Of a stretch of 45,154 nt of DNA, positions 1 to 45,154 are shown one piece after another (the stretch's first letter is position 1; every line of letters begins with the position of its first letter). The stretch is from Candidatus Desulfaltia sp. (lineage in GTDB: Bacteria > Desulfobacterota > Desulfobacteria > Desulfobacterales > ETH-SRB1). Location: contig JAUSPN010000077.1 in the NCBI GenBank assembly GCA_030656555.1, positions 1 to 45,154 of the forward strand, given 5' to 3'. Made by a program: the position numbers and the translations under genes. The notes beneath the pieces are model-generated. The model saw nothing but the letters and a program-made list of their open reading frames with translations, was not told where the DNA came from and made no database searches.

Positions 1-202
1 CGGACTGCCCAAGCAGACGGCAAAAAATACATTAAAAGCCTTAAATGCGCTTAAAAACGAACTGATAAATCCTTTCAAGGTGCTGGCAGTGCTACAAACC
101 CATATACCCGAAAAGCTGCTGGAAAGCCATTATGCCGAGCAAAACCCGGCAGTATTCGGCAAACGTGAAGTCATACTCTCATTATATCTGTCAGGTGAAT
201 AA
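1..202 (+). CDS. C-terminal end of an unidentified protein (partial)
   Basis: An open frame enters from the left edge in the frame of base 2 and stops with TAA at 200-202, giving about 66 C-terminal residues that end FGKREVILSLYLSGE. The segment is mostly helical with no catalytic motif. It sits just upstream of a Schlafen/AlbA_2 remnant and a large Eco57I-type methyltransferase on the same strand, so the C-terminus of a restriction-associated helicase is possible. That is inferred from position only. The start and most of the protein lie outside the window, so the family cannot be assigned. Confidence 0.6.
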   Translation, partial: GLPKQTAKNTLKALNALKNELINPFKVLAVLQTHIPEKLLESHYAEQNPAVFGKREVILSLYLSGE

Positions 203-204
203 AT

Positions 205-444
205 ATGACAAATAAAGAATCCCAAGCTGTTGAATATAAACAAAGCTGGCGAAACGGCTGCCTTAAAGCCGTAACGTATGTAAAGAAAAAAACTGAAATT
301 ACCAACAGAGAATATCAGAATATAAATACTGTCTCTAATAAAACTGCTTATCTGGAACTATTAAATCTTGTTAAAAAAGATATTTTTAAAGTTTTGGGCA
401 AAGGCAAATCCGTATCTTATAAACTGAAAGTAACGGAAAAGTAA
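205..444 (+). pseudogene. AlbA_2/Schlafen-like putative transcriptional regulator, internally deleted
   Basis: The 79-residue frame joins two ends of a much longer family. Residues 1-21 (ESQAVEYKQSWRNGCLK) match the N-terminal signature of AlbA_2-domain, RecG-like regulators. Residues ~30-79 (ITNREYQ, VSNKTAY, VGKGKS) match the winged-helix DNA-binding end of the same family. The ~300 residues that normally lie between, including most of the AlbA_2 domain, are missing, with the junction near residues 21-26. The frame is kept, so a small protein could still be made, but the original function is unlikely. It begins 2 bases after the preceding stop, suggesting it once belonged to the same operon as the genes on either side. 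Confidence 0.7.
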
Positions 445-655
445 CAAAATGGTAATGAAAGTAATGTAATAGTAATGAATAGTAAATTCATTACTATTGT
501 CTGTGATAAATGATGGAATAAATGGGCTAATCAGACCTAATAAAACCTAATCATAATGCCTTGATTTTAAATAGAAAATCTCAATTGTATTAGGTTTAAT
601 TAGGTCAATTGATAAATTGGCCTAATTGGCTGCTACATAAGTGGGAATTGGCTGA
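445..655. promoter_or_regulatory. Intergenic region with an 18-bp inverted repeat before the methyltransferase
   Basis: This AT-rich gap contains an inverted repeat: left arm 534-551 (GACCTAATAAAACCTAAT) and right arm 589-606, matching with one mismatch across a 37-base loop. Partial copies of the CCTAATT/AATTAGG word continue to about 630. The region upstream (451-500) is rich in repeated TAATGA-like words. The repeat could be an operator or an RNA hairpin ahead of the methyltransferase gene. No strong -35/-10 pair is evident. Confidence 0.4.
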
Positions 656-3600
656 ATGAATCCAAGAAGCATCGATAAAAAGCAGGCGCAAGAACTTATC
701 AAAGAAACTTTTGAAAGTTCTTTTGACAAGGTGCGTTTTACGAATTTTATCAAAAACCTTTTAAACAGGATTGATGAATCAAAGGCATTTCATGCTCACG
801 GTTATGTAAAGGAAGGGTTCAGTGGCATTATCAAAACATACGAGCGTATTGGAACTTATCATTCAACCGATGATAAAAAGATTGATATCATTATCGTTTA
901 TCTGCAAAAAGGATTTTCACTAGATCATGCCCGTGTGACACAAAGAAACTTTGCCGGCAGATATCTTGCTGACAGAGACAATAAAAATGCAGGGCTATTT
1001 GCATTTGTTTCTACTGAAGAATCTGACTGGCGGTTTTCACTCGTAAAGATGGACTATAAGTTTGAGCAGTCAAAATCCGGCGGAATGAAGGTAAAAGAAG
1101 AATTTACCCCTGCCCGGCGCTGGTCGTTCCTTGTCGGTGAAAACGAAAAAAGCCACACCGCCCAAAGCCGTCTTGTCAGTATCCTGGCAAATGATGAACA
1201 AGACCCGACTCTAAAAGAAATCGAAAAAGCCTTTGATATTGAAACTGTCACCAAAGAGTTTTTCCTCAAATACCGTGAACTTTTCCTGCATACTAAGGAA
1301 GAACTGGATAAGATAGTAACCCAGGCTTCCAGCCTGAGGAATGAATTTGAATCCAAAGGTGTTGATACTGTAAACTTTGCAAAGAAACTGCTGGGCCAGA
1401 TTATATTCCTTTATTTTTTGCAGAAAAAAGGCTGGTTCGGCGTTGGCCGAGATGATGACTGGAACACAGGCTCAAAGCATTTTCTTCGGGAACTGTTTGA
1501 GAAAAAACATAGTGAATATAAAAATTTCTTCAATGATATTCTGGAGCCGCTCTTTTATGACGCCTTACGTAATGACCGGAGCCATGATGATGGTTACTAT
1601 AGCCGGTTTGACTGCAAAATTCCTTTCTTGAATGGCGGTCTTTTTGACCCCATCGGCAATTACGACTGGGTGCATGTTGACATCCTCCTGCCAAACAAGC
1701 TGTTTTCCAACCAAACCAAAACCAAAGAAGGTGATACTGGAACAGGCATACTGGATGTATTTGACCGCTACAATTTTACCGTTAAAGAGGATGAACCGCT
1801 GGAAAAAGAAGTGGCCATCGATCCGGAACTTCTGGGGAAATCCTATGAAAAATTCAATGCCATCCGGCCTGATAATTATGCTGAATTCAAAAAAGCATTA
1901 AAAAGCGGTAAAAAAGGCGAGGAAAACAAATTCAACAAAAAGTTCGGTGTCTATTACACTCCCCGAGAAATTGTCCACTACATGTGCCAGCAGAGTTTGA
2001 TTAATTACCTGGCGACAGAGTTTTCCGATAGTCATTCCGGCTCCACATCTCTTCATTCCGGCTCCACATTCCGTCATTCCGGCGAAAGCCGGAATCCAGT
2101 CCCTTCCAAAGAAGACATCGAACTCCTAATACAAACCGGCGAACAAGTAAGCGAGAACGAAGCACGGGTATTGAGCAAGGGAAAAGAAACAAAGACATAT
2201 TCCCATCAATTACCTGAAAGCATCAGAATAAACGCAAAACTGCTTGATGATAAACTTGCGGAAATCACAGTCTGCGATCCCGCAGTGGGTTCCGGCGCCT
2301 TCCCTGTGGGAATGATGAGCGAGATTGTAAAAACCAGGAATGTGCTGTCCATTTTTCTAAATGATAAAAATAGAAAAACCTATAATTTCAAACGCCGTTG
2401 CATTGAACACTCCCTTTATGGTGTGGACATCGACCAGGGCGCAGTGGAAATTACCAAACTGCGGTTGTGGTTGTCACTCGTGGTGGATGAGGATGATATT
2501 AAAAACATCAAACCGTTGCCGAATCTGGATTACCGGATTATGCAGGGCAACAGTTTAATCTCTGAGTTTATGGGGATCAGTTTTGATGAAGATGAAAATA
2601 AAAACCTAAAACAAAACATTGACGATTTAGGTATAGAAATAAAAGAACTTGATAAACAGATTAAAGACAAAGAAAAGCAGTTTTTAAGATATTATAATAA
2701 AACTAAAAAACAAGATCAGAATTTATCAAATAAATTAGATGAACTTACAAACAGAAAAAACGACTTAAAGAAAAACCAAACTCAATTAATCAAAAAGTTA
2801 AATAATCCTCAAAATGAACATCCCGAGATTATTGATATTATTAGTGAATTTCAGAAAAAGAAAAATAACTTTTTAAATGAATCAAACGTAACAAAAAAAT
2901 CGCAATTGAAAAATGAAGTTGATGATCTGCTTGTTAAAATATTTGAAACCAAACTGAGAACTCAAAAACCGGATTACTTTAACAGGTTGAAGAATATTAA
3001 AAATAAATACTCAGTTGTGCGCAATGAAAAGCAAAGAGATGAATTTGTCAAACAGGATAAGGAGAAACTCAATAAAGAATTCGGCTTTGACCCCGAGTTA
3101 GCGGAAAAACAACTGAAAGAATTCACCAGTGGCAGAAAGATAAAACCCTTTTTCCTGTGGAATCTTTATTTCTCCGAGGTGTTTTTGCGCGGAGCGAAAT
3201 CCGCCTCTGGCGTGCCCAACAAAAGCGGGTTCGATGTGGTGATTGCGAATCCGCCGTATGTTGCTGGGAAAAGTGGAGCGTTTAATACCTCTGAAAAACA
3301 GTATTTTAATAAGAATTATGAAGTTGCCGAATACCAGCTTGATACTTACATTTTGTTTGCTGAAAAGGGTTTGAAAATATGTAGGAAAAATGGAGTTCTG
3401 ACATACATAATGCCGAATACTTGGCTTGCAAATTTGAAGTTAATCAAGATTAGGAAATTTTTGCTTGATAATTCTTCTTTATTAAACATAGTGATAAATC
3501 CCGACGATATATTTGAAGCAGCAGTTGTTGATACAATTATTTTAATAACTCTGCGAGGAAAAAGAAAAGGAAATAATATTTCAATAGGTAGTTTTTTAGG

Positions 3601-4429
3601 ATGGGAATTCCAAAAATCAAACAGTATAGACCAGGATGTATTTTGTAAGAATGAGAAATTGATTTTCGATGTTCATCTCGATAATTATAAACGTGCCATC
3701 ATTTTAAAAATTGAAGATAAATCTCTTAAAGTAAAAGATCTATGCTATGTTAATAGGGGAGTGCATGCTTATAGAAAAGATGGTTATGGAAAAAGTAAAT
3801 TTGGAAAAGGATTTCAAACCGAGAGAGATTATATAGAAAAAAGTTATCATTCAAATAAAAAACTTGATAACACTTATTGCAGAGAAGTAAGAGGTAAAAA
3901 TGTATTTCCTTATTTTTTTAAATTATCTGATAAATATGTAAGTTGGGGAAATTGGTTAGCTGAACCCCGAGAATGGAAATATTTTACCGGCGAAAGAATT
4001 TATTTGAGAAAAATTGTCGGAGAAACTCTTTATGCTGCTCACGTAAATAACGTAAATGTTGCTGACCAATCAGTTTACATCGCCAAAGTTAAAAACAAGG
4101 ATGTTGATACAAAGTTTTTATTATCTCTCTTTAACTCAAGACTACTTGCTTGGTATTTCAGAGTAAAAACAAATGAGTTTGATAAATTGTTCCCTCAAAT
4201 TAAGGTAACAGAATTTAAAGAGCTGCCAGTTAGAATAACAAATAACCAACAACCCTTCATTACTCTTGTTGACCAAATACTTTCCATCACCAAATCCGAA
4301 GATTATGCAGAAAACCCCAAAAAACAAGCCAAAGTAAAAGCCATTGAAGCAGAAATTGACCAGCTTGTTTACAAACTCTACGATCTCACCCCGGAAGAAA
4401 TCAAAATCGTAGAGGGGGATGCAAAATGA
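656..4429 (+). CDS. Eco57I-type class I SAM-dependent DNA adenine methyltransferase (restriction-modification)
   Basis: This 1257-residue protein has the architecture of large Eco57I-like N6-adenine methyltransferases of restriction or phage-exclusion loci. An N-terminal region (~1-420) leads to a YYTPREIVHYM motif near residue 430. The SAM-binding motif DPAVGSGAF follows near residue 540, then a lysine-rich coiled coil at ~640-790. The catalytic NPPY has its Asn at about residue 865. A TaqI-like target-recognition region completes the C-terminus. The reaction is transfer of a methyl group from SAM to adenine in DNA. Whether the protein also cleaves DNA cannot be read from sequence. It overlaps the next start by ATGA, so an operon is likely. 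Oddity: residues ~459-480 are encoded by a REP-like repeat inserted in frame between the YYTPRE and DPAVGSGAF motifs. Confidence 0.9.
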   Translation: MNPRSIDKKQAQELIKETFESSFDKVRFTNFIKNLLNRIDESKAFHAHGYVKEGFSGIIKTYERIGTYHSTDDKKIDIIIVYLQKGFSLDHARVTQRNFAGRYLADRDNKNAGLFAFVSTEESDWRFSLVKMDYKFEQSKSGGMKVKEEFTPARRWSFLVGENEKSHTAQSRLVSILANDEQDPTLKEIEKAFDIETVTKEFFLKYRELFLHTKEELDKIVTQASSLRNEFESKGVDTVNFAKKLLGQIIFLYFLQKKGWFGVGRDDDWNTGSKHFLRELFEKKHSEYKNFFNDILEPLFYDALRNDRSHDDGYYSRFDCKIPFLNGGLFDPIGNYDWVHVDILLPNKLFSNQTKTKEGDTGTGILDVFDRYNFTVKEDEPLEKEVAIDPELLGKSYEKFNAIRPDNYAEFKKALKSGKKGEENKFNKKFGVYYTPREIVHYMCQQSLINYLATEFSDSHSGSTSLHSGSTFRHSGESRNPVPSKEDIELLIQTGEQVSENEARVLSKGKETKTYSHQLPESIRINAKLLDDKLAEITVCDPAVGSGAFPVGMMSEIVKTRNVLSIFLNDKNRKTYNFKRRCIEHSLYGVDIDQGAVEITKLRLWLSLVVDEDDIKNIKPLPNLDYRIMQGNSLISEFMGISFDEDENKNLKQNIDDLGIEIKELDKQIKDKEKQFLRYYNKTKKQDQNLSNKLDELTNRKNDLKKNQTQLIKKLNNPQNEHPEIIDIISEFQKKKNNFLNESNVTKKSQLKNEVDDLLVKIFETKLRTQKPDYFNRLKNIKNKYSVVRNEKQRDEFVKQDKEKLNKEFGFDPELAEKQLKEFTSGRKIKPFFLWNLYFSEVFLRGAKSASGVPNKSGFDVVIANPPYVAGKSGAFNTSEKQYFNKNYEVAEYQLDTYILFAEKGLKICRKNGVLTYIMPNTWLANLKLIKIRKFLLDNSSLLNIVINPDDIFEAAVVDTIILITLRGKRKGNNISIGSFLGWEFQKSNSIDQDVFCKNEKLIFDVHLDNYKRAIILKIEDKSLKVKDLCYVNRGVHAYRKDGYGKSKFGKGFQTERDYIEKSYHSNKKLDNTYCREVRGKNVFPYFFKLSDKYVSWGNWLAEPREWKYFTGERIYLRKIVGETLYAAHVNNVNVADQSVYIAKVKNKDVDTKFLLSLFNSRLLAWYFRVKTNEFDKLFPQIKVTEFKELPVRITNNQQPFITLVDQILSITKSEDYAENPKKQAKVKAIEAEIDQLVYKLYDLTPEEIKIVEGDAK
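2031..2095. repeat. Three 21-bp tandem units ending in a REP-like palindrome, inside the methyltransferase gene
   Basis: Units start at 2031, 2052 and 2073, each beginning (G/T)TCATTCCGGC. They encode HSGSTSL, HSGSTFR and HSGESRN in frame. The last unit contains a perfect 8-bp stem, ATTCCGGC (2076-2083) and GCCGGAAT (2088-2095), around a GAAA loop. That hairpin matches a dispersed extragenic palindrome familiar from many bacterial genomes, which when translated reads HSGESRNP. Because 21 is a multiple of three, the expansion preserved the frame. Confidence 0.85.
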
Positions 4430-4569
4430 TAAAATGCATAATTAAAATCAAAAACTGCCCTTCATTTATTGACTTTAAGCCTGCAAGTGATTTGCCAGAG
4501 TTCAATAAATACAACCTCATTTATGGTTGGAACGGCTCAGGAAAAACATCTTTTTCTCGCATCTCGTAG
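4426..4569 (+). pseudogene. 5' stub of an AAA_13/RloC-like ATPase
   Basis: The ATG overlaps the methyltransferase stop (ATGA), which indicates translational coupling. The 47 codons include a Walker A motif, GWNGSGKTSFSR at residues ~34-45, preceded by a beta-strand NLIY. This is the typical N-terminus of SMC-like AAA_13 ATPases such as RloC/PrrC-type anticodon nucleases and other defence ATPases that accompany restriction modules. TAG at 4567 ends the frame immediately after Walker A, and no continuation (Q-loop, signature, Walker B) is visible downstream. The gene therefore appears to be lost apart from its first ~140 bases. The exact subfamily is inferred. Confidence 0.75.
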
Positions 4570-4645
4570 TCAAGACAAAAAATGTGCTTGTTTAAGATAA
4601 GCTATTCCGGTAATTGAAGATTATGCATTCTAACGAAACTGAAAT

Positions 4646-5122
4646 TTGCAAATTAAAGGAAGTTGTGAAATTTTGTTGGAAAGAAGTTGTGAAATTTTAA
4701 AGGCAGTATGTCGTAATCTTATCGTTCTTGTAGGCTTTCTTGCAAGTATTCTAACTATATTATATTTTCTTCACCCATTATTGTTCAATGACTTAATAGA
4801 CATAATTAAGGAGGCTTTTTCTTCTAAATATTTTTCAATATTCATTCTTTCCACCTTTTCTTTTTTTATTTTAATTCATTTCTTCTTAAGAAAATCAAAA
4901 AATGAACAACCTAAGATAAAGATAATAATCAACGTAGCCAAAGGATCACAAGCACAAATCAAGCTACTACTGGATACAACTATAGATTTTGCAGGAAAAA
5001 TTAATACGATCCACGACTTCATTCAGATGCCAGTTAATGAGTCTATCGATTCTGGTAAAGTTGAAACATTAGACACAGCAAACAATACGGCCAATCTCCC
5101 TAATAATGAAGATCAGGAATAA
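4646..5122 (+). CDS. Small membrane protein of unknown function
   Basis: The predicted 158-residue product has two hydrophobic segments (about residues 23-48 and 62-84). A polar, Asn/Asp-rich C-terminal part of ~70 residues with no recognised motif follows. The TTG start is weak. The first ~20 codons contain a 16-bp direct repeat (GAAGTTGTGAAATTTT at 4659 and again at 4683, 24 bases apart). An ATG at 4623 opens a different frame (MHSNETEICKLKEVVKF) that stops at about 4700. This suggests that a duplication and frameshift have damaged the true 5' end. No family is recognised. It lies where the body of the AAA ATPase gene would be expected. Confidence 0.5.
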   Translation: MQIKGSCEILLERSCEILKAVCRNLIVLVGFLASILTILYFLHPLLFNDLIDIIKEAFSSKYFSIFILSTFSFFILIHFFLRKSKNEQPKIKIIINVAKGSQAQIKLLLDTTIDFAGKINTIHDFIQMPVNESIDSGKVETLDTANNTANLPNNEDQE

Positions 5123-5182
5123 GGTCTTTTCTGAATCGAATCGTATGAGTATATATCGAATTTCGCTAACCTTAAAAAATTC

Positions 5183-5245
5183 TTGACAAATATAAATCAT
5201 TTGAGATAGCTATCAATTTACGAATGATACCAAGGATGATATCAC
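5183..5245 (+). promoter_or_regulatory. Possible promoter and operator for the HicA/HicB-like pair
   Basis: TTGACA at 5183-5188 is a perfect -35 match, but no good -10 lies 16-18 bases downstream. A perfect 10-bp palindrome, GATAGCTATC (5205-5214), occupies that position. Ribbon-helix-helix antitoxins of the HicB group usually repress their own promoters through such dyads, so this is a reasonable operator candidate. AAGGA near 5232 is the likely ribosome site for the TTG start at 5249. Confidence 0.35.
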
Positions 5246-5248
5246 ATT

Positions 5249-5527
5249 TTGTCAAAAACAAAGAAAAAGGACATTATCGCCAATTTTAGAAACTTTTCCA
5301 TACCCTTGTCATGGAAATCTTATAAATACATTTTAACTAAAGAATATAAATTTGATATGGAAAATAAAAGGGGTTCTTGTCGGGCATTCATTAGGGAAGA
5401 TGAGAGATTCATAGCAGATGAGCCGCATGGAAAAGGCGATAAATTTGTGTCAAAAGAAGATAGGAAAAAAGCAATCCGTGCTTTAATAAGATTAGGCGAG
5501 CTTGATGAATATTGGGAGGATAACTAG
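5249..5527 (+). CDS. HicA-like toxin candidate (divergent)
   Basis: This 92-residue basic protein starts at TTG and ends one base before the next gene. Residues ~40-75 (GSCRAFIREDERFIADEPHG) resemble the HicA double-stranded-RNA-binding-like fold, where GSHxxF and a later HxPH motif are typical. Here the usual catalytic His of GSH is replaced by Cys, although the second motif EPHGKGD retains a His. Its position directly upstream of a HicB-type gene is the standard toxin-antitoxin order, and that context is the stronger evidence. HicA enzymes cleave mRNA on ribosomes. The missing His makes activity uncertain, and it could be an inactive or re-purposed homologue. Confidence 0.5.
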   Translation: MSKTKKKDIIANFRNFSIPLSWKSYKYILTKEYKFDMENKRGSCRAFIREDERFIADEPHGKGDKFVSKEDRKKAIRALIRLGELDEYWEDN

Positions 5528-6115
5528 ATGAAAAAATTGGATTACTATTTAAATTTGAACTATCCAATTACTATCGACAAGTTTACAGATTATGACGATA
5601 AAATAAAGTATGTGACAGAAATACCTGATTTACCGGGTTGCAGCTCATACGCGGAAGAACTAGATGAAGCTTTAAAAAAGTTAGAAGATGCAAAAATCAG
5701 CTGGATAGAAGTTAGTTTAGCTCGGAACTTAGAAATTCCCGAACCTGTAACTGAAAACAAGTTCAGTGGTAAATTTCTCTTAAGAATTCCGGCAAAATTA
5801 CATAAGCAGTTGACTATAAAAGCAAGCAGAGATGGCCTTAGCCTTAACCAATTCATAAGATCTGCGTTGGAAAAATATCTTGAGCACGATCTTTTTGCAT
5901 TAAGAATAGACGACTTGGAGAGGCTCATAAAGTATCTTGGTCAGAAGATTCTTGAATTGCCGGTTACTCCTGAACATAGCAAGCCGGTTATTACCGTAGC
6001 AGGTCAGTCACAGGATCTTTTTGTAGGTTTTGAACGGTTAACGACTATACACCAAGTATCACTAAGCGGAAAGACTGGCAAGAAAGAAAAAGAAGAAACA
6101 GGTTATACAGTATAG
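5528..6115 (+). CDS. HicB-family antitoxin
   Basis: The 195-residue protein has the two-part layout of HicB antitoxins. Residues ~25-65 (VTEIPDLPGCSSYAEELDEAL) form the partial RNase-H-like HicB fold that blocks HicA. Residues ~85-118 (LLRIPAKLHKQLTIKASR then LSLNQFIRSALE) are a ribbon-helix-helix DNA-binding domain that would autoregulate the operon. About 75 further residues extend beyond the normal end and match nothing I recognise. The ATG directly follows the upstream TAG, with GGAGG just inside the upstream gene, so the two are translationally coupled. The family call is firm; the identity of the partner toxin is less so. Confidence 0.85.
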   Translation: MKKLDYYLNLNYPITIDKFTDYDDKIKYVTEIPDLPGCSSYAEELDEALKKLEDAKISWIEVSLARNLEIPEPVTENKFSGKFLLRIPAKLHKQLTIKASRDGLSLNQFIRSALEKYLEHDLFALRIDDLERLIKYLGQKILELPVTPEHSKPVITVAGQSQDLFVGFERLTTIHQVSLSGKTGKKEKEETGYTV

Positions 6116-6145
6116 AAAAGAATAAAAATAAGAAGGAGAAAAGTT

Positions 6146-6574
6146 ATGAACGAAAATCTGGACTTTGATTATGTCGATTTTGAGACTGTTGGCGAGCCTT
6201 GGAATCTTTATAAATTGGAAAACGGATCTTTAATTAAATTTAAACTTTTGTTGGTCAAAGTGATACCAAATAAAAACGATCCTAAAAATTATTTACTCAA
6301 CACGGCAAATGTTGTTGGTGTTCAGTCACCAAGGGAATTAAGAGGTGCTCCAACTCCCCCTCCACCAAAGGGTACTTATGATGACTTTGAAAAAAAAGAT
6401 TTGGATTGCAAAGTTATTGAAGAAAGCTGGAATGAATATAAATTAAACGATGGTAATACCTTGAAAATAAAACCGGCAATTACAGCCATCAATAAAACCA
6501 AAAGCTTCGACAGTTATGGCGAACCCATTTACGTTGTACATAGTCAAGTTCTTGTCAAGCCGCCTGCTAAATAA
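6146..6574 (+). CDS. Unknown protein with two internal repeats
   Basis: The 142-residue soluble protein has a good ribosome site (AAGGAG, 6132 region). Two related units are visible: residues ~13-40 (GEPWNLYKLENGSLIKFK) and ~90-115 (EESWNEYKLNDGNTLKIK). They share the pattern E-x-W-N-x-Y-K-L-x-(N/D)-G-x-x-(I/L)-K-x-K and are joined by a proline-rich linker (APTPPPPKG). This suggests a small beta-rich domain duplicated in tandem. No enzyme motif is present and no named family is recognised. It lies 30 bases after the HicB-like gene and may share its transcript. Confidence 0.65.
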   Translation: MNENLDFDYVDFETVGEPWNLYKLENGSLIKFKLLLVKVIPNKNDPKNYLLNTANVVGVQSPRELRGAPTPPPPKGTYDDFEKKDLDCKVIEESWNEYKLNDGNTLKIKPAITAINKTKSFDSYGEPIYVVHSQVLVKPPAK

Positions 6575-6620
6575 ATTGGATGTTTGGAATCTTTCAATTT
6601 GTCTTATGTGAAAAAGAAAA

Positions 6621-6643
6621 GGGGTCAAGTCTGCCTTTGACCC
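6621..6643. repeat. Small hairpin element
   Basis: GGGTCAA (6622-6628) and TTGACCC (6637-6643) form a perfect 7-bp stem with an 8-base loop. No T-run follows, so a factor-independent terminator is unlikely. The GGGGTCAAGTCT word resembles dispersed short palindromes of deltaproteobacterial intergenic regions. Confidence 0.5.
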
Positions 6644-6679
6644 ATGAAAGACAATACGATACGAAAACCTTTGAGCAAT

Positions 6680-6834
6680 CTATGGGACGCTCCTCAGTTT
6701 ATAAGTTTGTATCGTCAAGAAGTAACCATTTGTTTTCTTTTGCGATTTTTTCACCGCCAATAGCTGTAGCGTTTAGTATTTGTCTGATTTGTCGAGGATT
6801 TTTTACCCCTGACATCATTTGTATTTCTGATTGA
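6680..6834. repeat. Direct repeat, left copy (flanks the DUF1016 gene)
   Basis: This ~155-bp stretch recurs at 7900-8060 with the same order and orientation, at a constant offset of 1220 bases over the first part. Shared words include GTTTATAAGTTT, ATCGTCAAGAAGTAA, CGCCAATAGC and TTTGTCGAGGATTTTTT. This copy encodes the complete 48-residue minus-strand ORF described separately; the other copy is broken. Confidence 0.85.
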
Positions 6835-6845
6835 AGATCGTTCAT
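6699..6845 (-). CDS. Small 48-residue ORF coupled to the DUF1016 gene
   Basis: This ORF starts with an ATG that overlaps the DUF1016 stop codon (ATGA at 6842-6845) and ends at TAA 6699-6701. The product begins MNDLQSEIQMMSGVKNPRQI and continues through NATAIGGEKIAKEN to LLLDDTNL. It is polar and probably helical. GGAGG lies about 8 bases ahead of its ATG, inside the end of the DUF1016 gene. The same segment exists as a degraded copy at 7918-8060, downstream of another DUF1016 remnant, which suggests it was once a real partner gene. I recognise no family. An alternative is that it is the retained tail of an older gene that the DUF1016 gene displaced. Confidence 0.45.
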   Translation of the reverse strand: MNDLQSEIQMMSGVKNPRQIRQILNATAIGGEKIAKENKWLLLDDTNL

Positions 6846-7870
6846 TCCACGCCCTCCAAGAGTTGAGCGATTTCAGCCGGGGACGGCAATTGCCCTTTGA
6901 GTTCTTTGGGCAGGTGCTTAACCATGCGATAGGTTGCAACGCCGATGGGCTTACGGGCATCGTGCAGGGCATATTCAACAACAGTGCGGTTCTTCTCCTT
7001 GCAAAGGATTATACCGATGGAGGTATTTTCACCCTCCTCGCGCACCTGCCGGTCCAAAGCGGCCAGATAGAACTGCATCTTGCCCACGAACTCCGGCTGA
7101 AACTCGCCAATTTTGAGTTCGATGGCAACAAGGCATTTGAGGCGGCGGTGATAGAGCAGCAGATCAATGAAGTATTCCTTATCGTCCACAGCAAGACGGA
7201 ACTGGCTGCCGACAAACGCAAACAAACCGCCCATAGCGCGAAGAAAGTCCTCAATCCGTGCGATGAGGGCGCGCTCCAGCTCGCGTTCGGAATGCTCTTC
7301 GCCCATTTCAAGAAAGTCGAAGGTATATTCATCTTTCACGGCAAGTTTCGCTTGTGCACGCTGGCCGGGTGTCAGCGCCTTATCGAAATTGGTCTGGCCG
7401 AGTAAGGTCTTTTTGTAGCTCTGGTTTTCGATCTGGTGAGTCAATACATTTTTCGACCAGCCGAACTTTCGGGTCATGCGAATGTAGAATTCACGCTCCA
7501 GAGGGTCTTTGCAGCGCTGGAGGATGATCAGGTTATGGGTCCAGCCGATTTGTGCAACCAGGGGTTGCACTTTTGGCAGGTCGCAGTATGCAAGGTAAAA
7601 TTCCCGCATGTAGAATACATTTCTGCGGGAATAGCCGCTGACGCCGGGAAGTTCCTGTCGCAGGTCTGCGGCAAGCTGCTCGGCTATAGCAGCACCATGG
7701 TCGGCGTTGGTTTGCCGCACGGCAATCAGTTTTCCAATATCCCAGTAGAGCGCGACCAGTTCCTTGTTGACTGCTTTGAGGGCTTCGTATTGAGCTGAAT
7801 GGATGCGCTCCTTCACTTCAGCCAAAAGCACGGCGTAATCGTCAGGCAATCGCTTCGAAAGTTTGCTCAT
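6842..7870 (-). CDS. DUF1016 / PDDEXK nuclease-domain protein (YhcG family)
   Basis: The 342-residue protein has the full family layout. An N-terminal DUF1016 helical domain (~10-155, with the typical LYWDIGKLI and GYSRRNVFYMREFY) precedes a C-terminal PDDEXK nuclease domain. Putative active-site residues are D236 (FIDLLLY), E251 and K253 (AIELKIG). Family members occur with restriction and toxin-antitoxin loci and are thought to act on DNA, though their role is poorly defined. The gene is visibly richer in G and C than its AT-rich surroundings and sits between two ~155-bp direct repeats, so recent transfer is likely. Its length is normal and no lesion is seen. Confidence 0.9.
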   Translation of the reverse strand: MSKLSKRLPDDYAVLLAEVKERIHSAQYEALKAVNKELVALYWDIGKLIAVRQTNADHGAAIAEQLAADLRQELPGVSGYSRRNVFYMREFYLAYCDLPKVQPLVAQIGWTHNLIILQRCKDPLEREFYIRMTRKFGWSKNVLTHQIENQSYKKTLLGQTNFDKALTPGQRAQAKLAVKDEYTFDFLEMGEEHSERELERALIARIEDFLRAMGGLFAFVGSQFRLAVDDKEYFIDLLLYHRRLKCLVAIELKIGEFQPEFVGKMQFYLAALDRQVREEGENTSIGIILCKEKNRTVVEYALHDARKPIGVATYRMVKHLPKELKGQLPSPAEIAQLLEGVE

Positions 7871-7899
7871 ATTCCCAACTCCTCAAAATTCCCGGAAAT

Positions 7900-8060
7900 T
7901 TATGGAACGTATCTCGGTTTATAAGTTTATATCGTCAAGAAGTAAATATTGATTTTCCTTTGTGGTTTTTTTCGCCGCCAATAGCCGTAGAGTTTCAGTG
8001 TTTGTCTAATTTGTCGAGGATTTTTTTGTTTACCCCTGATATCATTTGTATTTTGTGTTG
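7900..8060. repeat. Direct repeat, right copy (degraded small ORF)
   Basis: This is the second copy of the 6680-6834 repeat. Read on the minus strand it shows pieces of the same peptide (IQMISGV, STAIGGEK) in shifting frames with stop codons and small indels, so it is non-coding now. It lies immediately downstream of the truncated DUF1016 gene and upstream of the intact one. Confidence 0.8.
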
Positions 8061-8062
8061 CA

Positions 8063-8506
8063 CTACTCAGGTTTTGCCTCCAAACATTTCCGCGCTAATT
8101 CAACCGCTTTATGAAGCTTCTGCTCCAGCAATTCACGTTTCGGTAGTTCAGCCATAAAGCATCCCATCAATTTTTTTTCGCAAAGTGCGGACACTCCAAC
8201 GTTCTATGCGGCACATTTCGGCGTAGAAATCACGTTGGATGTTATCTTTTAGGGGAATAAGAGCGATAAAATGGGTCCAACTCAATTGTCGTATCAGCGA
8301 TACGACAATTTCTTTATCTGGAAAGACTTCAGCAAATTGAATAATCCTGCGAAGATTTTTTTCATTAAAATTATTTCCATAATCGTCGGTTAATTGTCGC
8401 GACAGTGTAGCAACAATCTCCTTTCCATACTCCGCCCGTTTTTCCTTTAAAATATCCTGGCGGATACGGTTGCCGATCTGCCAGTAAAGAATGGTCAAGC
8501 TGGCGT
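8063..8506 (-). pseudogene. DUF1016 gene with nuclease domain deleted
   Basis: The minus-strand frame from 8506 to 8148 encodes most of a DUF1016 N-terminal domain: NASLTILYWQIGNRI, then LSRQLTDDYGNNF, then SLIRQLSWTHFIALI, ending RTLRKKIDGMLYG. In another frame at 8155-8063, ELPKRELLEQKLHKAVELAR matches the extreme C-terminal helix of the same family. The PDDEXK nuclease domain that should lie between is gone. The 5' end is cut at 8507 by an IS3-type terminus, so the start codon is lost. It belongs to a different DUF1016 subfamily from the intact gene at 6842-7870. Confidence 0.75.
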
Positions 8507-8663
8507 TGGACGGGGCCTAAAAATATTGACAGTTAATTAAGCCGCTTTCTTCATTTCAATACATTCATACTCCCCAGGCGAACAATAATCAATAGAGCTG
8601 TGTAGCCGCTTAACGGGGAGTCTATTTTTATTTGACCACATCAAAGACGGCTTTTCATAGACA
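8507..8663 (-). mobile_element. IS3-family remnant (3' end of transposase orfB)
   Basis: On the minus strand, an open segment ending at TAA 8537-8539 reads KRLHSSIDYCSPGEYE followed by MKKAA. This is the C-terminal signature of IS3-family OrfB integrases. Beyond the stop is a terminus, TGGACGGGGCCTAAAAAT reading on plus from 8507, that resembles IS3-type terminal repeats. The upstream part of the transposase is absent. The terminus lies exactly where the neighbouring DUF1016 gene loses its start, so this insertion or its deletion derivative broke that gene. Confidence 0.65.
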
Positions 8664-8676
8664 AAATCAGAAAACA

Positions 8677-8982
8677 CTATTCCTTTGTTTTAGGTCTCGT
8701 TGATTCTTTATGTGTAATTGATTCTATTGCGTCATTATAGTTTGCTTTTACTCGAAGTAGCCATAAATTGGGATTGTTAATAAACTTTTTAAGTTTTTCA
8801 CCTGCTTTAACAGCTTCTTCCCATGATGCAAATGCCCAATGGTAGTCCTTTGCACCTTGATATTCAGTACTTTCATCAAGTTCATATGATGAGGCTTCGG
8901 AAAGAATTTCGTTTTCCAGTTTCTTTCCAAAATCGTTGTACAATATCTGCACGACAACTTCGTAGCCAGGTAAATGAAACAT
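8677..8982 (-). CDS. Hypothetical protein, 101 residues
   Basis: The ATG at 8982 is preferred to the GTG two codons upstream because GGAAGGAA lies just ahead of it. The product is acidic to neutral and soluble, with a W-rich centre (YHWAFASWEEAVKAGEKLKKF) and no recognised family. It sits between an IS3 remnant and mtaB at the edge of the accessory island. Coding character looks genuine, but no function can be proposed. Confidence 0.55.
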   Translation of the reverse strand: MFHLPGYEVVVQILYNDFGKKLENEILSEASSYELDESTEYQGAKDYHWAFASWEEAVKAGEKLKKFINNPNLWLLRVKANYNDAIESITHKESTRPKTKE

Positions 8983-9074
8983 CAACACTTCCTTCCAGTT
9001 TGTTTTCTAATGCTAAACATATCCGTTATGTGCATCCAGTTATTATATAGTTTCTGACTATTCCCAACTATTTG

Positions 9075-10412
9075 CTATAAGATAGTGCCAAAAACAGCAT
9101 TTTTGCCGCATAATTCATCAACTCTGGCCTGAACAATACAATTTTTCAGATCGTCTTTGCCGTTTATAAAAACAGGAACATAGTTTGAAGTTGTTCCTTT
9201 TAAACGGCCTGTAGATTTTGATCGTGCGCCTTCTATTAAGAGTTCCACCTTTTTGCCGATTAGTTTTTTGTAAAACTCTATTTTCTTGTTGGTTCCGATT
9301 TCTCGCATCTTCAGGCACCTGTCTTTGATTACCTGTGATGGAACCTTGTCAGGATAAGTGTTTGCAGGAGTGCCCTTGCGGCCTGAAAAAGGAAAAACAT
9401 GCAGATAGGTAACAGGTAATTCCTCTATTAATGAATATGTATTTTCAAAGGATTGCTTTGTTTCACCGGGGAATCCTATTAAAACATCAACACCTATTGC
9501 AGCATCCGGAATCATCTCATAAATTTTAATCACCAGGTCTTTGAAAAAAGATCGTGAATAAGGCCTGTGCATTTTTTTTAAAATAAGATCATCTCCGCTT
9601 TGCAGAGGAATATGGAAATGATTACAAAACATGTCTGAATCCGCCACTGTTTTGATTATATCGCCTGAAAGCTCCTCGGGCTCTATTGAACTCAGGCGCA
9701 CACGATCAATCGGTTGTGAAAAATTTATTTGTTTTAACAGGTCGGACAGGGTGGTCGGTGAAACAAGATCGAGACCATAGCGGCCGAGGGCTATTCCTGA
9801 AAGAACTACTTCTCGATACCCGGACCTTTTTATAAGTTTAATACTGTCCAATACTTTTTCCGGATCCATGCTCCGGCTTCGTCCCCGCGCATAGGGGACA
9901 ATGCAATATGTGCAGAAATTATCGCATCCATCCTGAATCTTTAAAAGCGGCCTTGTTCTTTTGCAGGAAGAGCCCATTACAAGCATCGGCTGGAACTTAT
10001 TCTCATGTTTAATGTCATGTTGGATAGTTAACGGAAAGAATTCAGGGGGCGGAGAATCCTTTTCTTTTTCGCTGGTAATTATTTCAGGGATTCTATGCTT
10101 GTCGGCATTACCTATAATATAATGCACGCCTTTTATTTTTTTAATTTCATCAGGTTCTACCTGGGCATAACAACCTGTAACAACTATGCGTGCATTTGGG
10201 TTGGATCTAATTGCCTTGCGGATGGCCTGTCTTGACTGCATGGATGCTTTTTGGGTTACGGCGCATGTATTAACTATGAACAGATCCGCATTTTCTATGC
10301 CGCTTGCAGTACTCCATCCAGCGTCTGCCAAAGATTTAGCTATGACTTCAGATTCGTACTGGTTTACTTTGCAGCCCAAAGTTGTGTAGTTAAATATCAA
10401 CTTGCGATCCAT
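9075..10412 (-). CDS. mtaB: tRNA N6-threonylcarbamoyladenosine(37) methylthiotransferase MtaB
   Basis: This radical SAM enzyme adds a methylthio group to t6A37 of ANN-decoding tRNAs, producing ms2t6A. The 445 residues show the N-terminal methylthiotransferase domain with cysteines C14 (TLGCKVNQYES), C50 and C81, which bind the auxiliary cluster. The radical SAM motif CDNFCTYCIVPYARGR follows (C163, C167, C170), and a C-terminal TRAM-like segment ends the protein. LGCKVNQYES is diagnostic of the MtaB branch rather than MiaB or RimO. Its start overlaps the end of mnmA by 16 bases, so the two tRNA sulfur-modification genes are co-expressed. Confidence 0.95.
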   Translation of the reverse strand: MDRKLIFNYTTLGCKVNQYESEVIAKSLADAGWSTASGIENADLFIVNTCAVTQKASMQSRQAIRKAIRSNPNARIVVTGCYAQVEPDEIKKIKGVHYIIGNADKHRIPEIITSEKEKDSPPPEFFPLTIQHDIKHENKFQPMLVMGSSCKRTRPLLKIQDGCDNFCTYCIVPYARGRSRSMDPEKVLDSIKLIKRSGYREVVLSGIALGRYGLDLVSPTTLSDLLKQINFSQPIDRVRLSSIEPEELSGDIIKTVADSDMFCNHFHIPLQSGDDLILKKMHRPYSRSFFKDLVIKIYEMIPDAAIGVDVLIGFPGETKQSFENTYSLIEELPVTYLHVFPFSGRKGTPANTYPDKVPSQVIKDRCLKMREIGTNKKIEFYKKLIGKKVELLIEGARSKSTGRLKGTTSNYVPVFINGKDDLKNCIVQARVDELCGKNAVFGTIL

Positions 10413-11428
10413 CCGCCGCCAAGAACTTCATTGTTGTTATAAAACACAGCTCCCTGACCAGGAGTTATTGCCGATTGAGGGGTTTCAAATCTGACAATTG
10501 CCTTGTTGCCGTTGTCTGGAAACAGTGTGGATAAAACAGGTTTGTGGCGGTATCTTAAACGTGTATAAACTTTAGCAGTGGACATTGGTTCTTTGTTTAT
10601 CCAGTTTATGCCGGTCACCTTGCATTCCGATGCCATTAAACTATCTTTAAATCCAACAACAATCCGGTTTTGCTTCCTGTCTATTTTAACAACATAATAA
10701 GGCTCGGAAGCGGGGAGGTTTATGCCGCGTCTCTGGCCTATGGTAAAGAGGTGCAGCCCTTTGTGTTTTCCAATTATCTTGCCTTCAATATCTTCTATAA
10801 GACCCGGCTGCGGTATTAAGCCTTTTTGCAGCGCAATGAATTCACCGTAGGTTTTCCCCTTGATAAAGCATATATCCTGGCTTTCCTGCTTTATAAAATG
10901 ATCCAGTTCATGCTTCCCTGCCAGTTTAATTACTTCCGCCTTTGTCATCGTGCCGAGAGGGAAACAGGCGCAGGCAAGCTGTTTCTGTGTCATAAAAGCA
11001 AGAAAATAAGACTGATCTTTTTTTGAATCAACCCCTTTTAAAAGATGAAATCTACCGTCTTTGTCCTTTGATATTCCGGCATAATGTCCTGTGGCAAGGC
11101 ATGATGCGCCAAGCCCGCGGGCAAATTCAAGGACTACCCCGAATTTTATTAACGGGTTGCACACCAGACATGGATTGGGGGTTTGACCAATCAGATAGGA
11201 TTGAATGAAATAATCTACAATCTTTTGCTTGAATTCTCTGCGGCAGTCTAAAACTTCAATGTTTATATCCAGCTTATCTGCGATATGAGAAATTATATTT
11301 AAAGAATCTGTCTCATATCCGGTGGTAAAGTGAATTCCAATGACTTTGCAGCCCTGTTTCTTTAACAGGTAGGCGGCTACGAGAGAATCTATGCCACCGC
11401 TTATGGCGATTGCTGTTAATTGCTTCAT
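10397..11428 (-). CDS. mnmA: tRNA-specific 2-thiouridylase MnmA
   Basis: MnmA activates U34 of Lys, Glu and Gln tRNAs with ATP and inserts sulfur to give s2U. The 343-residue product has the PP-loop ATPase motif SGGIDS (10-15). The catalytic cysteine C87 lies in NPCLVCN, with C187 in ESQDICFIKG as the second, persulfide-forming residue. I chose the ATG at 11428 because it overlaps the stop of the upstream ferredoxin gene (ATGA) and gives the family's normal start, MKQLTAIAISGG. A longer frame upstream is merely open. The overlap with both neighbours indicates one transcript. Confidence 0.95.
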   Translation of the reverse strand: MKQLTAIAISGGIDSLVAAYLLKKQGCKVIGIHFTTGYETDSLNIISHIADKLDINIEVLDCRREFKQKIVDYFIQSYLIGQTPNPCLVCNPLIKFGVVLEFARGLGASCLATGHYAGISKDKDGRFHLLKGVDSKKDQSYFLAFMTQKQLACACFPLGTMTKAEVIKLAGKHELDHFIKQESQDICFIKGKTYGEFIALQKGLIPQPGLIEDIEGKIIGKHKGLHLFTIGQRRGINLPASEPYYVVKIDRKQNRIVVGFKDSLMASECKVTGINWINKEPMSTAKVYTRLRYRHKPVLSTLFPDNGNKAIVRFETPQSAITPGQGAVFYNNNEVLGGGWIAS

Positions 11429-11853
11429 GTAAAAAATGTGTTGGTAGCCTGGCGAACCTCCATAGCCCGTGTGAGACATGCGGGTATGCAAAGCTCACAT
11501 ACGCTGCATTTTTGCTGATCAAACATGACTGACATTTCAGGCCGCTGAATGGAAAGAGCGCCGGTCGGGCAAACAGCGGTGCATGCTCCGCAGTGGATAC
11601 ATTTTTTATTGTCGCGTTTCATATCCTGAGACGCGTTCTTAACATTAATCCCCTGGGATCTGAGATATTTAACACCGTCCTTGAAATCTTTTCTTGATCC
11701 GGACAGTTCAAGGACCATGATACCTTCTTTTCTGGGAAATATCGTGGCATTAAGAATATTAAAGGTAAGATTATAATCTTTCACAAGGTTGCATGCTATT
11801 GGCTGATGAACCACGGTTTTTGGAAAGCGAAGAATAAGTATTTTGGAATACAC
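11425..11853 (-). CDS. NIL-domain 4Fe-4S ferredoxin
   Basis: This is a 142-residue fusion of an N-terminal NIL domain (~1-75, the small ACT-like domain named after MetN) and a C-terminal dicluster ferredoxin. Cluster ligands are C85, C88, C91 and C95 (CIHCGACTAVCP) and C116, C119, C122 and C126 (CSVCELCIPAC). GTG at 11853 follows GGAGG at good spacing. In methanogens, NIL/Fer proteins take part in sulfide assimilation and homocysteine formation. The ATGA overlap with mnmA suggests a role in electron or sulfur supply to tRNA thiolation here; that link is inferred. Confidence 0.88.
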   Translation of the reverse strand: MYSKILILRFPKTVVHQPIACNLVKDYNLTFNILNATIFPRKEGIMVLELSGSRKDFKDGVKYLRSQGINVKNASQDMKRDNKKCIHCGACTAVCPTGALSIQRPEMSVMFDQQKCSVCELCIPACLTRAMEVRQATNTFFT

Positions 11854-11934
11854 AATAAGCCTCCATATAATTCTTTGTTTTTACTTTTCCGGCAATTTTA
11901 ATTGATGTTCATGGCAATAGCAACCCAACACCTT

Positions 11935-12159
11935 TTACTGATTGCCAAGTTCATTCCTTTGTCCACAGTCAGGGCAGTTCCATGTTATTCCATTGCATGA
12001 CAATGTCCATGCATTTTCATGCATGCAATCCTGACATATACTGAAACCGCATTTGCATTGCCAGCAAAAAGGCGGCTTCTTGCCGCAGCAGTGACAGCAC
12101 TTTTCTTTTGCCTCACGTCGTTTCTCTCTGTATGATGATTTACCTGCAGAGCCTGTCAT
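11935..12159 (-). CDS. Small Cys-rich zinc-ribbon-like protein
   Basis: The 74-residue product contains repeated CxxC pairs: CCHCCGKK, CWQCKCGFSICQDC and CPDCGQRN. These would bind two or more zinc ions, or less likely an Fe-S cluster. A basic N-terminus (REKRREAKEK) precedes them. No named family is recognised. The start lies inside the 3' end of the CoA-binding gene (20-base overlap), which suggests coupled translation. A nucleic-acid- or protein-binding role is typical of such ribbons but is not shown by the sequence. Confidence 0.65.
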   Translation of the reverse strand: MTGSAGKSSYREKRREAKEKCCHCCGKKPPFCWQCKCGFSICQDCMHENAWTLSCNGITWNCPDCGQRNELGNQ

Positions 12160-12562
12160 GTTCCACCATTATACATCGATTCATGACAATATCAATACCG
12201 GCTTTGGCTAAAAGCTCCGCAGCCTCTGGATTCTCGACACCAAGTTGCATCCAGAAAAGCTTGGGCTTAATGCGAAGCGCCTCTTGAGCATGGGGCATAA
12301 CCTGAGCAGGATTTCTGAATACATTAATAATATCTATTGATTCGTCTATATCGTCAAGGGATGGATATGTTTTTTCTTCGAGTATCTCTTTTTGAGCAGG
12401 TCGAACAGGAATAACTTTGTACCCATGATCCTTAAGATATACTGCAACCTTATTTGAGTCTCTTTCCGGTTTTGGGCTTAACCCCACAACAGCAATAGTT
12501 CGGGCACTTATAAGAATATGTCTGATAATATTGTCATCATTAATTATTTCCCCCGGTTTCAT
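12140..12562 (-). CDS. CoA-binding domain protein (YccU-like)
   Basis: This 140-residue Rossmann-fold protein matches the single-domain CoA-binding family. The nucleotide-binding start IAVVGLSPKPERDSNKVA at ~25-42 is characteristic, followed by GYKVIPVRP and VFRNPAQV. A conserved C-terminal MNRCIMVEH segment completes it. The domain is the same as in succinyl-CoA synthetase alpha subunits, but stand-alone members have no defined reaction. It lies upstream of the zinc-ribbon gene on the same strand. Length is normal for the family. Confidence 0.88.
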   Translation of the reverse strand: MKPGEIINDDNIIRHILISARTIAVVGLSPKPERDSNKVAVYLKDHGYKVIPVRPAQKEILEEKTYPSLDDIDESIDIINVFRNPAQVMPHAQEALRIKPKLFWMQLGVENPEAAELLAKAGIDIVMNRCIMVEHDRLCR

Positions 12563-12950
12563 TTTATATCCCCAAAACTATTGTATAAAAGTTGCAACCA
12601 TTCAGCCACAGATTTACGCTGATCATCACTGACATTTTTTCTTTTATTTCTAATAATAATATCGGTGATTTCTTTTGTGTTTAAAAACATCTGCGTTAAT
12701 CTGTGGCTGAATGGTTACTAAAAGTTAAATATTATGGCGATGCTGCATCCGTCAAGAGATTTATAAAATTACATCCGGCTGATATACGCGGGCAGTGAGC
12801 ATATAGTTGCAATATCTTGAAAAGATATCTGTTATAATGTATGGAGGATTATAGGTAAAAACGACAGTAACATTTTTGGTAACCGTTCACGGTTCACAGT
12901 TTACAGTTAACGGTTACCGTTTTTGTTAGCTGGCATAAGGATATTAGATT
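12563..12950. repeat. Gene-free region with a long inverted repeat and a promoter-like dyad
   Basis: Arms 12596-12623 (AACCATTCAGCCACAGATT then TACGCTGAT) and 12689-12716 are an imperfect ~28-bp inverted repeat with a 65-base centre, a MITE-like or REP-type layout. A related sequence recurs at 42682-42745. Further on, TTGCAA (12807-12812) and TATAAT (12833-12838) are 20 bases apart with a 7-bp dyad (ATATCTT/AAGATAT, 12812-12828) between them. From 12877 to 12925 a run of GGTTCAC/GGTTAACGG words belongs to another dispersed repeat family. No coding sequence is seen. Confidence 0.6.
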
Positions 12951-13994
12951 ATGGAACGGATGGACTATTTTATCAGGCGGTTTATTCTTGTGGTTCCAAC
13001 ATTTATTGGAATTACGATTTTGTGTTTTGGTCTTATCCAGTTTGTGCCCGGCGGGCCTGTGGAACAGGTTATAATGCAAATGAAAGGTATAGGCGCCGAA
13101 GAATCGGGCAGGGGAGTCGAAGCCGGCGCATCTATTTCCGAACAGCAGAGAAAAGCCATAGAAGCACATTTCGGCTTTGATAAACCGTTTTACAAGCGAT
13201 ACTGGAAATGGCTCGTGACCGACAGGCTCGGCATGAAGATGGAATCATATAAATTCCCCAACAAAACCGCCTGGGAGCTCATCAGTCAGCGATTTAAGGT
13301 TTCACTTATATTTGGAGTAACCGGTTTTGTTTTATCCTATCTTGTATGTATCCCGCTCGGTATAATAAAGGCTCTTAAACACAACACCATGTTTGATCTT
13401 GGATCAAGTGCCATTGTTTTTGTCGGATATGCTGTTCCGGCATTTGCATTTGGAATGGTTCTGAAGATGCTTTTTTGCGGAACCGTGGAGGGTTTATGGG
13501 ATTTTTTCCCTGTATCAGGGTTTTATTCGGATAACTTTGCCGGCATGACATTCTGGGGACAGTTAAAGGACATCTTCAGGCATATGTTTCTTCCGGTTTT
13601 GTGTTACGTTATAGGAAACTTTGCTGTTTTAACCCTTTTGATGAAAAATTCTCTTCTTGAGCAGATAAGCAAAGACTATGTAAGAACCGTTCTTGCAAAG
13701 GGTGGGAGTTTTAACAGGGCAATTTGGGGACATGCCCTGCGTAATTCTTTAATACCCATTGCAACCGGACTCGGATCTATTTTAACCGTTATGTTTGCCG
13801 GATCGGTAATTATCGAACAGGTTTTTGAAATACCGGGGATGGGCAGATTAAGCCTTGAGGCAATAGTGGGTCGTGATTATCCTGTTTTCATGGGTATTCT
13901 TTCACTTACCTCTGTTCTTGGTCTTGTTGGAAATATCCTTTCAGACTTTTTGTATGTTCTTATAGATCCGAGAATAACATTTCAGAAAAGATGA
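12951..13994 (+). CDS. Peptide-type ABC transporter permease, YejB/OppB family
   Basis: This 347-residue inner-membrane protein has six predicted transmembrane segments. The N-terminal FIRRFILVVPTFIGIT helix is typical of OppB/DppB/YejB proteins. The cytoplasmic EAA loop near residues ~240-275 (YVRTVLAKGGSFNRAIWGHALRN) contacts the ATPases. The C-terminal IIEQVFEIPGMGRL motif is characteristic. The long periplasmic insert after helix 1, with the GGPVEQ motif, fits the YejB branch. It would import di- or oligopeptides together with the next three genes. No extracytoplasmic binding-protein gene adjoins it in this window. Confidence 0.92.
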   Translation: MERMDYFIRRFILVVPTFIGITILCFGLIQFVPGGPVEQVIMQMKGIGAEESGRGVEAGASISEQQRKAIEAHFGFDKPFYKRYWKWLVTDRLGMKMESYKFPNKTAWELISQRFKVSLIFGVTGFVLSYLVCIPLGIIKALKHNTMFDLGSSAIVFVGYAVPAFAFGMVLKMLFCGTVEGLWDFFPVSGFYSDNFAGMTFWGQLKDIFRHMFLPVLCYVIGNFAVLTLLMKNSLLEQISKDYVRTVLAKGGSFNRAIWGHALRNSLIPIATGLGSILTVMFAGSVIIEQVFEIPGMGRLSLEAIVGRDYPVFMGILSLTSVLGLVGNILSDFLYVLIDPRITFQKR

Positions 13995-14084
13995 TCCAAG
14001 GTATTCAACAATAATCTATTTCGACCACGAAGAGCACGAAGAACACAAAGAAATTATAAAAACATTAATTTTATTTTCTTTATA

Positions 14085-15749
14085 ATGCTGACAGTTTCAA
14101 AAATTGCAGTTTATAGCCGTGTAAAGCATAGAATGCTAAATTACAAAATATTTAAAAACCCGATAACGAGAACGAGAATATCGCGCTTTAAGGAAATAAA
14201 GCGCGCTTATATCTCGTTGGGGATATTGATTATTCTTTATATGGTCAGTCTTTGTTCCGAGATTATATGCAACGATATTCCTTTGTATGTCAGGTTTAAT
14301 GGAAAATCATATTTTCCTGCTCTTAAGTTTTATCCGGAAGACCTGTTTGCCGGAAATAATAAAAAAACAAGGCCGGATTACAAAAGCATAAACAGCAGCG
14401 CAGCATTTAGAAAAGACGCAGGCAATTTTATGCTCTTTCCACTGGTTCCATTTAGCCCTTTTCAAAGTATTGATCCAAAATCGATTGCTGTTTCAGATAA
14501 TATTACACTTGTCTTTACCGCAATGCCCAGGATCGGAACCGTCAATATCAGAAGGGATTATTCAATTGCCAGATCCGCTTCATTCGGTTTTTTTATCAAC
14601 AAGAAAGACAGGCAGGCAAAAGGTGTTCTTTTGCCAGAACATTACACCATTCCGGAAAATATAAGGCAGGGAATTGAAAAGCGATTTGCAAATGAAAATG
14701 CGCAGCAATTAATTTCTTCAAAAATAATGGGCAACAAAGGGATAGAAGTTGTAATTTCTATGTCCACATACTTTTCGCGTAAAAGAGCGCCGGAAAGCGT
14801 CAGGCTTACATTCAGAGAGGCCGTGGGAAAATATCAAAGTGTGGGAAAAATAGTTTTCAATAAAAGCCTGCAACCTGTGCAAAACAAAATCAAACAAAAC
14901 AGTATGAATATATGGACCTATCTTGCAGATCAAGATAGAAAAACTCTTCTAAGTATGGTGAGGGAGTGTTTTTTGCATACGATTGATCCTTTTGTTTTAA
15001 AGGTTAAAAACCGGCTTTACAGTATTAGCTTTGAACAAGATGATATCCGCTTTCCATCTGCGCCGGTTAAGGAGCATTTGATGGGAATTGACGGGGCCGG
15101 CAGGGATGTTTTAGCCAGAATCCTTTATGGATTGAGGACTTCGCTTACTTTCGGCCTGCTGCTTGTTGCATGTTCAATGATCCTGGGGATTATTGCAGGC
15201 GCTGTTCAGGGATATTATGGCGGGGCAATGGACATAACAGGCCAGCGTCTTATTGAAATCTGGAGCGCACTACCATTTCTTTATATTATGATTCTTATGG
15301 GATCGGTCTATGGGCGGAGTTTTTCTTTACTTTTATTTTGTTACGGGCTTTTCAACTGGATAGGGATTTCCTATTATATTCGCGCTGAATTTCTCCGCCT
15401 GCGCAAAAAAGAATTTGTTGAGGCCGCCAAATGCATGGGAGTATCATCATATAAGATAATATTTAAACATATTCTTCCCAATGCCATGGTTCCTGTAATA
15501 ACTTTTTTCCCTTTTTCTCTTGTCGGAGCAATAGGAACGCTTGCGGCCCTTGACTATCTGGGATTCGGGCTTCCCTCGCCCACTCCAAGCTGGGGAGAGC
15601 TTCTCTTCCAGGCTCAGCAGTACAGATGGGCTTGGTGGCTTATTCTCTATCCGTCGTTGGCATTATTTATTGTTATGCTTTTAGGTGTATTTGTTGGTGA
15701 TGGAATAAGAAACGCTTATGACCCGAAGAGAAGCAGCCGGCTTGAATGA
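14085..15749 (+). CDS. Peptide-type ABC transporter permease, YejE/OppC family, enlarged
   Basis: The 554-residue permease has its first transmembrane helix at ~44-60. A large extracytoplasmic insert of ~280 residues follows, and the OppC-type permease domain starts around residue 335 (MGIDGAGRDVLARILYGLRTS). The EAA loop is at ~455-485 (EFVEAAKCMGVSSYKIIFKHILPN). Typical YejE proteins are ~340 residues with a shorter insert, so the enlarged periplasmic part is unusual and may help capture substrate. An ATG at 14133 is an equally possible start; neither has a strong ribosome site. A repeat-like ACGAAGAGCACGAAGAACAC stretch lies at 14027-14046 just upstream. Confidence 0.88.
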   Translation: MLTVSKIAVYSRVKHRMLNYKIFKNPITRTRISRFKEIKRAYISLGILIILYMVSLCSEIICNDIPLYVRFNGKSYFPALKFYPEDLFAGNNKKTRPDYKSINSSAAFRKDAGNFMLFPLVPFSPFQSIDPKSIAVSDNITLVFTAMPRIGTVNIRRDYSIARSASFGFFINKKDRQAKGVLLPEHYTIPENIRQGIEKRFANENAQQLISSKIMGNKGIEVVISMSTYFSRKRAPESVRLTFREAVGKYQSVGKIVFNKSLQPVQNKIKQNSMNIWTYLADQDRKTLLSMVRECFLHTIDPFVLKVKNRLYSISFEQDDIRFPSAPVKEHLMGIDGAGRDVLARILYGLRTSLTFGLLLVACSMILGIIAGAVQGYYGGAMDITGQRLIEIWSALPFLYIMILMGSVYGRSFSLLLFCYGLFNWIGISYYIRAEFLRLRKKEFVEAAKCMGVSSYKIIFKHILPNAMVPVITFFPFSLVGAIGTLAALDYLGFGLPSPTPSWGELLFQAQQYRWAWWLILYPSLALFIVMLLGVFVGDGIRNAYDPKRSSRLE

Positions 15750-15770
15750 TATGGATTGAGGAATTTAAAA

Positions 15771-16733
15771 TTGCTGAAAATCAATAACATAACAGTTACT
15801 TTTGAAATAGATGAAGGTATTGTCAGGGCGGTTGATGATGTTTCATTTCATATCGACAGGAACGAAATTGTCGGATTAGTCGGCGAATCAGGATGTGGAA
15901 AATCGGTCACAGCCTTGAGCATACTCCGTCTTATCCCATTGCCTTATGGAAGGATTGAAACAGGCGAAATTTTATTTTACGGCAAAAACCTTCTTGAGTT
16001 AGATCACAAGGAGATGAGAAAAATACGCGGCAGGGCGATAAGCATGATATTTCAGGAACCCGGGTCTGCTCTTTCACCCTTGCACACAATCGGCAGGCAG
16101 ATGGTTGAAACTATTTTGCTGCATAAGAATATAACCAGAAAAGATGCCTGGAATATTGCCGAAGCCTGGGTTGAGAAGGTTAAGATCTCTGATCCAAGAG
16201 AAAGGATGTTTGCTTATCCATATCAGCTTTCCGGAGGTATGCAGCAAAGGGTTATGATTGCTATGGCCTTAATGTTGAAACCAGATCTTATCATAGCGGA
16301 TGAACCGACAACGGCTCTTGATGTAACAACACAGGCTCAGATTTTCGACCTGATCAGAGAGACGAGACGAGCTCACACCTCTATACTGCTTATAACGCAT
16401 GATATGGGAGTGATATGGGAAATGTGCGACAGGGTGCTGGTTATGTACGCTTCAAGGATTGTCGAGGAAGGAACCAGGAACGATATTTTTTCAATGCCAG
16501 CGCATCCTTATACCATAGCGCTTCTTGAGGCCATACCGAAACTTTCAGCCGATAAAGGTAGATTGAAAGCAATCCCCGGGCAGGTGCCGTCAGCTCTTAA
16601 TTATCCAGCAGGGTGCCATTTTTTTGATCGATGCCCCAAGGCACTTGACAGGTGCAGGGATGAAAAACCAAAACTCGTCAATCTTGGCAATAGACACAGG
16701 GCAGCATGTTTTCTTGCGAAAAATGAACTATAA
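15771..16733 (+). CDS. Peptide ABC transporter ATP-binding protein, OppD/DppD type
   Basis: This ATPase powers the preceding permeases. It shows Walker A (GESGCGKS, residues ~39-46), the Q-loop (MIFQEPGSALSP), signature LSGGMQQR, Walker B (LIIADEPTTALD) and the switch His (LLITHD). The C-terminal oligopeptide-transporter extension (PSALNYPAGCHFFDRCP) carries the conserved cysteines. I prefer TTG at 15771, which has TGAGGA nine bases ahead, over TTG at 15756. The end overlaps the next gene by 11 bases. Confidence 0.93.
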   Translation: MLKINNITVTFEIDEGIVRAVDDVSFHIDRNEIVGLVGESGCGKSVTALSILRLIPLPYGRIETGEILFYGKNLLELDHKEMRKIRGRAISMIFQEPGSALSPLHTIGRQMVETILLHKNITRKDAWNIAEAWVEKVKISDPRERMFAYPYQLSGGMQQRVMIAMALMLKPDLIIADEPTTALDVTTQAQIFDLIRETRRAHTSILLITHDMGVIWEMCDRVLVMYASRIVEEGTRNDIFSMPAHPYTIALLEAIPKLSADKGRLKAIPGQVPSALNYPAGCHFFDRCPKALDRCRDEKPKLVNLGNRHRAACFLAKNEL

Positions 16734-17721
16734 ACAACCAAAAAAATCGCCGCTATTAGAGGTATATGACCTTCAAACATGGTTTCCGATAAAACGCGGT
16801 ATTATGGCAAAAACGGTCGGTTATATCAGGGCGGTTGATATAGCCTCGTTGTATATAAACAGAGGTGAAACACTCGGTCTTGTCGGTGAATCCGGATGCG
16901 GGAAGAGCACTCTGGGAAGAACTTTGCTGGGGCTGGAAAAGGCTCGAAAAGGGAAGATCCTTTTTTGCGGCAAAAATATTCTCGAGCTTAATTACAGGGA
17001 GCTAAGGGATATAAGAAGAAGGATGCAGATAATCTTTCAAGATCCTCTGACGGCGCTTAATCCAAGAATGAATATTGTTGATATTATTACTGAAGGGCTT
17101 GTTGAATTTCGCTTGATACAAGGAACCAGGGAGGATCATGCAAAAAGACTTATGAATGAAGTCGGGCTTGATGAAGGGGCCATGTATCGTTATCCACATG
17201 AATTTTCAGGCGGGCAGCGCCAGCGAATCAATATAGCGAGAGCTTTATCTTTAAGGCCTGATTTAATTGTTTGTGACGAACCTGTCAGCTCCCTTGATGT
17301 ATCGGTGCAGGCGCAGGTTATAAATCTGCTTATGGATTTGCGGGACAGATACAATCTGTCTTATCTTTTTATATCGCATGACCTAAGCGTGGTAAGCAAC
17401 ATTGCGCACCGTGTGGCTGTTATGTACCTTGGCAAAATAATGGAATACGGACCCACCGGTGATATAATTAACAACCCTGTGCATCCTTATACTAAGGCTT
17501 TAATTAATGCAGTGCCAAGACTGGATTTCGAGGAGATCGAACATAAAAGAAAGCGCATTATTCTGAAAGGAGAGATACCTTCTCCTTCAGATCCTCCTTC
17601 CGGATGTATGTTCCATACACGTTGCATGGAGGCTATGGATATATGCAGAGAAAGAGCGCCGCTGGAGACGAAATCAGGCCTGCATGGGGTGTGGTGCCAT
17701 TTAGTAAAAAGCAAATATTGA
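16723..17721 (+). CDS. Peptide ABC transporter ATP-binding protein, OppF/DppF type
   Basis: The second ATPase of the transporter has Walker A GESGCGKSTLGRTLLG, the Q-loop IIFQDPLTALNPRM, signature FSGGQRQRINIARAL, Walker B LIVCDEPVSSLDVS and the switch His FISHDLSVV. The C-terminal extension (SPSDPPSGCMFHTRC) is typical of the OppF branch. ATG at 16723 is favoured over an upstream open extension because it gives the family's usual N-terminus (PLLEVYDLQTWFPIK) and overlaps the OppD stop. Together with OppD it forms the heterodimeric motor. Confidence 0.94.
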   Translation: MNYKQPKKSPLLEVYDLQTWFPIKRGIMAKTVGYIRAVDIASLYINRGETLGLVGESGCGKSTLGRTLLGLEKARKGKILFCGKNILELNYRELRDIRRRMQIIFQDPLTALNPRMNIVDIITEGLVEFRLIQGTREDHAKRLMNEVGLDEGAMYRYPHEFSGGQRQRINIARALSLRPDLIVCDEPVSSLDVSVQAQVINLLMDLRDRYNLSYLFISHDLSVVSNIAHRVAVMYLGKIMEYGPTGDIINNPVHPYTKALINAVPRLDFEEIEHKRKRIILKGEIPSPSDPPSGCMFHTRCMEAMDICRERAPLETKSGLHGVWCHLVKSKY

Positions 17722-17744
17722 ATTTCGAATCGATATTCTGCGGT

Positions 17745-18368
17745 TCAACGGCCATTGTTATTTGGCGGGAGTGTAGCAGCTGCTGGAGTTTTAGGGCGAT
17801 TGGCTATAGATTCTGCGATTTTAGCCATAAGGGATTCGATTTTCTGGTTTATAAGTTTGCTCTGGTCGGCATTAAGGTCAAGCAAAGCAGCCTCGTTGAG
17901 ATACTCCAGAGCGGTTTTAAAGCCGTTAATAGTTTCTTTGCTTGCGGCGACATCGGCCTTGTACTGGAGTATCATCATATCGATGCTGTTTAAACGTGCA
18001 TAGGCTTTCTTGCGGATATCATCGGTAATCCCAAAGGAAATAGCCTTGTTCAGGTAGAATTTAATTCCATCAAAATCAGGCATTCCGGGTATATCCAGAA
18101 TGGCGTCGGCTTTGTTGATGTAATAATTAAAGATAAGCGGGAAAACCTCCTCTTTTGAATAAACATCTTTAATTAATTGCGGAGGTTGTGCTCCGGGCAA
18201 AATAATAAACAGCTCCTGGCTCATTGGAGCGAATTTTCCTTTCCAGATTTCAACGGCTCCGCCTGTGGCCTTAATATAATAGTTATTCATGTTTAAAAAA
18301 CTTGAATAAATAACAAGCGCTGCTGGAATAACAAAGAAGGCTGCAAGATATTTTATTGGCTTTTGCAT
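17745..18368 (-). CDS. Hypothetical membrane-anchored protein
   Basis: The 207-residue product has an N-terminal hydrophobic segment (~7-26) that would anchor it or serve as a signal. The remaining ~180 residues are mostly helical, with a possible TPR-like organisation (YLNKAISFGITDDIRKKAYARL, then ALEYLNEAALLDLNADQ). A Pro/Asn-rich tail ends it. No named family is recognised. It is convergent with the ABC transporter operon and divergent from larE, so it is probably transcribed alone. Confidence 0.7.
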   Translation of the reverse strand: MQKPIKYLAAFFVIPAALVIYSSFLNMNNYYIKATGGAVEIWKGKFAPMSQELFIILPGAQPPQLIKDVYSKEEVFPLIFNYYINKADAILDIPGMPDFDGIKFYLNKAISFGITDDIRKKAYARLNSIDMMILQYKADVAASKETINGFKTALEYLNEAALLDLNADQSKLINQKIESLMAKIAESIANRPKTPAAATLPPNNNGR

Positions 18369-18517
18369 TGATCAATCAGGCCCTGGTTAAAGATTTCTTC
18401 CTGCGGTCGAAATGACAAAAAAGATGGATTTTTGTTCAAGTATTTATATAGATGATTAATCTGTTTTTGTAAATATATTTTCTGTATCGCGAGGGTAATT
18501 CATTTGGAAATTTTATA

Positions 18518-19327
18518 ATGAACCGGTTAAGTTTAAATAATAAAAAAAAGCAATTGGTTTTAATTCTCAAAGGGCTTGATCCCTTGATGGTTGCATTCTC
18601 AGGAGGTGTTGACAGCGCTTTTCTTCTTGCCGTTGCCAATGACGTATTAAAAAAGAATGTAGTGGCCGTGACAGCGGTGTCACAGATACATCCCATGCGT
18701 GAAAAGAATAAAGCAATGGAATTTGTAAAAAATTACGGTATTAAACATATTATGCTGCAATCAAAGGAAATGAGCATGCCCGCTTTTGTGGCTAACAGGA
18801 AGGACAGATGTTATGTATGCAAAAAAAATCTTTTTGAAAAGCTTATAAAAATTGCGTCAAACATAGACATTAAATACATAGCTCATGGAGCCAATATAGA
18901 TGACCTTGAAGATTTTCGTCCAGGGCATACTGCGGCACAGGAAATGGGGGTTCATGCCCCCATGATTGATGCCGGGCTTACCAAGAATGACATCAGGCTG
19001 CTCTCAAAAGAGATGAATCTTGAGCCCTGGAACAAACCGGCTCTGGCATGTCTTGCAACAAGGATTCCATATGGGACCCCTATAACCGTAAAGGCCCTTG
19101 AAATGGTTGATAGGGCGGAAGATGTTTTGATAAGCCTTGGATTTAATGCCTGCCGCGTAAGAAAATATGAAAACACGGCAAGGATAGAGGTAAATCCGGA
19201 AGAAATTGAAAACATTTCAGATAAAAAAAACAGGGAAACTATTGTAAGAAAATTCAGAAAAATAGGATTTTCACGTGTCGCAGTTGATCTTGAAGGTTAT
19301 GTCCTGATTAAGCCGGCGCTCAATTAG
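18518..19327 (+). CDS. larE: ATP-dependent sacrificial sulfur transferase LarE
   Basis: LarE adenylates the pyridinium dicarboxylate intermediate and supplies sulfur for the nickel-pincer cofactor of lactate racemase and related enzymes. The 269 residues show the PP-loop SGGVDS (28-33), the RCYVCKKNLF motif near 98-106, and ACLATRIPYG with C178. C178 corresponds to the cysteine that donates its own sulfur in the Lactobacillus enzyme. larB and larC are not in this window, so partners must lie elsewhere, or this homologue serves another thiolation. Confidence 0.9.
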   Translation: MNRLSLNNKKKQLVLILKGLDPLMVAFSGGVDSAFLLAVANDVLKKNVVAVTAVSQIHPMREKNKAMEFVKNYGIKHIMLQSKEMSMPAFVANRKDRCYVCKKNLFEKLIKIASNIDIKYIAHGANIDDLEDFRPGHTAAQEMGVHAPMIDAGLTKNDIRLLSKEMNLEPWNKPALACLATRIPYGTPITVKALEMVDRAEDVLISLGFNACRVRKYENTARIEVNPEEIENISDKKNRETIVRKFRKIGFSRVAVDLEGYVLIKPALN

Positions 19328-19482
19328 GGAGGGGGCAGCAATGGATGTATATTAAAAATATTTGTGCAAGTTTTAGCTGTTTCAGTTGTTTAACAGACTA
19401 AAGAACAAAATAGCGTTTCCTTATTTGCACGAATCATAAAAAAATTGGAATTATTCCAGTCCTAACACAGGAGGGCCAGGCT

Positions 19483-20436
19483 ATGTATTTTGAAGTTTCA
19501 GGAGTCCATGTATCCCCGCTAATACCTTTTTTTGTCGCATTTGTTGTTTCCACATTTACCTCGATGGGGGGTGTGTCAGGAGCTTTTCTTCTTTTGCCTT
19601 TTCAGGTCAGCGTGCTTGGTTTTATCAGCCCAGCTGTAAGCCCAACAAATCTTGTCTACAATATTGTCGCGATCCCCAGCGGTGTATACAGATACATCAA
19701 GGAAGGAAGGATGGCGTGGCCTCTTACATGGGTAATTATTGCAGGCACGCTTCCGGGCGTTTTTATCGGGGCTATTATTCGGATAAAATATCTTCCTGAT
19801 CCGACAAATTTTAAATTTTTCGTCGGGTGCGTTCTGCTTTATATCGGGCTGAGGCTCTTTTATACAATTGTAAAAAAAGGCGGCAAAACACAAAAAGCCA
19901 AAGACCTTGAAGAAAGATTCAAGCAAAGGTTTGATAAAATCAGGAAGGGCGATAAATTAGTCGATGATCATGAGGTCAGGGTTAAAACCGTCAAGTTTTC
20001 ATTGACTCGTTACACCTATAGTTTCTATGGCGAAACCTTTACCTTTAATACTATTGCGTTGTTTAGTCTTACATTTGTTGTAGGAATAATCGGCGGAACT
20101 TATGGAATAGGGGGAGGGGCAATTATAGCTCCGTTTCTTGTGGCTGTTTTCGGCCTTCCGGTATATACTATAGCAGGGGCCGCTCTTTTAGGCACATTAT
20201 TAACCTCTGTTACAGGGGTAATTTTTTACACTGTAATAGCGCCGTATTATGCGTATACAGGCCTGGCGATTGCTCCTGACTGGGCGCTGGGCGCGCTGTT
20301 TGGAGCAGGCGGTTTTGCAGGCATGTACTGCGGGGCAAGATTACAAAAGCATATGTCAGCAAAGATAATTAAAACAATTCTTGCAATTATAATAACGCTG
20401 CTTGCCGGAAAATATATTATTAATTTCTTGTTGTAA
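19483..20436 (+). CDS. TauE/SafE-family sulfite exporter-like permease
   Basis: The 317-residue integral membrane protein has about eight transmembrane segments in two halves. The family's glycine-rich repeats appear in each (STFTSMGGVSGAFLLLPF at ~24-41 and GTYGIGGGAIIAPFLV at ~205-220). A charged cytoplasmic loop of ~60 residues separates the halves. Family members move sulfite, taurine-derived sulfonates or organic anions. The substrate cannot be read from sequence. GGAGGG lies ahead of the ATG. In sulfate-reducing bacteria such permeases are numerous, which fits the inferred host. Confidence 0.9.
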   Translation: MYFEVSGVHVSPLIPFFVAFVVSTFTSMGGVSGAFLLLPFQVSVLGFISPAVSPTNLVYNIVAIPSGVYRYIKEGRMAWPLTWVIIAGTLPGVFIGAIIRIKYLPDPTNFKFFVGCVLLYIGLRLFYTIVKKGGKTQKAKDLEERFKQRFDKIRKGDKLVDDHEVRVKTVKFSLTRYTYSFYGETFTFNTIALFSLTFVVGIIGGTYGIGGGAIIAPFLVAVFGLPVYTIAGAALLGTLLTSVTGVIFYTVIAPYYAYTGLAIAPDWALGALFGAGGFAGMYCGARLQKHMSAKIIKTILAIIITLLAGKYIINFLL

Positions 20437-20489
20437 CATGGATGCTTTCGACACCTGATTGCTGGCCCCTGAGAGATACTGCACAACTA

Positions 20490-20516
20490 TCAATTGAGCT
20501 TTTCGCTCAATTGAGG
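20490..20516 (+). promoter_or_regulatory. Perfect hairpin overlapping the sigma-factor ribosome site
   Basis: TCAATTGAGC (20490-20499) and GCTCAATTGA (20505-20514) are perfectly complementary around TTTTC. The right arm runs into GAGG (20513-20516), the apparent ribosome site of the ECF sigma gene, so folding would partly hide it. No T-run follows, so a terminator for the upstream permease gene is less likely. Confidence 0.5.
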
Positions 20517-20523
20517 CGATAGA

Positions 20524-21120
20524 TTGAAAATGAAAAAATGTGGGCCCATGAAAAATATTTTCAGGGATAATTCAGATCAGGATTTGATCAAAGCTATCGG
20601 CAATCGGAATCATCAGGCATTTGAACGCATAGTAAATCGGTATAAGAAGCCAATCTATAATTTCGTTTACAGATACCTCCAGGACCATTTTTCAGCCGAA
20701 GAGGTGGTCCAGGAGCTTTTTCTGAGAGTTTATAGAGCCGCCCCGAAATATAAAGCCGTAAATAATACAAAAGCATCTACCTGGATATTTAAAATAGCTT
20801 TTAACCTTTCCATGAACGAATTAAAGCGTCGCAAGCGTCATTTGCGTTTGATGGGAGATAGAGTTGTTGAAAGAGAAATGTTTGCAGAGACGAAGACTCC
20901 CGGAGCTGTTGAAGACAAGGAAATAACAGAAAGCATTATGTCAGGTGTGCGTCTGCTTCCAGAGAAGCAGAGAGCAGCTTTGCTTCTTCGGGTGCAGCAA
21001 GGATTTTCTTACCTGGAAATCAGCGAGATTTTAAACACCACTGTCTCAAGCGTTGAATCTTTGATTTACAGGGCGCGTCAGCGCCTGAAACAATATGTCA
21101 ACATGGAACATAAGGAGTAA
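20524..21120 (+). CDS. ECF-type RNA polymerase sigma factor
   Basis: The 198-residue protein has sigma-70 region 2 at ~20-105 (RYKKPIYNFVYRYL, EEVVQELFLRVYRA, STWIFKIAFNLSMNELKRR). Region 4 lies at ~140-190 (LPEKQRAALLLRVQ, FSYLEISEILNTTVSSVES). It lacks regions 1 and 3, as extracytoplasmic-function factors do. TTG at 20524 and ATG at 20530 are both possible; GAGG spacing slightly favours TTG. It is followed by an anti-sigma gene and a Spy/ZraP-like gene, the usual layout of an envelope or metal stress response. Confidence 0.92.
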   Translation: MKMKKCGPMKNIFRDNSDQDLIKAIGNRNHQAFERIVNRYKKPIYNFVYRYLQDHFSAEEVVQELFLRVYRAAPKYKAVNNTKASTWIFKIAFNLSMNELKRRKRHLRLMGDRVVEREMFAETKTPGAVEDKEITESIMSGVRLLPEKQRAALLLRVQQGFSYLEISEILNTTVSSVESLIYRARQRLKQYVNMEHKE

Positions 21121-21124
21121 TATT

Positions 21125-21532
21125 TTGAATTGCCTAAAAATTAAAGAAAAAATTTCCTCTTACATGGATAATGAGCTCGATTCAGAGCAATCCAGATACG
21201 TGGATCAACATCTTTTGCACTGCCGGGTGTGTCGAGAAGAATTAAAGATTTTGCAGCAGGTGGATGCAGATGTCAAAGAGATACCGGCCTACGGCCCGTC
21301 AGCCCAATTTTCCGCACGGCTTATGCAGCGGATTGCAAAAGAAGCAGCTTTGCCTGAAAAAGATGGTTTTACATATAATATATTTATACATCCTGTTAAA
21401 TTCTTTGAAAAATTTTACAACCTTCTTAATTCACAATGGGTTTCAACAACCGCTACGCTTGATGAGTTTGGTGATTTTCCTCCCTGCTCAATTAGTTATA
21501 TTTATTTCAAACTCCTTGCCACAAAACAATGA
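21125..21532 (+). CDS. Zinc-finger (zf-HC2) anti-sigma factor
   Basis: This 135-residue protein begins NCLKIKEKISSYMDNELD. The HxxxCxxC zinc site follows (HLLHCRVCREEL at ~36-47), the pattern of ZAS-type anti-sigma factors that sequester ECF sigmas. The remaining C-terminal half shows only weak hydrophobicity, so a clear transmembrane anchor is lacking, which is unusual. TTG at 21125 is chosen because AAGGAG stands directly upstream and the annotated motif starts at once. An earlier ATG at 21095 lies inside the sigma gene without a ribosome site. Confidence 0.82.
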   Translation: MNCLKIKEKISSYMDNELDSEQSRYVDQHLLHCRVCREELKILQQVDADVKEIPAYGPSAQFSARLMQRIAKEAALPEKDGFTYNIFIHPVKFFEKFYNLLNSQWVSTTATLDEFGDFPPCSISYIYFKLLATKQ

Positions 21533-21541
21533 GGTTAAACC

Positions 21542-22009
21542 ATGCTGATTTTATATTTTGTCTTTGGATGTTTTACCGCAATTATTATAATGGCCATTAT
21601 TTTGGCTGTTATTTATTCTATTTTGAAAAAGAAACGAACAGAGCAGGCAAATATCAGGGGATATCTGGACTTGATTTCCGACCTTACAGAAACGCAAAAG
21701 AGCCAGGTTGAATCAATTCGCCGCAGTTTTTTGCCCAGAGTGGAAGAGACTCGGAAGGACCTTTGTATTAAAAGAGCGAAGCTGGCAGATCTTCTGTTTT
21801 CCGAACCGATTGACAGGTCAAAAATAAATGAAACCTATAGAGAGATATTGCGGTACCAGTCAGAACTGGAAAGCGACGTTATCGATCATATCTTGGAGGA
21901 AAAGGAGCTACTGTCGCCATCGCAACAGAAAAGGTTTTACGAAATAATCGTTGATCAGTTTTCATCAGGCGGGTTGGGAGTTCATGATGTAAAGGGCAGA
22001 AAAGCTTAA
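21542..22009 (+). CDS. Membrane-anchored Spy/ZraP-like metal or stress sensor
   Basis: The 155-residue product has one N-terminal transmembrane helix (~3-29). A helical periplasmic domain with the heavy-metal-resistance (CpxP/Spy/ZraP) pattern follows: LTETQKSQVESIRRSFLPRV, then LLFSEPIDRSKINETYREI, then LSPSQQKRFYEII. The LxExQ and LSPxQ repeats are typical of these chaperone-like sensors. It is nine bases downstream of the anti-sigma gene. It would act in the same response, probably sensing or buffering metal or envelope damage; the ligand is not predictable. Confidence 0.78.
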   Translation: MLILYFVFGCFTAIIIMAIILAVIYSILKKKRTEQANIRGYLDLISDLTETQKSQVESIRRSFLPRVEETRKDLCIKRAKLADLLFSEPIDRSKINETYREILRYQSELESDVIDHILEEKELLSPSQQKRFYEIIVDQFSSGGLGVHDVKGRKA

Positions 22010-22058
22010 ACCCGCCTTACCCGGCTTTGATTTCACCCTTGAGCATCTTCTTTAAGCC

Positions 22059-23126
22059 TTATTTTCTTCTCAATTGTTTTGAAACCTCTTTTGTCAAATC
22101 AAGTACCTTTATTGCCTGTTCTATCTTCAGTGAACCTGTTCCGCAACTCGGAGTTATAAGGGACTGTGCCAGTATTTGCGACCTGTCAATGCCAAGCAGC
22201 TCTATTTGATTGGCTTTATCCTCCCATTTTGACACCAGTGAATCAATTGTTTCCCTGTCAATATCTTCAGGATTTGAGGTCGGGACAATCCCCCATGCCA
22301 GGATGCGGCCTGAATCCATAAACCTCTTAATTTGCTCAGAGTAAAGAATGAACCTGTCAAAAAAGGAATAAGCATCAAAGCTGATAATATCTGCGGAAGA
22401 TTCCAGAACCAGCGACCAGTCGGCATTGGCGCAGACATGTATTCCAACAAGGCCGCCTTCGGAGTGTACTGCTTCAAAGGTTTCTTCAAAGCATTTTAAA
22501 ACCTCATCATGTGATATGCTGATAAAGGCAGATGAGCCGAATCCTGCAATGGCAGGCTCATCGAAAAAAATCATCACCGGATATTTGAATTGAGAAAGCT
22601 GTCTGACCTGCCATTTGCTTTTCATAGCCAATAGCTTTACGGCAGCGTCCCTTAGTTGGTTATTATAAAAAATAGCTCTTCCATTTTGGTCGTTTATGCC
22701 TGTGCAGAAAGTTATTGGGCCTGTGATTTGCCCTTTAACTGCAATTAAAGGATTTGAAAGCGTCCTGGTTTGTTTTATAAATTCAAAAAAACCCGCGGCT
22801 GTATAGTTTGTAAGGGCAAATCGCGACGATAAAAGATCGGCCCCGCCTTCGGTTATAGCTATATAATCTTCGTAGAAAGAAACAAGTTCATTATCAAAAT
22901 CATTGCCGGCAGTGTCTATAAATGATTTGTCATTTTCAGTGGTTAGACCGGGCATTCCAGGCAGAAATTGAGCCAGCATGCCTTCCTCTTTAAAAACAGG
23001 TAGTTGAACCCATAATGGTATTTCAGGGGTATATTTATAAACAAGCTTTATAGCTTCCGGGTGGTTGTCTATCGGAAGGCTTCCGATTAAAACCGGGAGA
23101 CAGTTTGCCTGAAAGTTTTTGATCAT
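22059..23126 (-). CDS. Core-MetE-like (UROD/MetE superfamily) methyltransferase
   Basis: This 355-residue TIM-barrel protein resembles the C-terminal, zinc-binding half of cobalamin-independent methionine synthase. Putative zinc ligands are H230 and C232 (GIHVCANADW) and C328 (LITPSCGTGSL), with E190 in FFDEPAI. The N-terminal half of full MetE is absent. Proteins of this short type can move a methyl group between a corrinoid or other donor and a thiol. Its start overlaps the stop of a B12-type radical SAM gene by four bases, so the two almost certainly work together. The substrate is unknown. Confidence 0.8.
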   Translation of the reverse strand: MIKNFQANCLPVLIGSLPIDNHPEAIKLVYKYTPEIPLWVQLPVFKEEGMLAQFLPGMPGLTTENDKSFIDTAGNDFDNELVSFYEDYIAITEGGADLLSSRFALTNYTAAGFFEFIKQTRTLSNPLIAVKGQITGPITFCTGINDQNGRAIFYNNQLRDAAVKLLAMKSKWQVRQLSQFKYPVMIFFDEPAIAGFGSSAFISISHDEVLKCFEETFEAVHSEGGLVGIHVCANADWSLVLESSADIISFDAYSFFDRFILYSEQIKRFMDSGRILAWGIVPTSNPEDIDRETIDSLVSKWEDKANQIELLGIDRSQILAQSLITPSCGTGSLKIEQAIKVLDLTKEVSKQLRRK

Positions 23127-24994
23127 TGTCTTTGTTCCTTTCTCAAAGGGCTCACTTTGATAGCAAGGCTTAAGTATCTATTATTTTCTTCGTATATCAA
23201 CCTTTTACTTCCCATCAGTTTTAAAAATTTTATAATCCTGTCTTCACCTATCTGCGGGAAATCAGCTATAATACGTTTTAGCGAACGGTTAGTCCGGCAA
23301 AAAAGGTAAATATTTCTGTAGATTCCGTTCACACGATGCGTCAGCGGATCCGCTCCCGGGCGTTTTTGACGGATGATCAAAAAATCGCCTCCGTCACGAA
23401 AGCTGAGAATCGGTGAGTTTGAAATACCTCTGTGGAGTTCGGCATACGACTTTTCCCAGGTTTTTACCTTTTTCTGAACAGGTTGCCACAATTTTTTCTG
23501 ATATACACGGTCCATTTTGAAAGACTGTATCATAAAAGTAATCGATTGAAAAACATCCGGTGGAAATAAAGCAGCATAGTTGGGGTGGTTAACAACCGCT
23601 GTAAGACCTGAGGCGTGCCGATTTTCCCAGGCAGGGCTTCCAAGGCCGAGCCAGAAGTTAACGACCCTTAATGGGCGAAAAGGAAATGCAAAATCAAGGG
23701 CGCGCAAGGTTTCCTTTACATCCATTATATCACTTCCTGGAAAGCAAAGAATCAGGTTTGATATGTCGGCAATGCCGAGCTCCTCGCAATGTTTCATTAC
23801 TTCCAGGTTTTTGATACAGGTAGTTCCTTTATTAAACTTTTTGAGAAGCCGCGTGCTTAATGCCTCTATCCCTATCTGTACATCTTCAACACCGGCTAAA
23901 CGCATGAGTTTTAACACCTCATATGACGTGTTTGCCCGTATTTCTGCAAACAGGCGCAGATCTTTGCCCAGTTTATGAAGGCCTGAAAATATTTCCTTGC
24001 TTTCCCTAAGCGGAACCAAATTGTCCATGAAGGCAACAGAGAGGGTTTTATACCTTTTTGTCAGATAGTCAATTTCAGAGGCAACCTGTCCGGCGTCCTT
24101 TTTTCTGTAGTTGTCCCACTGAAGGTTAAGATTGCAAAAAGCACAGCCTTTTTGCTTGCCCGATTTTCTTATAGATTTCCACCAGCAGCCTCTGGAAATT
24201 TCAGCGCACAAAGTCGGGAAAAAGGTTTTATCCGGTCTAAATGTTTTAAGCAAATCAAAGTAATCATCATAATCAGGTGAGGGCAGTGAGGTTAGATCCT
24301 TTATTTGATTAAATGAAACATCACCGATTATATTTGAGCCGTTTCTTGATACAAGTCCGGGAATAGAAGGTGTTTTACTGTTGCCGTCGGATTCCATTAA
24401 ATAACGGATTAATTCGGCTACAGGCAGCTCACCTTCGCCGCTAACCACATGGTCTATCTCGCTGAATGTCTCAAGCAGTTGATAGATCGTATCTCCGGTA
24501 AATATCGAGCCGCCCGTTACTATACGAAGATTCGGGAAGGTTTTTTTTATTTTTCTGATAAAATAAAGAGAAGATGTGAGTTGGCAAAGACAGATTGAAA
24601 AACCAGCGAGCCCGAATTTACCCCAGTCTATAGACTTTATCATGTTGTCGGATACTTCTTTGATCTCGGCTGTGAGCGCATCAAAGTCGGTTTTTTGAAG
24701 CACAGCATTGTTTTTTGCTTCGCGATAAAAAAACTTTTTAATTTCATTAATCCGTTCGGGAAACAGCAGAGCCGCATATATTGATTCCGCGGGCCATGTC
24801 CTTTCCGAAATTTCATGATAAAGTTTGTAGCCGATTCTTTCCGCTACCTTTAAATACAGGTGAAGAGCTTTTATTTGCAGATTCGGAAACCTGGATTTCA
24901 AATAGGCTTTTAATGCTCCAAGCTGAATCGATGGCCGGCTATAAAAGGGCCATGGAGTAGAAACTAAAACAATGGGTTTAGGGCGATCGGCCAT
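23123..24994 (-). CDS. B12-binding-domain radical SAM protein, RiPP C-methyltransferase-like
   Basis: This 623-residue protein has an N-terminal B12-binding-like Rossmann region (~8-195, with GFSICLCQL and RIVTGGSIFTGD). The radical SAM domain has cysteines C270, C284 and C287 (RGCWW...GCAFCNLN). The RGCWW...C.FC.LN signature recalls the RiPP-maturation C-methyltransferase group, but the first spacing here is CX13CX2C rather than the canonical CX3CX2C. A ~160-residue C-terminal part has winged-helix-like character (RSLKRIIADFPQIGEDRII). No precursor peptide gene adjoins it. The tight coupling with a core-MetE-like gene suggests a methyl-transfer pathway. Confidence 0.85.
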   Translation of the reverse strand: MADRPKPIVLVSTPWPFYSRPSIQLGALKAYLKSRFPNLQIKALHLYLKVAERIGYKLYHEISERTWPAESIYAALLFPERINEIKKFFYREAKNNAVLQKTDFDALTAEIKEVSDNMIKSIDWGKFGLAGFSICLCQLTSSLYFIRKIKKTFPNLRIVTGGSIFTGDTIYQLLETFSEIDHVVSGEGELPVAELIRYLMESDGNSKTPSIPGLVSRNGSNIIGDVSFNQIKDLTSLPSPDYDDYFDLLKTFRPDKTFFPTLCAEISRGCWWKSIRKSGKQKGCAFCNLNLQWDNYRKKDAGQVASEIDYLTKRYKTLSVAFMDNLVPLRESKEIFSGLHKLGKDLRLFAEIRANTSYEVLKLMRLAGVEDVQIGIEALSTRLLKKFNKGTTCIKNLEVMKHCEELGIADISNLILCFPGSDIMDVKETLRALDFAFPFRPLRVVNFWLGLGSPAWENRHASGLTAVVNHPNYAALFPPDVFQSITFMIQSFKMDRVYQKKLWQPVQKKVKTWEKSYAELHRGISNSPILSFRDGGDFLIIRQKRPGADPLTHRVNGIYRNIYLFCRTNRSLKRIIADFPQIGEDRIIKFLKLMGSKRLIYEENNRYLSLAIKVSPLRKEQRQ

Positions 24995-25024
24995 GGATGA
25001 TTTTGTCCTGGAGGGCTTTGTTTT

Positions 25025-25906
25025 TTATTTATCCATGGATGGTTCTATGTGGATGGTGACATCCTTAATGCCATGGATTTTTTCTCTGATATCATCTTCG
25101 ACCAAATGGGCTATCGCGTGGGCCTTTTCTAAAGACGTATGGCGGTTGATATGACAATGCATGTCAATGTGGATATGTCCATCCCAGCCACGATTTCTTA
25201 CTTTGTGGCATTCTTCTATACCGTCTATACCCATAGCTATGGCTTTTATCTTTTTATCATCCACAGCTGCCGCATCGGTTAATATCGTGAAGTTTGATTT
25301 AAGGATCCCAATCGCGGCGTAACCGATGAATATACTGATTATAAATGCCATTATAGGATCGACGATCGGGTATCCCGCCCGAATGAATAAAAGACCGATT
25401 ATTACGGAAACAGTCGTAAAGATATCTGCTCCTGTATGGAGTGAGTCGGATATCAATATTTGACTTTTGAGCGCCTGGCCTCTTTTGCGTTCATACAGCA
25501 CAACGACAACATTAACTATCAAGGTAATAATCATTACCAGAAAGCTTGCCATGCCAATTTTGATCTGGACAGGATGCAGGAAGCGGTCTATTGAAGTGTG
25601 CAGAACGTTACAGCAAACCAGAAAGAGTAACATCGCAATTCCCAACGAGGTCAGGCTTTCATACTTTTCACGGCCATAAGGGTAGCGCTCATTTATAGGT
25701 TTGGAAGCCATCCATATGCCAAGCAGGCCGACAATATTAGATGAACCGTCAGAGAGTGAGTGATAGCCATCTGCCATGATGCTGGCGCTATTTGTCAAGT
25801 AACCATAAAAGATCTTGGCAGCCGCAACACCAAAGTTCAGGACCAGGATAATCCATAAAACCCTGCTGATCTTGCGAAATCTATCTTGTTCTACAATATG
25901 CTCCAT
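25025..25906 (-). CDS. Cation diffusion facilitator (CDF) metal transporter
   Basis: The 293-residue inner-membrane antiporter has six transmembrane helices. The zinc-site motifs are HSLSD in helix II (DGYHSLSDGSSN) and HTGAD in helix V (LHTGADIFT). The HxxxD pattern in both suggests Zn, Cd or Fe efflux rather than Mn. The cytoplasmic C-terminal ferredoxin-like domain is His-rich (HIHIDMHCHINRH), consistent with metal sensing. It lies 30 bases upstream of the radical SAM gene on the same strand. Confidence 0.94.
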   Translation of the reverse strand: MEHIVEQDRFRKISRVLWIILVLNFGVAAAKIFYGYLTNSASIMADGYHSLSDGSSNIVGLLGIWMASKPINERYPYGREKYESLTSLGIAMLLFLVCCNVLHTSIDRFLHPVQIKIGMASFLVMIITLIVNVVVVLYERKRGQALKSQILISDSLHTGADIFTTVSVIIGLLFIRAGYPIVDPIMAFIISIFIGYAAIGILKSNFTILTDAAAVDDKKIKAIAMGIDGIEECHKVRNRGWDGHIHIDMHCHINRHTSLEKAHAIAHLVEDDIREKIHGIKDVTIHIEPSMDK

Positions 25907-25975
25907 TTTTATTGTTGAACATTCCCCGCTGTGGCGTGGTTGCAGAAATCTTCTGTATTTCCGATATCCTCAATT

Positions 25976-27397
25976 TCAGGAATGAATGGCTATCGTGGGA
26001 TAAAGGCCCTCAAGCGGTCCGCGTGGATATGGCTGTATAATATTAAAGGAGATATCCCGCCCCATCTGGGCATGACCTTTGTTTTTACTGCCGTCAAAAT
26101 ACGCTCCGTTTGCCTCCAGTATATGTTCAATCCGATCCCGGAAGGCTTTGACAAAGGATGATCCACTGCCCTTAAAATGCATTAAACCCCGGGAGAATTT
26201 CCCATTAACCCGGGAAAAGTCTTTAAGAAGAATACTGTGTTCTTTAACATCTTTTCGGTCTCTGATCAAGCCCCATACAAGATGCCCTGGAGGAATATCA
26301 AGGGGCTCTTTAAGGTCTATGATTGTGTGAGGCATTATAATGCTTTCTTTACCGATGGTCAAAGGACAATTCAAACTGCCCTGCAAAAACGAATTAAAAC
26401 CAACAAAAACTTTATTTTCAAGCTGCGCATGAATGATGTTAGCGCCGTGAGCGGTCACATTGTTTCCTGCAAGACGAGAATTAATAATATAACAGTTTTC
26501 CTGGGCGTTTGCTCCATCTCCGAGCCAGGCATTTTCAAGATATGCTCTCTGCGCAACAAGAACGTTTTTACCGACATGCGTCTCTCCTTTAACCACAGCA
26601 TATCTATTAATTGAGGCACAGTCAGAAATCTTGATTCGAGCCTTGAGATGAACAACAGCGAATAGTTTTTGAAAATCCTTTTTTCGATTTTCTGTAAAGT
26701 CGACAAAAATACCATGTGGTTTCTTGCCGGGCTCAAAAGCAATATAATTATTAAGGTCTTTAGAAGAAAAACGATAACTAAAATCAAATAGATCTTTATT
26801 GCTGATCAGGATCTGCCCTGGTTCAATCCGTTTATTAGACAATTCTCCTGTCTGTAGATAAGCATAAGCTCCGACAACACAATTATGAAGCGTTGTAAGA
26901 TCAACCGTGCTAAAGGGGCCCAAAAAACATCCATCCATAGGCGAACCATGAATGTTTGCATAATGCATGGATACTGTACTCAATATTGAAAACTCTTCAA
27001 GATTTTCCGGATTGTGAGAATAATTATGAACCAGGGTTTTAATGAGAAAACTGCCTTTAATTCTGATCACTTCATCGTCATACAGCACAATATCTGATCC
27101 CTGGTGATGAAATATATCTCCCTGGGCCTTTAGTTCATCTCCCCTGATATCGCTTTTATACAGGATCGAGTTTTCAACTGCGCATTTTCCAAGAAAATAG
27201 CTTCCCGCAAGGTTGGAGTGCCTGAAATAAAATCCAAGTGGATGAGATGATGTAATCCCGTAAAAAGCATAAAATTTGTTCATTTTATCCAAAGGGATAC
27301 ATTTTTGAATATACAAATCCGCATCAAATCCTTGTTTAAACAAGATAGCATTCATACGGCTTGCAATCTGACTGATGAGTTTCTCAAGCTGTTTCAT
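25976..27397 (-). CDS. Left-handed beta-helix (hexapeptide-repeat) protein of unknown function
   Basis: The ~473-residue protein has two runs of hexapeptide-like turns, about 60-210 (SNLAGSYFLGKCAVENSILYK) and 270-390 (ASINRYAVVKGETHVGKNV, NVTAHGANIIHAQLENKVF), as in acyltransferases and nucleotidyltransferase partners. No nucleotidyltransferase domain is present. The helical N-terminus and the C-terminal ~90 residues match nothing I recognise. ATG at 27397 is preferred over TTG at 27412; neither has a strong ribosome site. It heads the minus-strand run with the CDF, radical SAM and MetE-like genes. Confidence 0.7.
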   Translation of the reverse strand: MKQLEKLISQIASRMNAILFKQGFDADLYIQKCIPLDKMNKFYAFYGITSSHPLGFYFRHSNLAGSYFLGKCAVENSILYKSDIRGDELKAQGDIFHHQGSDIVLYDDEVIRIKGSFLIKTLVHNYSHNPENLEEFSILSTVSMHYANIHGSPMDGCFLGPFSTVDLTTLHNCVVGAYAYLQTGELSNKRIEPGQILISNKDLFDFSYRFSSKDLNNYIAFEPGKKPHGIFVDFTENRKKDFQKLFAVVHLKARIKISDCASINRYAVVKGETHVGKNVLVAQRAYLENAWLGDGANAQENCYIINSRLAGNNVTAHGANIIHAQLENKVFVGFNSFLQGSLNCPLTIGKESIIMPHTIIDLKEPLDIPPGHLVWGLIRDRKDVKEHSILLKDFSRVNGKFSRGLMHFKGSGSSFVKAFRDRIEHILEANGAYFDGSKNKGHAQMGRDISFNIIQPYPRGPLEGLYPTIAIHS

Positions 27398-27548
27398 ATT
27401 TGTTGATAGCAACTACCAAATTCAAATTTCAATCTAAATCCAAATCATTTTGATTAATCGTTTATGGTAATACTTCAACTGAGCGGAACGCTCAATCAAT
27501 GGTTATCGAAGGTCAAGGATCAGAAAGCTGATATGACCAGGTGCTACA

Positions 27549-29696
27549 TCATGGCATCTTATCATATCCACGAACAAGGACTTCCCTTGGCTTGACGCCA
27601 TCTGAAGGGCCAACGATTCCCTCCTTTTCCATCATTTCAATAATGCGGGCCGCTCTGTTATATCCTATGCGCAAATGACGCTGAATCATAGATATGGATG
27701 CCTGCCTTGTTTCTGTAATAAGGGCTACGGCATCATCATATCTTTCATCATGTTCCTGATTAGCTGACGCATCTTTTTCTTTGACAACCATTTCTGTTAC
27801 AGACAGATCATATTCAGGCTCTTTCTGGCTTTTCAAAAATTCCGTAATTTTTGTAATCTCTTTCTCCGATATTAATGCTCCGTGTATACGCTGAAGACCG
27901 GCTGCTCCGGGAGGCACAAAAAGCATATCTCCGTTTCCCAGTAAATTTTCAGCCCCGTTTGAATCAATTATAGTTCTTGAATCAGTCTTGGATGAAACCT
28001 GAAAAGAAAGACGGGTAGGAAAATTTGCCTTGATTATGCCGGTCAGCACATCCACCGAAGGTCTCTGGGTGGCAAGCAATAAATGAATCCCAGCTGCCCT
28101 GGCCATCTGTGCAAGTCGTGTCAATGCAACTTCAACATCCCGTGAAGCCGCCATCATGAGATCTGCAAGCTCGTCAATTACGATAACGATATAAGGCATT
28201 TTTTTCAGGCAATCTCCTTCTGCTTTTCCGATTTCCTTTTCCAACTTTCTGTTATATTGATTTATGTTTTTTGCTTTTTTTTCGGAAAGCATTTCATATC
28301 GCTTTTCCATTTCATGCACAGCCCAGAATAGCGCATTAGTCGCTTTTTTGACATTTGTCACCACTGGAATAATAAGGTGCGGAATACCATCATAATTTGA
28401 AAGCTCTATCCTTTTTGGATCAATCATAATGAATTTTACATCTTCAGGTGTTGCTTTATACAAGATACTACAAATCATGGCATTTAAGCCTACGCTCTTG
28501 CCTGTTCCAGTTGCGCCAGCAATTAACAGATGCGGCATGCTATACAGATCCGACACAACAGGGTTGCCTACAATATCTTTTCCAAGGCAGATGGTCAGGT
28601 AAGACTTGGATTTTTCAAAAACAGAGGAGATCATAATTTCCTTAAATCCAACTATCTCTCTTGTGCTATTCGGGATCTCAATTCCAATTACCGCTTTTCC
28701 GGGAATAGGGGCCACGATTCTTATACTTGTCGCTCGAAGAGCAAGAGCAAGATCATCTGTTAAGCTGACTATTTTGTTAATCTTAACACCAGGAGCCGGC
28801 TCATATTCAAAGGTTGTAACAACAGGACCCGGTAATATCGCGACAACTTTTCCTTTAACGCTAAAATCTTCCAGCTTTTTTTCAAGGAGTTTTGACTGCA
28901 TTTGTAAATTTTCATCGTTAGCGGAAATCGGCGGGGATTGAAGGTCGTCAAGCAATTTGACTGAAGGCAACTGAAACCCTGTTTCACTGCGCATGAATTC
29001 AAATACTTCCTGTTTTGGCGCCGGGGCATTTTTAATATGCTTTGCTTCAGGTATTTTGATTTGTATTTTGTTTTCTTTTTTAATTTCATGTTCTTTTTTT
29101 ATTTTTGAAAGCTTTTTGGCCTTTGATCTTCGTTCTTTCCATATGACAATCAATGCTTTTATGCGGTTTGAAACAGCGGTGGCCATCCTCCAGCAGAGCC
29201 TTATAAAATTAATAATGGAAAAACCAGTGGCTAAAATAAAACCGATTGTCCACACAAGGATTAGTATAGTAACAGCGCCTGTGGGATTGGCATATTTTAC
29301 AAGAAATGATTTTAGCGGAATGCCGATTATGCCGCCTGATGAAAATTTGCTTCCAAAAAGGAGGTAATGGTTTTGCTGAAATGCCAGAAGACACCCGGTT
29401 GTTATAATAAGCAGAATGCCGCCGAATATCGTTAAAACAACCGCTCTACGGGGATGCTTGCAAAAGAAATGAATGCTCGAAAAAAGGAATAAAATCGGAA
29501 GCCAGAATGCTCCCAGCCCAAACAGACCTATAAAAACGCTTGCCGAATGGGATCCAAACACTCCAAAAAGGTTGTGGGTAGAGCCTAAAGCCTTTGCGTT
29601 ATGAATCGAAGGGTCTGCTGGGCTGTAGGACAAAAGACTGCCCAGCATAAAAATAACCAGAAAAAACAGCAGGATTCCTATGATTTCCTTACGCAT
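27549..29696 (-). CDS. ftsK: FtsK/SpoIIIE-type DNA translocase
   Basis: This septum-anchored motor moves chromosome DNA during division. The 715 residues comprise four or five N-terminal transmembrane helices (~5-170), a short charged linker (~185-235), and the RecA-like motor with Walker A GATGTGKS (394-401) and Walker B (VIVIDELADLMM near 505). The C-terminal winged-helix gamma domain (~650-715, YNRAARIIEMMEKEGIVGPSDG) reads polarity sequences on DNA. The short linker is usual for SpoIIIE-like and deltaproteobacterial forms. Confidence 0.95.
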   Translation of the reverse strand: MRKEIIGILLFFLVIFMLGSLLSYSPADPSIHNAKALGSTHNLFGVFGSHSASVFIGLFGLGAFWLPILFLFSSIHFFCKHPRRAVVLTIFGGILLIITTGCLLAFQQNHYLLFGSKFSSGGIIGIPLKSFLVKYANPTGAVTILILVWTIGFILATGFSIINFIRLCWRMATAVSNRIKALIVIWKERRSKAKKLSKIKKEHEIKKENKIQIKIPEAKHIKNAPAPKQEVFEFMRSETGFQLPSVKLLDDLQSPPISANDENLQMQSKLLEKKLEDFSVKGKVVAILPGPVVTTFEYEPAPGVKINKIVSLTDDLALALRATSIRIVAPIPGKAVIGIEIPNSTREIVGFKEIMISSVFEKSKSYLTICLGKDIVGNPVVSDLYSMPHLLIAGATGTGKSVGLNAMICSILYKATPEDVKFIMIDPKRIELSNYDGIPHLIIPVVTNVKKATNALFWAVHEMEKRYEMLSEKKAKNINQYNRKLEKEIGKAEGDCLKKMPYIVIVIDELADLMMAASRDVEVALTRLAQMARAAGIHLLLATQRPSVDVLTGIIKANFPTRLSFQVSSKTDSRTIIDSNGAENLLGNGDMLFVPPGAAGLQRIHGALISEKEITKITEFLKSQKEPEYDLSVTEMVVKEKDASANQEHDERYDDAVALITETRQASISMIQRHLRIGYNRAARIIEMMEKEGIVGPSDGVKPREVLVRGYDKMP

Positions 29697-29699
29697 AAG

Positions 29700-29863
29700 T
29701 CTCTTTTTTATTAGCAGTTCACGGTTATCGGTTCACAGCTCACGGTTGTTTAAGTGAGCTAAAGTTGTTGCTCGTTACTGGTTGTTAGCTTTCAGCTTCT
29801 TGCTTTTATGTTTTGATCAACCGTGAACCGATCACTGTAAACCGTAAACGGACGCCCTTTTTA
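29700..29863. repeat. Dispersed ACGGTTCAC-type repeat, inverted pair
   Basis: GTTCACGGTTATCGGTTCAC (29716-29735) with CTCACGGTTG following is matched in inverse orientation by CAACCGTGAACCGATCAC near 29819-29836. The same words recur at 12877-12925, 32638-32650 and 32840-32872. The pair could fold into a long hairpin between rnj and ftsK. The function is unknown. Confidence 0.65.
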
Positions 29864-31513
29864 TTATATTTCAATAATAAAGGGGAATATTACAGGATGT
29901 CTTTTTATTGTAAAGTAGAAATACTCCCTTAAATCGCTTCGAACCCTCGATCGTATCTTATTGATCCGATCCGGCACCTCAGGCTCCACCTCTTCTATAA
30001 TCTCCAAGATAACACACTTGGCATCTTCCAGAAGATGCCCTGTTTCAGCTCCAAAGACAAAACCACGGGAAATAATGTCAGGCCCGTATACCACAATTCC
30101 TGTTTCTTCGTCAAAAGCCATGTTCACAGCAACAACACCATCTTCTGACAGGATGCGCCTTTCCTTAAGCACGCTCCAGCCCACATCTCCAATGCCTTTG
30201 CCGTCAATTAGCACGCGGCCTGTTACAACTTTTCCTTGAACTCTCCCCCCATTTTCATCAAACTCAATTATCTGACCGTTTTCAGCAAAAAGGATCCTGT
30301 CCTTTGAAACACCAACCTGCTCAGCCAGCCGTGCATGAAGAATTAAATGCCTGAATTCTCCGTGAATCGGAACAAAATATTTCGGCTTTGTCAAATTAAT
30401 CATATGCTTTAATCCTTCTTGAAAAGCATGGCCCGATACGTGGATATCAGATATTTTCTCATAAATAACATCAGCCCCTTGTCTGTAAAGGCTGTTAATA
30501 ATCTTAGCAATCGCCTTTTCGTTTCCTGGAATAAATTTTGATGAAAGAATAACCGTATCATCACTCTTGATCGTTATCCGCATATGTCTGCCTACGGCCA
30601 TTCTGGCAAGGGCTGACATAGGTTCTCCCTGGCTCCCGGTGGTAATTATTATTATTTCATCATCAGAAAAGTCGTTGATCTGCTTAAGATCGATTTCCGT
30701 TCCTTCAGGGATGCTAATATAACCAAAATTTTTTGCAATCCTTACATATGTTTTAATGCTTCTCCCATCAAAAATGATCTTTCTGTCTTCTGCCTTTGCG
30801 ATATCGATTATCTGCTGTATCCTGCTGATGTTAGAGGCAAAAAGGGCGACAATTATCCGCCCGCGGCCCTGTTTGATAATCTTTGAAAGTGTCTCACCCA
30901 CCTCCTGGTCTGAGATGGCATATCCCTCCCTTTCAACATTTGTTGAATCCGACATCAGCAGCAAAACACCCTCCTTGCCGCACTGGGCGAACCTGTTTAC
31001 GTCGGTCATTAAGCCGTCAATCTGGGTCTGAGAAATTTTAAAATCACCTGTGTGGACAACAAGACCAAAAGGGGTTTTGATGGCAAGACCCACTCCACCC
31101 ACAATGCTGTGACATACACGGATAAACTCAAGTTCAAAAACTCCGAATCTAAGTTTTTCGTAAGGGGAAACTTCATGTAATGATGCACTTGACAGAATGC
31201 CATGCTCTTCAAGTTTGTGCTTTACGATACCCAGAGTAAAGGGAGTCCCAAAAACAGGCGCATTTATTTCCTTTAGCAGATAAGGCAACGCCCCGATATG
31301 ATCTTCGTGCGCATGTGTTAAAACAATCCCTGAAAGCTTGTGTTTGTGCTTTCTGATATAATCAAAACTAGGGATTACAATGTCAACGCCCAGCATATAG
31401 TCTTCAGGAAACATTAACCCCGCATCAACCACAAAAAGGGTATCACCATACTCGAAGACCATCATATTCAGGCCGATTTCTCCCAGACCGCCCAATGGTA
31501 TTATCTTTAACAT
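29864..31513 (-). CDS. rnj: Ribonuclease J
   Basis: RNase J is a metallo-beta-lactamase/beta-CASP nuclease that degrades and matures RNA from 5' ends, often with endonucleolytic activity. The 549-residue protein shows the zinc site HAHEDH (67-72) and a beta-CASP domain in the centre (SDSTNVEREGYA). A C-terminal region completes the family's usual length. Its ATG overlaps the plsC stop by one base (TAATG), so expression is coupled. Presence of RNase J in a Gram-negative host fits deltaproteobacteria. Confidence 0.94.
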   Translation of the reverse strand: MLKIIPLGGLGEIGLNMMVFEYGDTLFVVDAGLMFPEDYMLGVDIVIPSFDYIRKHKHKLSGIVLTHAHEDHIGALPYLLKEINAPVFGTPFTLGIVKHKLEEHGILSSASLHEVSPYEKLRFGVFELEFIRVCHSIVGGVGLAIKTPFGLVVHTGDFKISQTQIDGLMTDVNRFAQCGKEGVLLLMSDSTNVEREGYAISDQEVGETLSKIIKQGRGRIIVALFASNISRIQQIIDIAKAEDRKIIFDGRSIKTYVRIAKNFGYISIPEGTEIDLKQINDFSDDEIIIITTGSQGEPMSALARMAVGRHMRITIKSDDTVILSSKFIPGNEKAIAKIINSLYRQGADVIYEKISDIHVSGHAFQEGLKHMINLTKPKYFVPIHGEFRHLILHARLAEQVGVSKDRILFAENGQIIEFDENGGRVQGKVVTGRVLIDGKGIGDVGWSVLKERRILSEDGVVAVNMAFDEETGIVVYGPDIISRGFVFGAETGHLLEDAKCVILEIIEEVEPEVPDRINKIRSRVRSDLREYFYFTIKRHPVIFPFIIEI

Positions 31514-32232
31514 TACGACTGCTCTCTTTTCTTATTATAAAATGATTCACAGATGACATATCTGACTTTTTTTAAAAGATCATCCTTTGTCTTCCTGTGA
31601 TACTCTGCTGATTCAATCGGCTTCTTTATCTCAAGCAGCACATTCCCTGGTCTTACAAAAACTTTGTTTTTAAGCATAAGCGGCCATAAACCATGAATAA
31701 TAACCGGGACAATAGGCACGCCGGAATCAACAGCCAAAAAAAACCCACCATTTTTGAAGTGTCTGATATTTCCATCAGAGCTACGAGTGCCCTCTGGAAA
31801 AATTAAAACCGAAACCCCGTTTCGAATAATCCTTGCCGCATTAGTTAAGCTTTTAAATGCAGACTTGCGATTAGATCGGTCTATGCTTATATGGCCTGCC
31901 TTTCCCATTGCATAACCAAAAATAGGTGTTTTGAAAAGTTCCGCCTTTGCAAGCCATCTAAACTGAACAGGGAGATAGGCCTGAAGAATTGGAATATCAA
32001 AGTTTCCCTGGTGGTTAGGCATGTATATGTAAGGCCTGGAAGGATCTATGTTGGAAAGGCCGATAACTTTAACTTTGATGCGGCTTGCAGCGAGTATAAA
32101 TCGCGCCCATATTGCCGCAACTTTATTCGGCATATCATTTCTTTTTGTTATAAAAGAAACAATAATTGCTGCACTACTGAAAAAAATTGTTACAAGCACA
32201 ATCCATATGGCAATTAACGGGGTTCGTATCAT
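31513..32232 (-). CDS. plsC: 1-acyl-sn-glycerol-3-phosphate acyltransferase (PlsC family)
   Basis: The enzyme adds the second acyl chain to lysophosphatidic acid in phospholipid synthesis. The 239 residues contain one N-terminal membrane helix (~5-28) and the catalytic NHX4D motif (NHQGNFD; H74 and D79). The substrate-binding FPEGTRS motif lies near residue 148, and VPIVPVIIHG follows. It is membrane-associated. It lies 15 bases downstream of a small hypothetical gene and overlaps rnj, forming a three-gene unit. Confidence 0.93.
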   Translation of the reverse strand: MIRTPLIAIWIVLVTIFFSSAAIIVSFITKRNDMPNKVAAIWARFILAASRIKVKVIGLSNIDPSRPYIYMPNHQGNFDIPILQAYLPVQFRWLAKAELFKTPIFGYAMGKAGHISIDRSNRKSAFKSLTNAARIIRNGVSVLIFPEGTRSSDGNIRHFKNGGFFLAVDSGVPIVPVIIHGLWPLMLKNKVFVRPGNVLLEIKKPIESAEYHRKTKDDLLKKVRYVICESFYNKKREQS

Positions 32233-32247
32233 AGTAATATCCGTTGA

Positions 32248-32580
32248 TCATGTTTTAATCCCAAGCTTCTCAAACATAGCGTCAACAGTTTGGATAAACC
32301 AGTTACGCTGTTTTTCTGTTGCATGGCCGATACAGTTGCATCTAATTATATTTTTACTGCGTACCAGAAGTTCGCAGGCCATAACCGTTTGTTCTAAATT
32401 AATAGCAAAATAAAATGGCTGACATTCGGTATGCTCTGTCTGGACATTGCTAAGGATGTCCCGACTAAGTGGTATCCAGTAAATACCATCTATACCGGAA
32501 GCATCAAGATTTTTATCCAGATAAGTCAGGATCTTTTCATAATCCGCCGGTCTCAGCTCATCAATTACATACTGTTTCAT
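32248..32580 (-). CDS. Hypothetical protein upstream of plsC
   Basis: The ATG at 32580 gives a 110-residue soluble protein beginning MKQYVIDELRPADYEKILTY. A longer frame starts 12 codons earlier but lacks a ribosome site. It contains WIPLSRDIL, ACELLVRSKNIIRC and a C-terminal helix (RNWFIQTVDAMFEKLG). I recognise no family. The position 15 bases ahead of plsC suggests co-transcription with the lipid and RNA-decay genes. Confidence 0.7.
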   Translation of the reverse strand: MKQYVIDELRPADYEKILTYLDKNLDASGIDGIYWIPLSRDILSNVQTEHTECQPFYFAINLEQTVMACELLVRSKNIIRCNCIGHATEKQRNWFIQTVDAMFEKLGIKT

Positions 32581-32616
32581 AATAATAAAATTATCACAGT
32601 TAATTTTTACCTGCAA

Positions 32617-33030
32617 GACGAATGTTAAAATCTTGGTAACCGTTCACGGTTGAAAAAAATATCCAAAATGCTTCAATCGTTGCATAGTTCATTGAACCGC
32701 AATAGCGAGTGCATTCCCCGCAGCTTGCTGCAGGGTTAGCGAGCGAATCTAAAAAAGGCTAACTTCCTTACGGTCGCTGCGAAGCACTGCCGTCAGGCAG
32801 AACATTCCCTGTAGCTTGCCTTGCTACAGGGTTCTTCAAAAAACCGTGAACTGTGAACCGACAACCGTGAACAATTATATAATATATATACCATATATTG
32901 TATTTATGCAATAAAATTATACAGTAATTTGTGCTTTTCGCTTTACAAACCAAATGGTTCCTGTTATTTTTAAATTTAGACTCAAATATTTTTTGAAACC
33001 TTAAACCAATAACACAGGAGATTTCCCTGG
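32617..33030. repeat. Gene-free region with REP-like palindromes, upstream of smc
   Basis: GTTCACGGTTG (32642-32652) and CCGTGAACTGTGAACCG (~32843-32860) form an inverted pair. They flank a GC-rich block containing AGCGAGTGCATTCCCCGCAGC and a GCAGCTTGCTGC palindrome near 32720-32731. A related phrase (CCGCAACAGCGAGCGAATTCCC) recurs just after ftsY at 37679. The AT-rich segment 32870-33000 probably holds the smc promoter, and AGGAG near 33016 is its ribosome site. Confidence 0.6.
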
Positions 33031-36000
33031 ATGAAACTTAAAAAGTTGGAAATAGCAGGATTTAAATCATTTTCTGATAAAACCTGTGTTGAATTTCATC
33101 CCGGTATTTCCGCGATTGTCGGCCCAAATGGTTGCGGCAAAAGCAACATAGTTGATGCGTTAAGATGGGTTATGGGAGAACAAAGCGTAAAGCAACTTCG
33201 TGGAAAATCTATGGAAGATGTCGTATTTGCCGGTTCAAACGGCAAACCTTCATTGAATATGGCAGAGGTTGCCTTAACAATTTCCAACGATAATGGCGAT
33301 GCTCCTGCAGAATTAAAGGACTTTACGGAAATTATGTTAACAAGACGCCTTTACCGGTCAGGTGAAAGCGTTTATTTAATAAACAAACATGTCTGCCGCC
33401 TCAAGGACATACATAATATATTTATGGGAAGCGGCATGGGAGCAAAATCGTACGCTGTAATTCAACAGGGGAACATAGGTGCAATTACTGAAGCAGGGCC
33501 GGAAGAAAGAAGGGTTTTTATTGAGGAGGCGGCAGGAGTTACCCGTTATAAAAACCAAAAAAATGAAGCTCTTCAAAAAATACAGAGCACCAACCAGAAT
33601 CTTTTACGTGTTGCAGATATAATTGCCGAAATAAAGCGCCAGATGACCGGCCTGAAACGTCAGGCAAAAAAGGCCGAGATTTACAAAAATTATCAGCACA
33701 GTATCATGCAGATCGACATTCTCATTGCGCTTCATTATTATGACGATTACACTAAGCAGATAGAAAAAACCGACCTTTTGTTAAAAAGCCTTAATGATAC
33801 AGATGTTGAGCATACATCAGAACTAAAAAAACTTGATGCTGCTATAGAAGAAATTAAATTGCAACACTTACAGAAAGCACAGGAAATTTCGGATCAAAAA
33901 GCCAATAAATTTGAGTACCAACGCACTATAGATAAAATGGAAAATGATCTGAGCTACCTCCGCAAAGATATTGAAAGGCTTGGCAGTGAAGCCGGGGAAT
34001 TTGAGATTAATCGTAAAAAGCTGGAAGAAAAAAATCAAAATATTTTATCTGAAATAACTAAGGTTGAAAATCAGAATAAAAACCTGAAAGAAGAAATAAA
34101 AAATGTTGCATGTTTGTTAGGCCGGAAACAGTCTGCTTCAAAAGAAATTAAAAATAAATTATCAGAGCTAAATCAGCAGACGGAAGCTTATAAAACAAAC
34201 CTTATGGACATGGTTGCCAGAGAGGCACGATATAAAAATATTTATCAAAACGCCGTAAATAATAAAGAAAGCCTTAATGAGCGTCTAAAAAGAACTAAAA
34301 ATGAAAAGGCTGCTGCAAGCAGCAAGGTAATATCAACACAACACCTGGAAAGCAAAGCCAAAAGCCGGTTTAATTCTTTAACAACTGAAGTTGGAGAAAT
34401 AAACAGGTGTATTGATGCCATGCAGAAACGACTTGCTGAAAAAAACAATCTGCTTGGCAAACAGGTTAAACTGGTTCAAACACTGGATCTTGAACGCAAT
34501 AAAGCCAGATCACAATACTTAACCTTAAAGAAAATGGAAGATGGCTTTGAGTGGTATAAAGATGGTGTCAAAGCCATAATGAAAGCTCAAAACGAAATCT
34601 CTGGAGATCAAAGCAGCAAAACGCAGGAAAACCAGCATAAACTGGCGGCTGATGCCATCAGCCTGATAGCGGATATTATCGAGCCGGAACCATCCTTTGA
34701 AACAGCGGTAGAAGCCGCCCTTGGAGAATCTCTTCAATATATTCTTGTAAAGGATCAAGAAGCAGCGCTTTGCTGTATAAACTATCTTCAAACAACAAGC
34801 GCTGGCCGTAGCGGGTTTATTCCGGTTTCATCCATCAAGCAAATAGATTTTAGCTATGAGAAAATTCTGGATGTTAAAAAAAGGCTAATAAATCATATTT
34901 CCATAAAGCAGGGATTTGAAAAAATAATCGAAGTTATTTTGGGGAATGTAGTTGTTGCTTCTGATATCGAAGAAGCCATTACAGCATATAACAACAATGG
35001 TCTACTACAAACCATTGTTACCAAAAACGGAGATATTGTCTCCAATCAGGGAATTATGATCGGTGGAAGCAAAGATAATGGAATCGGCATCCTTGCGAAA
35101 AAACAAAAGATTAAAGAGCTTGATCTGCTGATTAACAGCCTGGATCAGCAACTGACAACCGCCCGTAATGACCAAAAAGAACTGGAAACCGAGGTTCGCA
35201 AAATTGAAAGCAACATGCAAAGAGAAATAGAGCATAAAAACGCTGTCAGGCAAAATGAAATCGAAGCGGAAAAAACTCTTTACATGGTAACCGAGGACCT
35301 GAAGCATGCCGGTAATCATCTTGAAATCGTATGTCTTGAGCAGGAGCAACTTCTGGATGAAAAAAGCAACGTTGATAAAGAAATAGCTAAATATAATAAA
35401 GAGCTGTTTGAAATCACAAACAGTGTAAAAACCGCTCAGGACAAAGTTGCGGAAACATCAAAAAAAATTGACTCTGTATCTTCTGAACTGGAAAATTTTA
35501 ATCAGAGTATCATTGATTTCAATCTCGAATTGACGGCCTTAAATGCGAAACTGGAAAACAACAATAATACTTTAAGGCGGCTTGAAGAATTTTCTGATGA
35601 CGGAGTAAAGCAGCTCAGGCAACTTTCCTTGGAAATTAAACAAAAAAATCAAAAAAGACAGGCTTTCAAACAAAAAGTTCTTGAAGATGAACAGAGTCTT
35701 TCCATCATGTATGATGACATGGAATCCTTTAACCAGGCACTTGAAAGTAGCAATACTGAATATCAAAACATAGCTGCCGAGCTCCAGAAAAACAATGGTG
35801 TTATATCCGATATGTATAGCAAGCATGAAGATGTCTTGCAAAAAATCCAAATGCTTGAACTTGAGCAATCACAGCGGCATATAAAACAGGATGCCATTTC
35901 AAACCGCCTGACGGAACTTTACCATAAACCCCTTTCGCTACTAAGACCAAATGCATCTGAAGCCTCGGAAATGCCTGTAGATAAGATGGAAGACAAGCTT

Positions 36001-36621
36001 GCAGAGTATAGAAAAAAGATCGCAAATATCGGCGATGTTAATCTTGCCGCTATTAAGGAATATGAACAGCTCGAAGCCCGTTTTGACTTCATGAACAATC
36101 AGTATAACGACCTGGTTAAAGCGCTGGAAGATCTTCAAAATGTGATTAAGAAAATAAACAAAATTACGCAAAAGCGTTTTATTGATACTTTCAATATGAT
36201 TAATACAAAACTAAGTGAGGTTTTTCCACAGCTTTTTGCTGGAGGCTCGGCCAGGCTCATACTCACACATCCAAACGAGCTTCTGGAAACAGGGGTGGAG
36301 CTGATGGTCCATCCACAAGGGAAAAAACTTACCAGAATAAGCCTTCTTTCAGGAGGAGAAAAAGCCCTTAGCGCTATTGCTTTTATCTTCTCTATATTCT
36401 TAATTAAGCCCACATCCTTCTGCCTTATGGATGAAATCGATGCGCCGCTTGATGATGCCAATATCTTCCGGTTTAATGATCTGCTGAAAATTGTTGGAGC
36501 AAAATCTCAGATTATTATGATCACTCATAATAAAAAGACTATGGAATTTGCTGACATGCTGTTCGGTGTCACCATGGAAAAGCAGGGCATTTCCAAGATT
36601 GTTTCAGCAAATTTGGCATAG
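33031..36621 (+). CDS. smc: Chromosome partition protein SMC
   Basis: This large structural ATPase folds and partitions the chromosome. The 1196 residues comprise an N-terminal ATPase lobe (Walker A GPNGCGKSN, 31-39), a coiled coil from ~165 to 500, and a hinge at ~520-665 (ILVKDQEAALCCINYL, GIMIGGSKDNG). A return coiled coil follows, then the C-terminal lobe with signature LSGGEKALSAIAFIFS near 1106 and Walker B FCLMDEIDAPLD. Length and order are normal. The kleisin partner ScpA is not in the window. Confidence 0.97.
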   Translation: MKLKKLEIAGFKSFSDKTCVEFHPGISAIVGPNGCGKSNIVDALRWVMGEQSVKQLRGKSMEDVVFAGSNGKPSLNMAEVALTISNDNGDAPAELKDFTEIMLTRRLYRSGESVYLINKHVCRLKDIHNIFMGSGMGAKSYAVIQQGNIGAITEAGPEERRVFIEEAAGVTRYKNQKNEALQKIQSTNQNLLRVADIIAEIKRQMTGLKRQAKKAEIYKNYQHSIMQIDILIALHYYDDYTKQIEKTDLLLKSLNDTDVEHTSELKKLDAAIEEIKLQHLQKAQEISDQKANKFEYQRTIDKMENDLSYLRKDIERLGSEAGEFEINRKKLEEKNQNILSEITKVENQNKNLKEEIKNVACLLGRKQSASKEIKNKLSELNQQTEAYKTNLMDMVAREARYKNIYQNAVNNKESLNERLKRTKNEKAAASSKVISTQHLESKAKSRFNSLTTEVGEINRCIDAMQKRLAEKNNLLGKQVKLVQTLDLERNKARSQYLTLKKMEDGFEWYKDGVKAIMKAQNEISGDQSSKTQENQHKLAADAISLIADIIEPEPSFETAVEAALGESLQYILVKDQEAALCCINYLQTTSAGRSGFIPVSSIKQIDFSYEKILDVKKRLINHISIKQGFEKIIEVILGNVVVASDIEEAITAYNNNGLLQTIVTKNGDIVSNQGIMIGGSKDNGIGILAKKQKIKELDLLINSLDQQLTTARNDQKELETEVRKIESNMQREIEHKNAVRQNEIEAEKTLYMVTEDLKHAGNHLEIVCLEQEQLLDEKSNVDKEIAKYNKELFEITNSVKTAQDKVAETSKKIDSVSSELENFNQSIIDFNLELTALNAKLENNNNTLRRLEEFSDDGVKQLRQLSLEIKQKNQKRQAFKQKVLEDEQSLSIMYDDMESFNQALESSNTEYQNIAAELQKNNGVISDMYSKHEDVLQKIQMLELEQSQRHIKQDAISNRLTELYHKPLSLLRPNASEASEMPVDKMEDKLAEYRKKIANIGDVNLAAIKEYEQLEARFDFMNNQYNDLVKALEDLQNVIKKINKITQKRFIDTFNMINTKLSEVFPQLFAGGSARLILTHPNELLETGVELMVHPQGKKLTRISLLSGGEKALSAIAFIFSIFLIKPTSFCLMDEIDAPLDDANIFRFNDLLKIVGAKSQIIMITHNKKTMEFADMLFGVTMEKQGISKIVSANLA

Positions 36622-36679
36622 TCAAAACGAGTCTACTACTTAATCACTCAACCAATTACTGAGCTAAGCAGAGCTAAGC

Positions 36680-37678
36680 ATGGTTTTTAACAGGTTAAAA
36701 AAGAATAAAGACAATCATATGTTGCCAAAGCAAAAGACAGAGGCTGAAGCAGTCAATTCGGCGGGATCCATCAGTTTTTTTAAACGCTTGAAACAAGGTT
36801 TGGCCAAGACCCGCGAAATTCTTACAACAGATATTGACCGGCTTTTTACAGGCAACAAAAAAGTTGATGATAATCTGTTAGAAGAGCTTGAAGAGATTCT
36901 GATTACCTCTGACATAGGGGTTCAGACAAGCACGCGCATCATAGAGAGCATTGTAAAAAAAAATGCAAAAATATCTGGTCCGGACCAACTGAAACATGCG
37001 TTGCGAGAGGAAATATTCTCCATTCTTAATACGCATTCGTTGCTCCCACCATCTGGGAAGATCACCTCTAAACCCCATGTTATAATGGTAATAGGTGTTA
37101 ACGGTGTCGGCAAAACTACTATTATAGGGAAGTTGGCGGCAAAACATGTCGCTGAAGGGAAAAAGGTTCTGGTTGTCGCCGCTGATACCTTTAGGGCAGC
37201 GGCAATAAAACAGCTTTCAATATGGGCAGACAGAGCGGGCGCAGAAATAGTAAAACACAGGGATAATGCAGATCCTGCCGCTGTTACATATGATGGCATA
37301 GAAGCAGCAATTGCCAGAGGGGTTGATATTGTGCTTGTAGATACCGCAGGAAGGCTTCACACAAAGATAAACTTGATGGAAGAGCTTAAAAAGATTAAGC
37401 GGACTATTTCTAAAAAGCTTCCTGATGCGCCGCATGAAATTCTGCTTGTACTCGACGCAACAACCGGCCAGAATGCTCTTACTCAGGCTAAAGTGTTTCA
37501 CGCTGCGCTTGGTGTTACCGGCACTGCTATTACAAAACTTGACGGAACAGCCAAAGGAGGCATGGTCGTCAGCATAAGCAGCTCTCTTCCAATTCAGTTA
37601 AAGTATATCGGAATCGGAGAAAAAATCGACGACCTCCGGGAGTTTGATGCAGAGCAGTTTGTTGCAGCCCTGTTTTAA
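36680..37678 (+). CDS. ftsY: Signal recognition particle receptor FtsY
   Basis: FtsY is the membrane receptor that pairs with Ffh to deliver ribosomes to the Sec translocon. The 332-residue protein has a short charged N-terminus (~1-35) instead of the long acidic A-domain of E. coli. The N-domain (~40-120) precedes the SRP GTPase with G1 GVNGVGKTT (139-147), DTAGRLHTK (G3) and TKLDGTAKGG (G4). It starts 58 bases after smc, probably in the same transcript. An imperfect GAGCTAAGCA direct repeat overlaps the start. Confidence 0.96.
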   Translation: MVFNRLKKNKDNHMLPKQKTEAEAVNSAGSISFFKRLKQGLAKTREILTTDIDRLFTGNKKVDDNLLEELEEILITSDIGVQTSTRIIESIVKKNAKISGPDQLKHALREEIFSILNTHSLLPPSGKITSKPHVIMVIGVNGVGKTTIIGKLAAKHVAEGKKVLVVAADTFRAAAIKQLSIWADRAGAEIVKHRDNADPAAVTYDGIEAAIARGVDIVLVDTAGRLHTKINLMEELKKIKRTISKKLPDAPHEILLVLDATTGQNALTQAKVFHAALGVTGTAITKLDGTAKGGMVVSISSSLPIQLKYIGIGEKIDDLREFDAEQFVAALF

Positions 37679-37793
37679 CCGCAACAGCGAGCGAATTCCC
37701 AGTAGCCTGGCCTTATAATACAACCTTTTCGGGCTATCTTTGTTCGCATGTGCAGCCACAAAGCGTATTAACAGCATTGTATGCAAAAAAATG

Positions 37794-37888
37794 TTGACAT
37801 TAATAATAGCCTGCTATATTGCTTGCGAAAGTTAGCTAAAAATCGAGCATTTGGTTATTGTTAACAATAACAGACAAAAAAAAGGGAG
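37794..37888 (+). promoter_or_regulatory. Promoter, 18-bp palindrome and ribosome site of the HU gene
   Basis: TTGACA (37794-37799) is a perfect -35. TATATT (37815-37820) is the nearest -10 with a short 15-base spacer; TATTGC at 37817 gives 17. A perfect 18-bp palindrome, GTTATTGTTAACAATAAC (37854-37871), lies in the expected 5' leader. It is the strongest dyad seen in the window and a likely operator or RNA hairpin. GGGAGG (37883-37888) is the ribosome site. Confidence 0.6.
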
Positions 37889-37897
37889 GTAAAATTT

Positions 37898-38170
37898 ATG
37901 ACAAAAGCTGAGTTGGTAGAAAATATGGCAAACGATGCAGGCCTTTCCAAAGTTGCAGCAGCAGCAGCGCTGAATGCTTTCATGGATAGCGTAACAAAGG
38001 CGCTTAAGAAAAAAGACGGCAAGGTTACGCTTGTAGGATTTGGCACTTTTTCAAAAGTCCGTCGCAAAGCTCGCAAAGGACGTAATCCTCAAACAGGAGC
38101 CCCCATTAAAATCAAAGCTTGCAGTGTTGTAAAATTCCGCCCAGGCAAAAAACTAAAGAACGCCATATAA
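37898..38170 (+). CDS. hup: HU-family DNA-binding protein
   Basis: The 90-residue basic histone-like protein bends and compacts DNA as a dimer. It shows the HU start MTKAELVENMANDAGLSK, the core VTLVGFGTFSKVRRKAR, the arm GRNPQTGAPIKI, and the C-terminal VKFRPGKKLKNAI. Length is exactly typical. It has its own strong promoter and ribosome site and is followed by a terminator, so it is probably a single highly expressed gene. Confidence 0.95.
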   Translation: MTKAELVENMANDAGLSKVAAAAALNAFMDSVTKALKKKDGKVTLVGFGTFSKVRRKARKGRNPQTGAPIKIKACSVVKFRPGKKLKNAI

Positions 38171-38177
38171 ACACAAA

Positions 38178-38232
38178 AAATCAAGGTGGTTTGTTTAAGA
38201 TGTCTTAATCAAAAATAAACTGCCTTGATTTT
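38178..38232 (+). terminator. Rho-independent terminator after the HU gene
   Basis: ATCAAGGTGGTTTGTTT (38179-38195) pairs, with several G-U pairs, with AAATAAACTGCCTTGAT (38213-38229), and is followed by TTTTTTTT. The stem abuts the 3' end of the convergent acylphosphatase gene and begins with A-rich sequence on the other strand, so it may stop both transcripts. Confidence 0.8.
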
Positions 38233-38234
38233 TT

Positions 38235-38585
38235 TTAATAAGTAATTTCAAATTCGTTAAACTCACCTTTATAATTTTCAAGCTCTATATCCACACTCTT
38301 TACACAGGCAAGCGGCGGGCCTTTTCTGCACCACTCAAGCACTAATTTTACACTCTCTTCATTTCCTTCAAACAGTGCTTCAACATTTCCATCCCTTTTA
38401 TTTCTCACCCATCCAAACACCCCCGCATGATCAGCCGCCCGTTTTGTCTCCATTCTAAAAAAAACACCCTGCACCCTGCCGGCAATTACCGCATGAGCTC
38501 TAATTTTTTTATCAGAACTGATATTCTCTTCAAAAAGAACTAAAGCAGGCTGCAGTGTTAGCGGACAACGCATCTTGCTACCCAT
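38235..38585 (-). CDS. acyP: Acylphosphatase
   Basis: The small enzyme hydrolyses acyl phosphates such as carbamoyl and acetyl phosphate. The catalytic core is clear: Arg in VQGVFFRMETKRAA and Asn in GVFGWVRNKRDG, then a conserved VEALFEG. The family norm is ~90 residues; here ~25 extra residues precede the core. They partly reflect the overlap with nrdG (28 bases), and a start at 38573 is also possible. No in-frame alternative start lies closer to the core. Translational coupling with nrdG is likely. Confidence 0.9.
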   Translation of the reverse strand: MGSKMRCPLTLQPALVLFEENISSDKKIRAHAVIAGRVQGVFFRMETKRAADHAGVFGWVRNKRDGNVEALFEGNEESVKLVLEWCRKGPPLACVKSVDIELENYKGEFNEFEITY

Positions 38586-39250
38586 GGTTTTGCTAAGGAT
38601 TTTAGATGCATCAGCTCATCATCGCTGTAACTACATTCATCCCCGTGGAAAAATTCAGGCTGCAATACTCCGGTGTTTTGGAATTTCTGCAGGGCATATA
38701 GCTTTGCTCCACTGATAAGCCTGGAAATACTTTCAATAACATCCGCATCTATAAACGGTTTTATACACGTAGTACGGAATTCATAATCTATTTTTGACTC
38801 CATGATGATCCTTATGCTTGCGATTATATTCTCAGTGCTGTATTTTTTTTCTATCATAGGGAAATAACAAGCAGGGTCTGTTTTGATATCCATTGCAACA
38901 TAATCAACAAGACCTTCGTCTATAAGGGCTTGAATAACCAGTGGCCGGCTTCCGTTTGTATCAATCTTTACAGGATATCCCATTTGTTTTGTTTTTCTGC
39001 AAAGCCGGAAAAGATCTTTTTGAAGGGTGGGCTCCCCGCCGGAAATAACCACGCCGTCTAAAAACTCTCTGTGGCTTTCAAGAAAATCATAGATGCTGTT
39101 TTCAGTTATATCGGAAGCAAGAAAGCCTCTTGCAAGATCCGGATTGTGGCAATAAGGGCAGGCAAAATTACACCCTGAAAGAAAGAGCACACAACTTATC
39201 TTACCGGGATAATCTATAAGGGAATTTTTTTGCAAACCACCTATAACCAT
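38558..39250 (-). CDS. nrdG: Anaerobic ribonucleotide reductase-activating protein (radical SAM)
   Basis: This enzyme uses a 4Fe-4S cluster and SAM to install the glycyl radical on NrdD. The 230 residues show the motif CNFACPYCHNPD (C27, C31, C34) and a GGEPTLQ SAM-binding motif near 71. This length and the VIGGLQKNSLIDYPGKIS start match the NrdG/PflA-like type used by many anaerobes rather than the shorter E. coli NrdG. It starts four bases after nrdD. Confidence 0.93.
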   Translation of the reverse strand: MVIGGLQKNSLIDYPGKISCVLFLSGCNFACPYCHNPDLARGFLASDITENSIYDFLESHREFLDGVVISGGEPTLQKDLFRLCRKTKQMGYPVKIDTNGSRPLVIQALIDEGLVDYVAMDIKTDPACYFPMIEKKYSTENIIASIRIIMESKIDYEFRTTCIKPFIDADVIESISRLISGAKLYALQKFQNTGVLQPEFFHGDECSYSDDELMHLKSLAKPWVARCVVR

Positions 39251-39254
39251 AAAC

Positions 39255-41345
39255 TTATGCCACCTTAAACATTTTTCTCATCTTAAACTCAGCCTGCTTG
39301 CCGTTATTCCACTGTTTTACAGGTCGCAAATAGCCGACCACCCTGGAATAGACTTCGGTCTTCTGTTTGCAGACAGGACATATCTCCTGCTCGCCATTCA
39401 AATAACCATGTGACGAACATATACTGAAGGTTGGTGTAAGTGTAAAATATGGGAGCCGGAAATTATTTGATACCTTTTTGACCAGACTTTTAATAGCCAT
39501 AGTGTCGGTTACCAATTCTCCGAGGAAGATGTGCAGCACAGTGCCTCCCGTATATTTTGCCTGGAGCTTATCCTGGAGCATCAGAGTTTTGAGAATGTCA
39601 TCCGTATAGTTGACAGGAAGCTGGGTAGAGTTTGTATAGTATGGGGCTCCCCCTTGCTGGTAGTTATCTTCGTTGGCGCAAATAATTTCAGGAAACTTTT
39701 TTTTATCAAGCAACGACAGGCGATATGATGTCCCTTCTGCCGGCGTTGCCTCCAGATTAAACAGCTCGCCTGTTTCCTGCTGTATCTGTGCTATCATGTC
39801 ACGGATAAAATCCATGACCTTTAGTGAAAACTCCTGACCATGTTTACCGGTAATATCTTCGCCTAAAAAGTTTAAGCATGCTTCATTCATACCGATAATT
39901 CCGATAGTGGAAAAATGGTTTTTCCAGTAAAGACCGGTGTTGTTTTTAATTTCTCTTAAATAAAATTTTGTGTAAGGATAGAGGTTTCTATCTGTAAATT
40001 TTTCAAGAATCTTTCTTTTTATATACAGACTTTCCTTTGCAAGAAGTATTATCTTTGTTAAACGATCAAAGAAGTCCTTTTCGTTTTGAGCCAAATATCC
40101 TATGCGCGGCAGGTTTATGGTTACCACCCCAATCGATCCTGTAAGGGGGTTTGCTCCAAACAGACCACCACCTCTTTTTAAAAGCTCTCTCTTATCAAGT
40201 CGTAAACGGCAACACATTGACCTGGCATCTTCAGGCGACATGTCTGAATTTACAAAATTTGAAAAATAAGGGATCCCATACTTGCCGGTCATTTTCCAGA
40301 TCGGTTCAAAATTAGGATTGTCCCAGTCAAAATCCGCTGTGATGTTATAGGTCGGAATAGGAAATGTAAAAACCCTCCCTTTTGCATCCCCTTCCATCAT
40401 TACCTCGGCAAAGGCTTTGTTTAGTAGATCCATTTCCGGCTGGAAGTCCGAGTATGTTTCATCCTTTTCAACGCCGCCTATGATTACAGGATGATCTTTT
40501 AGAATAGAAGGCACATAAAGATCCATAGTAATATTAGTAAATGGGGTCTGAAATCCTACACGTGTTGGTATATTAATATTAAAAACAAACTCCTGCATAG
40601 ACTGTTTTATCTCTTTATAATCCAAGTTATCATAGCGGATAAAAGGGGCTAAGAGGGTGTCAAAGCTTGAAATGGCTTGGGCGCCTGCTGCTTCGCCCTG
40701 CAATGTATAGAAAAAGTTTACAATTTGCCCTAAAGCCGATCTAAGATGTTTTGGCGCGGCGCTTTCCACCTTACCTTTAACCCCTTTAAATCCCTGCTTT
40801 AGAATATCTTCCAGATCCCATCCAACACAATAAATCGAAAGCAGGCTCAGATCATGTATATGAAGATCTCCATTTTTATGGGCATGCCTGAACTCAGGAG
40901 GATAGATGCGGTTAAGCCAGTATTCTTTTGTAATGTCGGATGATATATAATTGTTAAGCCCTTGGAGGGAATAGCACATGTTGCTGTTTTCCTTTATTTT
41001 CCAGTCTAATTTCTGGATATAGGTATCAACAAGATCAACATTTGCTTTTGTTGCAATGTTTCTTATCTGCGCATGCTGTTCCCTGTATATAATATAGGCC
41101 TTGGCGGTTTTATAAAACGGAGAATCAAGCAACACTCTTTCAACAATGTCCTGTATCTCTTCCACTTCAGGAGCAGGATCAAGGTGGAGTTCATGAGCCA
41201 AGGTCAGAACCCTAAGGGTCAGCTTTTTTGCCTCTTTTTCCCCGAATTCTTCTGTTGCGCCGCCAGCCTTGGCAATAGCGGCTGTAATCTTTGATGAATC
41301 AAATGGTACTATCCTTTTGTCCCGTTTTTTTATCTTTTCAAGCAC
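39255..41345 (-). CDS. nrdD: Anaerobic ribonucleoside-triphosphate reductase
   Basis: NrdD reduces ribonucleotides to deoxyribonucleotides without oxygen. The 696-residue protein has an N-terminal ATP-cone (~3-90) that senses ATP/dATP. The catalytic barrel includes SMCCRLRLD with its cysteines. A C-terminal zinc site uses C643, H646, C656 and C659. The glycyl-radical loop RVVGYLRPV has the radical Gly at 671. It is followed by nrdG. Two NrdR-like boxes lie over its promoter, implying deoxynucleotide-dependent repression. Confidence 0.96.
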   Translation of the reverse strand: MLEKIKKRDKRIVPFDSSKITAAIAKAGGATEEFGEKEAKKLTLRVLTLAHELHLDPAPEVEEIQDIVERVLLDSPFYKTAKAYIIYREQHAQIRNIATKANVDLVDTYIQKLDWKIKENSNMCYSLQGLNNYISSDITKEYWLNRIYPPEFRHAHKNGDLHIHDLSLLSIYCVGWDLEDILKQGFKGVKGKVESAAPKHLRSALGQIVNFFYTLQGEAAGAQAISSFDTLLAPFIRYDNLDYKEIKQSMQEFVFNINIPTRVGFQTPFTNITMDLYVPSILKDHPVIIGGVEKDETYSDFQPEMDLLNKAFAEVMMEGDAKGRVFTFPIPTYNITADFDWDNPNFEPIWKMTGKYGIPYFSNFVNSDMSPEDARSMCCRLRLDKRELLKRGGGLFGANPLTGSIGVVTINLPRIGYLAQNEKDFFDRLTKIILLAKESLYIKRKILEKFTDRNLYPYTKFYLREIKNNTGLYWKNHFSTIGIIGMNEACLNFLGEDITGKHGQEFSLKVMDFIRDMIAQIQQETGELFNLEATPAEGTSYRLSLLDKKKFPEIICANEDNYQQGGAPYYTNSTQLPVNYTDDILKTLMLQDKLQAKYTGGTVLHIFLGELVTDTMAIKSLVKKVSNNFRLPYFTLTPTFSICSSHGYLNGEQEICPVCKQKTEVYSRVVGYLRPVKQWNNGKQAEFKMRKMFKVA

Positions 41346-41656
41346 TTTTAATTCCCTTTCCGGTAATTTAAGTTTTTTCGTAATAATGCTGCCACAAAGG
41401 CACCAAGCTTATAACAATATAATCCTCTTTGATATTGGTCGAGTGGTCGAGTGGAAAATTAGTCGAGCAGATGACTACTCGATTACTTACAGGCTTTTGC
41501 GTCCGAACTGTTATGTTTTTCCCAAGAATAGATGCAATTCTACAATATGCTGTATGTCTGTCAAGAACTAAATCAACATATTGTGCTTGGACAAAAAGAC
41601 GCTAACGCGAATTACAAAGAATAACAATGGAGTAGGATATTTTTTTGCAGAATTTT
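41346..41656 (-). promoter_or_regulatory. nrdD promoter region with paired NrdR-like boxes
   Basis: On the minus strand, TTGACA (41559-41564) and TAGAAT (41537-41542) are 16 bases apart, a good promoter reading toward nrdD. Two 16-base sites resemble the NrdR consensus ACACWATATATWGTGT. Box 1 (41540-41555) reads ATACAGCATATTGTAG on minus, and box 2 (41571-41586) reads GCACAATATGTTGATT. They are separated by 15 bases, the spacing known for NrdR operators. Box 1 covers the -10. The leader to nrdD is ~190 bases, with a GTCGAGTGGTCGAGTGG repeat near 41437. Confidence 0.7.
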
Positions 41657-42622
41657 TTATTTAGGTGCTGGATCGTTGTTTTGAGCTTTCATGTCACCGC
41701 TCTCAACAACATGTCCCATATCATGCTTTTTTATCAAGGGTGTTACCCATATATAATCTGCAAAGGAAAGTTCGGCCTTGCTTCCTGCGGGCGCTAATAA
41801 AAGGGTTCTAAAGAAGGCTCCGGTGCGACCAAATGCCCGGTCAGGTATCCCGAAATTACGTATAATGTGACCATTTCCGGCCAAAACCACCATCATAGAC
41901 CTTTTTTTTAGATAAAGCGCTATTGATTCAGCCATTGTTTCTTCCCACACGCACTGGACCATATAAAAATACTCAAAACTTTCTCTCCCCTTTATTTTGT
42001 GTTTTTTGAATATCTCTTCTACATATGCCCTATGATCGGCATTGGTGGTATCTATCTTTTTGGGGAGGTGTTTTTTTTCATCGTCTGATAAACTCTCAAT
42101 TCCACCGACAGCTATCTTGGGTGGAATATGGAAGGGTATGTTCAGGCCTATAAGCTCTATATGTCTTTCCTTGATAAAAGCAAGTATGTCTTTGTATAAT
42201 TCAAAGTCAAATTTCCAGTTCGCATACCAGTGCGTCTTTTCCAGAAACCCCTTTTCATCCAGCCTGTCGGCAGACCACATATCCAGTATTTTCTGATACG
42301 AATGATCAAATGCCTCCATGCCGACTAAAAGTTCCGGATGTGTGTCAACAAGTCTTTTGATAACCCTTAGCTGGATTTTATGGTGTGCTGAATCTGTGTG
42401 TTTTTCACCAATATAAATTACTTTGGCCATGTTAAGGTCGGCAATAAGCTCTTCAAAAGATACAGACGCGCCGGTTTTGGTGTTGATTATATCTCCCTCT
42501 TTAAACGACTTCGACAAATCCTCGATTAAAAGTTTTTTTGGCGCCATTGCACATCCCCATATAAAATTCATAAAGGCGGTAAAACAAAAAATTATAAATA
42601 CTGTTTTCCTGCTTAACTTCAA
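41657..42622 (-). CDS. ChaN-family haem-binding-like lipoprotein
   Basis: The 321-residue protein has a signal peptide with a lipobox ending in C24 (FIWGC). A ChaN domain follows with the conserved IGEKHTDSAHH motif (~72-82) and GMEAFDHSYQ; later motifs are VVLAGNGHIIRNFGIPDR and a C-terminal ADYIWVTP. ChaN proteins bind haem and are linked to iron uptake; family members with the EKH/HxxH pattern may be hydrolytic. It would sit on the inner face of the outer membrane or on the inner membrane. It appears to be a single-gene unit. Confidence 0.87.
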   Translation of the reverse strand: MKLSRKTVFIIFCFTAFMNFIWGCAMAPKKLLIEDLSKSFKEGDIINTKTGASVSFEELIADLNMAKVIYIGEKHTDSAHHKIQLRVIKRLVDTHPELLVGMEAFDHSYQKILDMWSADRLDEKGFLEKTHWYANWKFDFELYKDILAFIKERHIELIGLNIPFHIPPKIAVGGIESLSDDEKKHLPKKIDTTNADHRAYVEEIFKKHKIKGRESFEYFYMVQCVWEETMAESIALYLKKRSMMVVLAGNGHIIRNFGIPDRAFGRTGAFFRTLLLAPAGSKAELSFADYIWVTPLIKKHDMGHVVESGDMKAQNNDPAPK

Positions 42623-42664
42623 AAATCCCTTCCTTTACCGTTTTTATAATTTGACGAACTTGTA

Positions 42665-42936
42665 GAAAATCTGTAATATTGCAACAGTTCAGCCACAGAT
42701 TCACACAGATTAACGCGGATAGATTTAAACACAAAGAAATACGGAACATCAAGAATTATATTATAACCCCTGCCATGGCAGGCAAGTTGGTAACTTTGTC
42801 TGCCATGGTGCTATGCGAAAACCTGATGTGTTTACTATATTTCTTGTTGAAACTGGAAAATTAGCTCACTAAAGCCTATAGATCAGGTTTGGGCCAGGGT
42901 GGCTGAATAATCACAAAAATTTTTAAAAAACATATT
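42665..42936. repeat. Gene-free region with CAGCCACAGATT repeat
   Basis: TTCAGCCACAGATTCACACA (42686-42705) followed by GATTAACGCGGAT and TTTAAACACAAAGAAAT is closely related to both arms of the 12596-12716 inverted repeat. CTGCCATGGCAGGCAA (42771 region) is a local palindrome, partly repeated as TGTCTGCCATGGTG near 42797. No gene is visible. Confidence 0.55.
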
Positions 42937-43209
42937 ATGCGCCTTCAGAAAAATCCTTTATTTAGAAAAGAAATCGCTCCGTGGTATGATTCGGATACAA
43001 GCTGTTTAATAATGATCGGCTTTTTGCTTGTCATATTTTTGTTCAGCATTACCGGTATTTTTGAAGCATATGAAAAAATTGAATATTATAAGCATGTTTG
43101 GGTCCCCGGCATTCTTGTTGTGCTGAGCGGAGGAGCAACAATTTCAACGTCAATTCGTCTGATAAAAAGACACTACAAACGACAGGCCAAAGAGATGGAC
43201 TATTTATGA
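42937..43209 (+). CDS. Small two-helix membrane protein
   Basis: The 90-residue product has two predicted transmembrane helices (~23-42 and 55-73), a basic N-terminus (RLQKNPLFRKEIAPWYDSD) and a basic C-terminal tail (RLIKRHYKRQAKEMDYL). No family is recognised and no enzyme motif is present. It lies 88 bases ahead of the CBS-domain gene on the same strand and could be its partner, though the spacing does not demand it. Confidence 0.65.
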   Translation: MRLQKNPLFRKEIAPWYDSDTSCLIMIGFLLVIFLFSITGIFEAYEKIEYYKHVWVPGILVVLSGGATISTSIRLIKRHYKRQAKEMDYL

Positions 43210-43297
43210 AAGCCGTTAAGAGCTCAGGCTAATTGCGGAATTGATCGCTCATATATTTCCTGCTCAGTGCATTAACGTGTTAAAAGAGGAGTAAGCA

Positions 43298-43762
43298 ATG
43301 ATCATTGTCAGAGACATCATGAACACCGACGTGATTACAGTCACCCCTGATATGGATATTTCCAGAGCAGCCAAAATCCTTTTTGATAAGCGGATTAACG
43401 GTGTACCGGTAGTGGACGATAACGGCAGCCTGGTTGGCATTCTATGCCAAAGCGATATTATTACCCAGCAGAAAAAGCTGCCGATCCCCACCATTTTTAC
43501 TTTCCTTGACGGCTTTATCCGGCTGACATCTTTGAAACAGCTCGAAAAGCAGGTCCTTAAAATCACCGCCCTCAAGGTTTCGGAAGCCATGACGCCTAAG
43601 CCGATCACGGTCCAGCCGGACACCGAAATCGAAACCGTTGCGGCTCTGATGGTAGACAAACATTTTCATACCCTGCCAGTGGTCGAAGACTCCAGCCTTG
43701 TGGGAATCATCGGCAAGGAGGATATTCTTCGCACCCTTCTATCCAACACCGGAAATACCTAA
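43298..43762 (+). CDS. CBS-domain pair protein
   Basis: The 154-residue protein consists of two tandem CBS domains (1-~65, IMNTDVITVTPDMDISRAA; and ~85-150, SEAMTPKPITVQPDTEIETVAA). Each has the VPVVDDNGSLVGI / LPVVEDSSLVGII core that binds adenosyl nucleotides. Stand-alone pairs act as energy or ligand sensors for other proteins. GAGGAG lies ahead of the ATG. The gene is somewhat richer in G and C than its flanks. The stop runs directly into a fragment of another gene. Confidence 0.92.
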   Translation: MIIVRDIMNTDVITVTPDMDISRAAKILFDKRINGVPVVDDNGSLVGILCQSDIITQQKKLPIPTIFTFLDGFIRLTSLKQLEKQVLKITALKVSEAMTPKPITVQPDTEIETVAALMVDKHFHTLPVVEDSSLVGIIGKEDILRTLLSNTGNT

Positions 43763-43874
43763 TGAAACCGTACTGCCGCCAGATGTAGAAAAGTATTGCG
43801 ATGAAATCAGCTCTGCAGATGGCATTATCATCGTTCATCCTGATTGGTGGGGACAATCACCTGCAATTCTCAAA
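43761..43874 (+). pseudogene. Internal fragment of an NAD(P)H-dependent flavodoxin-fold oxidoreductase
   Basis: In the +3-type frame overlapping the CBS stop, residues LPPDVEKYCDEIS and ADGIIIVHPDWWGQSPAILK match the central beta-alpha-beta part of Flavodoxin_2 (NQO-like) enzymes. Homologues normally continue with GWxDRV. Both ends are missing and the match stops sharply at AILK. The following open frame (KAIPCNLFGKIV) is unrelated. It is a decayed gene piece just before the cassette-like block. Confidence 0.65.
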
Positions 43875-44004
43875 GCGATCCCCTGCAACTTATTTGGGAA
43901 AATTGTATCTTTGATCTCTGTGGGGTTTCGACTTTCTATCGGGAGATGTTCACCATTTGAAGCTTACAGGCGAATAGCTTCACTGCACGCCTGCAGCTTA
44001 CCGG

Positions 44005-44011
44005 GTTAGGC
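44005..44011 (+). other. attC-like core site GTTAGGC before the ICMT gene
   Basis: GTTAGGC fits the integron core consensus GTTRRRY and is preceded by CACGCCTGCAGCTTACCGG, the type of sequence found in the right half of attC sites. It lies 16 bases upstream of the ICMT start. A full attC partner to the left is not evident, so this may be a half-site or chance. Confidence 0.35.
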
Positions 44012-44026
44012 TAAATAAGGAAAAGA

Positions 44027-44635
44027 ATGAAATTAAAACCTGAAAAATATCGAATAATTCTGTCTCGTATCGCAGCAGCCATAGGTTTGTTTTTTTTATG
44101 CACTACACAGAGCTACTGGGAAACAAAAAACGAAGCGTTCACATCTTTTTTGTTTTTTATAGGTCTGATTTTTGTCGCTATTGCTTCATCGGGAAGGATG
44201 TGGTGTTCACTTTATATTGCCGGTTACAAAGATCAAAAATTGGTTACAAAAGGCCCTTACTCCCTTTGCCGAAATCCTTTGTATTTTTTTAGCATGATAG
44301 GAGTTGTTGGAATTGGTTGTTCCACCGAAACCTTTACTTTTCCGATAGTCTTCATTATTCTCTTTGCACTCTATTATCCATTTGTTATCAAAAGTGAAGA
44401 AAAGCGCCTCAAACAACTTTTTGGAGTTGAGTTTGAAGAATACACAAAAAGAGTGCCTGCATTTTTCCCAAGGTTTTCGACTTTTGTGGAACCTGAAAAT
44501 TACTGTGTGAATCCCGCTGTCTATAAGAAGCATATTTTTAGTGCAGTATGGTTTATTTGGATAGTTGGAATACTCGAGCTAATTGAGGGAATGAGAAAAG
44601 TTGGATTGTTTACGCACTTGTGGTTACTTTATTAA
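44027..44635 (+). CDS. Isoprenylcysteine carboxyl methyltransferase-family membrane protein
   Basis: The 202-residue protein has about five hydrophobic segments. The ICMT/PEMT signature is at ~82-95 (VTKGPYSLCRNPLYF) and ~123-148 (YPFVIKSEEKRLKQLFG, then FEEYTKRVPAFFPRF), which together bind SAM. Bacterial members methylate unknown lipids or small molecules; true prenylcysteine substrates are unlikely. AAGGAAAAGA precedes the ATG. The gene lies between a GTTAGGC and a GTCTAAC motif, consistent with a gene cassette. Confidence 0.85.
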   Translation: MKLKPEKYRIILSRIAAAIGLFFLCTTQSYWETKNEAFTSFLFFIGLIFVAIASSGRMWCSLYIAGYKDQKLVTKGPYSLCRNPLYFFSMIGVVGIGCSTETFTFPIVFIILFALYYPFVIKSEEKRLKQLFGVEFEEYTKRVPAFFPRFSTFVEPENYCVNPAVYKKHIFSAVWFIWIVGILELIEGMRKVGLFTHLWLLY

Positions 44636-44640
44636 TATTA

Positions 44641-44820
44641 GTCTAACAAGGCGCACACGGACTCGCCTTTGCTTCGCTCGGCGAGATGGTGAGCTTATAC
44701 AAGAAACAATAAAGATACGACCGTAACTTCCGTAGGTGTATAATAATATGAAAAACGGCTTCAAATTGATGTTGTTTGTTCAAAAATGATGTAAAAAGCG
44801 AGGATAAATCCAGCTAACAA
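44641..44820 (+). other. attC-like left half after the ICMT gene
   Basis: GTCTAAC (44641-44647) fits the inverse core RYYYAAC of integron attC sites. It is followed by AAGGCGCACACGG and a hairpin CTCGCC/GGCGAG (44662-44684). The matching right core (GTTRRRY) is not found within 120 bases, so the site is incomplete. AGCTAACAAGTGC at 44812 is a weaker core-like word just before the next gene. No gene is seen in this gap. Confidence 0.4.
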
Positions 44821-44835
44821 GTGCATAAAAAAACC

Positions 44836-45033
44836 ATGAATAGATCATACGTCCACGGATACGATCCAAGAGAAAACATTCGCTTACAAGATCAAGCTTC
44901 TACTCTTGTGGAATTACTGCATTCCGATACGAAATATCCGGCTGGAAGCAAGGTCCTTGAGGCTGGCTGCGGAGTGGGAGCTCAAACAGTTACGCTGGCT
45001 CAAAATAGTCCAAGTGAAGTGGTACAGTTATAG
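44836..45033 (+). pseudogene. Class I SAM methyltransferase, truncated by an insertion sequence
   Basis: The frame from ATG 44836 encodes YVHGYDPRENIRLQDQA and the SAM-binding motif I (VLEAGCGVGAQTVTLA). It then ends at TAG 45031-45033, exactly at the boundary of an IS terminus. A complete enzyme of this family is ~250 residues, so only the first quarter remains here. The rest may lie beyond the insertion, outside the window. Confidence 0.75.
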
Positions 45034-45154
45034 TGGACACCTCGAAAAGTGTGTTATAAGAATAAAACTTTTGGAGGTGCAAAATGACAACGAAGAAAAA
45101 GAGCTACTCGAAACAATTTAAAATCGATGCCGTTAAACTGGTAACCGAACAAGG
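45034..45154 (+). mobile_element. Left end of an IS3-type insertion sequence with start of orfA
   Basis: TGGACACCTCGAAAAGTGTG from 45034 is an IS3-like terminal repeat that cuts the methyltransferase frame. ATG at 45084, after GGAGG, opens orfA (MTTKKKSYSKQFKIDAVKLV), the typical helix-turn-helix N-terminus of IS3/IS911 transposases. It continues off the right edge. Confidence 0.85.

Follow-up and report, generated by a model that had tools for sequence, protein, structure and literature searches.

An open reading frame for a B12-type radical SAM enzyme that runs into one for a MetE-like protein raises the question whether the two products act on a common methyl group or are separate enzymes that happen to be neighbours. 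The arrangement is found in the window, the whole stretch of 45,154 nucleotides of Candidatus Desulfaltia contig JAUSPN010000077.1 that was analyzed here; the closest named loci belong to Ca. Desulfaltia and to other Desulfobacterales MAGs. The upstream gene (ORF and profile match, positions 23123..24994, minus strand) encodes a 623-aa protein of the TIGR03975 family. Downstream lies an ORF on the minus strand (22059..23126), here called mesB, for a 355-aa protein comprising the MetE catalytic domain only. As the preliminary description had reported, both ORFs are present and have four bases in common, ATGA (23123..23126, minus strand), where the radical SAM gene stops and mesB starts. Upstream of the radical SAM gene, at a distance of 30 nt, lies a gene for a cation diffusion facilitator (CDF) transporter (25025..25906, minus strand; PF01545, 6.6e-48), and further upstream a hexapeptide left-handed beta-helix protein is encoded (25976..27412, minus strand; Pfam Hexapep_loop). 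The earlier identification of both neighbours was correct, but elsewhere in the genus the beta-helix gene is not conserved beside the pair. Convergent to the pair, three consecutive genes at window positions 20524-22009 encode an ECF-type sigma factor, a zf-HC2 protein (anti-sigma-type) and a member of the Metal_resist family, and may form a metal-stress unit.

The radical SAM protein was assigned using NCBIfam profiles and structure prediction. It matched TIGR03975 with 366 bits (cut-off 282), the match covering positions 1-606 of the 606 of the profile, and the same profile was matched by all 33 homologues at E <= 1e-20. The structural model, built from 48 sequences, had a pLDDT of 92, and its top Foldseek matches in the PDB were the B12 radical SAM enzymes OxsB, TokK, TsrM, CysS and MgmA; the predicted structure thus displays the B12 radical SAM fold, including the cobalamin-binding fold on which the initial reading depended. 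The cluster motif, RGCWW...GCAFCNLN with CX13CX2C spacing, is present as first described: C270-x13-C284-x2-C287 in RGCWWKSIRKSGKQKGCAFCNLN, encoded at 24134..24187 on the minus strand. Homologues keep RGCWW ... C-x-F-C-N-L-N-x-Q-W-x-x-[YF]-R constant, a single exception affecting WW, and the loop following the first cysteine varies from CX4 to about CX17. Since the spacing is a variable loop, its length of 13 is not a special feature and the idea of a special CX13CX2C cluster was rejected. An ORF of 3,078 aa fused to a homologue at locus L097 proved to be an artefact of masked N bases. Profile match and modelled fold point to a TIGR03975-family C-methyltransferase of the B12-dependent radical SAM type, C-methylation being the reaction predicted for it.

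The 355-aa protein was examined by alignment with 21 homologues. H230, C232 and C328, the His/Cys/Cys ligands noted at the outset, are invariant, as is D251, a fourth predicted MetE-type zinc ligand that had gone unnamed; S16 and D189, assigned by eye to homocysteine binding, are likewise invariant. The N-terminal, folate-binding half of MetE is missing, as had been stated. Both enzyme types were read correctly from the beginning. The protein had no match in Pfam, although Meth_synt_2 (PF01717) was matched by 6 of the 21 homologues, and in NCBIfam it matched the PRK00957 methionine synthase profile alone, weakly (1.8e-7). Foldseek matches 1-5 of its model in the PDB were MetE structures; the model, built from three sequences, had a pLDDT of 44, so these matches weigh as support only, and a profile search of the PDB with the MesB alignment found nothing. 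Ligand spacing and distribution both match MesB, the core methionine synthase of published kind, and the protein is annotated as a putative member of that family.

Such a pair, joined by a four-base overlap, had been interpreted as a methyl relay. In such a relay, the cobalamin of the radical SAM protein would receive its methyl group from, or lose it to, the MetE-like partner, and the pairing alone would have suggested a new way of charging radical SAM cobalamin. Comparative evidence removes this idea. Among 55 other genomes having both genes, they are adjacent in five, all Ca. Desulfaltia, whereas in six they share a contig at a distance of 49-549 kb and in 44 they are on different contigs. 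The lack of adjacency that the initial reading had named as counting against it is thus found outside the genus, the pair being unlinked in 50 of 55 genomes. Similarly, mesB occurred nearby in only two of 80 further radical SAM loci, again both from Ca. Desulfaltia. Sister genome G006, of the same genus, retains the radical SAM gene followed by a tauE-type gene as the next conserved gene; no mesB remnant was seen between the two, nor was any MesB match found in that genome, in which the CdhD match is weak (28-bit) and MetH-type and MetE sequences are present. LarE and ABC transporter genes, found near the pair in the window, also lie near the radical SAM gene of the sister genus (L067, L068), where mesB is located elsewhere. 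Most simply, the radical SAM gene was already resident when mesB arrived beside it in the Desulfaltia lineage, and G006 subsequently lost mesB.

The chemistry known for both enzyme types points the same way. MesB is thought to take a methyl group from the Wood-Ljungdahl corrinoid protein and to pass it to homocysteine (PMC7857596), so that its reaction runs from corrinoid to thiol, opposite to the direction that charging a cobalamin would take. PoyC is proposed to re-methylate its cobalamin from SAM (PMC5682303), and with SAM as the methyl source of PoyC-type enzymes a MetE-like donor is not needed. What speaks for a relay is the ATGA overlap, the persistence of the pair in each of the five relatives within the genus that have mesB, and co-occurrence across the phylum, where MesB was found in 43 of the 44 genomes that carry this radical SAM clade and in 159 of the 301 that lack it (p 3e-10, kinship not corrected for). 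Within the order, this co-occurrence was not significant (p 0.17), and the phylum-wide figure probably reflects a shared Wood-Ljungdahl lifestyle. Taken with the unlinked genes and the state of G006, we regard a methyl relay as extremely improbable.

Because the two genes lie side by side in one genus only, it is highly probable that the locus comprises two separately acting enzymes, brought together in Ca. Desulfaltia alone, and not a methyl-passing pair. One SAM would methylate the cob(I)alamin of the radical SAM protein, a second would yield the 5'-deoxyadenosyl radical at the iron-sulfur cluster, and the methyl group would then be transferred to an unactivated carbon in a peptide or protein whose gene lies elsewhere. 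MesB and the radical SAM protein would exchange no methyl group; at most, MesB would feed the SAM pool on which the other enzyme draws. In this scheme, we infer the methyl donor of MesB, the C-methylation reaction and the peptide or protein nature of the radical SAM substrate.

Some functional tie through expression was also considered, namely that co-expression of MesB with the radical SAM enzyme within the genus raises methionine and SAM levels although the proteins transfer no methyl group to one another. Gene order (CDF, radical SAM gene, mesB) is kept in the four other genomes of the genus with enough sequence while the outer flanks differ, so that some benefit of co-transcription is possible. 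The ATGA overlap recurs in L063 and L064, and the junction measures -1 nt in L062 and +5 nt in L066; a junction of -4 to +5 nt has accordingly been kept at 83-90% identity of the radical SAM proteins although the flanks changed. L062, L063, L064 and L066 have the CDF gene upstream of the radical SAM gene; L065, L067 and L068 do not. Against a supply operon, conservation of the pair is confined to the genus, the same stretch includes the CDF gene, which has no methyl role, and short divergence times can preserve proximity. A supply operon is on balance improbable, and two independent enzymes remain the preferred reading.

The role of MesB was examined further through its distribution. The family occurs in anaerobes with the Wood-Ljungdahl pathway and is apparently the sole methionine synthase in several genera, including Desulfatibacillum and Desulfobacca (Price 2021, PMC7857596). 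Among 58 relatives, the CoFeSP protein CdhD tracked mesB (43 of 48 genomes with mesB versus 3 of 10 without, p 2e-4) and MetH-type PF02574 proteins were anti-correlated with it (6 of 48 versus 7 of 10 at E <= 2e-60, p 5e-4; 12 of 48 versus 7 of 10 when any PF02574 match was counted, p 0.01), kinship not being corrected for in any of these comparisons. G004 and G005, two sister genomes of 97% completeness each, contain mesB and CdhD, and no PF02574 or PF01717 match was found in them, leaving mesB as the only methionine synthase candidate found in the two gene sets. CdhD is found in the window's own genome too. That genome also encodes a full-length MetE, a PF02574 protein and a second MesB-like paralogue; with MetE and the second MesB-like protein, MesB is not the sole candidate there. 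The MesB result supports annotating many Desulfobacterota proteins missed by Pfam as methionine synthases.

Several arrangements around mesB and its relatives were recorded. At L239 (G000:C94:38000-46000) and L240 (G007:C40:12000-22000), the gene for full-length MetE is clustered with those for a 475-aa protein and a paralogue resembling MesB. The 475-aa protein has a C-terminal PF02574 domain and an N-terminal part without a Pfam match; the G007 copy of the paralogue keeps the HCDC zinc set, and the G000 copy is shorter (218 aa). Outside the genus, mesB is followed by a gene for an AAA (MoxR-like) ATPase and one for a protein of ~396 aa without a Pfam match at 8 of 18 loci of the order (L089-L094, L096 and L099, from other Desulfobacterales families). 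To our knowledge, neither the ATPase nor the ~396-aa protein has a link to methionine synthesis. A conserved protein of 78-83 aa is encoded directly downstream of mesB in two genera (L062:9480-9731, L066:11413-11649, L081:9092-9328 and L082:7801-8049), the L062 copy having no match in Pfam.

MesB being of an already known kind, the point worth following is the radical SAM clade, which carries the NCBIfam name 'RiPP maturation' in a genomic setting unlike that of RiPP synthesis. TIGR03975 scores in the phylum sample formed an upper group of 576-662 bits and a lower one of 284-403 bits, separated by an empty interval, and in an unrooted tree the two were split at 100/100 support. The window protein and its orthologues belong to the lower group, a well-conserved clade present in 44 of 345 sampled Desulfobacterota genomes and usually as one copy per genome; the cultured strain Desulfoferrobacter suflitae DRH4 (L190) is among its carriers. 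In some genomes of the upper group, two or three copies lie close to one another. At L281:4486-5688, in another genome of the phylum, three tandem leader-peptide-type genes precede two canonical TIGR03975 genes in an apparent RiPP cluster. Around the lower-scoring clade, no neighbour recurred in more than 8 of 80 loci. Small ORFs near the pair were listed as candidate RiPP precursors and none recurs. No NHLP leader scored above the cut-off in the window's own genome or in 57 relatives, and no Nif11 leader was found in 20 genomes; the window's own genome lacks both leader types, in agreement with the initial remark that no precursor is visible.

Maturation of a RiPP whose precursor is an unusual short ORF encoded elsewhere would agree with the TIGR03975 score above the cut-off and with the C-terminal region of the model (residues 524-614), where three strands are followed by three helices and to which canonical members have a similar region. 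This is the order of elements in leader-binding RRE domains. C-terminal RRE fusions in proteusins have been noted by RRE-Finder (PMC7470986). Pfam and PDB profile searches of the domain gave no support for the C-terminal RRE hinted at by the order of secondary structure. The lack of NHLP and Nif11 leaders and of a recurring neighbour, and the separation of the clade from RiPP-type members, speak against RiPP maturation, which we consider rather unlikely. With no recurring neighbour and no leaders, the group was classed within the enzyme family as a clade apart from RiPP enzymes, and its substrate is probably a peptide or protein encoded elsewhere. Tentatively, and at somewhat less than even confidence, the clade may be a housekeeping, trans-acting C-methylase of a cellular protein in Wood-Ljungdahl sulfate reducers, comparable to MgmA in its action on methyl-coenzyme M reductase, and not a RiPP enzyme.

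Both proteins can be set beside characterized systems. For MesB, this is the core-MetE cbdbA481 of Dehalococcoides mccartyi, characterized by Deobald 2020 (PMC7005905) and modelled to bind zinc via His215, Cys217, Asp236 and Cys312; likeness was judged by the published ligand positions and spacing and by distribution. Both consist of the MetE catalytic domain alone and have the HCDC zinc set in common, with H-x-C (2) and 19 residues to Asp in each and the last Cys at 77 here and 76 in cbdbA481. His122, the proposed cobalt ligand of the Dehalococcoides enzyme, has no obvious counterpart in the 355-aa protein, and the MesB described here differs in adjoining a radical SAM gene (in one genus) and in being encoded in a genome that also has MetE.

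The radical SAM protein shares with the PoyB/PoyC type (TIGR03975, rSAM_ocin_1) the full-length domain, the RGCWW motif, the N-terminal B12 domain and the C-terminal region. It differs in the residues after the cluster, FCNLNxQWxxYRxK in the window clade and FCGLN or FCGL in most canonical members, in its profile score (284-403 bits for the clade, 576-662 for canonical members of the same phylum), and in belonging to a separate group that is usually single copy and without a RiPP cluster. MgmA is the glutamine methylase of methyl-coenzyme M reductase, a housekeeping enzyme. The B12 radical SAM fold is common to MgmA (PDB 9ccb) and the 623-aa protein, although the latter scored only 36 bits against TIGR04014, the NCBIfam family of MgmA, and these bacteria are not expected to have methyl-coenzyme M reductase. 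By analogy, MgmA is a possible model for the orphan radical SAM clade, and if the target is a cellular protein, the clade would be a bacterial counterpart of the methyl-coenzyme M reductase methylases.
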